From the NCBI RefSeq assembly GCF_000346465.2, contig NC_034009.1, positions 26,316,042-26,380,041 on the forward strand: a stretch of 64,000 bases of DNA, in the 5' to 3' direction. Positions 1 through 64,000 of this stretch are shown here, piece after piece (position 1 is the first letter of the stretch; each line of letters opens with the position of its first letter). The notes under the pieces were generated by a model. The model searched no databases. It saw only the letters and a list, made by a program, of their open reading frames with translations, and had not been told where the DNA came from. Origin of the DNA: Prunus persica (taxonomy: Eukaryota > Streptophyta > Magnoliopsida > Rosales > Rosaceae). Made by a program: the position numbers and the translations under genes.

Positions 1-720
1 AAAAACATCATAAATTTTTGTAATCAAACAGGCTATTTCTATGTAGATTTGTTAAAGATGCAAGTGCATCAATGTTTTTTAGAACAATCGATAGTAACTA
101 TTGATGAAAATATACAAATATAAAGTAATTATGGTGCCAAATATAGACAAACATTCTCTAATGACAAAACACAATAACAAATTGAATTGATCTGAAGTGA
201 TTACATATGAATATTGTTAGAACAATAAGTAGAATATATATATATATATGTGTATATACATTTCCAAATAAAAAAAGGGCTCTAAAATGAAGATGGTTCT
301 GAACTTCTAATACTGCCAAAACCTAATTAAAGCCTTCCGGTCAATAAATAGCATCTCTCATATGGGTGGAGCGGAGAGGACAATTGATCTCCCATTGAAA
401 TGACACAACTACCCTCGACCAATACCCAATGGGCAGGCTTCAGGGCGAGGGTAGGTAGGTACCGAGGCCAACGAACCCTTCCCCCCCTAGGAAAGTCAAA
501 AGGCTAGAAATTTAACATCAACAGAGTGATCGAGAAAATCCAACGCATGGTATATTATTGAAGTTCGGTGTGAAAGGACCACCACCAGCAGCAGCCACCA
601 AAAAAACACAAACGTTTATAAAATGGTTTCAAGGCAGAGATGCAGCAGACTGCAGACCAACAAGTGCACAATTTGATTCGAGGTGCAGGAAAAGCTAAAG
701 GAGAGAGAGGCCGAGCCAAA
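1..720. other. Upstream/5' region of the pantothenate kinase gene
   Basis: No coding region was recognised. The stretch is AT-rich at the left, with a short TA microsatellite near 236-249, and becomes mixed in composition after about 350. The part just before 721 should contain the promoter and 5' UTR of the pantothenate kinase gene, but no TATA box was assigned with confidence. The minus-strand open frame around 555-761 runs into the first exon of that gene on the other strand and has no recognisable content. Confidence 0.4.
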
Positions 721-3700
721 ATGGATATTGTTGAAAGCAAACAGATTTCAGAACCCATCAAATCGGAAGCTCAAATTTCCCATCTTGCTTTGGATATTGG
801 AGGCAATTCACTCTGAATCTTCATAATCTTATGGCCTCTGTTAGATTTCTGATTTCTTGAGTTCCATTTACTCATTTCTCCTGATTTTCTGTTGTTTTCT
901 TTTGTTTGTTGCCAGGCTCTCTGATAAAGCTGGTTTATTTCTCAACAAACAGTGATTCTTCTTCTTCTTCTTCAAAGGACAGTGTAGCAGTTTCTAGTGG
1001 CAATGAAGGCCGTCCTGTTCTTGAAGGGAAGCTCCATTTTGCGAAGTTTGAAACCGCCAAGATAAATGATTGCATAGACTTCATTCGGTCCAAGCAACTT
1101 CGCCTTAGTGGTATGTTTCTTTCCTTTTTATCAAATTTGGGAATGTTTGCTCCTGGGATTAATTTTTACTGCTTGAGACTATCTGAGCTTGTTTTGTTCA
1201 ACCAAGTAATGAGGTTGGAATCTTGGATTGAAACTAGCATTTTTTATTGGTTCACGAGCTTCTGAAGAAGTGTAAGCCATACTGCTCTTCTGATTTGCTT
1301 AACATCAGCTGACATTCATTGTGAAAATGCCCTCCATCCTTGTAAGTAAACGTTGGAGCATTGCAACTTCAACAAAAGTACCCTTATTTTTTTATTGAGG
1401 AAATCAACCCAGTTGAAAGATTTCAGCTTCCAAAAAGGAAATATGAAAGAAGATGATATTTTCCCTGAATATGGCTGTTCATTCTCTCACACTCAGCTTC
1501 TTTCAGATGCACTGTAATTGTTGTTATCATTTCTGCTACTTCTGGGTTATGTGCTTATGGTTGTAGATTATTTCAGGCTTCCAGAAACATGGGGCTCCAG
1601 CCGGCGAGAGGTGCACTATTAAGGTAAAATGATTGTTTACCTTGGCCGTACTATATGATTGTGGAATGTGCTTTTGGAGTATGCGAATGTGTTAACTTGT
1701 GACAATGGTGAGAAGGCCACAGGTGGTGGGGCATACAAGTACGCAGATCTCTTTAAGGAAAAGCTTGGGATTTGTCTTGACAAGGAAGATGAAATGGACT
1801 GTCTCGTGGCTGGATCAAATTTTCTGCTTAAGGTGGGATCCTAATACCACATACATAGATTGGTATGTACAAGTTGGTGCCTTTCTTAAGTCCTGTCATG
1901 TGTTGCATAGGATGTGTGGGTTGGGATTGGCAATAGCGTGCACAAGATGAGAGGAAGTAACTTTTTTTGTTTTGTTTCAGAAGGAAAAGAAATGTGGATG
2001 AGTCAAAATGTGAAACTTGCAAAATTCAGCTACTTCTGTAGAGATATTTATGATTCTTTAGGATACTGAAATATATGGCTTATGTGCAATATAGATCCAT
2101 TAAAAGAGTATAAAAAGAAATAATTCCCTTTGCACTGTTTCAGTTACAGAACTGGCGACAATATCATTGACATTCTTTTTTACATTATGAGTTCCTTGCC
2201 TGACAATAACATTCACATTTTGGTTGTTATTTAAGTAGGCAGTTCACACCGAAGCATTCACATACATGGATGGTCAGAAGGAATTTGTGCAGATTGACCA
2301 TGATGATCTATATCCCTATATGCTTGTTAATATTGGTTCTGGTGTCAGTATGATCAAGGTATTCTCATAGTAAAAATCAGATACTTTAGTTACTGAATGA
2401 GCTTCATATATTTAACTTTTAAAGGCTTGACAGTGTCGTCTGTGTTGTGGTTATATAGGTAGATGGACCTGGTAAGTTTGAGCGAGTAAGTGGAACCAAT
2501 GTTGGTGGCGGCACCTTTTGGGGTTTGGGGAGGCTTTTAACAAAGTGCAAGAGGTATACGCTTTCTCTTGCTTATCTTTATAATTATTGATATTCTTGTT
2601 ATATGATTTTCTCAAACCAAAGCTGTAATTGTGTCTCAGTTTTGACGAGTTGCTGGAGTTAAGTCATCGGGGAAATAATAGGGTGATAGACATGCTTGTT
2701 GGGGACATCTATGGTGGAATGGACTATACAAAGGTATATGTATATTCTTGATAGAAAGGTCCCTCTGTCGATTAGTATGATGAATTATTTCTGGTTTTGG
2801 TATTTCTGTATGTCAAGTTAAAGGGTTCCTAAATTTAAAAGATAATGAGGGGCTCCTAGTTTCCATTAACTTTCATCTCATGTTTATTAACTGCAACCGT
2901 TACTTTTCTGATGATCGCAGATTGGTCTTTCATCAACAACCATTGCTTCTAGCTTTGGCAAGGCTATTTCTGATAACAAGGAACTGGAAGATTACAAACC
3001 CGAAGATATCTCTCGATCCCTCTTAAGAATGATTTCAAATAATATTGGACAGGTAAGTCATCACTGCTTAAGGCATGGTGAAAAACAAATGACTTCCTTG
3101 CAATGAATAAAATTTCTTTAACTATTTGATTATGTCAACCTTTACCATAAGAGTTAATAACTGTTTTTGTCAGCATGCCTATCATATTGTTTCTTTATGT
3201 ATCTTGTCTCCAGATCTCATACTTGAATGCACTGAGGTTTGGGCTCAAGCGGATATTTTTTGCTGGCTTTTTCATTCGGGGTCATGCTTACACCATGGAC
3301 ACGATTGCTGTTGCCGTTCATTTCTGGTAATCATGATGGATTTTCTTTTTCTTTTTCTTTTGCAAGCATCAGAACTGATTCATGTTCAGAATTTAAGTAT
3401 AAATTATCTAAAAAGAATCTTCAAAATGTAAATTTGATCCCATGCATACAACGCCTTGTTGATGCCACAAAAATGGTCCTTTCTGGGTTGTGAGCAGATT
3501 TGCTTTTCCCATTCTGGCCTCAGGGTCAAATCACCAGGACGGCCGTCATACTCTGCTGGATTTGTCTTTGTTTTTACTCTTCCATTTTTTCCCATGGTTT
3601 TGGGTTAAAATGTCATTCATTTGATCCTTCTTTGCAGGTCTAAAGGTGAAGCAAAAGCAATGTTCTTAAAACATGAAGGATTTCTTGGAGCTTTGGGTTC

Positions 3701-3863
3701 ATTCATGAGCTATGAAAAGCATGGTTTTCTTAACTTGAAGGTCCACCAGTTGGTGCAACAATCTCCAGTTGATGCATCCCGTGGAGGAGATAAGATTCAT
3801 GATCCACCAAACGGGGAATTGAATGAAAATCAAAGTATAGATTGCAGTATCTGCCTGTCATAA
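721..3863 (+). CDS. PANK1: Pantothenate kinase (single-domain, PANK1-type), 10 exons
   Basis: Pantothenate kinase phosphorylates pantothenate with ATP, the first step of CoA synthesis. Exons read as 721-802, 916-1110, 1577-1623, 1716-1832, 2239-2358, 2459-2553, 2640-2733, 2921-3052, 3214-3326 and 3638-3863. They join in one frame to 406 codons plus stop. Family hallmarks are visible: [15 protein letters not shown] near the start, [23 protein letters not shown], the VNIGSGVSM segment, [13 protein letters not shown], and [16 protein letters not shown] near the C-terminus. The length matches the short plant isoform; the C-terminal DUF89 phosphatase domain of the long isoform is absent and a stop follows a Cys/Ser-rich tail. 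Intron 1 starts with GC instead of GT (AG|GCAATT at 803), and no nearby GT keeps the ALDIGGSLIK motif. Start chosen as the only ATG in frame before this motif. Confidence 0.93.
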
Positions 3864-3875
3864 AAGTTTGCGTTA

Positions 3876-3967
3876 GATTTTCTCCTCCTGGTGTTTGGAT
3901 ACGAGAACTGAGAAGCAACTTGATTTTCTCCTCCTGGAGTTTGGATACGAGAACTGAGAGGCAACTC
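3876..3967 (+). repeat. 46-bp tandem duplication in the PANK 3' UTR
   Basis: Two adjacent copies of a 46-bp unit (3876-3921 and 3922-3967), differing at only a few positions, begin 13 bases after the stop codon. Each contains a pyrimidine-rich run followed by GGATACGAGAACTGAGA. They probably lie in the 3' UTR. Confidence 0.9.
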
Positions 3968-4194
3968 TTGGTTGCCTTTCTGCAGTCTGTAACTCAATGA
4001 CTCGAAACTTGCGTAGCATATGTAACATTGTCTATAAAATTACTAGGGACATGTATGCAGAAGTGAAGAAAAATTCAGATGAAGAAAGAGAGAACTCATA
4101 TATTGTACACTGTAACTTATGTACCGTAAACATCCGTCTAGATTTTGTAATTTGTATTTCTTTTCCAAAATATTGTAACTGCGCTTCATTATTC

Positions 4195-4200
4195 AATAAA
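4195..4200 (+). promoter_or_regulatory. Possible poly(A) signal AATAAA of the PANK gene
   Basis: A perfect AATAAA lies about 330 bases after the PANK stop codon, in an A/T-rich stretch, at a plausible distance for a plant near-upstream element. No cleavage site can be proved from sequence alone. Confidence 0.4.
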
Positions 4201-4777
4201 ATGAATTCCTTACTGTCATTGCAGGCTTTTATTTAATTTTAGCTTTTAAACTTTTTTCTTCTTCCGCTAACTGTGCCAGTGTGCAGCAATTTTCCTTTTG
4301 TTTCTATTTTTCCAGATTCAAGATTTGTTCCACTTATTAGGATTTTGGGATACAAATGGTAAAAGAAAGAAAGCTGTCATTCAGTCATAGTCGCATTCAC
4401 ACACGTCCTTGCCCATTGCACCCGTTACATGTATAAGTTCTAGAGAGAGAAATGAGAACGAACACGTATACAAACCATCTAATTTGATGTTTGCTGCAAT
4501 TTATAACATCATCTTTCAAAGGAACGTTGATTTAGCAGATAGGTGGATACAACAAGAAGTTTTTGACAAACAAGAACACTATACAACATACACGAGGATT
4601 GAATCCTTGATCTCATCCTCCACCCTCATCTAAAGGGAGAGGAGTCTCCACCGGGCCGAAGGGCCATTACACTTGACAGATGCAAGAAAAATTGATGGAC
4701 CTTTTACATATCAACTTCCATAAATAGCGAATACAGATAAGGAGCTTGCATTAGTTACTAACTAAACACAAGTTGGA
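4201..4777. other. Convergent intergenic region between PANK and the DUF220 gene
   Basis: Both neighbouring genes end here (PANK on +, the DUF220-like gene on -). The stretch should hold their 3' UTRs. No other gene, RNA or repeat was recognised. Confidence 0.5.
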
Positions 4778-7254
4778 TCATTTAGCGGTCGGTAGCCTCC
4801 GATGATGTTGCTTTGCATTTCTCCTGCGCAGGGCCCATCTTTCTTTGATGTTAGATACATTATCAACCTGACTAAGTATTTCCTGATCCTGAGACATTTC
4901 AAGCTCTTTATTAGACTTCTCAGGGTTTAATTCTCCTCGTATTCTGGCAGCTTCAGCAAGCAGATCATTTATCAGCATCTCGGTGGTCTTGCTGGTGATA
5001 CCCCTTAGATACCAAGAAATGGGAGGGGGTGGAACAATAGCTGGCTGGATCAGTTGCTCTAAGCTGACCTTTGATCCAATCCTCCCTTTGCCTCCAGTGC
5101 ATGAATGATAATCTGTCCATGTCTTGGGTTTGAAGGGAAAGCAGGTCTTTTCATCGACAAAAAGAGGTTCCACTCTCCAGCAGCCTTCAAATCTCTTCAT
5201 AAACCCTGTTTTGACTTGCTTGAACTTCATCTGGCAAATGTCATTCTTAGATATTAGAGAACTGATTTTCCCATGGCATTACAGAGATCATTTACCCTTA
5301 ACCCAGTCATGTCCTACGTTGGATATAAGAGCAAATTAGGTGGAGTAATGAATTATTGACTGGCCTGTTTCAGAACATTACTTTCTACACTTTTTTTTTT
5401 TTTTATACCCAGAAATTAACCAATCCACATGCCACCGCCCACCACACACCCACACACCCCCCTCCTCCCCCCCCCCCCCCACCCCCACCCAAAAAAAATC
5501 TTGGGAGGCAGGAAACGCTAGCAAATAGCTAGGTAGGTGCCTTCGGGGGTTTTGAACCTCAGACCACATGGAGCAAACCATGGGCCTGCGCTTCTAACTA
5601 ATATATGTAATGCAGACAAATAAAGTATAGTGGAGATCCTGAATGTGATAGGTCAACATCACAAACCTGATATCCACTTCATGCAATGTCACTGAAAATG
5701 TGAAATTCCTTTTTTTGGGTGAAATAAGAAGAGAGTAAACTATCAGAAAACTAGAGAATTTAGCTCTGATCCACAGATGGGAAAAATTGAAGCTTCAGCA
5801 AATTGGTTGAAAACTGCTTCAAAATATCAAGTAAATATAGCAACAACAATTATATAGTATGTACTTGATCCATAGACACTGTTTCTGTCACCCACCAGCC
5901 TAAATAAGATGTTGAGGCTTATGGTACGCACATGTATGACAGAAGAGAGAGAATGTGGAATAGCAACAAAGATGCAGTTCTTAAGTCACAGCAACAAGAA
6001 GATGATCAAGTCCTTACTGAATGGTCTTCTCTGTTTTGATCTACTAAAACATGAACTGCAATGGTCCCTGACCACCAAAGGAATCTCCATAAAGCTGCTT
6101 GCTCAAGTTCAACCACCTGCCTAGAACCTTCATCAACCAAAACTTTTCTGGATATCACTTCCTGGGACAGATACCTAACTTGTCAAATTGGCGAATACAC
6201 TTTCATATAAAAGAGTATGCATCATGATAGGGGAGTAGGGAAAAAAAATTAAAAAAACACCCACATAGATCGAATAAAAAGAAAGTCAATTAAATAGTAT
6301 CACTTGCCTTAATGTTCTTGAAAACCCTCTTATTGTCAGGGTCAGTTACAATGTTATATACTGCATCTGGGGGCAACCCAACATTGACATTCACACTGAG
6401 GTTGCAAAAAGAACCTTTTGGTACACTGACCTGCAAAGAGTAAGAATATGTTGTGGCTTAAGATTAGTAGATACACAGAGAAGCCATAAACTCTTGAGAT
6501 GCTCCTTCCAAAAAAATGGTGGCATGATATTTGCAATCACTAAAACATTCTTGTTTCTGGCTTAAATTATTTCTCTTAACCAGCATATCCTACATAAAAG
6601 TATCCATGTTAAAGGAACAGAAGCATGGTTTGCTTGCTTACACACTAACATTTAGTATATACATGGAGCAGTGAGTCAAAAATCAAGACTATACATGTCA
6701 GAACCTGATTGATATGAAATATTTATTTCCAAAGGACATGACAAATATTGCTTAAAAAATTGAATTAACTTTCTTTGACGTCCATTACCAATCACATTTG
6801 GCATACAACAAGCTTACAACAGGACAAAGCCAATTTAGTCCCACACCAATGGAAACTAATTCGGTAGAGGGAAGCACATCTCTCACCTTTATATCTGGTG
6901 GTTGATCAGCCCATGAAGGATTTTCTCTCCATGCCTGCAACTGCTTCTCCAAATCAACCTCCAAAGATGTAGCCTTTTTAGGGACAGAGATAACTGTTTT
7001 CACTCCATCATCTTTTGCCAGTCTCTTGAGCTGTGACTGTTACATTAAAAGGGTATTAAATCCACATAACAAATCAACATCCATAAGAAAATCACAAGCT
7101 TTTAGTGAAAACGACTGACCTTTAGACAATTCTGCAGCATGTGAGGAACCTGCAGAAGAGTTTTAGAAATCACAAGGTCAAATGCCTTGAGGTGCCCATT
7201 TCTCTCATTCTTGGTGACGTTTACGCTTGTCGTGGTCACCTCTGTCTCGCCCAT
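4778..7254 (-). CDS. DUF220/START-like (SRPBCC) protein, 5 exons
   Basis: Exons on the minus strand are 7254-7120, 7036-6887, 6430-6308, 6161-6018 and 5230-4778. They join in frame to 334 residues. The middle part ([26 protein letters not shown], then [19 protein letters not shown] and [17 protein letters not shown]) matches my recollection of the plant DUF220/OBP32pep family and has the layout of a START/polyketide-cyclase-like ligand-binding fold. That class usually has a cavity for a hydrophobic ligand; no substrate can be named. The third intron starts with GC (AAG|GCAAGT at 6307), a textbook GC-AG donor; using a later GT would add residues inside the conserved NIKEV segment. The C-terminus is charged ([12 protein letters not shown]). 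No signal peptide or membrane segment was seen. Start chosen at MGETEV, the first ATG of the open first exon. Confidence 0.8.
5389..5500. repeat. T-tract and C-rich low-complexity stretch in an intron
   Basis: Within the last intron of the DUF220-like gene a run of about 14 T is followed by CCACCC-type repeats, a long C tract and an A run. It looks like simple-sequence expansion. Confidence 0.7.
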
Positions 7255-8416
7255 TAAAGCTGGAACTGTTTGGAAACACCAGTTCAATGAACATTTTCAT
7301 TAATTTCATAACTTGCACATGGGAAAGTAAACATTGACTTGGTTATGTTAGCTTATAATGGTTGCCTACTGTTTAACGACAATTAGAAAGTAGTTAATCC
7401 ATTTTTTCTTCTTCTTCATTTAAAAATTAGTGCCTCAAGCCAAGAATCAATCAAATAATAACAAAATTCAGTGGCCATTCTATATCCCAAGCTGGTAAAC
7501 CCAAACACTGAATACATATTTGTGACCAAACTGAATTTGATAAAAACAATTCGCCATCTTCATTACCCATATTAACATTTGCAGCAAAATCAAGAAAAAG
7601 CATGAACCATCTCAAATTCTAGAGAGACAAACAAAAAAACAGAGCACCGAGACGCACATAAACTGGAGAAAGAAAACCCCATAGCACTGGAAATTAAAAG
7701 AACCCAGTAATGATAGCTCAAGAAGAATAAACGAGCCACAACTGGACTAGATATTAAGCAGGGAGATAGAATGAAATGAATGGTTCACTTACAGTTACAG
7801 AGAAAATCCAATCAGAAGAATAGTCATTCCAGTCTCCAATTTATGAAGCTGATCCAAGAATCTGCTGTTTTTAATTCGCTGTTCATTTTTTGAATACTTT
7901 TGTTCCAACTTTCTACAGATTTTGGAGAAGACCAAGCACGTGTTGCACATGTAATACGCAGCCAGCACTGAAATTCATCACTCAAGTAATAATCTAATGG
8001 TGGCGGTGCCTACACTTTGGGCTGTGGACCCCATGAGCTAAGGCCAAGTGTGACAACAATAGTTTGGTAGATGCCTAAATATGGGCCTTTCACATTCGAG
8101 GAATGATTTGGTCCAAGATTGCGGATCCCATATAAGCCCTATAACTCCAAGTTATTTGAACAAAATACAGAGTATTTGTGTGACTTCACATCCAATTATA
8201 TATAGGGTTCTTTAGTTTTAACTCATAAAAAACTTAACTAATTTGGAAAAAAGATAATTAATTTTGCTTAATTAATATAAAACCAAAGCCACCTAATTTT
8301 ACCAAAAGGACATCCAACAACCCTAAAATTACTACATGTGCCATTGTGCTTAACTGTCAAATACAGTTTATTTAATTATAAACCAAAACTTAAAACTGTC
8401 AAAACGACATAACATT
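7255..8416. other. Upstream region of the DUF220 gene and left flank of the MULE
   Basis: No coding region was recognised. The first few hundred bases should contain the 5' UTR and promoter of the minus-strand DUF220 gene. From about 8160 the composition turns strongly A/T-rich, up to the approximate left edge of the Mutator-like element. No clear terminal repeat or target duplication was found here. Confidence 0.45.
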
Positions 8417-8544
8417 CCTACAAAACACAACACAAAACGACACTACTCAAATTTAATCACTTCAAAAACTGGTTTCGCGCGACCTTTCATATCCCACTGC
8501 ATACCTACAAACTATTCTCCAAAAACGCAGCCGATGAGCAGAAA

Positions 8545-8652
8545 CGGGGACGACCGACGACGAGCAACAGCGATGGCGACGACGACGACGACCAACGACG
8601 ACGAGCAACGACCACCGACGACGAGCAACGACCACCGACGACGACCGAAGCT
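8545..8652. repeat. GAC/ACG-rich minisatellite near the left MULE end
   Basis: Imperfect repeats of CGACGACGAGCAACGACCAC type fill this stretch. They lie between the putative left edge of the element and the subterminal array. The minus-strand reading gives a Ser-rich low-complexity peptide that is not thought to be a gene. Confidence 0.75.
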
Positions 8653-8708
8653 AAACCGTAAGAAAATGAATCAGTACTCTCTTCGATTTTAGGTTTTACA
8701 CCGACGAT

Positions 8709-9245
8709 GGTTTCAGTACTGTTTCTTCCTTTTGGTTTCTGGTTATTTGTAGCAGATTTTGACCAGAAACTGCATTGCAGTTTCTGGTTCCATAATTCAA
8801 TTTCAGAGTGCTTTTTGCTAGGGTTTATGGGAATGTTATAACTGCTCATGAAGTTAAATGTGTTTTGATATTAGTTTCAGTACTGTTTTTGCCTTTTGGT
8901 TTCTGGTTGTTTGTAGCAGATTTTGACCAAAAACTGCTTTCAATTTCAGAGTGCTTTTTGCTAGGGTTTATGGTAATGTTATAACTGCTCATGAAGTTAA
9001 ATGTGTTTTGATATTAGTTTCAGTACTGTTTTTGCCTTTTGGTTTCTGGTTGTTTGTAGCAGATTTTGACCAGAAACTGCAATGCAGTTTCTGGTTCCAT
9101 AATTCAATTTCAGAGTGCTTTTTGCTAGGGTTTATGGGAATGTTATAACTGCTCATGAAGTTAAATGTGTTTTGATATTAGTTTCAGTACTGTTTTTGCC
9201 TTTTGGTTTCTTTTCACATTAAATTTTGAGCAGCAGTTTCTGGTT
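8709..9245 (+). repeat. Left subterminal tandem array of the MULE (about 164-bp unit)
   Basis: A unit with CAGTACTGTTTTTGCC, the TGCAGTTT palindrome, GCTAGGGTTTATGG and AACTGCTCATGAAG starts near 8709, 8874, 9017 and 9180. Spacing is about 164, 143 and 164 bases. The second copy lacks the part holding the palindrome, which accounts for its shorter length. Related units in the opposite orientation occur at 13.8, 15.35 and 16.7-17.1 kb. Confidence 0.9.
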
Positions 9246-9289
9246 GTTTGTTACAGATTTTGACCACAAACTGCAGTGCATATCACAAA

Positions 9290-12200
9290 ATGGAACAAGA
9301 AATGTCACCACAAAAGAATGAAGCTGAAAACCAACCAAAGCGCAGAATCAAAATGATGGCTCAAAAGATCAAAACAAAGCCAAAGCCAAACTATGATCGG
9401 AAAGCAAAGCACCTGGACTATGTCCAATTTCGGTGCAACGCCTATGCTTTCAACAGCATCATTAGAGACATAAAGGACAAGCTCAATGAAAGGCAGAATA
9501 AGCTTCTCAAGAAAACCCCTTTCTGGAACTTGATCGAGCTGTTTTACCGCCAGAGAATTGACATGAATAACATGAATAAGTCGGACCTTGACTTAGTACA
9601 GCTGCTCAAGAAATTTGATCCGGATACAAAGTCCTTCAAATTTGGAACCAAATCATTCCAAATCACAGGCAATGCAGTGACTCAGATTCTAGGACTGCCA
9701 AATGAAGGCAAATCTGTCAAACTTGTCAATGATAGGTACACTGCTACCTTCAGAACAAGGCACTTTGGAGAAAAGGGAAAACCATCAAAAAACCAGGTAG
9801 AAGCAGAATTACAAAAGACAATTGCCTTAGCAAACCAACCGAAGAAAGAAAAGAAAGAAGCTGAAGAAGAAGAAGAAGAAGAAGAAGAAGTTGATTACGA
9901 CAAGTAGGTGGTCAGCCTAATATTGATTCTGCTGTGCATGACATTCCTTTTTGCTAATTCTTCATCTACTTTGCATTGGAAATTATTTGAGCACTGTGTG
10001 AATCTAGACACACTTTCAAGCTATTCGTGGGCAAGAGCTGTTTCAGCCTACATGAATGAATCCTTGGCCGCAAAAGCAAAGAAGGGAGGAGAAGCCTCTA
10101 TAGGAGCTGTTTTAGGTTGCACTATCCTAATATTGGTAAGTAAAAAGTGGCTTATGCAATGCATTTTGAGTTTTAGGCAATGCAGTTTCCATTTAGTGCA
10201 ATGCAGTTTCCATTTACTGCAATGCAGAAATGGAAACTGCAACGCAGTTTCTGTTTTATCCTATGCAGTTTCCAACCTAATTTCTGAGATATCTTGTTTT
10301 TGAACTGTGCAGTTTCTACTGTGTGAGAGGACAAACATCATATAACCTATCCTTGGCAAGGAGAAAGAAACTCCTGCCATTCTTAAATGGAGTCTTGTGG
10401 AACTCCACACAAGATTCAACCAAATAAAAGACTTGAATGACATCGAGGTATGCAATTTATCGCATGTTCTGTTTTAATGTATCTTGAATGTGAATCCATG
10501 CTAAATCATTCTCATTGTACAGGGTATTTTCAAAACTCCTAAAAAGCGAAAAACTACCAGGGAAGAGGAAGACACTGTTGAGAAGGTAATTGAAATCTGT
10601 ATACAGTGCATTGCAGTTTGTGTTTTCTACATTGCAGTTTGCATTTTATCCAATGCAGTTTCTGAATCATTCAATCTCATTGTACAGGGTATTTTGAAAA
10701 CATATAAAAAGAGAAAAACTACCGGAGAAGAGGGAGACCCTCTTGACAAGGTATAAGAATCTCTAAACAGTGAATTATGCATTTCAGTTTTCGTTTCCTC
10801 CAATGCAATGCAGTTTCTAATTAGTTTCTGTTCAATATGCAGGAAAAAGAAAAAGAAGATGATGAGGGACAACAAGGAGAAGCAGAGGAAGCAGAAAACC
10901 AAGGAAAACCTGATGATGCTGATCAAACTCCAGAATTAAAAGAGGCTGGAAAGAAGAAAATGTTTGAGAATGAAGCTGGAAAAGAACCTCTTGCAATTCA
11001 AGACCTCTTGGTGAAGTCCATGACAGACCAAATCAACTATCACCAACAACAAGATCCTAGCTTCGTTTGCCCGGAAAGATTACAACTGTGGAAGGATGAA
11101 AAAAATGAAGACAGTGAGAAGAAAATGAAGGAATTGTGGGATATATTTATCCAAGCAGAAAAGAGATCAAAGGAGCTGGAAGTGGAGTTGGCAACATACA
11201 TAGAGAAATTAGATAATGAAGAATGTGTGACTGCCACCATGACAGTGGAATCTACAGTTCAGCTTAATGAAATACAAAATCTGAAAAGGAGGATTGCAGA
11301 ATTGGAAGGCAAGGAAACTCGTATTGACATGGAGAAGATTGCCAAGAAAAAGGAGATTCAAGGAAAGTACAAGGCAGAAATTCAAAGCTTGTTGTCAGAC
11401 CCAACAATCTTTGAAATGGAGATGGATCTGCCTACAAAACAACCAACACAACCAGTTGAAGAGAAAAAAGAAGAAAAGAAAGAAGAAGAGAAGCAACAAG
11501 AAGAGAGAGAAGAAGAAAATAAAGAACAAGAGAAGCAACAAGAAGAGAGAGAAGAAGAGAAGAAGCAAGATGTTCCAACACCTGATGTTCCTTCAAGAGT
11601 ACAAAGGGTGAAGAACAGAGAAAGAAAGAGGCTTCAAGCATCTTGCTATGTGTACGAAAAAAATAAGAAAACAAAAAAGGAGGCAAAAAAGGATGATGAA
11701 GAACTACCACAATTCAAGCTTATCTCTTCCGAGGAGGTATGCAATTACTGCAGTTCAAGTTGCTGCTTTTTTCTATTTTCTGCATTACAGAAACAGAAAC
11801 TGTAATGCAGTTTCCGTTTCCTGCAATGCAGTGTGTTATCTGCTTTATAGAAACAGAAACTGCAATGCAGTTTCCATTTCCTGCAATGCAGTGTGTTATC
11901 TGCTCTACAGAAATAGAAACTGCATTGCAGTTTCTGTTTTATCGAATGAAGTTTCTAATTAGTTTCCTTTCAATCTGCAGTTAACACAAGAGGCATCTCA
12001 GCCTGATGCCACAAATCCAATTCCTGATCCCCCAAAAGGAACGAGCCTTCATGATTCAATACCTGTAGATCTGCAACAATCAAGTGATGAAGATGAAGGA
12101 CAAAAAAAGCCAACAAAGAAAAAACTAGGATGGGGTCAGAGGAAGGTGTGGCAGAAAATTCCAAAGGCGGACAGGGAAAGAATTGAAAAACACTACTTAA

Positions 12201-13542
12201 GTACTCAACTTTGGTAATATCTCTATTCCAAAATAACAATTCTTTCATCTTTTAATTACAATTAAACTAAAACTAATCTTGTGAATTTCATGTATTCGAA
12301 TCCGCAGTGATAACTTTTGGGCAGGACTCAATGATGAGAAAGTGACAAACCATGATCTCAAAGATATTGTATGGGACCTGGAACTGTCACAAAACGTAAG
12401 TATTTACCAATTCTATAACACACACTGCACTGTATTTTTTATTTGTGCTACCTATATTACCAATTTATAATTTCATTTTTCTCCAATCAATGTGAAACAG
12501 GTTATTGAGGCCTATATCCAAATAGAGGAGGATAAAATAGAGCCCATGCAGACAGAGAGTCCACAGTACATGTCCACATGGACTTGGGTAAGTATTATTT
12601 TGAAAATTCAAAATTGTTTAAACAGACAATGCACTGCAGTTTTCGAAAAATATATACTAACAAATTGTCATTCTATGATATCAGACTTACATGCAAAGCT
12701 TCCAAGAGCCATCTTGGCACAGGTTCCTGTATGAACACTTACTTGAAAAACTCGGGAAATGCAGTGTTCTTTTCTTCCCGATTATTTCAAAAGAAGAGTT
12801 CCACTTCACACTTCTCACATTTCACAAAAATGAACGAAAGTGGAGACACTACAATCCACTTAGATCGTTGGGACGTAGAAAAGAAGAAAGGTGCATTGAC
12901 ATTGCTTGAAACTTTGTAAGTGGAATGAAACTGTCTTAATTTCTCAGCACAAACACAAACAGAAACTGCATTGCAGTTTCTTAATTATACATACTGCCTA
13001 ATTTCAGACCAAAACTATAATATGCAATGCACTGATTACCATTTCTTTTTCTCTTTTTTTTCTTCTTCTTTAAACAGGTTAATATTGTTGAAGGGTGGCT
13101 AGAATATATAAGACCTCAAGCACGAGTGTTCATAGAAACTAAAAAAAAACCAACAATTGTGAAGCAAAAGGAAGGGCCCCCGACACTTGTACAAAAAGAT
13201 TTGACTCCAACTGAAGAACTCACTCTCAATTGGATTATGCAAAATCCATTGCAGTTTCCATTTGAGGATGACATGGAATGTGCTCAACAAAGTGTATCTT
13301 CGTAAGAATTGTGTCTACTCAACTATTCATTACAGTTTGAAATCATTCAAAAGCAAAAAAAACTAATCTCGTATTTCATTTGCAGATTGGATTGCAGCAT
13401 GTTCGTCATGTTCTATATGGATAAAATAGCACAAGGACAGCCCATTCCAAAAAGCGTGGACAAGAAATTCATGAATGAATATCGAGCACAATATGTCACA
13501 AAACTCATACACCACAAAAACTGTATAATTAATCGTCTCTAG
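9290..13542 (+). pseudogene. DUF1985-like/coiled-coil/Ulp1 protease gene of the MULE, three in-frame stops
   Basis: Exons read as 9290-10135, 10313-10447, 10523-10585, 10688-10750, 10843-11736, 11981-12213, 12308-12395, 12501-12587, 12685-12915, 13078-13301 and 13386-13542. All junctions keep one frame over 1007 codons, but TAG (9905), TAA (10343) and TGA (12907) interrupt it. The first two exons resemble the DUF1985 region of transposon-borne Ulp1 proteins (FQITGNAVTQILGLP, then LCMTFLFANSSSTLHW and YSWARAVSAYM). The long fifth exon is acidic/lysine-rich coiled coil. The last three hold the C48 SUMO-protease fold: His in EEFHFTLLTFHK, then YNPL where many relatives have Asp, and Cys in SLDCSMFVMFYMD. 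In this family the protease cleaves SUMO-like tags; in transposons its role is unsettled. Exons 3 and 4 are a duplicated pair. Confidence 0.85.
10511..10752 (+). repeat. Duplicated 63-bp exon pair in the Ulp1-like gene
   Basis: Exons 10523-10585 and 10688-10750 both have 63 bases, start with GGTATTTT after CATTGTACAG, and encode GIFKTPKKRKTTREEE and GILKTYKKRKTTGEEG. The duplicated block is about 165 bases and includes the 3' part of the preceding intron. Both copies are phase 0, so either or both can be spliced without breaking the frame. Confidence 0.88.
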
Positions 13543-14184
13543 TGATTTGCCTTTCGTTAACTCAAGACAATATGTATCTTAATTCTTGTGGATGTTTGTA
13601 AATATTTCTAGTTATGGTATATGAGAACATATTTCCTATACATATAAACTGTAATATAATCTTGGAACATGATGCAACAAAACGAAAAGGAAACAAACAA
13701 ACTGCACTGAATTTTCTGGTCAAAAATACTGCAACAAATTAAAACTGCAGTGCAGTTTATATAAATAAATAAAAATAAAAAATCAGCTCAAAAAATGTGA
13801 AAAGAACCCAAAAGCCAAAGCCATAATCAAAGTACTAAAACTTTGTTCAAAACACATTTAAGTAGGTCAGCATTGAAATGTAGTTTCTGCTCATAATCTG
13901 CAACAAATAAACAGAAACTGCACTGCAGTTTCTGCAACAAAATCTGCTCAAAATCTGAAAACAAGCATTGAATGGCAGTCGAAAATGAATATCCACTCAT
14001 TAAACAATTGTATAATTTTCATTAACTTCAAAAAAGAATCACAATATCCAATTAGAAGCTGTGTAGCCAATTACAAGCAACTAAAACTGCAATGCAGTTT
14101 TTGCAAAAAGTGCAACGCAGAAACTGACTATACATTCACTAAACCATATCTAAAATAAAAAAATTGTCAAATGAGAAGGAGTGT

Positions 14185-16618
14185 TCATATAATAGCCTTG
14201 CAAGTCTTCCTATTGTGCCCAGCAACACTGCACCGACTGCATTTCAATCGCCTTTTAAATTCACCAAAAACTTTGATCCTCTTTGTTGGTGGTCTTTCGG
14301 CTGGCCTCTTTGTAATTGGCGGAAGCACAACTCCAGCTGCAGAACCATTGCTGCCCAATCCTTTCCCAATATCTGGAATAGGAAAAATAGGACTCTCATA
14401 GGCTTTTCGAAAGAAGTCGGTTTTATAGTAACACTCCACGTAATCATAAACTGAATCTCTCTTTGCTAGGATTGCAGCCACCGCATGTGTGCAAGGAAAA
14501 CCGTCAATTTGCCAAAGACGGCAGGAACAAGTCCTTTGCTCGAGATCAACCATCACAAAATAATCAGCAAATACTTCAAAAAATAGTGCAATTAGAACGA
14601 CGAACTGCCCAAGTCCTACCGGCCTCCGCATTTTCACAGAGTCTAGTTTTCATCTCCAGACACAAAACTGTTGTCCACTTCTCCGCTTCAATTCGTCGTT
14701 GAGCATTCAATACCATCAATTTCTGTCGAATCCCTTCTATCAAAGGTAGCACCAGCAAATCTCGAAACACACCAACCCAATTATTAAAGGACTCCGCTAA
14801 ACGGTTTGCCATCTCCCCATAACGCATTCCTTTGAAAAATGCGTTGGCATAGTGATCTCTAGACAAATCAGATATAAATGCCTTCACTTTCGAACTCCCA
14901 ACAATCACCAACTCCTCCATTGCTACCTTAAACTCTTCCTCCGTAACAGCATATGCGCATTTACTAAATAAATTGATAACACGGTCTTGGAGCAGTTTCC
15001 CATAACCTGACTTCGGGTACTTTGATATCAAATTCTGTTTAAGGTGATAATAACAGTAAGAATGAGGCCATCCGGGAAACACAAACCCCATTGCATTTAA
15101 CAAACCTTGATTGCGGTCCGAGAAAAAGGTCACCACTCTCCCCATCGGTAGCAATATAGAAGCCAAATGTTGAAGAAACCAAGTCCAATTCTCCTCTGTC
15201 TCAGAATCAACAACTCCAAAAGCTAGAAATAAAACCCTGCAAAACAAAACCAAAAGCACAAGTATAAGCAAAAAAAGGGAAACTGCAGTGCAGTTTATGA
15301 AAACAAATCTGCTCAAATTTGAAATGAAACCAAAAGCCAAATCCATGATCCAAGTACTAAAACTAAGTTTAAAACACATTTAAGTTCATGAGCAGTTACA
15401 ACATTCCCACAGACATGCAAAAAATATTAATAAAATCGAATTATGAAACAAGAAACTGCAGCTAAAAATTGCAACAAATGAAAATCTGCAATACATTACA
15501 GTAACCATACCTTGATTTCCATTCTTTCCCGAAGCACAGAGAAGCTGCCCCTTGTACTTGCTCTTCAAAAACGTAGCATCAATGAACAACAAGGGTATGC
15601 AATATTGAAATCCAGCAATGCAACCGCCAAAAGACACAAAAAACCGTCGAAAGCGATTAATTCCAGCTTCACAATCAAGAGTGCAGAGAGAACCAGTGTT
15701 AGTTTCCTTTACAGCGTCCGCATACCACACTAACTCGTTGAAGGACTTCGACTCATCACCGTGAACGTCCAATTTAGCTAACTCTTTGCCAAACCATGCG
15801 TGGTAGTATGAAATGTCTATACCATAGTAAGCTTTGAACTCGTGTATAATCTCAACTGGCTTTAGCTCTGGTTTTGCACGAATTCTGTCCACAATGAGGG
15901 AGGACACCACACGAGACCTCATCATCTTACTCTTTGATTCCCGTATCCGACCTGCACATGTATGAACATTATTTAACGTCCGAATTACAAAACTGCCAGT
16001 AGCTTCACAACGAGAAGCATAAACATGCCAGCTGCAACCCTCCAATTTCTTATTCGAACAAACAGCAACCACCTGCTTCTTGTCATTGCTGGCATATAAA
16101 AAATTAAATCCTACTTCAAGAGCGTACTTGCACAATTTCAACCGGAACTCCTCTGCACCACCGTCAAACTTCTGCCCCACATGATGTATGTATGTCTCCC
16201 ACTCATTCGACAACAAAGGCTTAGCACTTGCTCTCTTCGACCTGCCCAAAAACTCGTTTCTGTCTTCGACAGTACTAGAACACGACGACTCGCCCTTTTC
16301 ACATGCTATCAACTCCTTATTTACACAAAAATCACCACTATATTCACTGCTCCCGCATAAATCCTTCACTAAAATATCAACAGTCTTCTCATTTGATATC
16401 AACAAAAATGTCCTCATCAAGTCCAAATCGCTATCCATTTCTAGAAAACAACTCGGATAACTGGGCACCGAATACCGTAATGTGAAACAACCCAACTGCA
16501 AACCCCTAAACCTCAGACACAAAGTCTTCAAAATATCAACCATGGATGACTCTGATGAAACTGAAAACATGATGGTTTCCGACTTATATGTGCACTTGGC
16601 AATGACACACACCTCCAT
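14185..16618 (-). pseudogene. MuDR-type MULE transposase with a frameshift
   Basis: Start chosen at MEVCVIAKC (16618). The N-terminus (about residues 1-90) resembles a PB1-like domain, followed by a FAR1/MuDR DNA-binding region with Cys/His pairs (CSNKKLEGCSWHVYAS, NNVHTC). The MULE transposase core has the first Asp in LLFIDATFLKSKY, the second in FFSDRNQGLL, and the HSYCYYHLKQN signature; a Glu follows in NRLAESFNNW. Then come a SWIM finger (CSC...CTH) and a CCHC knuckle (CSRCSVAGHNRKTC) near 14200. Exon 1 ends at 15511. With the nearest acceptor the frame is lost; an acceptor at 15222 (CTAG|C) keeps it but drops a few core residues. Beyond this, an A6 run on the plus strand at 14578-14583 shifts the frame just before the SWIM finger. 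The gene appears inactive, or the run is a sequencing error. Confidence 0.88.
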
Positions 16619-16679
16619 TAGCCTTGAAAATGCGAACAAAACAACAAACAAAAACAGAAAACAATTAAAATCACTAAAT

Positions 16680-17160
16680 AATGTACATGAGCAGTTGTAA
16701 CATTCCAATAGAAATCCAAATATTAGTATGAAATCGAATTATGAAACAAGAAACTGCACTGCAGTTTATAGTCAAAAACTGAAATAACAGAAACAACATT
16801 GCACTTTATGTGATAACATACCCTTAAATTTGAATAGAAACCAAAAGAAAACCATGTTCAAAGTACTAAAACTTAGATAAAAACACATTTAACTCCATGA
16901 GCAGTTGTAACATTGCCTTTTGAAACAAGAAACTGCAATGTAGTTTCTGCCAACACTCCAACAAACAGATGCAGTTTATAACAGAGGAGGCAAAACAAAT
17001 CGAATAGAAACCAAAAGGAAACCACGTTAAAAGTACTAAAACTAATATCAAAACACATTTAACTCCATGAGCAGTTGTAACATTGCCTTTATGAAACCAG
17101 AAACTGCAATGCAGTTTCTGCCAACACTCCAACAAACAGATGCAGTTTATAACAGACGAA
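16680..17160 (-). repeat. Right subterminal array of the MULE, inverted relative to the left
   Basis: A unit with AAAGTACTAAAACT, AACACATTTAACTCCATG, AGCAGTTGTAACATT and the palindrome is repeated with a period of about 170 bases (around 16860 and 17030), with a shorter copy near 16690. Read on the minus strand it matches the left array at 8.7-9.2 kb. Further single copies lie at about 13.79-13.87 and 15.30-15.42 kb, in the 3' flank and intron of the transposase. Confidence 0.88.
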
Positions 17161-17210
17161 GCAAAAAAAATCGAGCCACAAAACTGAGCTCGAAAAACCC
17201 AAAACTGACA

Positions 17211-17530
17211 GATTCGGCATGATAATCGAACGAAAGATTATCCAATTAGAAGGAAACAAACAAACTGCACTGAATTTTGGAACAGGATGTGGCATGATAA
17301 TCGAACGAAAAAGATTCGGCATGATAATCGAACAAAACAACTGACAGATTCGGCATGATAATCGAACGAAAAAGGAAGAAATATAAGGAAAACCAACTAG
17401 AAAATTGAGCTCCAACGGCGAGAACGAAAACGAAAACGAACGAAATCTGCCTGCCAAACGAACGAAATCTGCCTGCCAAACGAACGAAATTTGCCTGCCA
17501 AACGAACGAAATCTGCTGCCAAACAAACGA
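17211..17530. repeat. Two short tandem arrays at the right MULE end
   Basis: GATTCGGCATGATAATCGAA-type units recur four times between 17211 and 17370. They are followed by four copies of a 22-bp unit (GAAATCTGCCTGCCAAACGA type) at about 17436-17525. They lie between the inverted subterminal array and the approximate element end. Open frames across them are low-complexity (QISFVWQADFV repeats) and not gene-like. Confidence 0.85.
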
Positions 17531-17610
17531 GGACGAAAACGAAACAGAGAGAGAACAGGCTCGCGCCTTGTTTAAACATTCAGGGGCAAAAACGTCATTT
17601 ACTTTGTAGG

Positions 17611-18103
17611 TTTACAAATGGGCCAGGCTTTTTAAGAAGAAGGGTAGAATTGACTTATCAATTGTTATTTTTTACCTGGCTCAACGAATCTGGGCCTCTC
17701 TTTGGGCTAATCCAAAATAGTAGTTTTTTTCTAGATATTAAAACTAAAACCAAAATATCTAATATCTTACAAACTAATTAATAAAGTTAATTATGTCTAA
17801 AACCTAATTTTCTTTTATATATAAAGTCTCTTGTCACAACTTATTTATGAAACAAACTTTGGCAGAAAGTATTCTCATTCATCATCATGAGAATATGAGA
17901 TAGCAGAAGGATATCCACCCTCAACATTCATAAGTTCATAACACAACATCTGCACTCTTTTGGATCACAATTTTACATCATCCCATAAGCTTTAAGCCTC
18001 TTGACTTATGTAATTAGCATAGCACACAAAACACCTTTGTATAAAGAGTAAACAGACAGCACAGTTACAAAAACCAGAAACATACTGTAACTCAGATAAA
18101 TTC
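17611..18103. other. Flank between MULE and NRX-A
   Basis: A/T-rich, no coding region. The part from about 17880 to 18103 is likely the 3' UTR and downstream flank of the nucleoredoxin gene on the minus strand. Confidence 0.45.
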
Positions 18104-20362
18104 TCAAACTTTCCGGCACACATCACCATCACAAATGTATCCCTCCATTGCATTTGGAGCATCAGCTTTTGTTCCTTCCTTGTTGCTCAAAGCACATCTT
18201 GGGTGGAGATGAAAGTCACATTCTTTGCAGTAAAAAGACCAACCACTTCCCGGCTCCCTACACCAGCAAACATATTCGTGGTGAAGTACCCGTGTGAGCT
18301 CATGTTCAGCATGGAGTTCACTCTTCACTTTCTCAGGCCACCCCTTTGCTTCTTCCTCTAACTTTTCTTCCAAATGCTTCAAATGCTCTTCTGTGAATGG
18401 ATATGCATCAGCTCCATATGCTTGTATGAGCTGCCGTGCTTGCGTGCTGAGTGTCTGGCCATTGGGGCTAATGGCCACCAATGCAGGAATGCCTTGGATT
18501 TTGAATTTGCGCTGCACTAATGCCTTCCTTGGATCACCTAGCGGGAGGGCTAACCAAGGCATGGTCGAAAAGAACTCTTTGAAGGAGGAATGATCACGAT
18601 CACTTGAAATGAAGATAATTTCAAATGCACTATCCTTTGCCTTAATCTGATTGTATGCTTTTATAAGCTTAGGCATGAATGCGCGACATGGGGGACACCA
18701 ATGAGCTGAGAAATAGAGCATAATGTGCTTCCCAGCAAGCTCAGATACCGGTACCTATAGTCAAAGATAGAACAGAAACTTGAAAAACGCAATTAGAAAA
18801 CCTCTAATTAATGACCATAAAGAAACCTTTGAAATTCAATGGCATGGAAGATTAGAAAAGATTGAAGATTTTGAACCAAGAGGAAAATTGTACCTTGGAA
18901 CCGGTCTTTTCAATCACAAAGTTTCTGTCCCCAGCAACCAACAGTGACTCCAGAGTCTGTTCTTCGAGTTTTGCCTTTGAAATATCAGCAAGCTCAGCAA
19001 TCTTCTCAGCTGTAAACGGGTAGGCTTCAATGCCATACTCTTCAATGAGTTCAACTGCATTTGGGCGTAAGGTCTTCCCATCTTGCCCGATTATAACCAG
19101 TGTAGGTACATTTTCAAGCTCAAAGTGGCGAGCAAGTTTTTCACAGCTCTTGGCCTTAAATGGCAGTGCCAACCATGGCACTTGAAACCCTTGTTTGAAG
19201 TGTTCCTCTTCATAGTCTAGAGATATCAACACAATCTCAAAGTTCTCTCCTTTCTCCTTGAGTTTCTCATGGAACTTCAGAAGTGCCTGAGTAAAATCTT
19301 GGCATGGCTTGTGAGTATGAAGTGAGAAGTACAGGCCAACCATCTTTCCTTCAAGCTCAGATACAGGAACCTGCAAATACATGTACTCATGATCATCAAC
19401 TATCTCATTCATGTAAAAAAGAAAAGAAAAGAAAAGAAAAGGGGCAACCCAATATCATAGAAGTTCTAGCAATGTTGGCATGGGACAAAAAGTTGTACCT
19501 TACTCCCATCTTTCGAAATCAAATAATCCCGAGACCTAGAAACCAAGAGAGAACTCAAGGACTGATTCTCCTTAGCAGCTGCTTCTTGCTCTTTCAAGAA
19601 ATTGATCTTTTCCGCGGTGAATGGATAACCATCAACACCATGTTCCATCACAACTCTAGTCCCTTGATCAGTAGAAACCTTCCCATTGGCATCAATAATG
19701 ACAAGATTAGGAATCCCCCTAACCTTGAACAACTCCTTTAAGCGTTTTCGGGCCTCCAAATCTGAAAATGGAATGGCAAGCCATGGCATTTCAGAGAAGT
19801 AGCCACTGAATGACTTATCGTCTCTATCAGAAGAGATAAACACAACTTCAAAATCGCCTTTGGATGCCAAGTCCTGGTAGACCTCCACCAAGCTTGGGGT
19901 GAAACGGCGACATGGACCGCACCATGAGCCAGAAAAATACAACCCCACAATCTTTCCGCTCAAACTACTGATCTCAACCTACATATTCATCAAAGATCAC
20001 CATGACCCAGAAAATCAAACAGAGTCATCTCAATCTGTTTTTCATATAATCAAATGTCAAAGTCAAAACTTTGAGATGAAATTGGGAAAAAAAGCAATTG
20101 CAAATCATTTAATCAACTGGGTTTCTTCTATAACACATTTAGATGAGCATTCTAATATTCCCAAACAAAATGCGAACACTGCGGTCTGCTTTTTTTCTTC
20201 TCCAATCTCCATGAACATAAAGATGAAAACTTTATCAGAAATAATCAATTTCTGAGTATGGTTTACCTGGTCGGCGTTGTTGTGGACGAGGAAGTTCCTG
20301 TCCTCGGAGGAAAGCAGCGAAAACAGGTCGTGAACAACGCCGTCTTCGTCGCCGTTGGCCAT
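18104..20362 (-). CDS. NRX1: Nucleoredoxin A (three thioredoxin-like domains plus C1-like tail), 4 exons
   Basis: Exons are 20362-20267, 19978-19499, 19370-18894 and 18754-18104, giving 566 residues plus a stop. All introns are phase 0 and each of exons 2-4 is one thioredoxin-like domain, so gene and protein modules coincide. Active sites: WCGPC at residues 51-55 in domain 1, a degenerate THKPC in domain 2 with only one Cys, and WCPPC near 370-374 in domain 3. The tail has a C1-like zinc-binding pattern ([29 protein letters not shown]). Plant NRX1 proteins of this length and layout are disulfide reductases of cytosol and nucleus; family work links them to protection of antioxidant enzymes such as catalase. 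No signal peptide is seen. It is the most diverged of the three full-length genes here and lacks the local duplications seen for B and C. Confidence 0.93.
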
Positions 20363-20718
20363 GCTTGCTGAGTCTCTTGTGCTGTATTTTTGGTAATTAA
20401 CTTCGCCGGGTAACTCTGTGACTTTTTGAGGTTCGTTGAGACCACTAATCACTGAATATAATAACGAACAAACACGCAATTAGGAGCTGGCTGGCTAAGT
20501 GATTGAGTTGGATGCTTTTTCTGTGTTATTAAAATATTCTCTCTCCTCCAATCTCCATAGAGATTTTCAGACTCTTTCTTTTTTCATTAAAGAATAATGC
20601 TTGTTCTTTTTTAATAAGATATTGCTTGTTGGTGTAAATAAATATAAATCATGAAGCATAAAATCCCCTTAGACCAAGTCTTGTCACGTACACAGCAACT
20701 TTTTCTTTTGGGTCCAGT

Positions 20719-21723
20719 TAGGGCTCGTTAATGGGCCGGGCCGGGCTAGTTCCGGCTCAAATTTAATGGACTTGGATCGGGTCAAGTCGGGTTTTAAAGA
20801 GGAGAGATAAAATATTGGGCCGGGCCGAATTTTTTTAGAAAATTTAAAGCCTAAGCCTGACCCATGAGCCGGGCTTGAGAAAGTCCATCGAGCCGGATCG
20901 AGCTAAACCCAACCGGCCAGGCCTAAACGAACCGTACTTCATTAAAAAAAAAAAATCATAAACTTAATTATAAAGGCATTTTAGTCCAAATTTGATATTA
21001 AACTCCCTTAATTCCAATATTTTCACTTCAAACCAAATTCATAAAACACCCAATAAAGTCACACAACTTATAAGATTTTTCACAAAAATAATAAAACCAA
21101 GTATTATTTTTGAGGTTATTACATAATTAGATCGTAATATATTTTAAGAAATCATTTTTAAAAAAACCAAGTATAAAAAAAAAAAAATTAAGGATCGTAT
21201 GAATAAATATGCAAATATTTGGCGATGTGTTCAAGAAAAGCATGATTATATTTGGTGTTACGATTATGTTTCGTGATATGATTATATTTGGTGATGTGAT
21301 ATGTTGTTCATCTTATATATATATATATATATATATAATTGTTGAATTAATAATTGACACAAATTAATGTGTTAATCATCCAATTATAAACTAGGAATGA
21401 GTAAAGAAAAGTAAATGAAATGAAACAAATTATATATGTGATTTAAATAATATAATCCAAAACCTAAAATCTTATTTATATATAATTATATATATGGGCT
21501 TAACGGGTCGGGTTTTTGTGGGCGGGCTGGACCGGGCTTTTATGGGTTTAATCGAGCTGGACCTATGAGCCAGACCAGGCTTTAGACACCCAAATCCAAG
21601 CTTAGCCCAACCCAAAGCGGGGCGAGCCATTTCAAAATCCATAACGGGCCGAGCCAAGCTTTTTTTGATGAGTCGAGTGAGCCCCATCAGCCCATAAACC
21701 CGCAGACCAAATAATGAGGCCTA
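20719..21723. mobile_element. hAT-like non-autonomous element rich in GGGCCGGGC
   Basis: Ends are imperfect inverted repeats: TAGGGCTCGTTAATGGGCC on the left, and TAGGCCTCATTATTTGGTC read inward from the right. They are flanked by a diverged 8-bp direct repeat, GGTCCAGT (20711-20718) and GTTCCAAT (21724-21731), six of eight identical. The inside is G/C-rich near both ends and A/T-rich in the middle, with a TA microsatellite at about 21313-21337. No transposase was found. Confidence 0.65.
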
Positions 21724-22043
21724 GTTCCAATAGACAGCAACTTGTATGAAACTGGAATCGGTGGAATTTATCCTCCAAAACAATAATTAACAAAAGGATT
21801 CATAAGAAGAAAAAAAACCTTCCAACAAAAAAACAGCAAAGAAAAAACTAGATCGTGGTTTTGTTAACAGAATATAATATTATTTTATTAAATAAAAAAA
21901 GTTAGCCACGACTTTGGGTCAAGGCTCCTTTATTTCGTGTTTATGACAAAAAGAAAAGGAACCTTTCCTGTGTTGGCCATGGGCCATGCCTTTTTCGCCT
22001 GCCCGACATATTATATACACACGTTGGCAGCGTGCAAATAATC
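21724..22043. other. Ancestral 3' flank of the NRX-B unit, left part
   Basis: From about 21905 this sequence (TTTCGTGTTTATGACAAAAA ... GGCAGCGTGCAAATAATCAT) matches 38450-38575 in the NRX-C flank. It marks the old flank of the duplicated unit. No gene was recognised. Confidence 0.6.
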
Positions 22044-23925
22044 ATCCATGGGAAAGGAAAGTATGAGTTCTTATATTCCTTTCAACAGTAATATAACATG
22101 AGTACTATTATTTCTACCCACTTATTTTATTTTCTTATTTATTTTATTTTTAAAATTTTAAAGACAAATTTATTCCTTTATAAAATTATTCTTAAGAACT
22201 TAAAAAAATATATTTAAAAATTCATATAAAGTAAATTTATTTTCTTTCACAACACAATATATTAATTTTAAAAAAAAGAAAAAAAAGAAAAAGAAAGCAA
22301 GCTCAGGAAACTTGCAAGATAGGAGAAAACAATCGCATATGCAAACCTGTACAACTGCAACATCAAGGAAGCAATGCGATGAACTCACCATTCATATGGC
22401 AATTCCCCTTTAGAATACAATTTTAAAAACGAAAAGAAAAAAAAAAAAGAACCCTCCCACCCCAACCCCGATGGCAAATTCCCCTTCATGGCCGCCGCTG
22501 CCGCCTCCCTCTTTTGTTTCTATTCCTTCCTCCATCTCTCTTTCGTCTACAAAGAACAATCTTATTTAACATCTATTGTTCGTTTTAAAAAATTTCCCTT
22601 TTCTTCCTTAACATCAACAACGTAATCTTAATCTCAATCCTTCATATGGGTCGTCTCCATCTTCCTCGAAATTAAAAGAATCAAAAAATCAAAAAAATAA
22701 AAGATTGTACAGAAACCACCAGCCATCACGAACCTAGCACTACCTCCCCTAGTCGACTCCTCCCACCACGAATCCGTCAATTATATGAGCGGATGAGATT
22801 TGCAAATAAGACTTGCTGGTGTGATATGGATCGCAGGTCCAACTAAACCCCAGTCAACTTATGGTAGATCCACAGTCAACTTGCATATTTCTTCTTTTTT
22901 AAAGAGAGAGGGGGATAGAGAAAAGAAGAGAAACAAAGAGGAAGAGGGGGGCGGTGGGAGGTCGTTGATGATTCTTTTTCTTTTCTTATTTTTATTTTTT
23001 AATTATTTAAATTAATAATTACAAGATATTTTAAGAATAATAGTGAGTGAAAAAATAAAATTATATATTTTTTAAATTTAGATAATGGGTGAAAATATAA
23101 GGTGGGTGAGAAAATAAAAAAAGATGGTGAATGTGGGAACCTAATTAAATCAAACCCTAGGTCAAATAATTCCTATCATTTGGGGATTATTTGACCAAAT
23201 TGGGAGTCAATCAACCTAATTAGGAGTTACTCAATTTAATTGGGAATTATCCAATTAAATTGAACGTTACCTAATTAGGTTGAGATTTGATTTGGTTAAT
23301 TACCACGATCCCCAATTAAATGAGAAGTTACCTAATTGAATCGGGATTTGATTTGATACCTACCACAATTAGGGATTTGATTTACCCTAATAAATCAAAT
23401 CAATCCCAAAAAGGGGAGGAATAATTCCCTTCCATCTACGGAATTATTCCTCAGAAACCCTAGCCTCCGAGACTACTATAAAAGCATAGCCATACACAAG
23501 GGTTAAGGTACGCCTAAAATCTTACTAAAATCTCTGCAGAAAATTCCTCTCAAACCCTAGCTACCTCCTCTCTTTCTCTCTTTTACATAAGGCTCCGGCC
23601 GCCCGATTTATATTATAAACACATCCCGTACCCTATTTTAGCTATCGTTTCTCTAAAGATCGATTGAACTGACTTAGGCATCGGAGGGCCTTTGGCCAAC
23701 ACCCCCCGGGTCTGGTCTTTTACTCCGATCTGTTTTGCAGGGAGAAAGAGAGGCGGAGAAGACGAAGGAATCTTGGACGAATATTCTCCCGTGAGATTAT
23801 TTGCACAAACAGTGAATATAACAACAATCTATAACATATATGCAGAAAATTTACTTTTTGTGTTTTCGATACTTTATTTTTACATATGTATCAAATTGTA
23901 ATTTGCAAGAAAGAATATCTCCTTA
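22044..23925. mobile_element. Insertion in the NRX-B 3' flank, probably including a gypsy-type LTR
   Basis: In the NRX-C flank AATAATCAT is followed within a few bases by TTATATTAAAGTGATG (38566-38595). In the NRX-B flank the same two pieces are 1.9 kb apart, so 22044-23925 looks inserted. The right part, from about 23128 (TGTGGGAACC), has a TATAAAAGCATAG box near 23475 and then CTTAGGCATCGGAGGGCC near 23673. That motif is common in the R/U5 part of plant Ty3-gypsy LTRs, so a solo LTR is likely. The left part (22.2-23.0 kb) has no recognisable content. Exact ends are uncertain. Confidence 0.5.
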
Positions 23926-23938
23926 TAATTATATTAAA

Positions 23939-24016
23939 GTGATGCGTACCTTTTATTTAAGCAATATTGATAGAGAAGTGATGCGTACCTTTTATTTAAG
24001 CAATATTGATAGAGGA
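23939..24016 (+). repeat. 39-bp tandem duplication downstream of NRX-B
   Basis: Two adjacent copies (23939-23977 and 23978-24016) of a unit starting GTGATGCGTACCTTTTATTT. The NRX-C flank at about 38590 has a single diverged copy. Confidence 0.9.
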
Positions 24017-24357
24017 GAATCAAATACATGACATTACTAGACATTAGATACTAGTAATTCTTAATAAAGTGAAAATGGAATGAAACAAAGACAATGGAAT
24101 GAAATGAAATCACAGATCCTAACAATGGAATGAAACAAAGACAGTGAAATGAAATCACAGATTTATGTAAATGCACAACCTCATCAAATCTTATAATAAC
24201 ATTGCAGCATCTGAAACGACAAGACAATACATTGGGACACAACAGAAAGAAACTATTCAACATAAACAACTCTAATAATCTCCATATGAGATTTTACGCC
24301 TTAAATCACACACAATCTCCATATGAGATTTTTAGCCTTAAATCACACACATACTTC

Positions 24358-27300
24358 TTAAGCTTTTTTACACACATTACCATCGCACTTAAATCCTTCT
24401 TGGGGAGGATCCTGTTCCTGCTTGGCATCACTTTTGGTTCTCTTATCTTCCTCCAATGCACACTTTGGGTGGAGATCAAAGTTACACGCCTCACAGTAGA
24501 ATGACCATGCCCCTCCCGGTTCACCACACCCGTCACATACATAATTTTTACGGCGAGCAAGCACGAGCTCGTGCTCCTCATGCTGTGCACTCTTCAACTT
24601 CTCAGGCCACCCCTTTGCCATCTCCAAATACTCTGCTTCTATCTCTTTCAGCCGCTCTTCAGTGAAAGGATAAGCATTAGCCCCGTGCTGCATAACGAGG
24701 TTTCTTGCTTCTTTTGTGACTGTTTGGCCAGTAGGACCAATGGCTACGAGCATGGGGATGCCTTTCACCTTGAATTTGCGGCTCAAGGATGCTTTTCTCA
24801 AGTCACCAAAGGGAAGAGCAAGCCATGGCATTCCAGAGAAAAACTCATCAAAATCGCCTTGGTCTCTGTCACTAGAAATGAAAATAACTTCAAATGCATC
24901 ATCCTTTGCCTTAATCTTGTGGTAAGCTTCAACAAGTTTTGGTAGAAAGGCACGGCATGGAGGGCACCAATGAGCTGAGAAATAGAGGAGGATGTTCTTC
25001 CCCACCAAATCTGACACAGGAATCTGAATCCACAAATAATAGTTGTCATTCAGTTATTACCACAAACAGCACAAACACGCATACAGAGAGTTGTCACCTG
25101 CCCTGACAAAAGGAACCTGCGGGATTTTTGCCCCACAATGCACACAAAAATCTCACTTTTAAAACCATAAAAGGAGGTTAAAAACGATTATCTTACCTCA
25201 GTTCCACCTTTTCCAATGACAAAGTTTCGATCCCCAGATACCAAAATTGACTCCAGGGTTTGAGCTTTCTCCTTTGCCTTTTCTATCTCAATAAGCTCTG
25301 CAAACTTCTCTGGGGTGAAGGGGTAAGCCAGAACCCCATGCTCTTCAATGGCCTCAGCAACGTTCTTACTAACAGTTTTACCATCTGCCCCAATAATAAC
25401 CAAAGTGGGTAAGGTTGAAAGCTCAAAGTATCGAGCCAACTTCCCAATATTTTTGTCCCCGATTGGCAAGGAAAACCAAGGCATGTTCTTAAAATCTTGC
25501 TTGAATGATTCTTCATCATCATCAAGTGGTATCACCACAACCTCAAAGCTCTCTCCATTTGCTTTTAGCTTCTCATAAACCTCCAAAAGTTTTGGAGTAA
25601 AGTCAACACATGGACTGTATACAGACAATGAAAAATAGAGACCCACTATCTTCCCTTCAAGTTCAGAGACAGGCACCTTAATATATGCGCACATTGAGAA
25701 CAACAGTCAGATTGGGGCCCGAAATACATTTTATGATACATGTATAAAAAATGAGACTAGTAGTTAGTAGGCATAAACAAGCAGTGACATTGAAACTTAC
25801 ATTCTTTCCGTCATTTGAAATTACAAAGTCACGTAAGCGAGAGACCAAGATCGTTTTCAAGGACTGATCCCTTCTGGCTGCTGCTTCTTGATCATTTAGT
25901 TCTTTTATCTTTTCTGGTGTAAAAGGGTAGCCGTCTACTCCATGCTCCTTAATAATCTCAACTCCACTATCACTCAAAACTTTGCCATCTTCACCAAGGA
26001 TCACAAGATGGGGTATCCCTCTGACCTTGAACAGTTTATCCACGCGATCACGTGCCTCTTTATCAGAAAACGGAATTGCAAGCCACGGCATCTTGGAGAA
26101 GTACCCATTGAATGACTCATCATCTTCATCAGCTGAGATAAATACAACCTCAAAATCACCTTTGGGAGAAAGTTCATTGTAGGCCTCCACTAAAGAAGGG
26201 GTGAACCGTTGACATGGACCGCACCATGATGCAGAAAAGTACAACCCAAGCTTTTTCCCCTTCAAGCTTTCAACTTTAATCTGATCAAGAATTTAACAAA
26301 TGATTCCTCTCTCTCATATTATCCCCACAGGATCCTAAGATATGACTACCAATGCCTATGCTCGATCCAAACCCCTCTACATCTTAAAAATCAATCTTCT
26401 TTTCCACTATTTCAGTGAACTTTTCTAATCACTACTTTTAAATAAACCACGATTCGAATTAATCCATTGCACACATATCCGAACAGATTAGAATTCAAAT
26501 TCATATATGCATAAAAACAATATAACTATTGAGCATATATACACAAACAAATGCTGAATACAATTCACCCATCCCTGATATGAACTTAGCCTAACCCAAT
26601 CCAAAACCTTGCAAACAGAGCAATTGAAGATAGTAACTTCGTTTTTCTTATGACAGTCAAACTCAGCCTCCATTTATTTTCTAGTTGCGAATACATCTAT
26701 CTACCACTATGATGACAGACCAAATTCAAAGACCCCAAATTGACTCTAATTGTGTTTGTGGGTATTGTTCGTGTTAGCTTGATTTTTGTAGTGGAGTTTG
26801 CATTGAGTAGCTTGTGGGTTTGTGACCACAAAACAGAGATAAGGGGTGGCAATTGAGGTGTTTGTTGGTTTAGCCATACTCCCCATAATCTCCTATGGCG
26901 ATTTCAGGGCGGAAGGTGATGAAATTGAAGGTTAGAGCATCTGACAGGATGGAAGAGGAGAAGGGAAAAGGTGGGGGTGTGGGTGTTGGTGGGGCGGGTG
27001 GGTCGGACTGGGGTGGTGGTGAAATTGGGTGGGAGGGAAGGAGGTCGTACAGGCAAAGATTTTTCAAAAAATATATATCCTTCTTTATTTTTGTAAATAT
27101 ATATACTTTCTAATTTTTTTATTGATGAATTAAACTATTTTTCTTTTTCTTTTTATTTATTTAAATTTTGTCAAACCACACTATATGAACGTTGCCATAT
27201 TTACTAGACATAAACAGCAAATACATCTACCGACCAGTGTGACGACATACCCAATTCAACGACCCCAAATTGACTCACACAAATTTTCCATATAAATCTG

Positions 27301-27989
27301 TAGAAAAAACTGATTTAAAAATCCAAATAAAGATTCATATTATTTTAACTGACCCTACGTTTTCTGGAAAAAAAATAAATAAATAATTAAAGAAGCAGCT
27401 TAAAACACGTTCTTTCTTCTTTGTTCTGTCGCTCAAGAAGCTTGTAGCCGCTGCCTCCTCCTCCAATTCTACATCGCAGTGGAGGGAGGTGTGGCTTCAA
27501 TTACACACCCTCGTCATCGATTCCGAAAAGTGTGACCAACCCATCATTGAACATCCGCTTCAATACTCTTTGGGTGTGAATCTAATAATTCTTCTCTGAT
27601 TCTTTCTTTGGTCTAAGAAAAAACAAATTGTTTTTAAAAAATTTTGATTAACCTCCACGAAACTCTCATATAGTTCATCTTCAGTTTTCAGATACTATTT
27701 TCTTCGGTTACAGATTGTAAACCACAGTATATTTTCTTCCACTGTTGTAGTTTTCTACTGGGTTTGATTGCAACGGGTGCAGCGCTGTTGAAGGTTGATT
27801 GTCTTCTGTTTTCATCGATGGGTTCTGAGGTGAAAATAATGCAAAACAATCAGATATTGAGAGGTGAAAATATACCTGATCACCATTGTTGCGGACAAGA
27901 AAGTCCCTCTCGGAAGAAGAAAGCAGCGAGCAAAAGTCGTGGGGTTCGCTGTTGACCAGCTCAGCGACGTTTTGTTTACTATCGGACAT
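24358..27989 (-). CDS. NRX1: Nucleoredoxin B (three thioredoxin-like domains plus C1-like tail), 4 exons
   Basis: Exons are 27989-27876, 26280-25801, 25676-25197 and 25023-24358, joining in frame to 579 residues. Domain 1 has WCGPC at residues 57-61, domain 2 has the degenerate VYSPC near 217-221, and domain 3 has WCPPC near 377-381. The tail [30 protein letters not shown] is a C1-like zinc module. Exons 2 and 3 are 480 bases each, as in NRX-C. NRX-B and NRX-C are closely similar, including introns, so they arose by recent local duplication. Intron 1 is long (1.6 kb) and contains, on the other strand, an unexplained fragment at 27428. The start codon context is kept, but the distal promoter shared with NRX-C now lies beyond a 5.7-kb insertion at about 33.75 kb. 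The protein looks intact; its expression may not be. Confidence 0.92.
27428..27598 (+). pseudogene. Unidentified gene fragment in NRX-B intron 1
   Basis: A stretch with GCTCAAGAAGCTTGTAGCCG and coding-like composition also occurs at 45063-45220. In the other copy it starts with ATG and stays open for 51 codons ([16 protein letters not shown] start). Here the ATG is CTG and small changes follow. It runs opposite to NRX-B. I do not recognise the protein. It could be a captured 5' exon of another gene or a former bidirectional neighbour. Confidence 0.45.
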
Positions 27990-28444
27990 ACTGGTTTCTC
28001 CTGGATTTTCTTCAGCAGGATTGAATTACTCACCCTTCTTATTTGACCCTCACTTATACTCCTCTTCTTAAGACCCTCACTTATAGTTGTTCTTGCGGAC
28101 TTTGCTCTCTATTCCACCGCCTTGGCTATTATAGCCACATATTTGTTTATCTTCTAGACAATTCTGGCTGCTGACTTACTTTTCCAGATTTTTCTATACT
28201 TAAGCGCATGGATGCGCCCAAATTTCAGCCCTTGGATCACTTTGAATCTATGGCTCTTAACAAACACTGAAATTGAATCCCACTGTACAACCGGTGGAGA
28301 AAGAAAGAGAAAAAAACAAATCAAAAAAGCTGACAGCCAACATGGGCTATATAAAAAAAAACAGTCATGTAGTCAAAGAGATCAGGACTGTTTATATATA
28401 TATATAATTTATTTATTTTTTGAGTTATATATAATCTCGATTTT

Positions 28445-28590
28445 TTGGACCACAGGAGTTCAAGAGATTGTGATCACCCACCATTGGATATTAATCTAAT
28501 GGTTCAAAAAAGTTTTTTAAAAGTGAGTGAACCGTTGAATTTACATCTAATGGTGAGTGACCACAAATCTCTTGGACTCCTGTAGTCCAA
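28445..28590. mobile_element. 146-bp foldback MITE
   Basis: The ends are inverted repeats of about 50 bases: TTGGACCACAGGAGTTCAAG on the left and, read inward from the right, TTGGACTACAGGAGTCCAAG. The similarity continues through a CACCATTNGAT segment to a short centre. A 13-bp direct repeat, AGATCAGGACTGT, lies near both sides (28379 and 28592), but it is not adjacent on the left, so the target duplication is unclear. Confidence 0.8.
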
Positions 28591-29589
28591 CAGATCAGGA
28601 CTGTATTTAATGTATACGAATAGTATGCTAGTTTTTTTTTTATTATTTATTCAATTTCTCTTTTGGGTTGATGTATACGTATATGAAAACTTAAAGTAAG
28701 AATGTAATTAACTGAAAAAACCAATATAAATTAAAAGAAAATTATAATAAACAGAAAATTTTAAATATATTTAGATTAAAATAATAATAATAGGCATTAA
28801 AAAATTTGTTCCATGTTTTTTTTCCACTAATCTCACTTCTATTATTTTTCCATTACTCCACCAGTAACTAGCATGTGAATGATTTCTATAAATTAAAAAC
28901 CACATATTTTAGTAAAATATAAAAATATTAGGAATGGCCAAAATTAGGAAAAATAATAGAATGATCTAAAGTTTCAAAAAGTAGTTAGTAAAACATTAGA
29001 TTTTTACATGTCAAATATTTATTTATTTGTAGTTATGTTAAATTTCAATTTTAAGTAATCATGATAACATCTTGATTACCATTTATAAAATATATATCTC
29101 GATCATTGAAAATTTTGTGTGCATAAAAATACATAAAAATTATGCAAATGTTATTTCACCAAATATTTTAAAATCTAAGAATATAGATTTTTATAAACTT
29201 GTTCTTAGTTTAAAGTATAGTCCATATTTGCATATAATATAACATATTATTGCTAATAATTTAAAATCTAAGAATATAGATTTTTATAAAATTGATTCTT
29301 AATTTAAAGTATAGTCTATATTTTCATATATATAACATATTATTGCTAAGCAAAAGAACCCTATCATACACAAGCATATGATCATATAAATACTTCTTTG
29401 TAAAATCGATCAATTACTAAACGAATTTTTTTCTTCATGTTTTCAATGAAATTTCTTTTTTATTTTTTCGTTGTGTATTTATAAAAATATATATAATAAA
29501 AATAATCAAATATAATAATTCTATATTTATAATATAGAATTATAAATAAATATTAAATGAAATATATATAAATATGTTATACCTTAATT

Positions 29590-31800
29590 TATAAAGAAAA
29601 TGACCCATAGTACAATGCTAAGGTAAGAGTAGACATTGAAGAAGTAAAATTGGGTCCTTAGGTTTGTAAACACAAGACTTTACATCATTAAGGACTACTA
29701 TTACACTATCATGGACATATGCATTCCATAAGCTTGTAAATCATATCATTAAGTTTGTACATTTCAATATTTGGTTTCGCAGACTTTGCACCTTCGTTAC
29801 AACATTAAGGTGAATCATAATCCATAACATTGTAATATTCATTTACAAAGAAAATGATCCCCCTTACAACATTAAGGTAAATGTGGCCTTTAGAGAAGTA
29901 ATTGTGAAACTTATTCTTGTAAACACTAGGGTTTACAATATTAAAATCCATTTATAATTACTTGGATGTCAAAGCTCCATAAACTTATAAATATATCCAT
30001 AAACTTGTAATATCATAATTTACGATAGAAATGATATCTTTTACAATATTAAGGCAAGAGTGGACCTTGGAGAAGTAAACTTGGTCCTTATTCTCGTAAA
30101 CACAGTGGTTACAACAATAAGGACTCATATTACAATGGTTTGGACATAAATGTTCCATAAACTTATAAAATGGATCTTTAATCTAGTATATTACAAGATT
30201 TGGGTTCCCATTTACTTGTTTTTGCACCATAATTACAAAGTTAAGGGTCCTTAATAATCCATAATCTTATAATACTATAATTTATATTAGAAAAGATCTA
30301 TCGTACAATGTTAAGGTAAGGATGGACATTGGAGAAGTAAATGTGGTTCTTATTCTTGTAAACACAACGGTTTACAATATTAAGGACCCTTTTTACAATT
30401 ACTTGGACGTTAAAGTTCCATAAACTTATAAAGTGTATTCATAAACTTGTAATATCGTAATTTACAATGGAAATGATATCAATTACAATATTAAGGCAAT
30501 GGTGGACTTTGAAGATGTAAATTTGGTCTTTATTCTTGTAAACTCAACAGTTTACAACAATAAGGGCACGTATTACAATGGTTTGGACGTAAACATTCCA
30601 TATACTTATAAAATGGATCCTTAATATGGTATATTACAAGATCTGGGTTCCCATTTATGCATTTTTTGCACCATAATTACAACGTAAAGGTTCCTTATAA
30701 TCCATAATCTTATAATACTATAATTTACATTAGAAAGGATCTCTCTTACTTTGTTAAGGTAAGGATGGACCTTGGAGAAGTAAATGTAGTCCTTATTCTT
30801 GTAAACACAATGGTTTACAATATTAAGGACCCCTTTTACAATTACTTGGATGTCAAAGTTCCATAAACTTATAAAGTGTATTTATAAACTTGTAATATCG
30901 TGATTTACAATAGAAAGGATATCCATTACAATATTAAGGCAAGGGTGGACCTTGGAGCTGTAAACTTGGTCCTTATTCTTGTAAACTCAACAGTTTACAA
31001 CAATAAGGGCTCGTATTACAATGGTTTGGACGTAAACGTTCCATATACTTATAAAATGGATCCTTAATCTAGTATATTACAAGATTTGGGTTCCCATTTA
31101 TGCATTTTTGCACCATAATTACAACATAAAGGTTCCTTATAATCCATAATCTTATAATACTATAATTTACATTAGAAAGGATCTCTCTTACTTTGTTAAG
31201 GTAAGGATGGACCTTGGAAAGGAGAAGTAAATGTAGTCCTTATTCTTGTAAACACAACAGTTTACAATATTAAAGGCCCCTTTTACAATTACTTGGACGT
31301 CAAAGTTCCATAAACTTATAAAGTGTATTCATAAACTTGTAATGTCGTAATTTACATTAGAAATGATATCCATTACAATATTAAGACAAGGGTGGACCTT
31401 GGAGATGTAAACTTGGTCCTTATTCTGGTAAACTCACCGGTTTACAACAATAAGGGCTCGTATTATCAAATGGATCCCTAATCTGGTATATTACAAGATT
31501 TGGGTTCCCATTTACGCGGTTTTGCACCATAATTACAATATTAAGGTTCTTTATAGTCCTTAATCTTGTAATACTATAATTTACATTAGAAATCATCTTC
31601 CTTATAATGTTAAGGCAATGGTGGACCTTGGAATGTAAACGTGGTCCTTATTGTTGTAAATGCAACACTTTACAACATAAGGACTCGTACTACAATTTTT
31701 TTGGATATAAGCATTCCATAAACATGTAAAATGGATCCTTAATCTCATAGATTACAAAATTTGGGTTCCAATTTACGCATTTTGCCACCAAGATTACAAC
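29590..31800 (+). repeat. Higher-order tandem repeat (dimer about 445 bp)
   Basis: About ten monomers share TAATTTACATTAGAAA-type starts, followed by TTAAGGCAAGGGTGGACCTT and a TTGTAAAC...GTTTACAA inverted repeat. Starts near 30010, 30460, 30900 and 31350 form one class; those near 29845, 30280, 30720, 31165 and 31575 form the other. The classes alternate, so the real unit is a dimer of about 440-450 bases. Identity is highest in the middle dimers and decays to both sides. No open frame is conserved. Confidence 0.88.
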
Positions 31801-31869
31801 CCGGAATGACCCATTTTATATAACCAAGTACAAAGGCCTTGGAGAAATTTGAACATGTTTCACATACTA

Positions 31870-32640
31870 TATATGCAATTGCCAAACAGGTAATGGTAAT
31901 TGCATACCGTAATGCAATTGCCAAACACGCGACAGTAATTGCATAGGTTATTGTCAGTCCAAGTTGGTTTCTAAGTTTAGGCGATTACAACTTTTGTAAC
32001 TTAATGCCAAACCTCGTAGCCCCATAATTGATGATCGGCCATTATTTTTTATTATTAATATATTCATAATATATATATATAAATGTCCCCAATATGAGTA
32101 CGAATGAAATATGCACAAAATTTTCTTTCTATTAAAGTTCAAAACGACGTATAACTACAAAATAACAAGACCATGTAATTTGCAATTTTTTGTCTGTAAC
32201 TGATATATTCTGGCTAGGCAATTGCACTTACTTACAATAGAAACAAGGATTACACAAGCAATTGCATATTGGTCCTCATGAAATTGCATAATGTTACTTA
32301 TGCAACTGCTTAATAGTAATGCAATTGACAGACAGAAATAAACTAAGCAACACGAGAAATGCAATCAACTGCCAAAACTTGGCCTTTAATTGATTTCTAA
32401 CATAAATTGCATAGCTTAATTATTTTTTGAGACTATCAGAATTAGAAATATTTGTATGCATTGCATGAGTTGTGTTATTATTTAGATCACAAGCTACAAT
32501 ACAATTTCTGCTCTGCTTTTTGCCAGTGACACTATTTATGGTCTTAACCGCATAATGCACCACACTAGCTATCAAAAACTTGTGTTTTTCTGAAACAATT
32601 GCACTATAAGTTTATGCTCTTATTCACTTGCACTTCCTGT
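31870..32640. repeat. Cluster of AATTGCA / TGCAATTGC motifs
   Basis: TGCAATTGCC, AATTGCATA, GCAATTGCA and related words recur about a dozen times in 770 bases, in both orientations, directly after the tandem repeat. The core GCAATTGC is palindromic. Apart from these motifs the stretch has no gene-like content. Confidence 0.7.
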
Positions 32641-33744
32641 TCAATTTATATAAACAAGTTCTTATAAAGAATCATGGAAGAAGAGAATAACTCAAACAAA
32701 ATCCTACATCCAAGCATTTGTTTTGTGCATGCAGATGGGGCAACCCCAAATAAATTCACTCATTATCCATATCATACACAAGTACATTATTAAAATAAAA
32801 AAGCCACCAAAATACCACCAAACTTATTATTAACAATATGAAAAATATGAATGGAAATTTCAACATATAATATGAACTTGAGGAGCGCCATTCATATTCA
32901 ACAACAACCAAAATAAATCGTATAATATGAATGGTAAATTAATCACAATAAAGATACAAGTTCTAGAACTTCAAACTAGCCTGGCAAAAAAGGGAATTTA
33001 AATATAAAATTGCATACCAAGCAGATCCAACCAATAGTAAAGTAAACTTGGAATGCCAAAAATATTCAACAAAAAACCTGAACAACATAAAACCCAGAAA
33101 ATATTAGGCTAAATAAGAAATGGAAGAGAATAAAAAAGAAATATGAAACAAAACCAAGGAAAAAAATTGTTCCTGATGGGTGAGGTTTTCAGTGAAACTT
33201 AAATCTGCGATGAGATGGGGTTCAAGATTCGAATATACAGCAATAAGACATTATAGCTGGGCTGAGATGAGATTGAAGATCCCGCACGCAGTTTGCATCA
33301 AGCCTTTGTCACTGTTGAGAGAGAGGAGAGCTTATCAATCTGTATATGGGAGGAAGACTCAGTCACTGCCATGAAGAAATAGAGGAGTCGATGTTTTAGA
33401 TGGGTTGTTGGTCACCGTCGACAAAGTGATAAAAGAGAGGGAGCTTTTCTGTTTTTGAAAAAAAATCTCAAATGAGATGAGGGATTAGGGTTGAGATGGA
33501 GAGATGCTATGGTGTAGAGGAGAAAGGCCCATCATAATCTTTTCTTTTTCTTTTTCTTTCTTTTTAAAAAATAAAATATATAATATTTACCTGCTACCTG
33601 TTGGGGCAGTTTAAAAAAAGTGGTGCATTGGTGCGCCGAGTGCACCATAGACGTTGCCCAAGTGTTGACTACCTTCCATAGGCTAGGCTTTATTTTCCTT
33701 GGGCTGAGTTAAGTGATGTACTGGTGTTGATTTTTAATATTTAA
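32641..33744. other. Right part of the insertion, no gene recognised
   Basis: A/T-rich sequence without a convincing reading frame or RNA. The 33180-33374 open frame is short and has no recognisable motif. CTTTTTC-rich and A-rich runs lie near 33540-33580. Confidence 0.45.
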
Positions 33745-33990
33745 AACTTAAAATTAGAAATTACCGAGATTGTGATGTATTGTGAAAATGAGGGGGTTTA
33801 GGTTTGGGTTTAGGCGGAGAACTCAGGGGCTCTATTTATAATATAATGATCGAGGACAAAAACAAAATTCATTTCTTTTGTTGGCCTTTATTATTATTTT
33901 CTTGGAGAGTGGGAAAAAGCAAGAGCATCTCTTTGGGACTTGCGTTGGATGCATCAACATGTATGTGTCAGCCTTTTTTATTTATTTATT
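33745..33990 (-). promoter_or_regulatory. Displaced distal promoter of NRX-B
   Basis: GAAAATGAGGGGGTTTAGG, GGAGAACTCAGGGGCTCTAT and ATTATTATTTTCTTGGAGAG match the region just upstream of NRX-C (about 44350-44600) and NRX-E (47410-47860). TCTATTTATAAT is shared and could be the TATA region (minus strand reads ATTATAAATAGA). Relative to NRX-B it is now 5.7 kb upstream of the start codon. Confidence 0.7.
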
Positions 33991-34225
33991 TAGTACAACT
34001 GATAGTTCAACTAGAGGAGAAAGGAATTTCTCTCACACACAACTATCATATAATGGGAGTTCAGACTTAAGACCTTTGGTCTGTAAGTCAATACTCTTTT
34101 CTATTGGGTTATGAGCACACTAGCCTGTTAAAACTCAATACAAATCTAAAATATATATTTTTTAACTTAAAATATACATATATCAAGGATCTTTAACTTG
34201 TAGAAATCAAAATACAACCTAAATA

Positions 34226-34983
34226 AGAACATCCATGATGAGAGGTGTAAATTCGAGGGTGTAAAGTCACTTTTACATCTGCAACTAATGTAAATCATGT
34301 TTTATCTGATGGTGAAAATGTAAATCCGAAGATGTAAAGTTGATTTTCTAGTATTAATTCATTTTTGTGTTAACTTTTTAAATTATTATTTTTTGTTTTT
34401 CCAAATCAATGGAGTAAACAAAATTTAAATCGCAATAACATAAGATTAAACAAGTTTTGTTGATTTATTTTAGTTGGGCATACATAGAGAAATTTTTTTT
34501 CCCGAAATGTTTAGATCTTTTTGTTTGAATTTTTAGGTCATTTTTTCTCGTCTTGTAACAGCCGTTGAATTTCAAACTGAAGAAGATCATAGTTGTCTGT
34601 TGGAGGAAGAGAGGTAGTGCGCTTGCATCACAAGCAACACCCATTAATTGGAGAAACACTTGTGTGAAACGAGAATATCACTATTTTGCTATTCTCGAGC
34701 AATCATAACACGGCACGCGTGATAACTTTTCAACGTGAAAATTTATGATTGGTTAGGATAGCAAAACAGTACTATCCCTATTTCATACAAATTTTTCTAC
34801 ATTAGCTGGGGCCTGCATTTACTCCCTCTCATCCCTTTTTTCTACACCAACTTGGTCTTCTCTCTCTTCCTTTACCTATGTGGACCCCAATTGGAGGTAT
34901 ACACAACCCGTCTTTTTTCCCATCTCCGACAAAAAATGTAGATGTCCCTTTACACCTCATCCTCAGTGTGGATGTTCTCAGGA
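34226..34983. mobile_element. Probable MITE in the NRX-B/glucanase spacer
   Basis: AGAACATCCATGATGAGAGG and GTGTAAA on the left are mirrored on the right by GAGAACATCCACACTGAGG read inward, followed by GGTGTAAAGGG. The NRX-C spacer lacks this block (AGCCTTTTT at about 44598 runs directly into the sequence found at 35060). No target duplication was established. Confidence 0.5.
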
Positions 34984-35059
34984 AAATTCCCAAACCAAAT
35001 AGACATATCCGTGACTTGATTAATTTCAAGGTATGAATGTGATAAAAGTTATTGTTCTA

Positions 35060-35842
35060 TTGTTGCCTTTTGTTTTTTCAAATGCAATTCCTATTTACCC
35101 AAAACCAAATAAATATAAAATATGTCCATAGCATTTAAGCATGTAGTCATTTTTTAAATCTATTTTGTAGCTTGGCTGCTCAATATGCAAACATTAATAT
35201 CAAGTCCTCGATTCCTTGCAATTCATAATTTATTAGAAGTGTGAACATTGGAATAGTAATACTTGTATTCACATTGACCAGAAAACTATTGTCTATTTTT
35301 TTTATATATAGAGAAAACGATAAAATAGATTGAAGCAAAACACCATTACATAATATCATCTATTAAAACATCTTGAATGATATATGGAGATCCTAAGAAG
35401 ATAAATTCGATAAAAATAAAGTATAACAAACAAGACTACATGGTACTTGATTAGTTTCACAAAACACGTTAACAATATTAACAACTGAAACTTGAGCCAA
35501 AACTATTGTTCTTTTGTTTTGGTGTGAACACTCACAAAACTATTCAATAGCCCTCATTGTCAAGACATTTCTTTCAATCTTTCATTTTTCCCCACTTCTT
35601 GTCTTTTTTCCCAATTGGCTCCTAATTTGGTTGGTTTTTTTCTTTATAATTTTGAAAACACCCCAATTTCGACTTCTCCTTCCAATTGATAAAGGGAAAT
35701 CTAAAAGAAAGTGGAGTAATTAGATTGAGGAAGACGACAATAATGCATAATGTAACTCTAGCATTGATTGATCTGACAAAACGACTGAATATATGACGTA
35801 TGGGCTTACAAAGAAAAGCTGAAAACTCTCGATCGAGGTTCA
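35060..35842. other. Spacer of the NRX-glucanase unit
   Basis: CCAAATAAATATAAA, AGAAGATAAATTCGATAAAA and GTGGAGTAATTAGA match the NRX-C spacer at 44640-44873. The 35238-35285 part matches 47907-47950 next to the glucanase gene. It has no gene and documents the unit structure. Confidence 0.65.
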
Positions 35843-35850
35843 CTACTGAC

Positions 35851-35968
35851 GGATGTTATCATCCCAACTCAAATGCACCAGATTCCATCAGAACTCCGAA
35901 GTTAAGCGAGTTTGGGTGAGAGTAGTACTAAGATGGGTGACCTCCTAGGAAGTCCTCGTGTTGCATCC
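35851..35968 (+). rRNA. 5S rRNA-like copy (retroposed or otherwise inserted)
   Basis: The 118 bases follow plant 5S rRNA from GGATGTTATCATCCCAACTC to TCCTCGTGTTGCATCC. Internal promoter parts are mostly kept: AAGTTAAGCG (box A), GAGAGTAGTAC (intermediate element) and GATGGGTGACCTCCT (box C). Several substitutions in the first third (GTTATC, CCCAACTCAA) mark it as diverged. A T-rich stretch (TTATTTTT) follows and could terminate Pol III. A single copy in a gene spacer is more likely a pseudogene than a functional 5S locus. Confidence 0.85.
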
Positions 35969-36000
35969 ATTTATTTTTGTGTAAAAAAAAAAGAAGCCCG
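35969..36000 (+). mobile_element. 3' tail of the 5S-derived insert, with target duplication
   Basis: The 5S-like body plus this tail (35851-36000, 150 bp, containing an A10 run) is flanked by the direct repeat CTACTGAC (35843-35850 and 36001-36008). The paralogous site near the glucanase gene (about 47967-47985) reads TTATTGACATTGAC without the insert. It has no TG...CA ends, so it is not an obvious Cassandra-type LTR. Confidence 0.75.
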
Positions 36001-36061
36001 CTACTGACATTGACATACACGTCCGTTGTCCAGCCCATGCGGCCCATGTTCTCTATGGGGC

Positions 36062-36140
36062 TCAATTAAAACTAAACCCATAAGCTTTAAGCCCATCAGG
36101 CCCAAAAATCACAAAATGCTCTCGTACTCTTCCCAACGTT
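36062..36140 (-). pseudogene. C-terminal remnant of a GH17 glucanase
   Basis: On the minus strand the last codons read FGPDGLKAYGFSFN and stop, matching FGPDGLRTYGLRFN at the end of the glucanase at 48013. A little upstream GEEYE also matches, with a frameshift between. From about 36147 the sequence jumps to material matching 49920-50000, upstream of the intact glucanase. So the coding body of this copy has been deleted. Confidence 0.8.
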
Positions 36141-36207
36141 TCTCATCCCACCTAGCAGAAGCCTTGCCTAAAAAAGAAAAATGAGTAAAAGATGTCTCCA
36201 TGAAGCT

Positions 36208-36571
36208 CATAAGAGCATTCACAATGGACTTCATAAACTACCTCCTTATATAAAATTTAGGGAGGATGTGAGAAAACTCACATCTAACCATGCTCCCTAT
36301 TCAACTCCTAAAATAGGGAGACCTCTAAGAGCTCCTAAATATGAGGAGAGAGAAAGAACTCCTACCTTATAATTAAATGATGCTTTACTATTTATTTTTA
36401 TTATTTTATATGAAGATGGAGCATTTATGCTAAACTAAAAAAAGAAATAAATCATTTATGATTCCCCAAACTAGGAAGCATGGTTGGAGTTGAAATTTTA
36501 TAAGGAGCTCTTAAAATAACTTTATAGTGTTTTTAACGAAAAAATAAGGAGCATGATTGTGTATATGCTTA
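36208..36571. mobile_element. Possible MITE with GAGCATTCACAATGG end
   Basis: The left end AGAGCATTCACAATGG is a common start of plant MITEs. The right end, read inward, is similar only loosely (AAGCATATACACAATCATGC). The plus-strand open frame inside is not gene-like. Confidence 0.3.
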
Positions 36572-36820
36572 TGCTAGATCATATTCAGCATATACAACTT
36601 AAGGTATGCTTTAGACCCAAAAACAAAAACAAAAAATAAAAAGCTATATCATGGTTATGTTAACATAATATAATATTATTTTATTATTTCAATAGAAGGG
36701 TCGAGTTCAATTTTCGTGTTACCATTTTCTTTGTGCCCATCATGTCCTCTTTATTCTTTTAACATGTGTCATTTCAGAACTCTAACTTTGTTAAATATAT
36801 TAATTTGTATTAAAATTAAA

Positions 36821-37346
36821 TATAATAAAAGATTTTCTATTTAAACCCCACACTTCTCTTTGTTCACCCCAATACTTAAATCATTAAACTGTAAGTTTTA
36901 TTATTGTGTAAAAAGACAAAAAAGGTCATCTAACTTAATAATTAACCCTAGTACATCTATACACACACCCCACCACTCTTCATATTAAGTTTTAGAAACC
37001 TCCTTCTAATTTCTTGTTTACAAGCTCTCTCTCTCTCTCTCTCAACAATACCCAAGTGTTAGAATTCCAGTTACAGTTCTTGGAGAGAGGTAAATCTTTT
37101 CTCTTTCTTTAGAAAGTATTAAATTTCGGATTTGGGGTTTCATTTGTTTGTGTTTTTTTTGGTTGGGAGCAAAGAAAATCTCTTTTAGTTATTATTTTTC
37201 AATCTGGGGTGTATTTAAGAGTAGTTTGGGAAGATAGTGGGGTTTTCTTAGAAATTATGAAAATTTAAATTAAAAGTTAGGGTGAACTTAAAACATAGGG
37301 TGAACTAAGAGAAGTGTGGGATTTAATTAGAAAATCTCTATAATAA
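36821..37346. mobile_element. MITE with about 45-bp terminal inverted repeats
   Basis: The left end (AAAAGATTTTCTATTTAAAC, CCCACACTTCTCTTTGTTCA, CCCC) is matched from the right, read inward, by AGAGATTTTCTAATTAAATC and CCACACTTCTCTTAGTTCAC. The inside has no open frame. Target duplication unclear in the A/T-rich flanks. Confidence 0.75.
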
Positions 37347-37711
37347 TTATACAAACGCGATTTCTTCATCTTCTTTGCAACCCAGCGGCAACAACCTCTA
37401 CCCCTACCGCCCAAGCCTCCTTTTCTCTCTCTTAAAATTGTCGAACCAGATCAAGATTGTTGAACTGCCCAACCTACTCTCCACTTCGAGTGAATCATCA
37501 ACAGTGACGCTTGCTTGCCCTTCGTCACTAAATTAAAATTTTCTCTCCAAACAACCACATGCACTCTGCCTCGACGACGCCGAAAAATCTTAAAGGGTAT
37601 AGTTTTTAGATTTTTCAGTTCTTCAAAGTTTCAACCTTGGAGCATTTTGATCTTTGCCAAAGTTGTTTCGCCCCAAAAACCAACACTTGATTCTCCTCGG
37701 ATCATCTTCAC

Positions 37712-37713
<2 letters not shown>

Positions 37714-37745
<32 letters not shown>
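37714..37745. repeat. (GA)n microsatellite
   Basis: Uninterrupted GA repeat of about 16 units just left of the next MITE. Confidence 0.95.
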
Positions 37746-37747
<2 letters not shown>

Positions 37748-37754
37748 ATAGAAT

Positions 37755-38192
37755 CATTGGCGGAGCCAATTAAGGCCCACAAGGGTCACTTGACCCTTCT
37801 CAACATTTTGAAAATATTATATTTATTTATGTTATCCAAGTTGTTTTATAACTATATTTACTATATTGACCATTCTCACAAATATAAATTGTCTACAATG
37901 AACGTGAATATGATCTATATTTGTTTTCATGTCTTCATATGTCATTTATATGTGTGTCATGGATTTATTTGATTTTCTCATTCTATCTAAAATCAACTTT
38001 TAATACTCTTTCATTATTTTTAGGTTGCTAGAATTTGGGTTATACTTACTAAGATATTAAATTTGTGATATTGAAATTTAATTATTATAATGAATTCTTA
38101 TATATGTTTTTCTATAAAAACTAAGTCCCTTGTAATTATAAAGCTATTTAAAGTTGACCTTCTTTAATAGAATTTCTGGCTCCGCCATTGCG
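37755..38192. mobile_element. 438-bp MITE with TGGCGGAGCCA ends
   Basis: Left end CATTGGCGGAGCCA and right end TGGCTCCGCCATTGCG are inverted repeats. Flanking direct repeat TAGAAT lies at 37749-37754 and 38193-38198; it may be part of an 8-bp hAT duplication. The inside is A/T-rich and noncoding. The same TGGCGGATCCAGG-type end occurs in the NRX-C and NRX-E introns. Confidence 0.75.
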
Positions 38193-39008
38193 TAGAATGG
38201 TTGTGGTGGTCAGCTATTGGAGTTAGGTTGGTGGTTCCTCGAGGGCTGTTGGGTATTTACCTTTTTAGTTTTAATGTTTTTTAATTGAATGATAAGTTAA
38301 CAGATAATTGAATGATAAGTTAATAGAGTTAAGTTAATGGTAAATGAGAGGACATGTGTCACAAAAATAAAGGAGAAACAAGGTGGCACATGGAAAATGG
38401 CAACAGGAAAAATAAACTCCTTTGGGTCGTCTCCTTTATTTCGTGTTTTTTTTAGTCTGACCTTTATTTCGTGTTTATGACAAAAAGAAAATGAACCTTC
38501 CTGTGTAGGCCATGGCCCATGCATGCCTTGCCCAACATATTTATAGACACAAGTTGGCAGCGTGCAAATAATCATCAATTATATTAAAGTGATGTGTACC
38601 TTTTTATATAAGCAAGCAATGTTGGTAGCAGGGATCAAACACATGACATTAGATTCAAGAATAAACATTTAACTACTTGAGTTACAAATTTTTACTAACG
38701 CGACGTGTAGTTGTTAGTCAATGAATTTAAATGAAATCATTGATCCTAAAAATGGAATACAACTAAAATATAAGACATGTAATTTACAAAAAACGGTAGA
38801 TTGTAAAGTAAAAAGTAATTGGGAATTGCCAGGGAAAGTTTGAGTTCGATGTAAATGCACAACTTCACCAGATCTTATATAGAATAACACCGCACCATTT
38901 GAAACGACAAAACATTGGGACACAACAGAAAGAAACTATTCAACATAAACAAGTCTCTAATGATCTCCATATGAGATTTTAAGCTCTAAATCACACGTAT
39001 ACTTCTTC
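38193..39008. other. 3' flank of NRX-C
   Basis: 38450-38575 matches 21925-22043, and 38578 onward matches the NRX-B flank from 23926. The region therefore keeps the uninterrupted flank of the duplicated unit. The last part before 39009 should be the 3' UTR of NRX-C. Confidence 0.6.
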
Positions 39009-42000
39009 TTAAGCTTTTTTACACACATAACCATCGCACACCCATCCTTCTTGAGGAGGATCTTGTTCCTGCTTGGCATCACTTTTGGCTCCTTTATCTT
39101 CCTCTAATGCACATTTTGGGTGGAGATCAAAGTTACACGCCTCACAGTAGAATGACCACCCCTCTTCTTCCGGCTCATCACACCCATCACATGTATAATC
39201 TTTACGGCGAGCAAGCGCGAGCTCGTGCTCCTCATGCTGTGCACTCTTCAACTTCTGAGGCCACCCCTTTGCCATCTCCTCAGACTCTGCTTCTATCTCT
39301 TTCAGCCGCTCTTCAGTGAAAGGATAAGCATTTGCCCCATGCTGCATAACGAGGTCTCTTGCTTCTTTTGTGACTGTTTGGCCAGTAGGACCAATGGCTA
39401 TAAGCATGGGGATGCCTTGCACCTTGAATCTGCGGCTTAAGGATGCTTTTCTTGAGTCACCGAAGGGAAGAGCAAGCCATGGCATTCCAGAGAAAAACTC
39501 ATCAAAAGCGCCTTGGTCTCTGTCACTAGAGATGAAAATAACTTCAAATGCATCATCCTTTGCCTTAATCTTGTGGTAGGCTTCAACAAGTTTTGGTAGA
39601 AAGGCACGGCATGGAGGGCACCAATGAGCTGAGAAATAAAGGAGGATGTTCTTCCCTACCAGATCTGACACAGGAATCTGAATCCACAAATAATAGTTGT
39701 TATTCACTTATTACCCCCAAACAGCACAAAAGCACACATACAAAGAGGTCACCTGCCCCGACAAAAGAAACCTGTGGGATTTTTGCCCCACAATGCACAA
39801 AAGAATGTCACTTTTGAAACCATAAAAGGGGGTTAAAAGCTATTGTCTTACCTCAGTTCCACCTTTTCCAATGACGAAGTTTCGATCCCCAGATATCAAA
39901 ATTGACTCCAGGGTTTGAGCTTTCTCCTTAGCCTTTTCTATCTCAATGAGCTCTTCAAATTTCTTTGGGGTGAAGGGGTAAGCCAGAACCCCATGCTCTT
40001 CAATGGCCTCAGCAACGTTCTTACTAACAGTTTTACCATCTGCCCCAATAATAACCAAAGTGGGTAAGGTTGAAAGCTCAAAGTATCGAGCCAACTTCCC
40101 AACATTTTTGTCCCCGATGGGCAAAGAAAACCAAGGCATGTTCTTAAAATCTTGCTTGAATGATTCTTCATCATCATCAAGTGGTATTACCACAACCTCA
40201 AAGCTCTCTCCATTTGCTTTTAGCTTCTCATAAACCTCCAAAAGTTTTGGAGAAAAGTCAACACATGGACTGTATGCAGACAACGAAAAATAGAGACCCA
40301 CTATCTTCCCTTCAAGTTCAGAGACAGGCACCTTAATATATGCGCACATTGAGAACAACAGTCAGATTAGGGGCCGAATTACATTTTATGATACATGTCA
40401 CTACAAGAAAAAAGTCCTTTCACAGCGCTCATGGGGCGTTGTTGAAGGGTATTGACAACACACGGCGCATGTTGTGGAAGCCGATGTCGTTAAAAGGTCA
40501 AGGCCCTTCGACAACACGCTTTGCATGTGGTCGTTGATTTAAGTGCTCGTTGTCCATGCCATTAACGGCAACGTGCACACATTGTAGAATCAATGGACAA
40601 CAACGTGTTCAGCATGTTGTTGTATGTCTTATTGACAACGTTCATAGACATGTTGTTGTTTCAATTTTAACAACAGTCTTTGCACGTCGTGATAATAAAT
40701 ATTTATAAATAATAAAAAATTATTTTCATAATCACCTTATAACAATAGAGTTGATCCATAAATTCAAGCTTTAGTTAAGTGTGACTATTTTCTTCCTTCC
40801 CAATCATAATATAACCTTTGATAAAATAAAAATCATAATGTAACCCATAATAAAGAGTTTTCATTCAAAAAATAACTCCATAGAAAGATTCATTGTCAAC
40901 TTACATTTATCCATATGAAGGGAAATTGAACTATGCATAGTATAATTACAATTTAAAATCCTTGTAAAGCATTATCAAGAAACCTGATTAGTTGTGTTTC
41001 AAACCCTTTGTCCAATTGCGGAATATTATCTAACCAATGTGCACCTATCATTCCAAGAAGCACCCATACTATCCATCTTAAGGTCGCACAGAAGTTCTGA
41101 ACAAAAAAAATCAAACAAGACAATTTTAATAGTTAAGAAATTGCAAATTTAGGAATAGAAAGTTTGCAAAACTAGTAACCTATGATTAGCCATTAACTCA
41201 ATCCAACCAACTAAACTATGTTCTTATCTTTCTCTAAGTTTGAGATGAACTATAGTAAGAGAGGAAGTTAAATTAGAGAAAATACATAACAGAACAGAGA
41301 ACAAAGATCTTTAACAATCAATCCCCTCAAGGCTCAATCAAAGATATGGTAGTTTAGAGAGTAATATACAACATATCAGGGAAAAAAAGTATAGTACTTA
41401 TATTATCATAATACAGCAAGTTTAATGCAGAGACGTACAGGAAAGGTTAACATCAATATCTGTCCAACGGGAGGACCCTTAATGCGCCCTTTCCTTCTAT
41501 TTTCTTCTTCCTAAGCCAAACAATAATCACAATCATACATGATGCAAATTATTTCGTTAGAAGACAAAATTGCATAGCTACAATATTGGCAAAAATTAGA
41601 AGACAAAATGCAAATTGCTTTGTAGCCAGACATGAAATTTTCATAAAACAATTGAAAATAAGTATGTACAAGAAGACTATTATGATCTTATATTTGTTTG
41701 CACTGAAAAACCTTACTCAAGTTTTCTGGCCTAAACTGAAATTATTCATAACCAAGACAAGATACCCAACAAAAACATATGTCAAAATTAACACACAAAA
41801 TGCAAAAGAAGTTGAAGGAAAAATCCGAAACTCACCCCTATTAAAGGGACAGCTTTTGAAAGATGAAAGCTTACCCATTTGTTAAAGGGAACCAAAATCA
41901 ACACATGTAATCAGCACAAAACCAGTATCAAAACCTGTAATATGAAGGAATCTGATGAAAGTTAAAATTAATCCTTGAAGGCATATCCACTCAGAAAATT

Positions 42001-44302
42001 TTGAGGGAATATAAATTATATATATATCATAGAAAAAAGGCATTCATAAGCACATGAAGAGCCTTAAACACACTATTTAATGTATATTATAAAAATATAT
42101 ATATTAAGTGAACAAAACCGAAACAGTGAACAAAACCAAACAATCCAAATAGTAATATAAACCCAAATATTATATTACCAAAACCAAATGAACAATCCAA
42201 CAAAAATCAAACCTTCGCACTAAAATTTTGTACCTGGAGGCCACTCAATTTTTTCCTAAATGAGGCTGAGCAAGTTAGTGGTGGAGAGATGCTGGTGGGC
42301 TCGGTGATGAAGGCCAATACCTGCAAAGAACAACAAATATTAGGATTGGCCTTAAGAATTGTAGATCTAAGACAAAAGAAGTAGCGGTTCGCGATGAGAG
42401 AGCAAAGCATGAGGGATTTGATGACGGCGATAAGAGATTGAGAGGCTGTGAAGTTGGCAATGACAGAGGCAGTGGATGATGAGCAAAGAGAGGATCCATG
42501 AGTGAGAGAGAGAGAGAGAGAGAGATGGCTGGAATGGAGCAAAAGAGGTTGGGATATTGGATTTTTCCCTAGGTTTAGTAGTGTGAGAGTGATTTGCAAA
42601 AGAAAGAGGGGCTGTGAAATATTATTCAGAAAAAAGAGGTGTTTTAAAAAACTTTCGAATGTTTTAATATTTTGAGAGAGAGGGAGTTCTCCCGCATAAT
42701 TTTTGCGTATATTTCCTTTAAAAAAATGAAACAAGTTGACAACATGGTTTGCACGTTGTAGAACTTAAAGATATCACAACACGCATGTTTGCGTTGTGAA
42801 ATTTTTTCTAAATTTCATTTTGACAACGCGTATTAAAGGAACGTTGTTATAAGTAGCGTACTACAACGTGCACTTGGTGCATGTTGTCAAAAGTATACTT
42901 CCACAACGTGAAATAGACACACGTTGTTAGTGGCATGTTGTCAAAAGCTATTTTTCTTGTAGTGTGTATAAAATATGAGACTAGTAGTTAGTAGCATAAA
43001 CAAGCAGTGACATTAAAACTTACATTCTTTCCGTCATTTGAAATTACAAAGTCACGTAAGCGAGAGACCAAGATCGTTTTCAAGGACTGATCCCTTCTGG
43101 CTGATTCTTCTTGATCATTTAGTTCTTTTATCTTTTCTGGTGTAAAAGGGTAGCCATCTACTCCATGCTCCTCAATAATCTCAACTCCACTGTCACTCAA
43201 AACTTTGCCATCTTCACCAAGGATCACAAGATGGGGTATCCCTCTGACCTTGAACAGTTCATCCACGCCATCACGTGCCTCTGAATCAGAAAACGGAATT
43301 GCAAGCCATGGCATCTTGGAGAAGTACCCATTGAATGACTCATCATCTTCATCAGCTGAGATAAATACAACCTCAAAATCACCTTTTGGAGAAAGTTCAT
43401 TGTAGGCCTCCACTAAAGCCGGGGTGAACCGTTGACATGGACCACACCATGATGCAGAAAAGTACAACCCAAGCTTTTTCCCCTCCAAGCTTTCAACTTT
43501 AATCTGTAAATCAAGAATTTAACAAATGATTCCTCTCTTATATTATCCCCACCGGATCCAAAGATACAGTGGCGGATCCAGGTATTTTCCTTTTAGGGGT
43601 AAACGTGTAAAATGTTTAAAAAAATTCTATACAAAATTGAAACCATAACATTATAATTCATAATTAATAGAAACAACCACATTATAAACTTCAATTATCG
43701 ATGATATCTTAAAAACCCTTGCTCCTCTGTGGATCTACAATAGATCCAAACCCATTGACATCTTAATAATCAATATGCTTTTACACTATTTCTGTGAACT
43801 TTCCTAATCACTTTTTTAAAATAAACCACTATTCAAATTAAGACACTGTACAGAATGCTGAAATACAGTTCACCCACGCCTGATATGAACTTGCCTAACC
43901 AAATACAAAACCTTGCAAATAGAGCAACTGAAGATAGTAACTTGGTTTTTCTTATGCCACTCAACCTCCATTTATTTTCTATTTGCGAATTCGTCTATCT
44001 ACCAGTGTAATGACCTATGTTACGTAGGGGTACGACGATACGATACTATATGACAGACTAAATTCAAGGACCCAAAATTGACTCTAATTCCACTATTATC
44101 ACAAATTGTCCCCAGACCCATATTTTCCCAAAAAGAAATGAACATAAGATAATCTAAAGCAATCATATATTGAGAGGTGAAAATATACCTGATCGCCATT
44201 GTTGCGGACAACAAAGTCCCTCTGGGAAGAAGAAAGCAGCGAGCGAAAGTCGTGGGGTTCACTGTTGACCAGCTCAACGACGTTTTGTTCATCATCGGAC
44301 AT
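39009..44302 (-). CDS. NRX1: Nucleoredoxin C (three thioredoxin-like domains plus C1-like tail), 4 exons, CACTA in intron 2
   Basis: Exons are 44302-44189, 43503-43024, 40331-39852 and 39677-39009, giving 580 residues. Layout equals NRX-B: WCGPC (57-61), a degenerate AYSPC in domain 2, WCPPC (377-381) and a C1-like tail ([29 protein letters not shown]). Differences from NRX-B are scattered substitutions, with one extra residue in the tail. Intron 2 holds a 2,566-bp CACTA element; splice sites at both exon ends are intact, so the gene may still be expressed. Intron 1 contains a short TGGCGGATCCAGG element that NRX-B lacks and orphan exon E shares, which places E closer to C. The proximal promoter with TATTTATAAT lies near 44430. 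Confidence 0.92.
40399..42964. mobile_element. 2,566-bp CACTA element in NRX-C intron 2
   Basis: The ends are CACTACAAGAAAAA and its complement TTTTTCTTGTAGTG. The 3-bp target duplication TGT lies at 40396-40398 and 42965-42967. The paralogous NRX-B intron has the empty site (GATACATGTATAAAAAATGA near 25733). Subterminal ACAACGTG / CGTTGT motifs recur in both orientations within about 300 bases of each end, as in CACTA elements where they bind the accessory protein. No TNPD-like transposase was found, so it is a non-autonomous derivative. The minus-strand frame at 42207-42734 is unrecognised. Confidence 0.95.
43570..43735. mobile_element. Short TE relic in NRX-C intron 1, shared with NRX-E
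   Basis: The block from GTGGCGGATCCAGG to CTGTGGATCTAC interrupts sequence that is continuous in NRX-B intron 1 (GGATCCTAAGATATG region near 26331). A copy lies at 46552-46722 next to orphan exon E. Confidence 0.6.
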
Positions 44303-45062
44303 ATTGGCTATTCCTGGTTTTTCTTCAACAGGATTGGATTGGATTGGACTGGTTACAATTTAGAAGTTGCAGAGTTTGTGATTTGTGAAAACGAGGCGGT
44401 TTGGATTGGGTGGAGAACTCAGAGGCTCTATTTATAATGACAGGCAAAAACAAAATTCATATTCCTTTCCTTCCTGGCCTCTCTCTCTCTCTATTATTAT
44501 TTTCTTGGAGAGTAAGAAAAAGAAAAGGAATCAGAGCCTCTCTTCGCGTCTAGTGTCCGCGTAGGACTTGCGTTGGATGCATGCATGTATACATCAGCCT
44601 TTTTAAAACCAAAAGATTAACTTTTCTTTTTCTTTTTATATTCTTGCCATTTGTTTTTTAATTGCAATTCATATTTTCCCAAATAAATATAAAGTCCGTC
44701 CAAAGCATTTAAGCTTGTAAGTCAATTTCAATGTAATCAGAAAAATAAGCATTGATATCAGGAGATTCCAAGAAGATAGGTTCGATAAAAATAATGCACA
44801 ATGAGCAACTACACTATATGCTCCATCATTATTTTCACAAAAGAATCTAAAAGACAGTGGAGTAATTAGACCCAATTCAACGACCCCAAATTGACTCTAA
44901 TTCCACGATTATCACAAATTTTCCCATGACCCGTATTTTCCATATAAATCTGTAGAAAAAACTGATTTAAAAATTCATATAAAGATTTATATTATTTTAA
45001 CTTGCCCTACGTTTTTTGGAAAAAAAATAAATTGAAACAAAACACGTTCTTTCTTCTTTGTT
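44303..45062. other. NRX-C promoter, spacer, and junction to the NRX-D duplicate
   Basis: 44303-44600 is the proximal upstream region of NRX-C, with TATTTATAATG near 44429 (minus-strand TATA-like). 44640-44873 matches the spacer at 35060-35725. At about 44873 the sequence switches to a copy of NRX-B intron 1 (CCCAATTCAACGACCCCAAA, as near 27252). This is a rearrangement junction. Confidence 0.65.
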
Positions 45063-45218
45063 ATGTCGCTCAAGAAGCTTGTAGCCGCTGCCTCCTCCTC
45101 CGATTCTCCACTGCAGCGGAGGGAGGTGTGGCTTCAATTACACAACCTAGCGTCGCCGATTCCGAAAACAGTGACCAACCCATCATTGAACATCCGCTTC
45201 AATACTCTTTGGGTGTGA
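45063..45218 (+). other. Unidentified 51-codon open fragment in the NRX-D copy
   Basis: An ATG-started frame ([16 protein letters not shown] at the start, NIRFNTLWV at the end) in coding-like sequence. It is the intact version of the fragment at 27428. A second overlapping frame also stays open and reads [11 protein letters not shown] do not recognise either. Its repeated co-duplication with NRX exon 1 suggests hitch-hiking and not function. Confidence 0.4.
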
Positions 45219-45682
45219 ATCTAATAATTCTTCTCTGATTCTTTCTTTGGTCTAAGAAAAAACATATTTTTTTTATAAATTTTTTATTAACCTACACGAA
45301 ACTCTCATACATGTTCATCTTTATTTTTCAGATACTATTTTCTTCGGTTACAGATTGTATGTAAACCACAGTATTTTCTTCCACTGTTGTAGTTTTCTTC
45401 TGGGTTTGATTGCAATGGCGTGCAGCGGTGTTTTCGGTTGATTGTCCTCTGTTTTCATCGATGGGAACAAACCTCATGATTTTACATCTTTCTCTTCTGA
45501 CAATCATAAAAAAAATGAACTCAACAATCAATTTACCGATTTGGGTACGAAGGATAGGGCCTCAGAGACCGCCCAAGATCAAGACTTGTTAATCTTCGCC
45601 TGCGAAAGTATAGTTGATTCGGTCTTCAGTTCTGAGGTGAAAATAATGTAAAACAATCAGATATTGAGAGGTGAATTTATAC

Positions 45683-45787
45683 CCGATCACCATTGTTGCG
45701 GACAAGAAAGTCCCTCTCGGAAGAAGAAAGCAGCGAGCGAAAGTCGTGGGGTTCGCTGTTGACCAGCTCAACGACGTTTTGGTTACT
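45683..45787 (-). pseudogene. Orphan first exon NRX-D, lacking its start
   Basis: The minus strand reads [20 protein letters not shown] and continues to NNGDR before a GT donor, matching the first exons of NRX-B and -C. The copy ends a few codons before the expected ATG, where a copia LTR begins at 45788. No exons 2-4 follow downstream (towards lower coordinates); the sequence there is NRX-B-type intron and then NRX-C spacer. Confidence 0.85.
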
Positions 45788-46023
45788 TGTTACGATATCA
45801 AATCCCAATCATAGGAGTAGATTGCTGCAGAGCTTTGACTGATTATTATGTTTCCTTCTCTAGTCCAGCAATACCTGTAGTTTAGGCTGTACTTATTACT
45901 TCTTTCCATTAGGCTGTACTTATTACTTCTTTCCATATATGTTTCTGTTTAATTTGCTATATATCTTTATAATTGTTATAACTGAATACACAAACAAAAT
46001 ATATCAGATTATCACTTTTCACA
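45788..46023 (+). repeat. 5' LTR of the truncated copia element
   Basis: Starts TGTTACGATATC and ends TTTTCACA, directly followed by the primer-binding site. CTGTACTTATTACTTCTTTC is tandemly repeated near 45887-45937. No partner 3' LTR is present. Confidence 0.75.
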
Positions 46024-46552
46024 TGGTATTAGAGCAATAGGCTCTGGGACCTTCACCACGATTTGATTTCTTCTTAGCCTTATGGTCGTTTTTTATTATT
46101 TTGTTTGAGAGCTCTCTGTATCTTAAAATTGTACTCTTTATCATGGATCAGTTTTGTTCCACCTTTGCCAATCACGTGGAAACAAACATTACAGGTCTGG
46201 CAAGTTCTTATTTTTCTGATTTTCAAAATTTTGTTTCTTCCAATAATTTTTCACAGGTTTGGATTCTTGATAGTTGTGCAACGGATCACATCACATCCCA
46301 ACCTTCAATTTTTTCTCAATCATCGTCTTCATCGACTCCTTCAACTGTTAAATTACCTACTGGTGCTAACGCTTCAATACATTCCGTTGGGTCCATATCT
46401 TTTGATTCCAATATTTCTTTACACAACGTTCTTTGTGTCCCTTCTTGTGGGATTAATTTAATGTATTAGCAAGCTTACCAAATCTCTGAATTCTTGTGTC
46501 CTTTTTTTTCCTAATTTTTATCTTTTGCAGGATTTGGCAATGAAGAAGAGAT
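45788..46552 (+). mobile_element. Truncated Ty1-copia retrotransposon
   Basis: An LTR is followed at 46024 by TGGTATTAGAGC, close to the initiator-Met tRNA primer-binding consensus. A short frame from 46143 joins a gag-like start directly to a protease-like core with WILDSCATDHIT, where the usual active-site Gly of DSG is Cys. A frameshift lies near 46465, and the copy ends at about 46552 against NRX-E intron sequence. Gag and most of pol are missing. Confidence 0.8.
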
Positions 46553-47232
46553 CCAGGTATTTTCCTCCTGGGGAACGTGTAAAAGGTTTTAAAAAATTAT
46601 ATACAAAATAAACCTATAAAATTGAAACCATAACATTATAATTCATAATTAATAAAAACAACCACATTACAAACTACAATTGTCCACAATATCTTACAAA
46701 CCCTTGCTCCTTTATGGATCTGACATTGCTAAGATATGATTACCAATGCCTATGCTAGATCTATACCCCTCTACATCTTAATAATCAATCTGCTTTTACA
46801 CTATTTCTATGAACTTTCCTAATCACTCTTTTAAATAAACCACGATTCAAATTAATACACTGTACAGATATCCGGACAGATTACACAAACAAATGCTGAA
46901 TAAAGTGCACCCACACCTTATGCCTAACCAAATACAAAATCTTGCAAACAGAGCAATTGAAGATAGTAACTTGGTTTTTCTTATGCTACTCAAACTCAAC
47001 CTCCATTTATTTTTTATTTGTGAATACGTCTATCTGTCAATGTGATGACCTATGTTGCATGGATACGGATACGAATACAGATATAGATACAGTGATATGA
47101 CATACCAAATTCAAAAACCCAAAATTGACTAATTCCACTACAATCACAAATTGTCCCCAAACCCATATTTTCCCGAAAGAAATGAACATAAGATACTCTA
47201 AAACAATCATATATTGAGAGGTGAAAATATAC
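46553..47232 (-). pseudogene. Intron 1 remnant of the NRX-E copy
   Basis: Matches NRX-C intron 1 from the GATCCAGGTATT block to the exon 1 donor, then is cut by the copia remnant. It carries no exon 2. Confidence 0.7.
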
Positions 47233-47352
47233 ATGATCACCATTGTTGAGGACAAGAAAGTCCCTCTCGGTCCCGGAAGAAGAAAGCAGCAAGCAAAAGT
47301 CATGGGGTTCGTTGTTGACAAGCTCAGCGACGTTTTGTTCATCAACGGACAT
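47233..47352 (-). pseudogene. Orphan first exon NRX-E
   Basis: Reads [19 protein letters not shown] and ends LNNGDH before a GT donor; 40 codons against 38 in B and C, because GT is inserted before ERDFLV. Start codon and proximal promoter are present, but exons 2-4 are missing. It sits directly upstream (in gene sense) of a truncated copia element. If transcribed it could make only a short or chimeric RNA. Confidence 0.85.
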
Positions 47353-47474
47353 ATTGGCTTTTCCTCAACAAGATTGTATTGGATTGGACTGGTTACAATT
47401 TAGAAGTTGCAGAGCTTGTGATTTGTGAAAATGAGGAGGTTTGGATTGGGTGGAGAACTCAGGGGTTCTCTTTA

Positions 47475-47727
47475 GAGTAATGTTACACTTACCACATTTT
47501 TATCCCACATTTCTATACCACATAATGTGGCATGTCCATATCATACGCCACATCAATTAAATCAATAAAGTGTATTTAAATAAAGAAAGTTTAATTAACA
47601 ATTTTTTTAAAAAAATGTTAATAAATCATAAAAGAAAAGAAATTATTAAATAATTTTAATTGATGTGACTGTCCACCTCATCTGCCACATAAGGTGGTAT
47701 GGGAATGTGATAAGAGTAGTATTATTC
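47475..47727. mobile_element. 253-bp Mutator-type MITE in the NRX-E promoter
   Basis: Perfect 9-bp target duplication TTCTCTTTA (47466-47474 and 47728-47736). Terminal inverted repeats run from AGTAATGTTACACTTACCAC on the left and from AATAATACTACTCTTATCAC on the right, and both reach an ATGTGGCA block. The NRX-C promoter has the empty site (GGCTCTATTTATAATG). No coding capacity. Confidence 0.9.
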
Positions 47728-48012
47728 TTCTCTTTATAATGATAGAGACAAAAACAAAATTCATATTCCTTTCCTTCCTGGCCTCTCTCTCTCTTTATTA
47801 TTATTTTCTTGGAGAGTAAGAAAAAGAAAAGGAATCAGAGCATCTCTTCACCTCTGGCCTCTCTCCCCATAATCTGAAAAACAAACATTGATTCCTTACA
47901 AAGTGTGAACATTGGAATAGTAATGTTTGTGTTCACATTGACCATAAAACACATAAGGTCCATTATTGACATTGACGTGAGGGGCCCGTCGTCAAACCCA
48001 TAAGGCCCATGT

Positions 48013-49198
48013 TCAGTTAAAACGAAGCCCGTAAGTTCTAAGCCCATCAGGCCCAAAAATTCCAAAATGCTTCTCGTACTCCTCACCTCCTTTCTCATTC
48101 TCGTCAAACAGGTCAAACAAGAAAACCTCCACGCCCACCCCGGGCCTCCTCGGCGTCCCAACCCCTTCCACCGCCCGCCTCACCACCTCAGCATTATACG
48201 CCAGTGCATTTTCAACGCTCGCCGCCTCCCCTCCACTTGTCGGCCAACCTGTCTCCGAAACCACCACAGCCACGCCGGCAACTCCCTCCCTCTCCATCGC
48301 ACTCACAAACGCATCCACACTCGCGTCGAAGAGATTACTATACGCCAACCCACCGTCCAGAACCACCTCACCGCCGCCGGAAGCTCGAAAGAGAGCGTAA
48401 TCGAGGGAGACAAAGGGATGGCTGCTTAAGTAGCTGAAGTAGGGGTAGGAGTTGACCATGAAGGGAGAGTTTGTGTCGCGGAGGAAGTGGAGGAGGGGAA
48501 GGAGAGAGGGTTGGAGGGAGGGGTCGAAGGAGGCGGAGGAGGGAGGGTAGGAGGCGGAGAGTACGGAGGCGGCTTGCGGGGAAGAGAGCTTGATGGTTTG
48601 GGAGAGGCCTAGGGTTTGGAGGGCTTGGTGGAGGTTGAGAATGGCGGGAAGGACGTGGGGGATGTAGTAAGGGTCTTTGAGGAAGACCTCGTTGCCGACG
48701 GCGAGGTATTGTATTTGGTTGGGGGGGATGTGGGCTAGGATGTTGGACTGGAGCCAGGCGAGGGCAGCAGGGACGGTGGCGGAGGCGAGGGTGGGGAGGA
48801 GCTCGTTGGGGACGCCAATACTGAGGCGGATTGTTGGGGTGGATGAGAAGGATTGGAGGGTGGCGGGGTCGGTGTTGAAGAGACGGACGGATGAGATGTT
48901 GTTGGTTTGAAGGATTTGGACGACGGCGGCCGGTGGTGGGAGGTTGTTGGCTACTCGGCCGTAGCAGATTCCGATTGGTGCCGCTACTGCGGCTGTTGAA
49001 CCTACAAAAGTAAGAATTTAAAACCCTAGGTTAAACTTGAAGTATAATTAGTTATGGAAACTTTAGTTAGTTAGTGCATGTGTCATGGCATGCCATGCAT
49101 TGGAATTTACCTATTGAGGGTGAGAGAAGATAGAGAAGGAAGAGCGAGAATTTGGGGTGGAGGAGCTGATGATGATGATGATCAAATTCCCTTGGCAT
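48013..49198 (-). CDS. GH17 endo-1,3-beta-glucanase, 2 exons
   Basis: Exons 49198-49111 and 49001-48013 give 358 residues. An N-terminal hydrophobic segment (FSLFLLYLLSPSIG, about residues 17-30, ending at the intron) acts as a signal peptide. The mature protein starts near IGICYGRVANNLP, the standard GH17 start. The acid/base Glu is in VGNEVF (residue 134) and the nucleophile in VSETGWPT (residue 279). The protein ends FGPDGLRTYGLRFN without a GPI or CBM43/X8 extension, so it is a secreted or vacuolar glucanase that cuts 1,3-beta-glucan (callose or fungal wall). The intron after the signal-peptide exon is typical of the family. Coding DNA is very G/C- and C-rich at third positions, unlike its flanks. 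A deleted second copy is at 36062. Confidence 0.93.
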
Positions 49199-50667
49199 TT
49201 TAATTCGTTTGGGATCCCAATTAAGCTTGATGTCGAGCATTTATTTGATGGAGTTGAGTTTAAATTTGGGATGACTTTATGCGTGAAAGGTTAGCTAGTA
49301 GCTACAGGTAGTAGTAGATATATGTGTTGTTTTGGTTTTGGTTTTGCAGTAGTTTGTGCATGCTTTGGTTTGAGGGCCATTTCCTTTTCTTTTTGCCACA
49401 GGTTTGGTCATTATAATTTCTCTTCTTCTTCTTCTTCTTCAATTGAATAATTGAATGGTGTTATGCATTGTGGTCCCACTTCAGCCTTGGTGTCAGTTTG
49501 GGTAAACACACCTTTTGACCAGCCAACAACGCCCATAGGATTGGGATTGACCATAGCCCCACGTATTAGTTCAATTCATACATTTGAGCCTACTCTTTGA
49601 CATTCAAAACATAATTTAGGAAGTGTGAGAAGTAAGTAACGACATTCCTTTCTCACCTACACTCTTACCCATATGGACATTCAAATTGCACGTCTCCTCC
49701 TTGTAACCCGTACGAGTTAACCCAACAAGACTTTTGCATATGAAAATTTTTAGACTTATCACATTGTGTACTATATCTTTAATAGAGGTGGATTGTATTG
49801 GTGGTCTCCACCTTTATTAGAAATGTGGTACATAACATGGTATAAAAATGCGATAAACCCTAACATTACCCTTTGCATATTGCTTTGCTCTGATGATCAA
49901 AAAGGCCTAAAATCAAGCTCAGCCCACCTAGCTAGCTAGCATAATCCTCGCCTAAAAAAGAAAAAGGAATAAAGATGTCCCCGGCCATTAAGCTCATAAG
50001 GGTGCTTTGGAGAACCCCACAACTTGTTTGTAGAATTTTTGGATGCACATATTAAATCAATTGAAATCCAATGACAGTTAGATCAACACTAGCTAGGTGC
50101 TCAATTATAGTGTTTGTTTGTACTGATTTCCATGATGGCCATCCATTCACCCAATCATATGTACAAATTATATGAGAGCCTGCCTGCCTATCAAACAAAT
50201 GCTACTTTTTTCCAAAGGGCTTTTGAGAAGAAGCAATGTGCTGTCCAAAGCCTCCAAAATCTTGCTTTCTCTCCATACAAAGCAATCTCTTGCAGCTCCT
50301 AAATTCCTTCTTCAGCAGTAAAGACTAAAGAGAGATCAGCAAGGAATCTCTTTAGTTTTTCTCTTTATTAAAGAAAGTTTGCTCCTTTCTTGATTTCAAA
50401 ACCCAAACATTTGAATCCCCAATCTTAATATTAATGTTAATATTATACACAACATAACCTCATCTCACAGGCAATCCATATTCATATTAATTAATGTTCT
50501 TGCTTGGCTCCTGAGTAAACCCAAGTCTCCCTTTGTCTGCACTCAAAGAACAACAGCTACAGAGACAGCCTTCATAATAATACTAATTAGCCCCCAAATC
50601 CCATCCCATATTCTCTGTTTTATCCCAATCCCAATCCCCAAGTGGCAAATCAAAAACCATCATCACC
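49199..50667. other. Divergent intergenic region (glucanase and membrane protein)
   Basis: Contains the promoters of two divergently transcribed genes. 49420-49440 is a TTC repeat. 49920-50000 is the part that recurs at 36147-36215. No gene was recognised. Confidence 0.5.
49755..49872. mobile_element. Possible small MITE related to the 47475 element
   Basis: Read on the minus strand it starts GGGTAATGTTAGGGTTTATC and contains ATTTTTATACC and ACCACATTTCTA, resembling the start of the 253-bp MITE. The other end (TTAGACTTATCACATT) is a weak inverse match. No target duplication seen. Confidence 0.35.
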
Positions 50668-51165
50668 ATGTCCTCCTTGCAGCCTCAGCAACAACAGCCT
50701 GCTCTTGTTTACCCAAACAACATGAGAGGACAGCCGTCGTCTTCCCACCATTCAAATGGCTCATTTGGGACGGTTTTCATTGTGCTGGCCGTTATAGTTG
50801 TCATATCAGCCATTGCTTGCTTTCTTGGACGGCTCTGCAACCGCCGCCTCCACAACTCAAAACCCAACAAGCAACCGGCGCACAACTTTCGTCCCAGCAA
50901 AAAAGAAGCTGCAGTGAATCATAACCACATGGAGTTTGGGAATAATAATAATCCCAGCTTTCGTGCCCCAAAAGACGCAGACATCGAATTCGGGTTTGAC
51001 AAGAAAATCCCAAATGGCAATGGCAGCGGATCAGAGAGCAGAGGATACATGAACAATCACAGCAAACCACATCATGGAAATAGTGATCATCACATTCACA
51101 TGAAAGGTGAAATGAAGCAGCCTGGTGATCATATTGTGATTGGAGAGCCCCGAGCCACTGGATGA
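50668..51165 (+). CDS. Small single-pass membrane protein, single exon
   Basis: 165 residues. A Gln/Ser-rich N-terminus (about 1-33) is followed by one strongly hydrophobic segment (TVFIVLAVIVVISAIACFLG, about 35-54) and then by a basic stretch (RLCNRRLHNSKPNK), so the C-terminal part is predicted to be cytosolic. The long tail is rich in His, Asn and Gly, with HHGNSDHHIHM near the end, and could bind metal, though nothing proves it. Small plant proteins of this design are common and mostly uncharacterised. The ATG at 50668 is the first in frame and fits the composition. No introns needed. Confidence 0.8.
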   Translation: MSSLQPQQQQPALVYPNNMRGQPSSSHHSNGSFGTVFIVLAVIVVISAIACFLGRLCNRRLHNSKPNKQPAHNFRPSKKEAAVNHNHMEFGNNNNPSFRAPKDADIEFGFDKKIPNGNGSGSESRGYMNNHSKPHHGNSDHHIHMKGEMKQPGDHIVIGEPRATG

Positions 51166-52139
51166 ATTGCATGATGATGTCACACGTAAAGATGGGATCA
51201 TCAGTAACTTGTAGTTGCTGGATTGGCATATCTGTCAAAATTAAATTAGTCCTCTCGTTTTCTCTGTTCTTCTCTGTTTTCTTTTTCCTTTTTTATTTAT
51301 TTATAATTTCCAACTCTGCAACTTCTTAAAGTATTGATACGTAATGATTTTATAAGGTATTGTGATAAAAATGTACATAATCATTGCATGTGATTTTCCA
51401 TTGAGATGTTCTTGAGGCAAAGACTAAACCCTCATCAGTAACAAAACAAAGGCTCTGATAAAAGCAATTAATCTCATAGAAGGAAGAATGTCAAGATGAA
51501 TGCAGAAAACCCAAGGCTTGACCCACAAGGGTATCTAAGCATTTCAACTGGGCTTTGTGGGCTGTCATAAAGTAGCTGGGCTGAGGCCCATCAAGACCCC
51601 AATTCTGTGACTTGCTTTTCCGTAGACAACTGCCTCTAGCAGATGTACTGGTTGTTGAGGAATTATCAGAGAACTGTAACCGTCCTGCTAAGGCAGACAA
51701 CATATACGGATATATACCATACTGTGCAAATATTCTTTGCCCCACAATTTTATTTTTATCCACCGCCACCCTCAACTATACAAGCCTTACAAGGTGATTT
51801 TGACACAAATGTGGATTTCAATACCAGATTTCTTTGCACAATTAAGTAGATGACTGGTTTGCTATTGCATTGAAATTGAAAACCATTTTCTGTCTTACAA
51901 TTCCAGCTCTATAATTAAGCTAAAGACTGCTTCAGCACTAAACAGATTATGTGTATATGAACAAAATTGTATGTGTATATGAACAAAATTATAAATGCAA
52001 CGTGCCATGAACCCACATTCTTTTTCCCCAAGAAATGAAATATTTTCAGTTATGGGTAGCTTTCAATTCCATTGGAGCTTTTGAACCATTCGATGGTCGT
52101 TTTGTAAAATGATTTTGGTAGTCAGTCAAAACTGTCTCT

Positions 52140-52181
<42 letters not shown>

Positions 52182-52444
52182 CTGCTGGTATCAGATTCCC
52201 CCTGTCACAGATTTGCCTCTGAGTAAAACGATACACTCCCAATTCAAAAGCAGAGGAGTTGGTTAGCATTGTCGTGTACCATGTGCCTCTAAATTATTTG
52301 GGTTGAACCTGTTATATAAAAGCAACATGGTAAGTCGGTCAGTGCCACACTAATATATATACACGCCACTCACTACACAAGGCAAAGCTTACACATTTAG
52401 TCTTGGACTCACTCACTGCAAGTATTGCAAAAGGAGACAAATCA
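51166..52444. other. Spacer and bHLH promoter
   Basis: The first part is the 3' flank of the membrane-protein gene. Nothing gene-like was found between 51430 and 52140 on either strand; the minus-strand frame at 51491-51775 has no recognisable motif. 52141-52178 is a CT repeat. TATATATATACACGCC near 52353 may be the TATA region of the bHLH gene, about 90 bases before its start codon. Confidence 0.5.
52141..52178 (+). repeat. (CT)n microsatellite upstream of the bHLH gene
   Basis: About 19 uninterrupted CT units, 270 bases before the start codon. Confidence 0.95.
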
Positions 52445-54999
52445 ATGAGAAATTTGGAGGGAGTTGCTGAGTCGCTTAGACCCCTTGTTGAGTCCAAGCA
52501 ATGGGACTATTGTGTTGTGTGGAAACTTGGCGATGATCCCTCTAGGTAATATCATCAACTATTTCCAATAAAACCCACATTAAAAAAAGGTAACCCGCAT
52601 CAAAAGTTTCCATCTTTTTTTGAATCTGTTGAACTTTTTGTGTGTTTGCTGAAATTTGTAGGTTTATTGAAATGATGGGTTGCTGTTGTGGTGGTGGGTA
52701 TGAGTATGACTGTGTTAATGTCAAAGAGGAAGAAGGAGAGCCCCACTCTGCTAAACTTTGCAGGGATGGCTTCCTTAAGCACCCAATTAGGACAAAGGCT
52801 TGTGAGGCTCTTGCCCAGCTTCCTTCTTCTATGCCTCTCTACTCTGGGTAAAGTCTCTGATTTTTGGCTCTCATTTTATGTGTTTGAGTTTTGGCGTGAA
52901 CAGACCAAGAGATTTTTTGTTTCTGATATGTGAGATTGAACTCAGGATTCATACGGAGGTGATCATATCAGCACAACCCAGGTGGCTTTGTGGTCATGTC
53001 AATGCCTCGAGTTCAAATCCTTCACAATCACACGTGGGTAACCCAAAATGCCTCTCACTTCGTTCTGTTCTGATGACTTTTTCTCAGCAACCAAACAGTT
53101 TTGAGTTTCTTAATATGGGCTTTTGAGGTTGGTCACATCACAATCAACAATTCATCATTGTAAATATTGAAAAAGACCACCTTTTAAGACGAGACCGTGG
53201 AAATAGTTGTATTGTTTTCACTGCTTTAGCTTTTATTGAAAATTTTAGAATCACCCACTCTGTGCTCTCTATCCCAAAGCCAGTTCCTAGAAACAGAGAA
53301 GACCCACAGCTCCAAGGCTCCTCAAAGTGCCTCTATGAATTATTTATTATATGCAGTAGATGGATCTTAAATAGCATAGACATTCTGCTTAACATGGACT
53401 AATGTTGTTTTGACAGGACTTCGTTGGTACCCGAGTGTTGATCCCTGTGCTAAGTGACCTCATTGAGCTCTTTTCCACAAAGAATGTAAGGTTTTTATTT
53501 CTCTTTTCTAATCATCAGAAGACAGCGCTTTATATTTTGTCGTCCAACTTTGAATAACATGAAGTTCACTTTTCAGATTCCTGAAAATCAAAAGATGTTA
53601 GAGTTGTTTATGGCTCCATGCAATAACTCTTTAAAACAAGAACCCATGGCTACACATGACTATGTCAATGTGAACCTCAATGCCAGTGCAAGCCTTAATG
53701 AATTCCATGTTGATCCATTGCCAGAAGAGTGCCCAGAAAAGTTGTTACCTTCTTTGAATTTGGCAAACTTCATTCCCAGGCCACAAGTTTTCCCCTCATC
53801 AGCTTCCCAAACTACCTCCTGTCCTATCCTTGAGGGATCATCCAGCGGTTCAAATCCTTCGAGTGAACATCCATTGTTATCTTCGCGCTCTAGAAAGTCC
53901 AAGCGTGGTGATAACTTGTTGCAGCAACAGGCAGGCTTGGCTTCTGGCAGTGGCAGTGTAGTAGAGAAACATAAGGCAAAGGTGACCAGGAAGACAGGAA
54001 GCGGGCAGTACCAATCCAAGAATCTTTTCGCAGAGAGGAATAGGAGGAGCAGGATTAAAGATGGGCACTTTGCTCTACGAGCTCTAGTCCCGAAGATAAG
54101 CAAGGTTAAGATCATCTTATGTGTGAAAGAATCCAGGGACAACCTCTTTTTTCTTTGCTGTTACTAACATTTGGTCTTATTATTCGTTTATTGACTTCTT
54201 GTAGATGGATATACCTGCTATTATAGGAGATGCTGTTGAATATATTGAAGAGTTAAAGAAGAAGGTGAAAGAACTTGAAGATGAGCTCAGGGAAATCGAA
54301 GAGGAGGAGGACTTGACAAAGAACAAAGCAGATGTGAAAATTCTGGCCTCAGACATGAGAAAAGAAGGCAGCATTTGCTTGATTTCTACAGAGCACAAAC
54401 AGGGTTCCTCAAGTTTTGTTCAAAAGAGTCCAACAGTGGTACGAGTACTTATGAATTTAGCATCACACTTAAGCAGTTACTCTTGTTCCAAATTATACAT
54501 TCAGTATATGTCTGCTGATTTAGTGAAAGAGTCCACGATCCCTACTATGCATAATGTATCAAATGTTCTGTTCATTTATGTGCCACCTTGTCTCTTAGGT
54601 GCAAGTGGAAGTGAACCAGATTGGCAAAAGAGATTGTTTGATTAAGTTGTTCTATGAGCAGAGCCGAGGCGGGTTTGCAAGTTTGATGGAGAATATGGAT
54701 TCTTTAGGGCTTCAAGTAGTTGATGCCAATGTTACCACATTTGACGGAAATGTCCTAAACATCCTTAAGGTTCAGGTGAGATTCTGAGAAAGAAACTTCT
54801 GCTTATATTTGAAACTATCATAAGAAATCATGTCAATAGCAAGTAAGAGCAATTTCTTTGATCACTTCTCTAACATTTACTTGCAATGTGTTTGTCCGTA
54901 CCATAGGCAAACAGAGACATTCAGGCAAAGAAATTGAGAGACAAGTTGATCCAGCTAACACGGGAGACAAATCAGACAGTTCACAAAGGCATAAATTGA
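52445..54999 (+). CDS. bHLH transcription factor (bHLH90-like), 8 exons
   Basis: Exons are 52445-52545, 52662-52847, 52946-53033, 53417-53485, 53577-54104, 54205-54438, 54599-54775 and 54907-54999. They join in frame to 491 residues. The N-terminal part (LRPLVESKQWDYCVVWKL to GTRVLIPVLSDLIELF) is a bHLH-MYC_N domain. The basic helix-loop-helix (SKNLFAERNRRSRIKDG, LRALVPKISKMDIPAII, GDAVEYIEELKKKVKELE) spans about 295-350; it has the Glu and Arg residues that contact an E-box. The basic part crosses the exon 5/6 junction at the position usual for this subgroup. An ACT-like dimerisation region (VEVNQIGKRDCLIKLFYEQ, about 404-470) follows. The class resembles Arabidopsis bHLH90 and more distantly AMS/DYT1; target genes are unknown. 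It is convergent with the PERK gene, 480 bases apart. Confidence 0.9.
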
Positions 55000-55480
55000 C
55001 AGATTTTCATTGATTTTGAAGTGAAGATTTCATTTTCAACTAAGGACACCTAGATAATTCCTTTAGACATGTTCGTTGCATGAATATCTGCTTTAGACAT
55101 GTTCTTTTTCTTTTTTATGATCATAAGTATGGAAGTTCTGGAGGCTAATATATATGAGCAAACTGAAATCTTATTGCTCTACTATCAATACAGATTGTTT
55201 TATATTAATGACTAAAAAGTAGCTTGAGTAAACTTTACAAGCTTCCCCGCTGCTAATGCTTTGAGGGAACTAGAGAATATAGTGCCTTTCATCAAGGAAA
55301 AATGAAAAAGAAAAAAGAAGCAGCAGCTTAGCCTTAATTTACACACTAATATGTCAGATTAAGTCAAACAAGGGTGTTTTTTTTCTTCTGTTCTTTTCTT
55401 TTTTTATCTTAAAAAAACTGAGTGCACTCTCTCTCTCTCTCTCTCTCGTGTGCACCATGGATTAGATTAACATTCAGAAA
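55000..55480. other. Convergent spacer between bHLH and PERK genes
   Basis: Contains the 3' UTRs of both genes and a CT repeat at about 55429-55448. No other feature recognised. Confidence 0.5.
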
Positions 55481-58457
55481 TTAGAAGTTGTGTCTGCCTG
55501 GAGTGCCGCTAAATCCCTTCTCACCACCGCGGATAGTAAAGGCTCGAGTTTCTGATTCGTCGCTTGAATCGGGGCGAGTCCATACACTTTGGGGTCCAGA
55601 TATTTCTCTGGTGGTGAAGTCTCTGCTTGACATTTCATACTCTGAGCTGCCTCCGCTGCCTAATGCCGTTCTCCTGAATCTCACAATGTCTTCATTGTAC
55701 TGCCCAGAGTCATATGCAGTGCTCTGCCCAACTTTCACTCCATTGCACAGATCAGACAATTCACCTTCGCAGTCCAATGCTCTCACCACCTGAAAAACAA
55801 TTTGAAATTAGACTGGCTCAAGCCCGAAAAAGAAGCAAATCAACTACTTCTACTAGTGCTGCTTCTTATTAGTATCACCTGAGCCATCCGTGGTCGTTTA
55901 AGAGCAGAATGACGCACGCATGCCGCAGCTGCCTCAATCATTCTGATCATTTCACCCTCTACGTAATGCTTCTCAAGCCGAGGATCTACCAATTCACTCA
56001 AGTCCCCAGTTTCAAGGGCTTTAAGGAGGATCGGACGAGCCTGCCAAATTTTGGAACAGCACGTTCTTGAATTGTGAACAACTAATTTGTAACATGTTAT
56101 AGAGAGGTAAAAGATGTCCTTACCCATTCAACCAAACTCTCATCCCCCAGAGGCCGACTCGTGTCAACAGGTTTACGCCCGGTTACAAGCTCTAGAAGCA
56201 CAACTCCAAATGAGAACACATCTGATCTGTCTGTCAATTTCCCACTTGATGCATACTCAGGTGCCATGTACCTGAAAGCCAACTTGAACATAAATTCCAA
56301 GGAACGGTCTTAAGCAGTACTATATTATATTTCCACCCAGCTCTTGCTTACCCAAATGTTCCCATGACTCGAGTCGAAACGTGAGTATTAGTATCGTTTG
56401 TAAGTTTGGCAAGCCCAAAGTCTGCAACCTGTGCTCGAAGAAATTCTAAAATCAGAAACTAGAACCCTGGCCATGTCACCAAATTAACTAAAATCTTGGG
56501 GTAGCATCAGAAGAATTAAGTTGAACAAAAGAACAGTACTGGATAGACATGCCTGTGCCTCAAAAACATCATCCAACAGAATGTTCGCTGATTTAATATC
56601 TCTGTGAATAATTTTTGGATGGCCTAGAAACAGATCAGACAAGGAGAACAAGACAAAATCAGATAATATGGATTGGAAGAGAAATTCAGTATTGAATGTA
56701 TCAGTTTACTTGCGCACAAAGTCACAAAGAGGAGAGAATGCGGCAGCACAGGTACATACAATCTTCATGTAAATACGCCAAACCCTTTGCGGACCCCAAA
56801 GCAATCTTCATTCTTCTGGTCCATTCCAACACCGGCATTCCGGCACCTGCAATCATCACAAATCAACATTTTGACAAAGAGAACACAAGAGCCCAAATAT
56901 ATGACAAGTAAAAGATCTCATCAAAAGCAAAGCATTTTTTTGTTTGTTTTTGGTATCAATCACATACCATACAAATGGTGCTCAAGAGTTTTATTGGGAA
57001 CAAATTCATATATAAGCAATCTTTCATTGTCAGAGATGCAATATCCCACCAAAGAGACCAGGTGACGATGATGCACGCGACTAATAATCTCAACTTCTGC
57101 CCTGAATTCCTTCTCTCCCTGCCCACTACCAGCCTTAAGCTGCTTCACTGCCACAACTCTCCCTTCCGGCAACCAACCCTTGTAAACACATCCAAAACCA
57201 CCCTCACCAAGAACATTTTGACGAGAAAATCCATTGGTTATCTCCATTAACTCTTCATACGTGAAATGGACTTTAGTAGCAGCTATGAGACCAGAATCTC
57301 CACTGTGCGCTTGATAGCTATTATCAAAAGAAGAACGTCCCGGCGGCCCACTTGAATAGAAGCTTTCTGTGGGACCAGAAGTTGCAGGACTCTGTTGCTG
57401 CGCAAGATAATATCCACCTGCACCACCACAAAAGTTAAGACTCTTTAACCACATAGTCTAGGCACAACATTGATCTTGATGTATTTTGTATATCGATTAG
57501 CCAACAATCTTTTCGCGTACCTGATAAGTTACTGCCAGGAGGACCAGGGGTGGGAGGCAAGTAATTGGGGGGATATACTTGGGCCTGCTTCTTTCTCCTT
57601 CTTATGAACACAAAAATGAGAGCTAACAAGGCAACGAGGAAAACTCCAGCTACAGTCAACCCCACAACAGTGCCTGTATGCCTACTGCTACTTCCTCCCG
57701 TGTACTCTGAAGACTTACTTGAATTTAAGTTTGAGGGAGTGGACAGTGTGGGAGTGGAATTAGAAGACAGAGGAGGGGGCTGAGGTGTGGTTCCTGAAAC
57801 TGTTGGAGGGGTAGGAACGTTGGGAGGAGATAGGGCGGTGGGGTTGGTGGTTGGGATTGTGCCGTCAGGATTCACCGGAGGTGGGGGGGATGCTGGAGGG
57901 GACTGAGAGTTAGTGGGTGGGGATTGAGGAGAGCCTCCTTGTTGTGACGAATCAGTTGGCGGTGATGGTGATGACGAACCACCGGAGGATGGTGCAGGAG
58001 CTTTATTAGGAGTAGTACTAGGAGGAGGAGGTGGAGCAGAAGGTGGTGTTCTTGATGATGATGTTGACGGTGGTGGCGAGTGGGGAGGAGGAGAAGGGGT
58101 GGGTGCTTTTGGTGGTGGAGAAGACGGTGGTGGTGAATTTGGGGGTGGAGAAGAAGGCGGCGGTGATGCAGGCGGAGGAGATGATGGTGGCGGAGATGAC
58201 GGAGGCGGTGCAGCTTTAGGAGGTGGAGAAGCTTTCGGAGCAGGCGGCGGAGATGATGGAGGCGGAGTCTCTGATTTTGGAGCCGGCGCTGCTTGCGCAG
58301 GCGGCGGTGATGATGGTGGAGTCGGGGTGTTCGCTGGAGGTGATTTGTTCTGCTCGGGACTCTGCTCATGCGGCGGCGGCGATCCATTGGTCTGGTCATG
58401 CTGCGTTGAGCTCGCGTGTTGTTCGTCAGGAGGATGAGGTTCATCAGTTTCTGCCAT
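55481..58457 (-). CDS. Proline-rich extensin-like receptor kinase (PERK), 8 exons
   Basis: Exons are 58457-57521, 57417-56968, 56846-56760, 56623-56553, 56428-56352, 56271-56124, 56040-55879 and 55789-55481, joining in frame to 746 residues. Residues 1 to about 200 are Pro/Ser-rich with many SPPP/PPPP units, like extensins that sit in the cell wall. One membrane segment ([20 protein letters not shown], about 263-285) precedes a basic stop-transfer RRRKK. The kinase domain starts at about 377 with GEGGFG (383-388), [23 protein letters not shown] and [11 protein letters not shown], so it appears catalytically complete. No classic signal peptide, as usual in PERKs. The intron after GAG GCA CAG at 56552 begins GC (CAG|GCATGT). 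Family members sense wall changes and act in growth and wounding responses. Confidence 0.93.
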
Positions 58458-60354
58458 AATTCTCCTTCCCTTTATCAATAAGTACCTCTCCTCCTCCTTT
58501 ATGGTTCTATCAACTTTTCGTCCTTTCCAATTTTCTCTGTAATTCCACCAAAATTAATGAGAACCAGAAAAGAAAATAGATTAAAGAAGAGCAAAAGAAG
58601 AAGAAGAAGAAGAAGAAGAAGAAGAATCATCAAAAGTATGAAATAACCTTGACCAAAAACCAACCCTATATAAAAGGCAATAAGGTAAACTTTCCATACA
58701 ACGCCAAAAATGAAAAGCAACAAGAACCTGCACATGCAATGCAACTTTTACGTTGGATAGGTTTGCATGGGTTCTGCAACTTCGCGTACAAATGGCGCGC
58801 ACTAACCATGCACGCACGTGCGAATTAATCTAGCTCTCAAATTCTAATGAAAGAAATCTATCAAGGAGAAGAACAGAAACAGAGAGACAGAGAGAGAGAG
58901 AAACAGAGGTTTGGGGTGGTTGTGTGAGAACTGAAAACCATTCAAGACCACCCACACCACCACCAATCCACCAAAACGACAAAAATAAAAATAAGAAACA
59001 AATTGACGGGAAAAAGAAGAAAAAAAAAAAACTATCCCGACAAATTCTCGCTTGATTTTTTCTTATTAAGGTTTTTGTTTCAATGTGTTTTGATATCTCT
59101 AAATATTGGTTGTAAACCGCGGTTTTTTTAGGTTGGTTAAAAAGTTAAAACCCCAACTGTCGCTCTCCCTCTTTTTCTTTTTTACTTTAATTTTTAAGTT
59201 ACTGCTCCTCCTTCAATTTCGGGTTACCGCGCAACCTAAACGGGACGGTGGGTATATGGCCTTGTCACACCAAGACGGTGCTAGATGGGGCCCAACAGGA
59301 TGAGCTGGCAGTTTCTTCCTTAAGTATAAATATTAGCAGAAGATAATGTTGTTTATCCTTATTAATTCTATCTGTTCAACAATTTCCGATACAAAGATTG
59401 TGCTTGTAAATGGAAACTAGCCATGAATTATGGAAACTAGCCATGAATTATGGAATCCAAAAATGGATTTTCCTTTATAGACAAAAAATTTAAGACTGAA
59501 TTTTTTTCTGAAAAATAAGAAAAAGGGAGAAGATAGTCCATGACCAAATATCAAATTCTAGTTGGATTATTCAGTCTATCATTCAGAATATATGTCTTAT
59601 ATTATGTCAAATTTCAAATTTTTATATTCGAGATACTTTCGAAAAACAATTATGGTTGCATATGTTTAGTAAGTCTTGACATTTATATAATCATCTTTGT
59701 ATTTGGTTTTGTAAATTTTCTCCTACAACGTGGTTTGAATTAGAGTTTGATTTGTATGATTTTAGGATTCCTAGAGAATCCCGTTGAAATTTCTTTTTTA
59801 TTGCTTGGGGCAAAAGAAAAAGAAGGAAAAAGGCATGTATACAGTATATGCACACAAGAGAAACACAGTTCTATAAAGTTTTAGCCCACATGTGCTAGTG
59901 GACCATATACGGAATCTCATACAAAATGAATGGCTTTTGGCAAAAAAAGTAAGGGTTTTTTACCGAATACCCCCTTAACTATCACATTTGTCGAAATTAT
60001 CACACTTAACTATTTGTTCAGCCAATTTAGCTCTTATACTAAATTTTATCGTCAATTTACCTCCCACCGTTAGTTTTTAATAAATTAAATCTATATGTAT
60101 GTTAAAAATTCATGTGAATCCCATATGCCTGAATTTTTGAGGGTAATCTCATCCAATACATAAAAATAAAAGAGAAAATAATAACTATTAAAATTAAAAT
60201 AGCATTTATTGGGTAACTGTAACCCTAGGAGGAGGAGGAGGAAGAAGAAGAAGATGGAGGTCGAATTTAGGGTATTTTTGGGTGTGAATCAGAGCGACGA
60301 AAAGACGACTTTCATATCTGATGATTGAATCTAATTTACCCAGGAACTCTATTT
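58458..60354. other. PERK upstream region and left flank of the copia element
   Basis: Contains the PERK promoter and 5' UTR, with a TTC/GAA repeat at about 58597-58625. A stretch at about 59955-60080 (ACCGAATACCCCCTTAACTA, CCTCCCACCGTTAG) has the look of a MITE end, but no partner was found. GGAGGA/GAAGAA repeats lie at about 60228-60255. No gene recognised. Confidence 0.45.
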
Positions 60355-63300
60355 TGTTAAATGTAAAGACTGAGTTAGTTAGTTAATGAGTCATCAGTAA
60401 GGCATGTGCTCTTTATTGAGTCGATTAGCAGTGTGTTAGCTGCTATAAGAGATTCAATTCATTGTAACAATACATATTGATAGAAATGAAATTAGAAACA
60501 TTCTATCAGATATTCTTCTTCTAGATTATTATTCTTCTTCATCTCTACCTTTTCTTCTATTCTTCGACATTCTTGCTTCCGCTTGATTTCTTCTTCTTCT
60601 TCATGTGTGGATTTGGATTCTATTTTCACTCTCAGAAGTTTTTTCTCAATCTTGAAAGTTAGGGTCCTTTAAAATTGGGGATTTATGTTTCCTGATTCTT
60701 GACTCTTGCCTCTTCTTCTCTGTCTGCGAATTTCTCTGAAACAATTGTGTCAATTCTCCTTTTCTCATCTTCTATTTAGGGTTTGATAATTTCAATGGCA
60801 TCTTCTGTAATCAGAATTGAAGGTCTCTTGGGTATTATTACTATTCGTCATGGTGAGGATAACTTCCTGAAATGAAGTTTTCAACTTGAATACATGCTTC
60901 AAGGTTACGATCTTTTTTGCCACTTTGATGGTACGATCGTTCCTCCTCCCAAATTTGCAATTGTTGACGAGGAATAAGTGACCTTTGAAATTGCCGCCGC
61001 CTACAAGGATTGGCTTCACACTGACAAGGCTTTTCTTAGCGATGATCGCCACTTTATCTGATGAAGTTCTCGAGTATGTCATTGGAGGCAAGACTGCTTG
61101 TGAGGCTTGGCTTCATCTTTTCGATCGCTATGCATCGGTTTCTCGTGAAAGAATCAATTACTTGAAAACCGAGATGCAAACCACTCAAAAGGGAGTTGAT
61201 TCAATCGAACGCTATCTCCTTAGACTCAAACACATTCGTGATCAATTAGCTTATGCTACAATTAAGATCTCTGACGATGACTTCTTGATCGTTGCTCGTA
61301 ATGGTCTCCCTTCTGAATATGACATGATTAAGACGGTTCTTATTGCTCGTGATTCATCAATTTCCTTGAAAGATTTATAAGCACAGTTGTTGGTTGCTGA
61401 ACAGATTGCAGAAGCATGAATTTCATCTCATACAGCAATGGTGTCTTCTCATTCTTCGTCTTCTAGCACTGTTTCTGGTATAGGATTACTACCTACTCCT
61501 CATGTTGGCTTTCTTAGCAACTCTAGTATATCAAATCATCATTTTTCTCATGGTCAAAGTTATTCTAGTTCTTGATCTTTTTCTGGTGGTAGCAATGCCT
61601 CTAATGCTTCCTTGGTAGAGGGAAATTTTCTCATAATAAGTTTCATGGTCAGCACTTTTCAGGAGGTCATTCTGGTTTTTCTTCTGCTCATAAGTCATCT
61701 TATGTCCCAGAGTGTCAAATTTGTTGCAAACGTGGTCATACCACTGCTAATTGCAATCATAGGCGTGTTAATGGAAATTTTAAGCCTTCAGGTTATGTTT
61801 TTGAACGCCAAATTTGTGGAAGCGTGGGCATGGTGCTTTGGACTGTTTCACATATCCAATTATGTATATCAAGGGCAAAGACCATCTTCTTAGTTGTTAG
61901 CTATGACTGCATATACCTCCTACTCTCCAGAGCAAGTAGGAATTGTTGACAGTGGTGTATCACATCACATGGTGTCTAATGTTTCTTGTCTCAATAATGC
62001 AACTCATTGTGATTCAGTTGAGTAAGTGACAGTTGGTAATAGGGAAGGTTTGGCAATTAACCATATTGGCCATGCTGCTATTCTTGCCTTAAACTTCCTA
62101 CTATTTTTTCATGTTCCTCAGCTCAAAGCTAACTTGTTATCAGTTCATCAGTTATGCAAGAATAATAATTACCTCATTAGCTATGATGCTTCTGGTTTTT
62201 GTATACAGGACAGGTTAACCAATCAGGTTCTACTTCGAGGCAAGAATAACAACGGTCTATACCTCATTTTGTATGTTTCTTCATAGCATATCTTACATCA
62301 AGTTTCTTCACAACGTTTCTCTTCATTCCAGAATTCTCACCCAACCTCTACACCAACATCTCCATTGGTTTCAACTCCTTCAATTGCTTTTCTTGGACAA
62401 CACGTCAAGACTTCGTTGTGGCATCATAGATTAGGCAATCCTACTAATTAAGTTGTGTAACTAATGTTCAAGGCTTCAAATATTAAGTGCTCAAATGATT
62501 CTCAATCGTTTATATGCTTTTCTTGTCTACAAAAGAAGATGCACAAGCTGCCATTTTCTCAAACTCATGTGAAGACAGAGATACCTTTTCATCAAGTCCA
62601 TAGTGATGTATGGGGTCCCTCTCATTTTACGTCCATAGATGGCTATAGGTACTTTGTTACCTTTATCAATAAATGTATTGGTTACTTGTGGATTTCTCCT
62701 CTCTATAACAAATCAGAAGTTTTCTCCAATTTTCTTGAGTTCTATGCATTTTTCAGAATCAATTTAATGCTCATATTTTCAATTTGATGGCGGTGAAGAA
62801 TATAAAAGGAAAGTGTTAATTGACTTTCTTGAATCTAAAGGGATTGTTCATCAATTTTCTTGTCCCTACACACTCCAGCAGAATGATTTGGCCGAGAGGA
62901 AGAATGGACATTTGATTGAAACAGCCATTACATTGTTAACTGCAACATCTTTACCTGGTAGATTCTGGTTTCACTCTATTGTGCATGCTGCTTATCTCAT
63001 AAATTGGATGCCTAGTGTTCAGTTGAATAATCATTCTCCTTATTTTAAGTTTTTTCGGTAAACATCCTGAGATTTCCACCTTAAGGCTCCGTTTGGTTCA
63101 TGGGAAATGGGGCTTGGGAATGGGAATTCAATTGCTTTCCCATGTTTGGTAAGTCCAGACATGGGAAATGGTTGCCTGGCACATAGGAAAGTAGGGGGAA
63201 AGTGAAGCCCTCCTTTTAACTTGAGTTTTGTTTTCCCTTTTCATGGGAAAGTTTGAGAAAATAAGCCAACATTCAATGCACAATTTTCATGACTATTTTG

Positions 63301-64000
63301 TCCCTATGAACAATTTATAATTACAACGTATCATTAAATGCATTCTTTTTTTATTTAATTTAATATGGGTATAATTGAAAAATTATACAAACTTTGTTTT
63401 CCATTCCTACTCAAAACAAACATGGGAAATGAAATAAAGTGAAATCTCCCGGTTACTTTCCCGACATTACCAAACGTGGGAAATGAATCTTTCATTCCCA
63501 TTCCTTGGGAAATGACATGGGAAATGATTTTGCCTCAAATCAATTCCGTGAACCAAACAGGGCCTAAGGGTGTTTGGTGTTGCAATTTTCCCTTATAATC
63601 GGCCTTATAATATTCACAAGCTATAGCCTCAGACTATTCAGTGTGTATTTTTAGGCTATGCACCAGGCTACAAAGGGGTTTTCTGTTATGATCAGCTGCA
63701 AGATAAATGTTCTCTCTCGACATGTTATCCATGATGAGAACGTTTTTCCTTTTAAGAAGAATCATGATCATGATAATTTCAAGCAGGGTAAATCATCTAC
63801 TTTTGATGTTTTAATTGCTTCAGTTGTTGTGACCTTACCTTTATCCTCAGTTCCACAGTTTAATGATGCTCATAGTTCACAGTCCTTTGGCTCAGCAATC
63901 AGGATACCTTCTTTGAATCATGTGTCTGCTTCAAGCTTTCATCAGGATTCTCTGCCTATTTTATCTAATGAGCAATTTCAGGTTATTATACCTTTTGATT
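60355..64000 (+). mobile_element. Decayed Ty1-copia retrotransposon, right side beyond the window
   Basis: A probable LTR begins near 60355 (TGTTAAATG). A gag-like frame starts at 60795 but is broken by several stops. Recognisable parts in order: gag (FDRYASVSRERINYLKTEM, about 61128), CCHC knuckle (CQICCKRGHTTANC, about 61712), protease core with DSG (about 61948), GAG pre-integrase LWHHRLGNPT (about 62409), integrase (HSDVWGP near 62600 and SCPYT...ERKNGHLIETA near 62857-62925) and an integrase C-terminal part after a MITE (63585-63760). Frames change repeatedly, so it is inactive. Reverse transcriptase, RNase H and 3' LTR would lie beyond 64000. Confidence 0.85.
63085..63564. mobile_element. 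480-bp PIF/Harbinger-type MITE inside the copia integrase
   Basis: Ends are GGCTCCGTTTGGTTCATGGG and, read inward from the right, GGCCCTGTTTGGTTCACGG. The 3-bp target duplication TAA (63082-63084 and 63565-63567) fits the TWA preference of Harbinger. Removing the element and one TAA restores continuity of the copia reading frame across the site, which confirms the boundaries. Several CATGGGAAATG / CATTTCCCA words inside are also inverted. Confidence 0.92.

Follow-up and report, generated by a model that had tools for sequence, protein, structure and literature searches.

A 17-bp palindrome, AAACTGCANTGCAGTTT, repeated through the noncoding parts of a MULE in the peach genome is probably (we put this at about 70%) the cis target of a factor encoded by the same MULE family, most likely its VANC-like protein, which would bind it as a dimer and counter the silencing of its own family. 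The first-pass annotation of the window, the 64-kb stretch of DNA analyzed here, had proposed the palindrome as a candidate binding site of an element-encoded factor, and its family specificity, arm conservation and noncoding location, as read from the sequence, argue for that candidacy. A search of the whole window recovered 11 exact copies, 14 with at most one mismatch, 19 with at most two and 24 with at most three; every site at up to three mismatches starts between 8767 and 17262, and none was found elsewhere in the 64 kb, so that the earlier count of 11 exact and three single-mismatch copies, confined to one MULE, holds for the entire window.

Alignment with sister copies, together with the target-site duplication (TSD), places the borders of this MULE outside the span of 8767..17117 given earlier. 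The element and its genes are as follows (borders and TSDs without strand):

8205..17814, non-TIR MULE (peach family 1), 9,610 bp
8196..8204, left TSD, TTATATATA
17815..17823, right TSD, TTATATATA
9281..13542, plus strand, VANC-like gene with a PMD/DUF1985-like exon, acidic and coiled-coil-like exons and an Ulp1-like (Peptidase_C48) C-terminus; exons approximate, set by comparison with locus L050
14188..16627, minus strand, MULE transposase (VANA-like) with DBD_Tnp_Mut, MULE domain and SWIM zinc finger

The TSD is 9 bp long both here (TTATATATA) and at locus L046 (TAAATATAA), and long terminal inverted repeats are absent: an end-aligned comparison of the outer 200 bp gives a match of 66% (E 0.67), and the best match in the same regions, 77.5% over 40 positions (E 1e-4), is not end-aligned. 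These two features are those of the non-TIR MULEs (VANDAL / KI-MULE). The two genes are convergent, and the transposase is mudrA-like, with all three domains above the Pfam cut-offs (DBD_Tnp_Mut 4.3e-11, MULE 2.1e-13, SWIM 3e-12). Both genes are broken in the window copy, the VANC-like gene by an in-frame TAG in exon 1 (9905-9907) and the transposase by a frame shift near 14580, and hence this copy cannot count as the source of either factor. Exon 1 of the VANC-like gene is open for at least 356 codons without a stop in 21 of 98 matches.

The 14 palindromes with at most one mismatch are distributed over the element thus (no strand assigned):

8767..8783, exact, left subterminal array
9074..9090, exact, left subterminal array
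10234..10250, 1 mismatch, VANC intron
11797..11813, 1 mismatch, VANC intron, 60-bp tandem repeat
11857..11873, exact, VANC intron, 60-bp tandem repeat
11917..11933, exact, VANC intron, 60-bp tandem repeat
12963..12979, exact, VANC intron
13742..13758, exact, between the genes
13915..13931, exact, between the genes
14084..14100, exact, between the genes
15280..15296, exact, transposase intron
16751..16767, exact, right subterminal array
16930..16946, 1 mismatch, right subterminal array
17101..17117, exact, right subterminal array

None of the 14 sites is coding, though about 54% of the element is (exons being approximate), which agrees with their earlier assignment to introns, intergenic parts and subterminal arrays. 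Several of the copies fall within tandem repeats of 60, 143 and 170 bp, the contexts are of several unrelated kinds, and the left and right subterminal arrays run in opposite orientations.

The description of the palindrome as having conserved arms around a free centre is upheld by the 41 half-sites (TGCAGTTT) of the element: the centre base may be A, T, G or C and carries 0.08 bits, compared with 0.67-1.46 bits at each of the other arm's eight positions. First-order resampling predicts 0.9 such half-sites in the element; the other 54.4 kb of the window contain none (2.9 expected). Genome-wide, the same arms occur 870 times in exact form with a 1-bp spacer, 3 times with no spacer and twice with a 2-bp spacer, and hence the 1-bp spacing is fixed. 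In many cases the symmetry reaches 23 bp, CAG...CTG being kept in 369 of the 870 genome sites. A copy of family 1 that has diverged by about 17% (L039; 6918 of 8362 aligned bases identical) bears on the same point. At its 8 cleanly aligned sites, a count that omits the 6 of 14 that are badly aligned or lie in gaps, arm bases are identical at 119 of 128 positions and flanking bases at 408 of 495 (p = 0.0024), and the centre base is identical at 3 of 8; over all 14 sites the figures are 165/194 and 573/752 (p = 0.0085). At about 17% divergence the arms are better preserved than the flanks, and the centre varies.

Half-sites also form same-strand arrays in the element with a period of 19-21 bp, two of which have a 21-bp period:

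10172..10227, plus strand, same-strand half-site array
10609..10661, plus strand, same-strand half-site array

Distinct contexts yielded 69 same-strand half-site pairs, spaced at 19-21, 31, 40-44, 53, 60 and 62 bp; one pair each, at 27, 65 and 67 bp, falls outside the helical-phase pattern; loci L002, L003, L005 and L007, which repeat sequence of other loci or of the window, were left out. At a period of 10.5 the pairs give R 0.62 with a mean phase of -3 degrees. Given that all periods tried between 10 and 11.5 yield R values of 0.52-0.65 and that many of the pairs are homologous, helical phasing of the half-sites is only suggestive and no period is fixed.

In the peach genome the palindrome has 870 exact occurrences, and the control pattern, the same word read backwards, has none. 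We placed 50 of the 870 individually and a further 73 by context. Among the 50 sites, 41 are no farther than 12 kb from a match to the family-1 transposase or VANC-like protein, and the remaining 9 belong to five loci of a nonautonomous family. This latter family holds 73 palindrome sites in 49 loci, 71 of these sites being separated by over 12 kb from every listed match to a family-1 gene; it has its ends and the palindrome in common with the autonomous family and little else, the palindrome being embedded in a repeat unit of roughly 164 bp unrelated to the family-1 contexts. Counted genome-wide, as the first-pass annotation had envisaged, the motif is assigned to one or other of these families, by its proximity or its shared context, at all 50 listed sites of 870, and on these 50 sites it appears to be a short motif, dense in noncoding parts, specific to MULE family 1 and the nonautonomous family sharing its ends. 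Duplication of a single block, which the same annotation had named as a possible origin, is ruled out as the sole cause by the unrelated repeat of the nonautonomous family, alongside the several contexts in the window.

In the VANC-like gene, the window exon matches PMD at 0.00096 and DUF1985 at 0.11, two window exons match Peptidase_C48 at 0.0034 and 0.02 (under the cut-off), and the sister-copy protein matches PMD at 1.1e-6, also below it; in family 1 the scores stay under the curated Pfam cut-offs (PMD 28.5 vs 34.9, C48 19.6 vs 20.7). The family-2 paralogue described below reaches PMD above the cut-off (5.5e-11) and DUF1985 below it (6.9e-7). Precomputed Pfam assignments place PF10536 (PMD) in many relatives and PF02902 in relatives P0004, P0012 and P0032-P0034, and a profile built from relatives gave a best E of 0.014 against SENP1. 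The element thus carries, in reverse orientation to its transposase, a second gene with an Ulp1-like domain, as in KI-MULEs and KIU-type VANC. Protein database searches, with scoring confined to those candidates that had the most words in common, led to Prunus proteins and one Rhododendron protein, and did not reach homology with Arabidopsis VANC. The predicted fold of the protein was unusable (mean pLDDT 39.8).

A second peach family (family 2, loci L038 and L042) encodes a transposase 48% identical to that of family 1 over residues 118-371 (39% over 4-371), and two VANC-like genes in what looks like one element, their domains 60% identical to each other and 31-33% identical to those of family 1. 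It has no palindrome at up to two mismatches; instead it has the motifs GTATKAACA (18 vs 0.5 expected) and YAGTRTTATTACCNTATACTG (97 genome sites, control 0). The earlier expectation that motif and DUF1985-like protein would change together was accordingly borne out between families 1 and 2 only, so that a mere handful of families underlies the correlation. A strong repeated 8-mer is not common to all VANC-like loci: at four further ones with no transposase match in the 10 kb read (L040, L047, L048 and L049), 8-mer scores of 5.1, 6.0, 4.0 and 7.0 compare with a null of 4.2-5.8 from 10 resamplings and with 6.0, 7.0 and 6.8 at the VANC-less loci L035-L037.

Comparison with known anti-silencing systems can be drawn at several points: 1) In Arabidopsis, VANC21, encoded by the MULE VANDAL21 (Hiun), binds the family-specific motif YAGTATTAY, whose repeats lie in introns and in the intergenic and terminal noncoding DNA, VANC being the motif reader in the published VANDAL systems (PMC5735166). 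2) The VANC21 motif often lies in tandem repeats that turn over, a likeness to the peach arrays; unlike the peach target, an inverted repeat of 17 bp with a fixed 1-bp spacer, it is non-palindromic and lies in one orientation (PMC5735166). 3) VANC6 of VANDAL6 has its own motif, AGTTGTCC/AGTTGTAC, and also acts on the motif-carrying AT9TSD1, which is unrelated to VANDAL and recalls the peach nonautonomous family (PMC5735166). 4) KI (Kaonashi)-MULEs are likewise non-TIR MULEs with an Ulp1 domain oriented opposite to mudrA (PMC2528002), and VANC genes of the KIU type, which carry Ulp1, are reported to target their own kind of motif (PMC13317346). The parallel with VANDAL/VANC drawn in the first-pass annotation is therefore apt as to noncoding location, tandem arrays, a family-specific motif and Ulp1-carrying VANC genes (PMC5735166, PMC13317346). 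By this analogy the putative peach system matches Arabidopsis VANDAL/VANC anti-silencing, in particular its Ulp1-carrying (KIU) branch. Identity with the VANC21 or VANC6 motif is ruled out, the element having 0 copies of either, and the strict inverted-repeat target in Prunus is apparently new relative to those non-palindromic motifs. KIU motifs were reportedly described by Sasaki et al. in 2022 (EMBO J).

From these features we infer binding, dimerization, the identity of the reader and an anti-silencing effect. The palindrome would be recognized in cis by a sequence-specific factor from a peach VANDAL/KI-type MULE family, most likely the VANC-like protein with its PMD/DUF1985-like N-terminus, coiled-coil-like middle and Ulp1-like C-terminus. 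Two subunits would occupy one 8-bp arm each, separated by a single free base; the many sites and half-site arrays might load noncoding DNA in autonomous and nonautonomous copies alike; and binding would counter the silencing of family 1 alone, in the manner of VANC21 and VANC6. A bolder and more doubtful extension is that peach harbors at least two orthogonal VANC-like systems: the family-1 protein might be a coiled-coil dimer on a strict 17-23-bp inverted repeat, forming multimers on half-site arrays that lie in helical phase; nonautonomous elements that lack VANC and whose interiors are unrelated might have acquired the palindrome and share in the protection; and the two VANC-like genes and two motif sets of family 2 might reflect a splitting of specificity.

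As the two families differ in transposase and VANC-like protein alike, comparing them does not cleanly separate the reader, and the family's own VANA-like transposase (DBD_Tnp_Mut, SWIM) might bind the palindrome for transposition or autoregulation. Shared ends and palindrome in the nonautonomous family are what mobilization sites would lead one to expect, and the mutually inverted subterminal arrays fit too; yet we consider this reading unlikely, given that sites also occur throughout the introns and between the genes rather than at the ends alone, that the palindrome is absent, and no repeated motif of like strength occurs, at L035-L037, three relatives whose 10 kb read contains a transposase and no VANC-like match (8-mer scores 6.0, 7.0 and 6.8, slightly above the null of 4.2-5.8 from 10 resamplings), and that VANC is the reader in the published systems (PMC5735166). 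It is more improbable still that a host DNA-binding factor reads a site which the MULE family amplified as enhancers or insulators: TE-amplified transcription factor sites have been described, peach included (PMC13317346), but proximity or context assigns all 50 listed sites of 870 to the MULE families, leaving scant indication of a host site of this form, the 54 kb of the window outside the element have 0 copies, and family 2, which shares this host, carries motifs of its own. That the palindrome is unbound, itself prone to rearrangement and spread by tandem duplication and gene conversion is very improbable, for although tandem repeats hold several copies and the nonautonomous family has its own, the contexts in the window are of several unrelated kinds, the nonautonomous family has the identical 17-mer in a wholly dissimilar repeat, the arms are better preserved than their flanks across a divergence at which the centre changes, and the spacer is fixed at 1 bp.

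If the VANC-like reading is true, a working VANC-type, motif-coded anti-silencing system would exist in the Rosaceae, beyond the work on Arabidopsis. Its target would be simple, one exact inverted repeat with 870 genomic copies, natural variants of centre and half-site and a matched family with other motifs, and would let DNA recognition, dimer binding and the sharing of protection by nonautonomous elements be studied; the 17-bp word might also serve as a sequence-specific demethylation tag.

A YAGT core common to CAGTTT of the present element, CAGTRTTAT of family 2 and the published YAGTATTAY and AGTTGT is only suggestive; CAGT is enriched in the window element (134 vs 78) and not in L041 (66 vs 69), a locus with a different palindrome array (TAGTATAGCCG...) for which we propose no VANC. 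The VANC-less L036 contains the 9-mer AAGTCACTC six times. The old copy L051 has just 2 sites at up to one mismatch, and hence decayed copies lose the motif. L052 retains 11 sites, and those at 1402-2296, which include the genome site C1:31175002, resemble those of the nonautonomous family.

The palindrome AAACTGCANTGCAGTTT, two 8-bp arms around one central base, was found 11 times exactly and 14 times at no more than one mismatch in a search of the whole window, all within 8767-17117 and all inside one MULE, which reproduces the counts of the first-pass annotation (11 exact copies and three with one mismatch). Its claim that the motif is absent elsewhere also held, with no palindromes in the rest of the 64-kb window outside the element. 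Relaxing the search to three mismatches gave 24 sites in the window, the last starting at 17262. The element contains two convergent genes:

8205-17814: MULE, 9,610 bp
minus strand, within it: MULE transposase with DBD_Tnp_Mut, MULE and SWIM domains
plus strand, within it: multi-exon VANC-like gene with a PMD/DUF1985-like exon 1, acidic and coiled-coil-like exons and an Ulp1-like end

The MULE is flanked on both sides by the 9-bp duplication TTATATATA, and its ends show only degenerate similarity to each other. In the window copy the VANC-like gene has an in-frame TAG at 9905-9907 and the transposase a frame shift near 14580 (14579-14649), a stretch over which the sister copy L050 can be aligned in a single frame. 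First-order resampling predicts 0.9 copies of the half-site TGCAGTTT in the element; 41 are present, and the other 54.4 kb of the window has none. The noncoding placement previously proposed for the palindrome was borne out: by approximate exon boundaries, none of the 14 sites is coding though about 54% of the element is (P ~2e-5 if sites are independent, which tandem copies are not), and only one of the 41 exact half-sites is coding. Same-strand half-site spacings are mostly 19-21, 31, 40-44, 53 and 60-62 bp, a hint of helical phasing with a period that is not fixed; helical periodicity is reportedly a feature of VANC targets.

Across the 227.5-Mb peach assembly (192 contigs) there are 870 exact copies of the palindrome, against none of a backwards control and about 0.1 expected from base composition. 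The same arms occur only 3 times with no spacer and twice with a 2-bp spacer, and hence the spacing is fixed at 1 bp. Symmetry extends to three further outer bases per side (CAG...CTG) in 369 of the 870 copies. The transposase exon has at least 123 matches in the genome and, among the matches listed, 36 (window included) are at least 96% identical over nearly the full exon. The 30 loci fetched from these matches, one being the window copy, each hold 2-6 exact palindromes per 4.1 kb. Positions were listed for 50 of the 870 palindromes, each lying within the first 12.6 Mb of contig 1, and 73 sites were placed by context. Among the matches listed, 41 of these 50 lie within 12 kb of a transposase or VANC-like match of this family (family 1).

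The remaining nine fall in five loci, of which four (L001, L043, L044 and L045) were fetched; the fifth shares their context. These belong to a nonautonomous family: the left end of the MULE is matched by L001 (102 bp, 73.5%) and its right end by L044 (192 bp, 71%), and beyond the ends the similarity of the four loci to the autonomous element is confined to the surroundings of motif sites. L001 and L044 are 93% identical over 201 bp at the left end and about 80% internally, with L043 and L045 75-90% similar to L001 in pieces. Their palindromes lie 20 bp apart or in a ~164-bp tandem repeat unrelated to the autonomous element. A context-specific pattern recovered 73 palindrome sites at 49 loci, and for 71 of them no family-1 gene match is listed within 12 kb, these match lists being lower bounds. 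The palindrome is common to elements that differ in nearly all other sequence, and a cis element so shared argues for a trans-acting reader.

The piece read of the relative L039 stops short of its left end; it can be aligned with the window MULE from 9289 through to the right end, and 6918 of 8362 aligned bases are identical. The arms were said to be conserved around a free centre, and the alignment agrees: at the eight of 14 sites that align cleanly, 119/128 arm bases are identical against 408/495 in the flanks (p = 0.0024), and only 3/8 centre bases (p = 0.0065 against flanks). When the six poorly aligned sites are counted as well, the 14 sites give 165/194 for the arms and 573/752 for the flanks (p = 0.0085). 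L039 has 16 palindromes at up to two mismatches, nine aligning with window sites of equal quality and the others gained or lost. The centres changed at five of the eight cleanly aligned sites (12963, 13915, 16751, 16930 and 17101), a higher rate than the ~18% of the flanks; this excess perhaps comes from conversion between sites. Of 37 mismatches in the older copies L039, L051 and L052, 19 are C>T or G>A, the kind of change that copies should accumulate when methylated and silenced. Palindromes of this kind, in which the spacer is fixed and the centre free, are classically the sites of protein dimers.

In Arabidopsis, VANC21 binds a motif, YAGTATTAY, that recurs in the introns, intergenic regions and noncoding termini of VANDAL21, and it strips methylation from that family; VANC6 targets bear AGTTGTCC/AGTTGTAC (PMC5735166). 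KIU genes, which are VANCs carrying Ulp1, are described as acting similarly through their own kind of motif, with an Ulp1 domain conserved across eudicots (2026 review PMC13317346). KI-MULEs are non-TIR elements in which the Ulp1 domain and the transposase gene have opposite orientations (PMC2528002). The peach element is alike in layout. Because of this match, the most likely reading, to which we give a probability of roughly 0.7, is that the VANC-like protein recognises the palindrome in dimeric form and acts against silencing. The 17-bp word would then be its dimer site, and the coiled-coil-like exon would permit dimerisation. The transposase is the other candidate reader, and the two are not separated since both co-vary between families. 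Among the papers listed by full-text searches, which did not extend to a 2022 EMBO J study of VANCs in eudicots, none reports a palindromic KIU motif or a Prunus case.

In a related peach MULE (family 2; L038 continued in L042), transposase identity with family 1 is 48% over residues 118-371 (39% over 4-371). This MULE carries two VANC-like genes; their domains share 31-33% identity with the family-1 domain and 60-63% with one another. L038 and L042 hold no palindromes at up to two mismatches and one at three; instead GTATKAACA occurs 18 times against 0.5 expected and YAGTRTTAY 18 times against 1.3. The family-2 21-bp word YAGTRTTATTACCNTATACTG has 97 genome copies (control 0) and recurs inside L041, L047 and L049, three fetched loci with relatives of the second VANC-like gene of family 2. 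The two-VANC element spans L038:1378-8354 and L042:1504-3751 and carries two motif sets; paired VANC-like matches ~4-6 kb apart were seen at six places in the genome search. The family-2 motif contains CAGTATTAT (L042:2640, 3948, 4097 and others), a literal match to the VANC21 motif YAGTATTAY, which matches six times in L038 and L042 against 0.7 expected.

Repeated 8-mer scores are 41 for family 1, 25 for L039, 18 for L041, 14 for L042 and 10 for L038. Three relatives with a transposase and no VANC-like match in 10 kb (L035-L037) lack the palindrome and score 6.0, 7.0 and 6.8, slightly above the null of 4.2-5.8 (10 resamplings), L036 having the 9-mer AAGTCACTC six times. A simple rule pairing VANC-like genes with strong motifs is not clean in the few families compared: it is contradicted by the VANC-like loci L040, L047, L048 and L049, which score low too (5.1, 6.0, 4.0 and 7.0) and have no transposase match in the 10 kb read. 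In L040 (5735-7625) a VANC-like PMD/DUF1985 exon and a coiled-coil-like exon have open frames; 10 kb of this locus gave neither a transposase match nor a strong repeated motif, and it is possibly an immobile or domesticated copy. The high score of L041 is due to a palindrome array; with one mismatch allowed, TAGTATAGCC occurs 22 times at L041:3417-4927 and 7571, in many cases as 24-bp inverted repeats within a ~650-bp repeat.

Close relatives of the family-1 VANC-like protein occur in almond, apricot, Prunus campanulata and P. brigantina, and one distant relative in Rhododendron. In the almond protein model P0006 the peptides ETAMQFLI, RNCNAVSG and QKLQCSFWF fit the palindrome read as codons, and hence, on this one model, the palindrome probably predates peach alone. 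The Ulp1-like active site has Cys in the window (LDCSMF; 13386-13542) and in almond and apricot models (LDCGMF), and Tyr in L050 (LDYGMF; L050:4907-5062); given this replacement, protease activity may be dispensable. An internally deleted family-1 copy (L046:1892-5352, ~3.4 kb, TSD TAAATATAA) retains palindromes. Adjoining the element in the window, minus-strand ORFs at 18104-19963 carry thioredoxin-like WCPPC/WCGPC motifs and are presumably nucleoredoxin-like.
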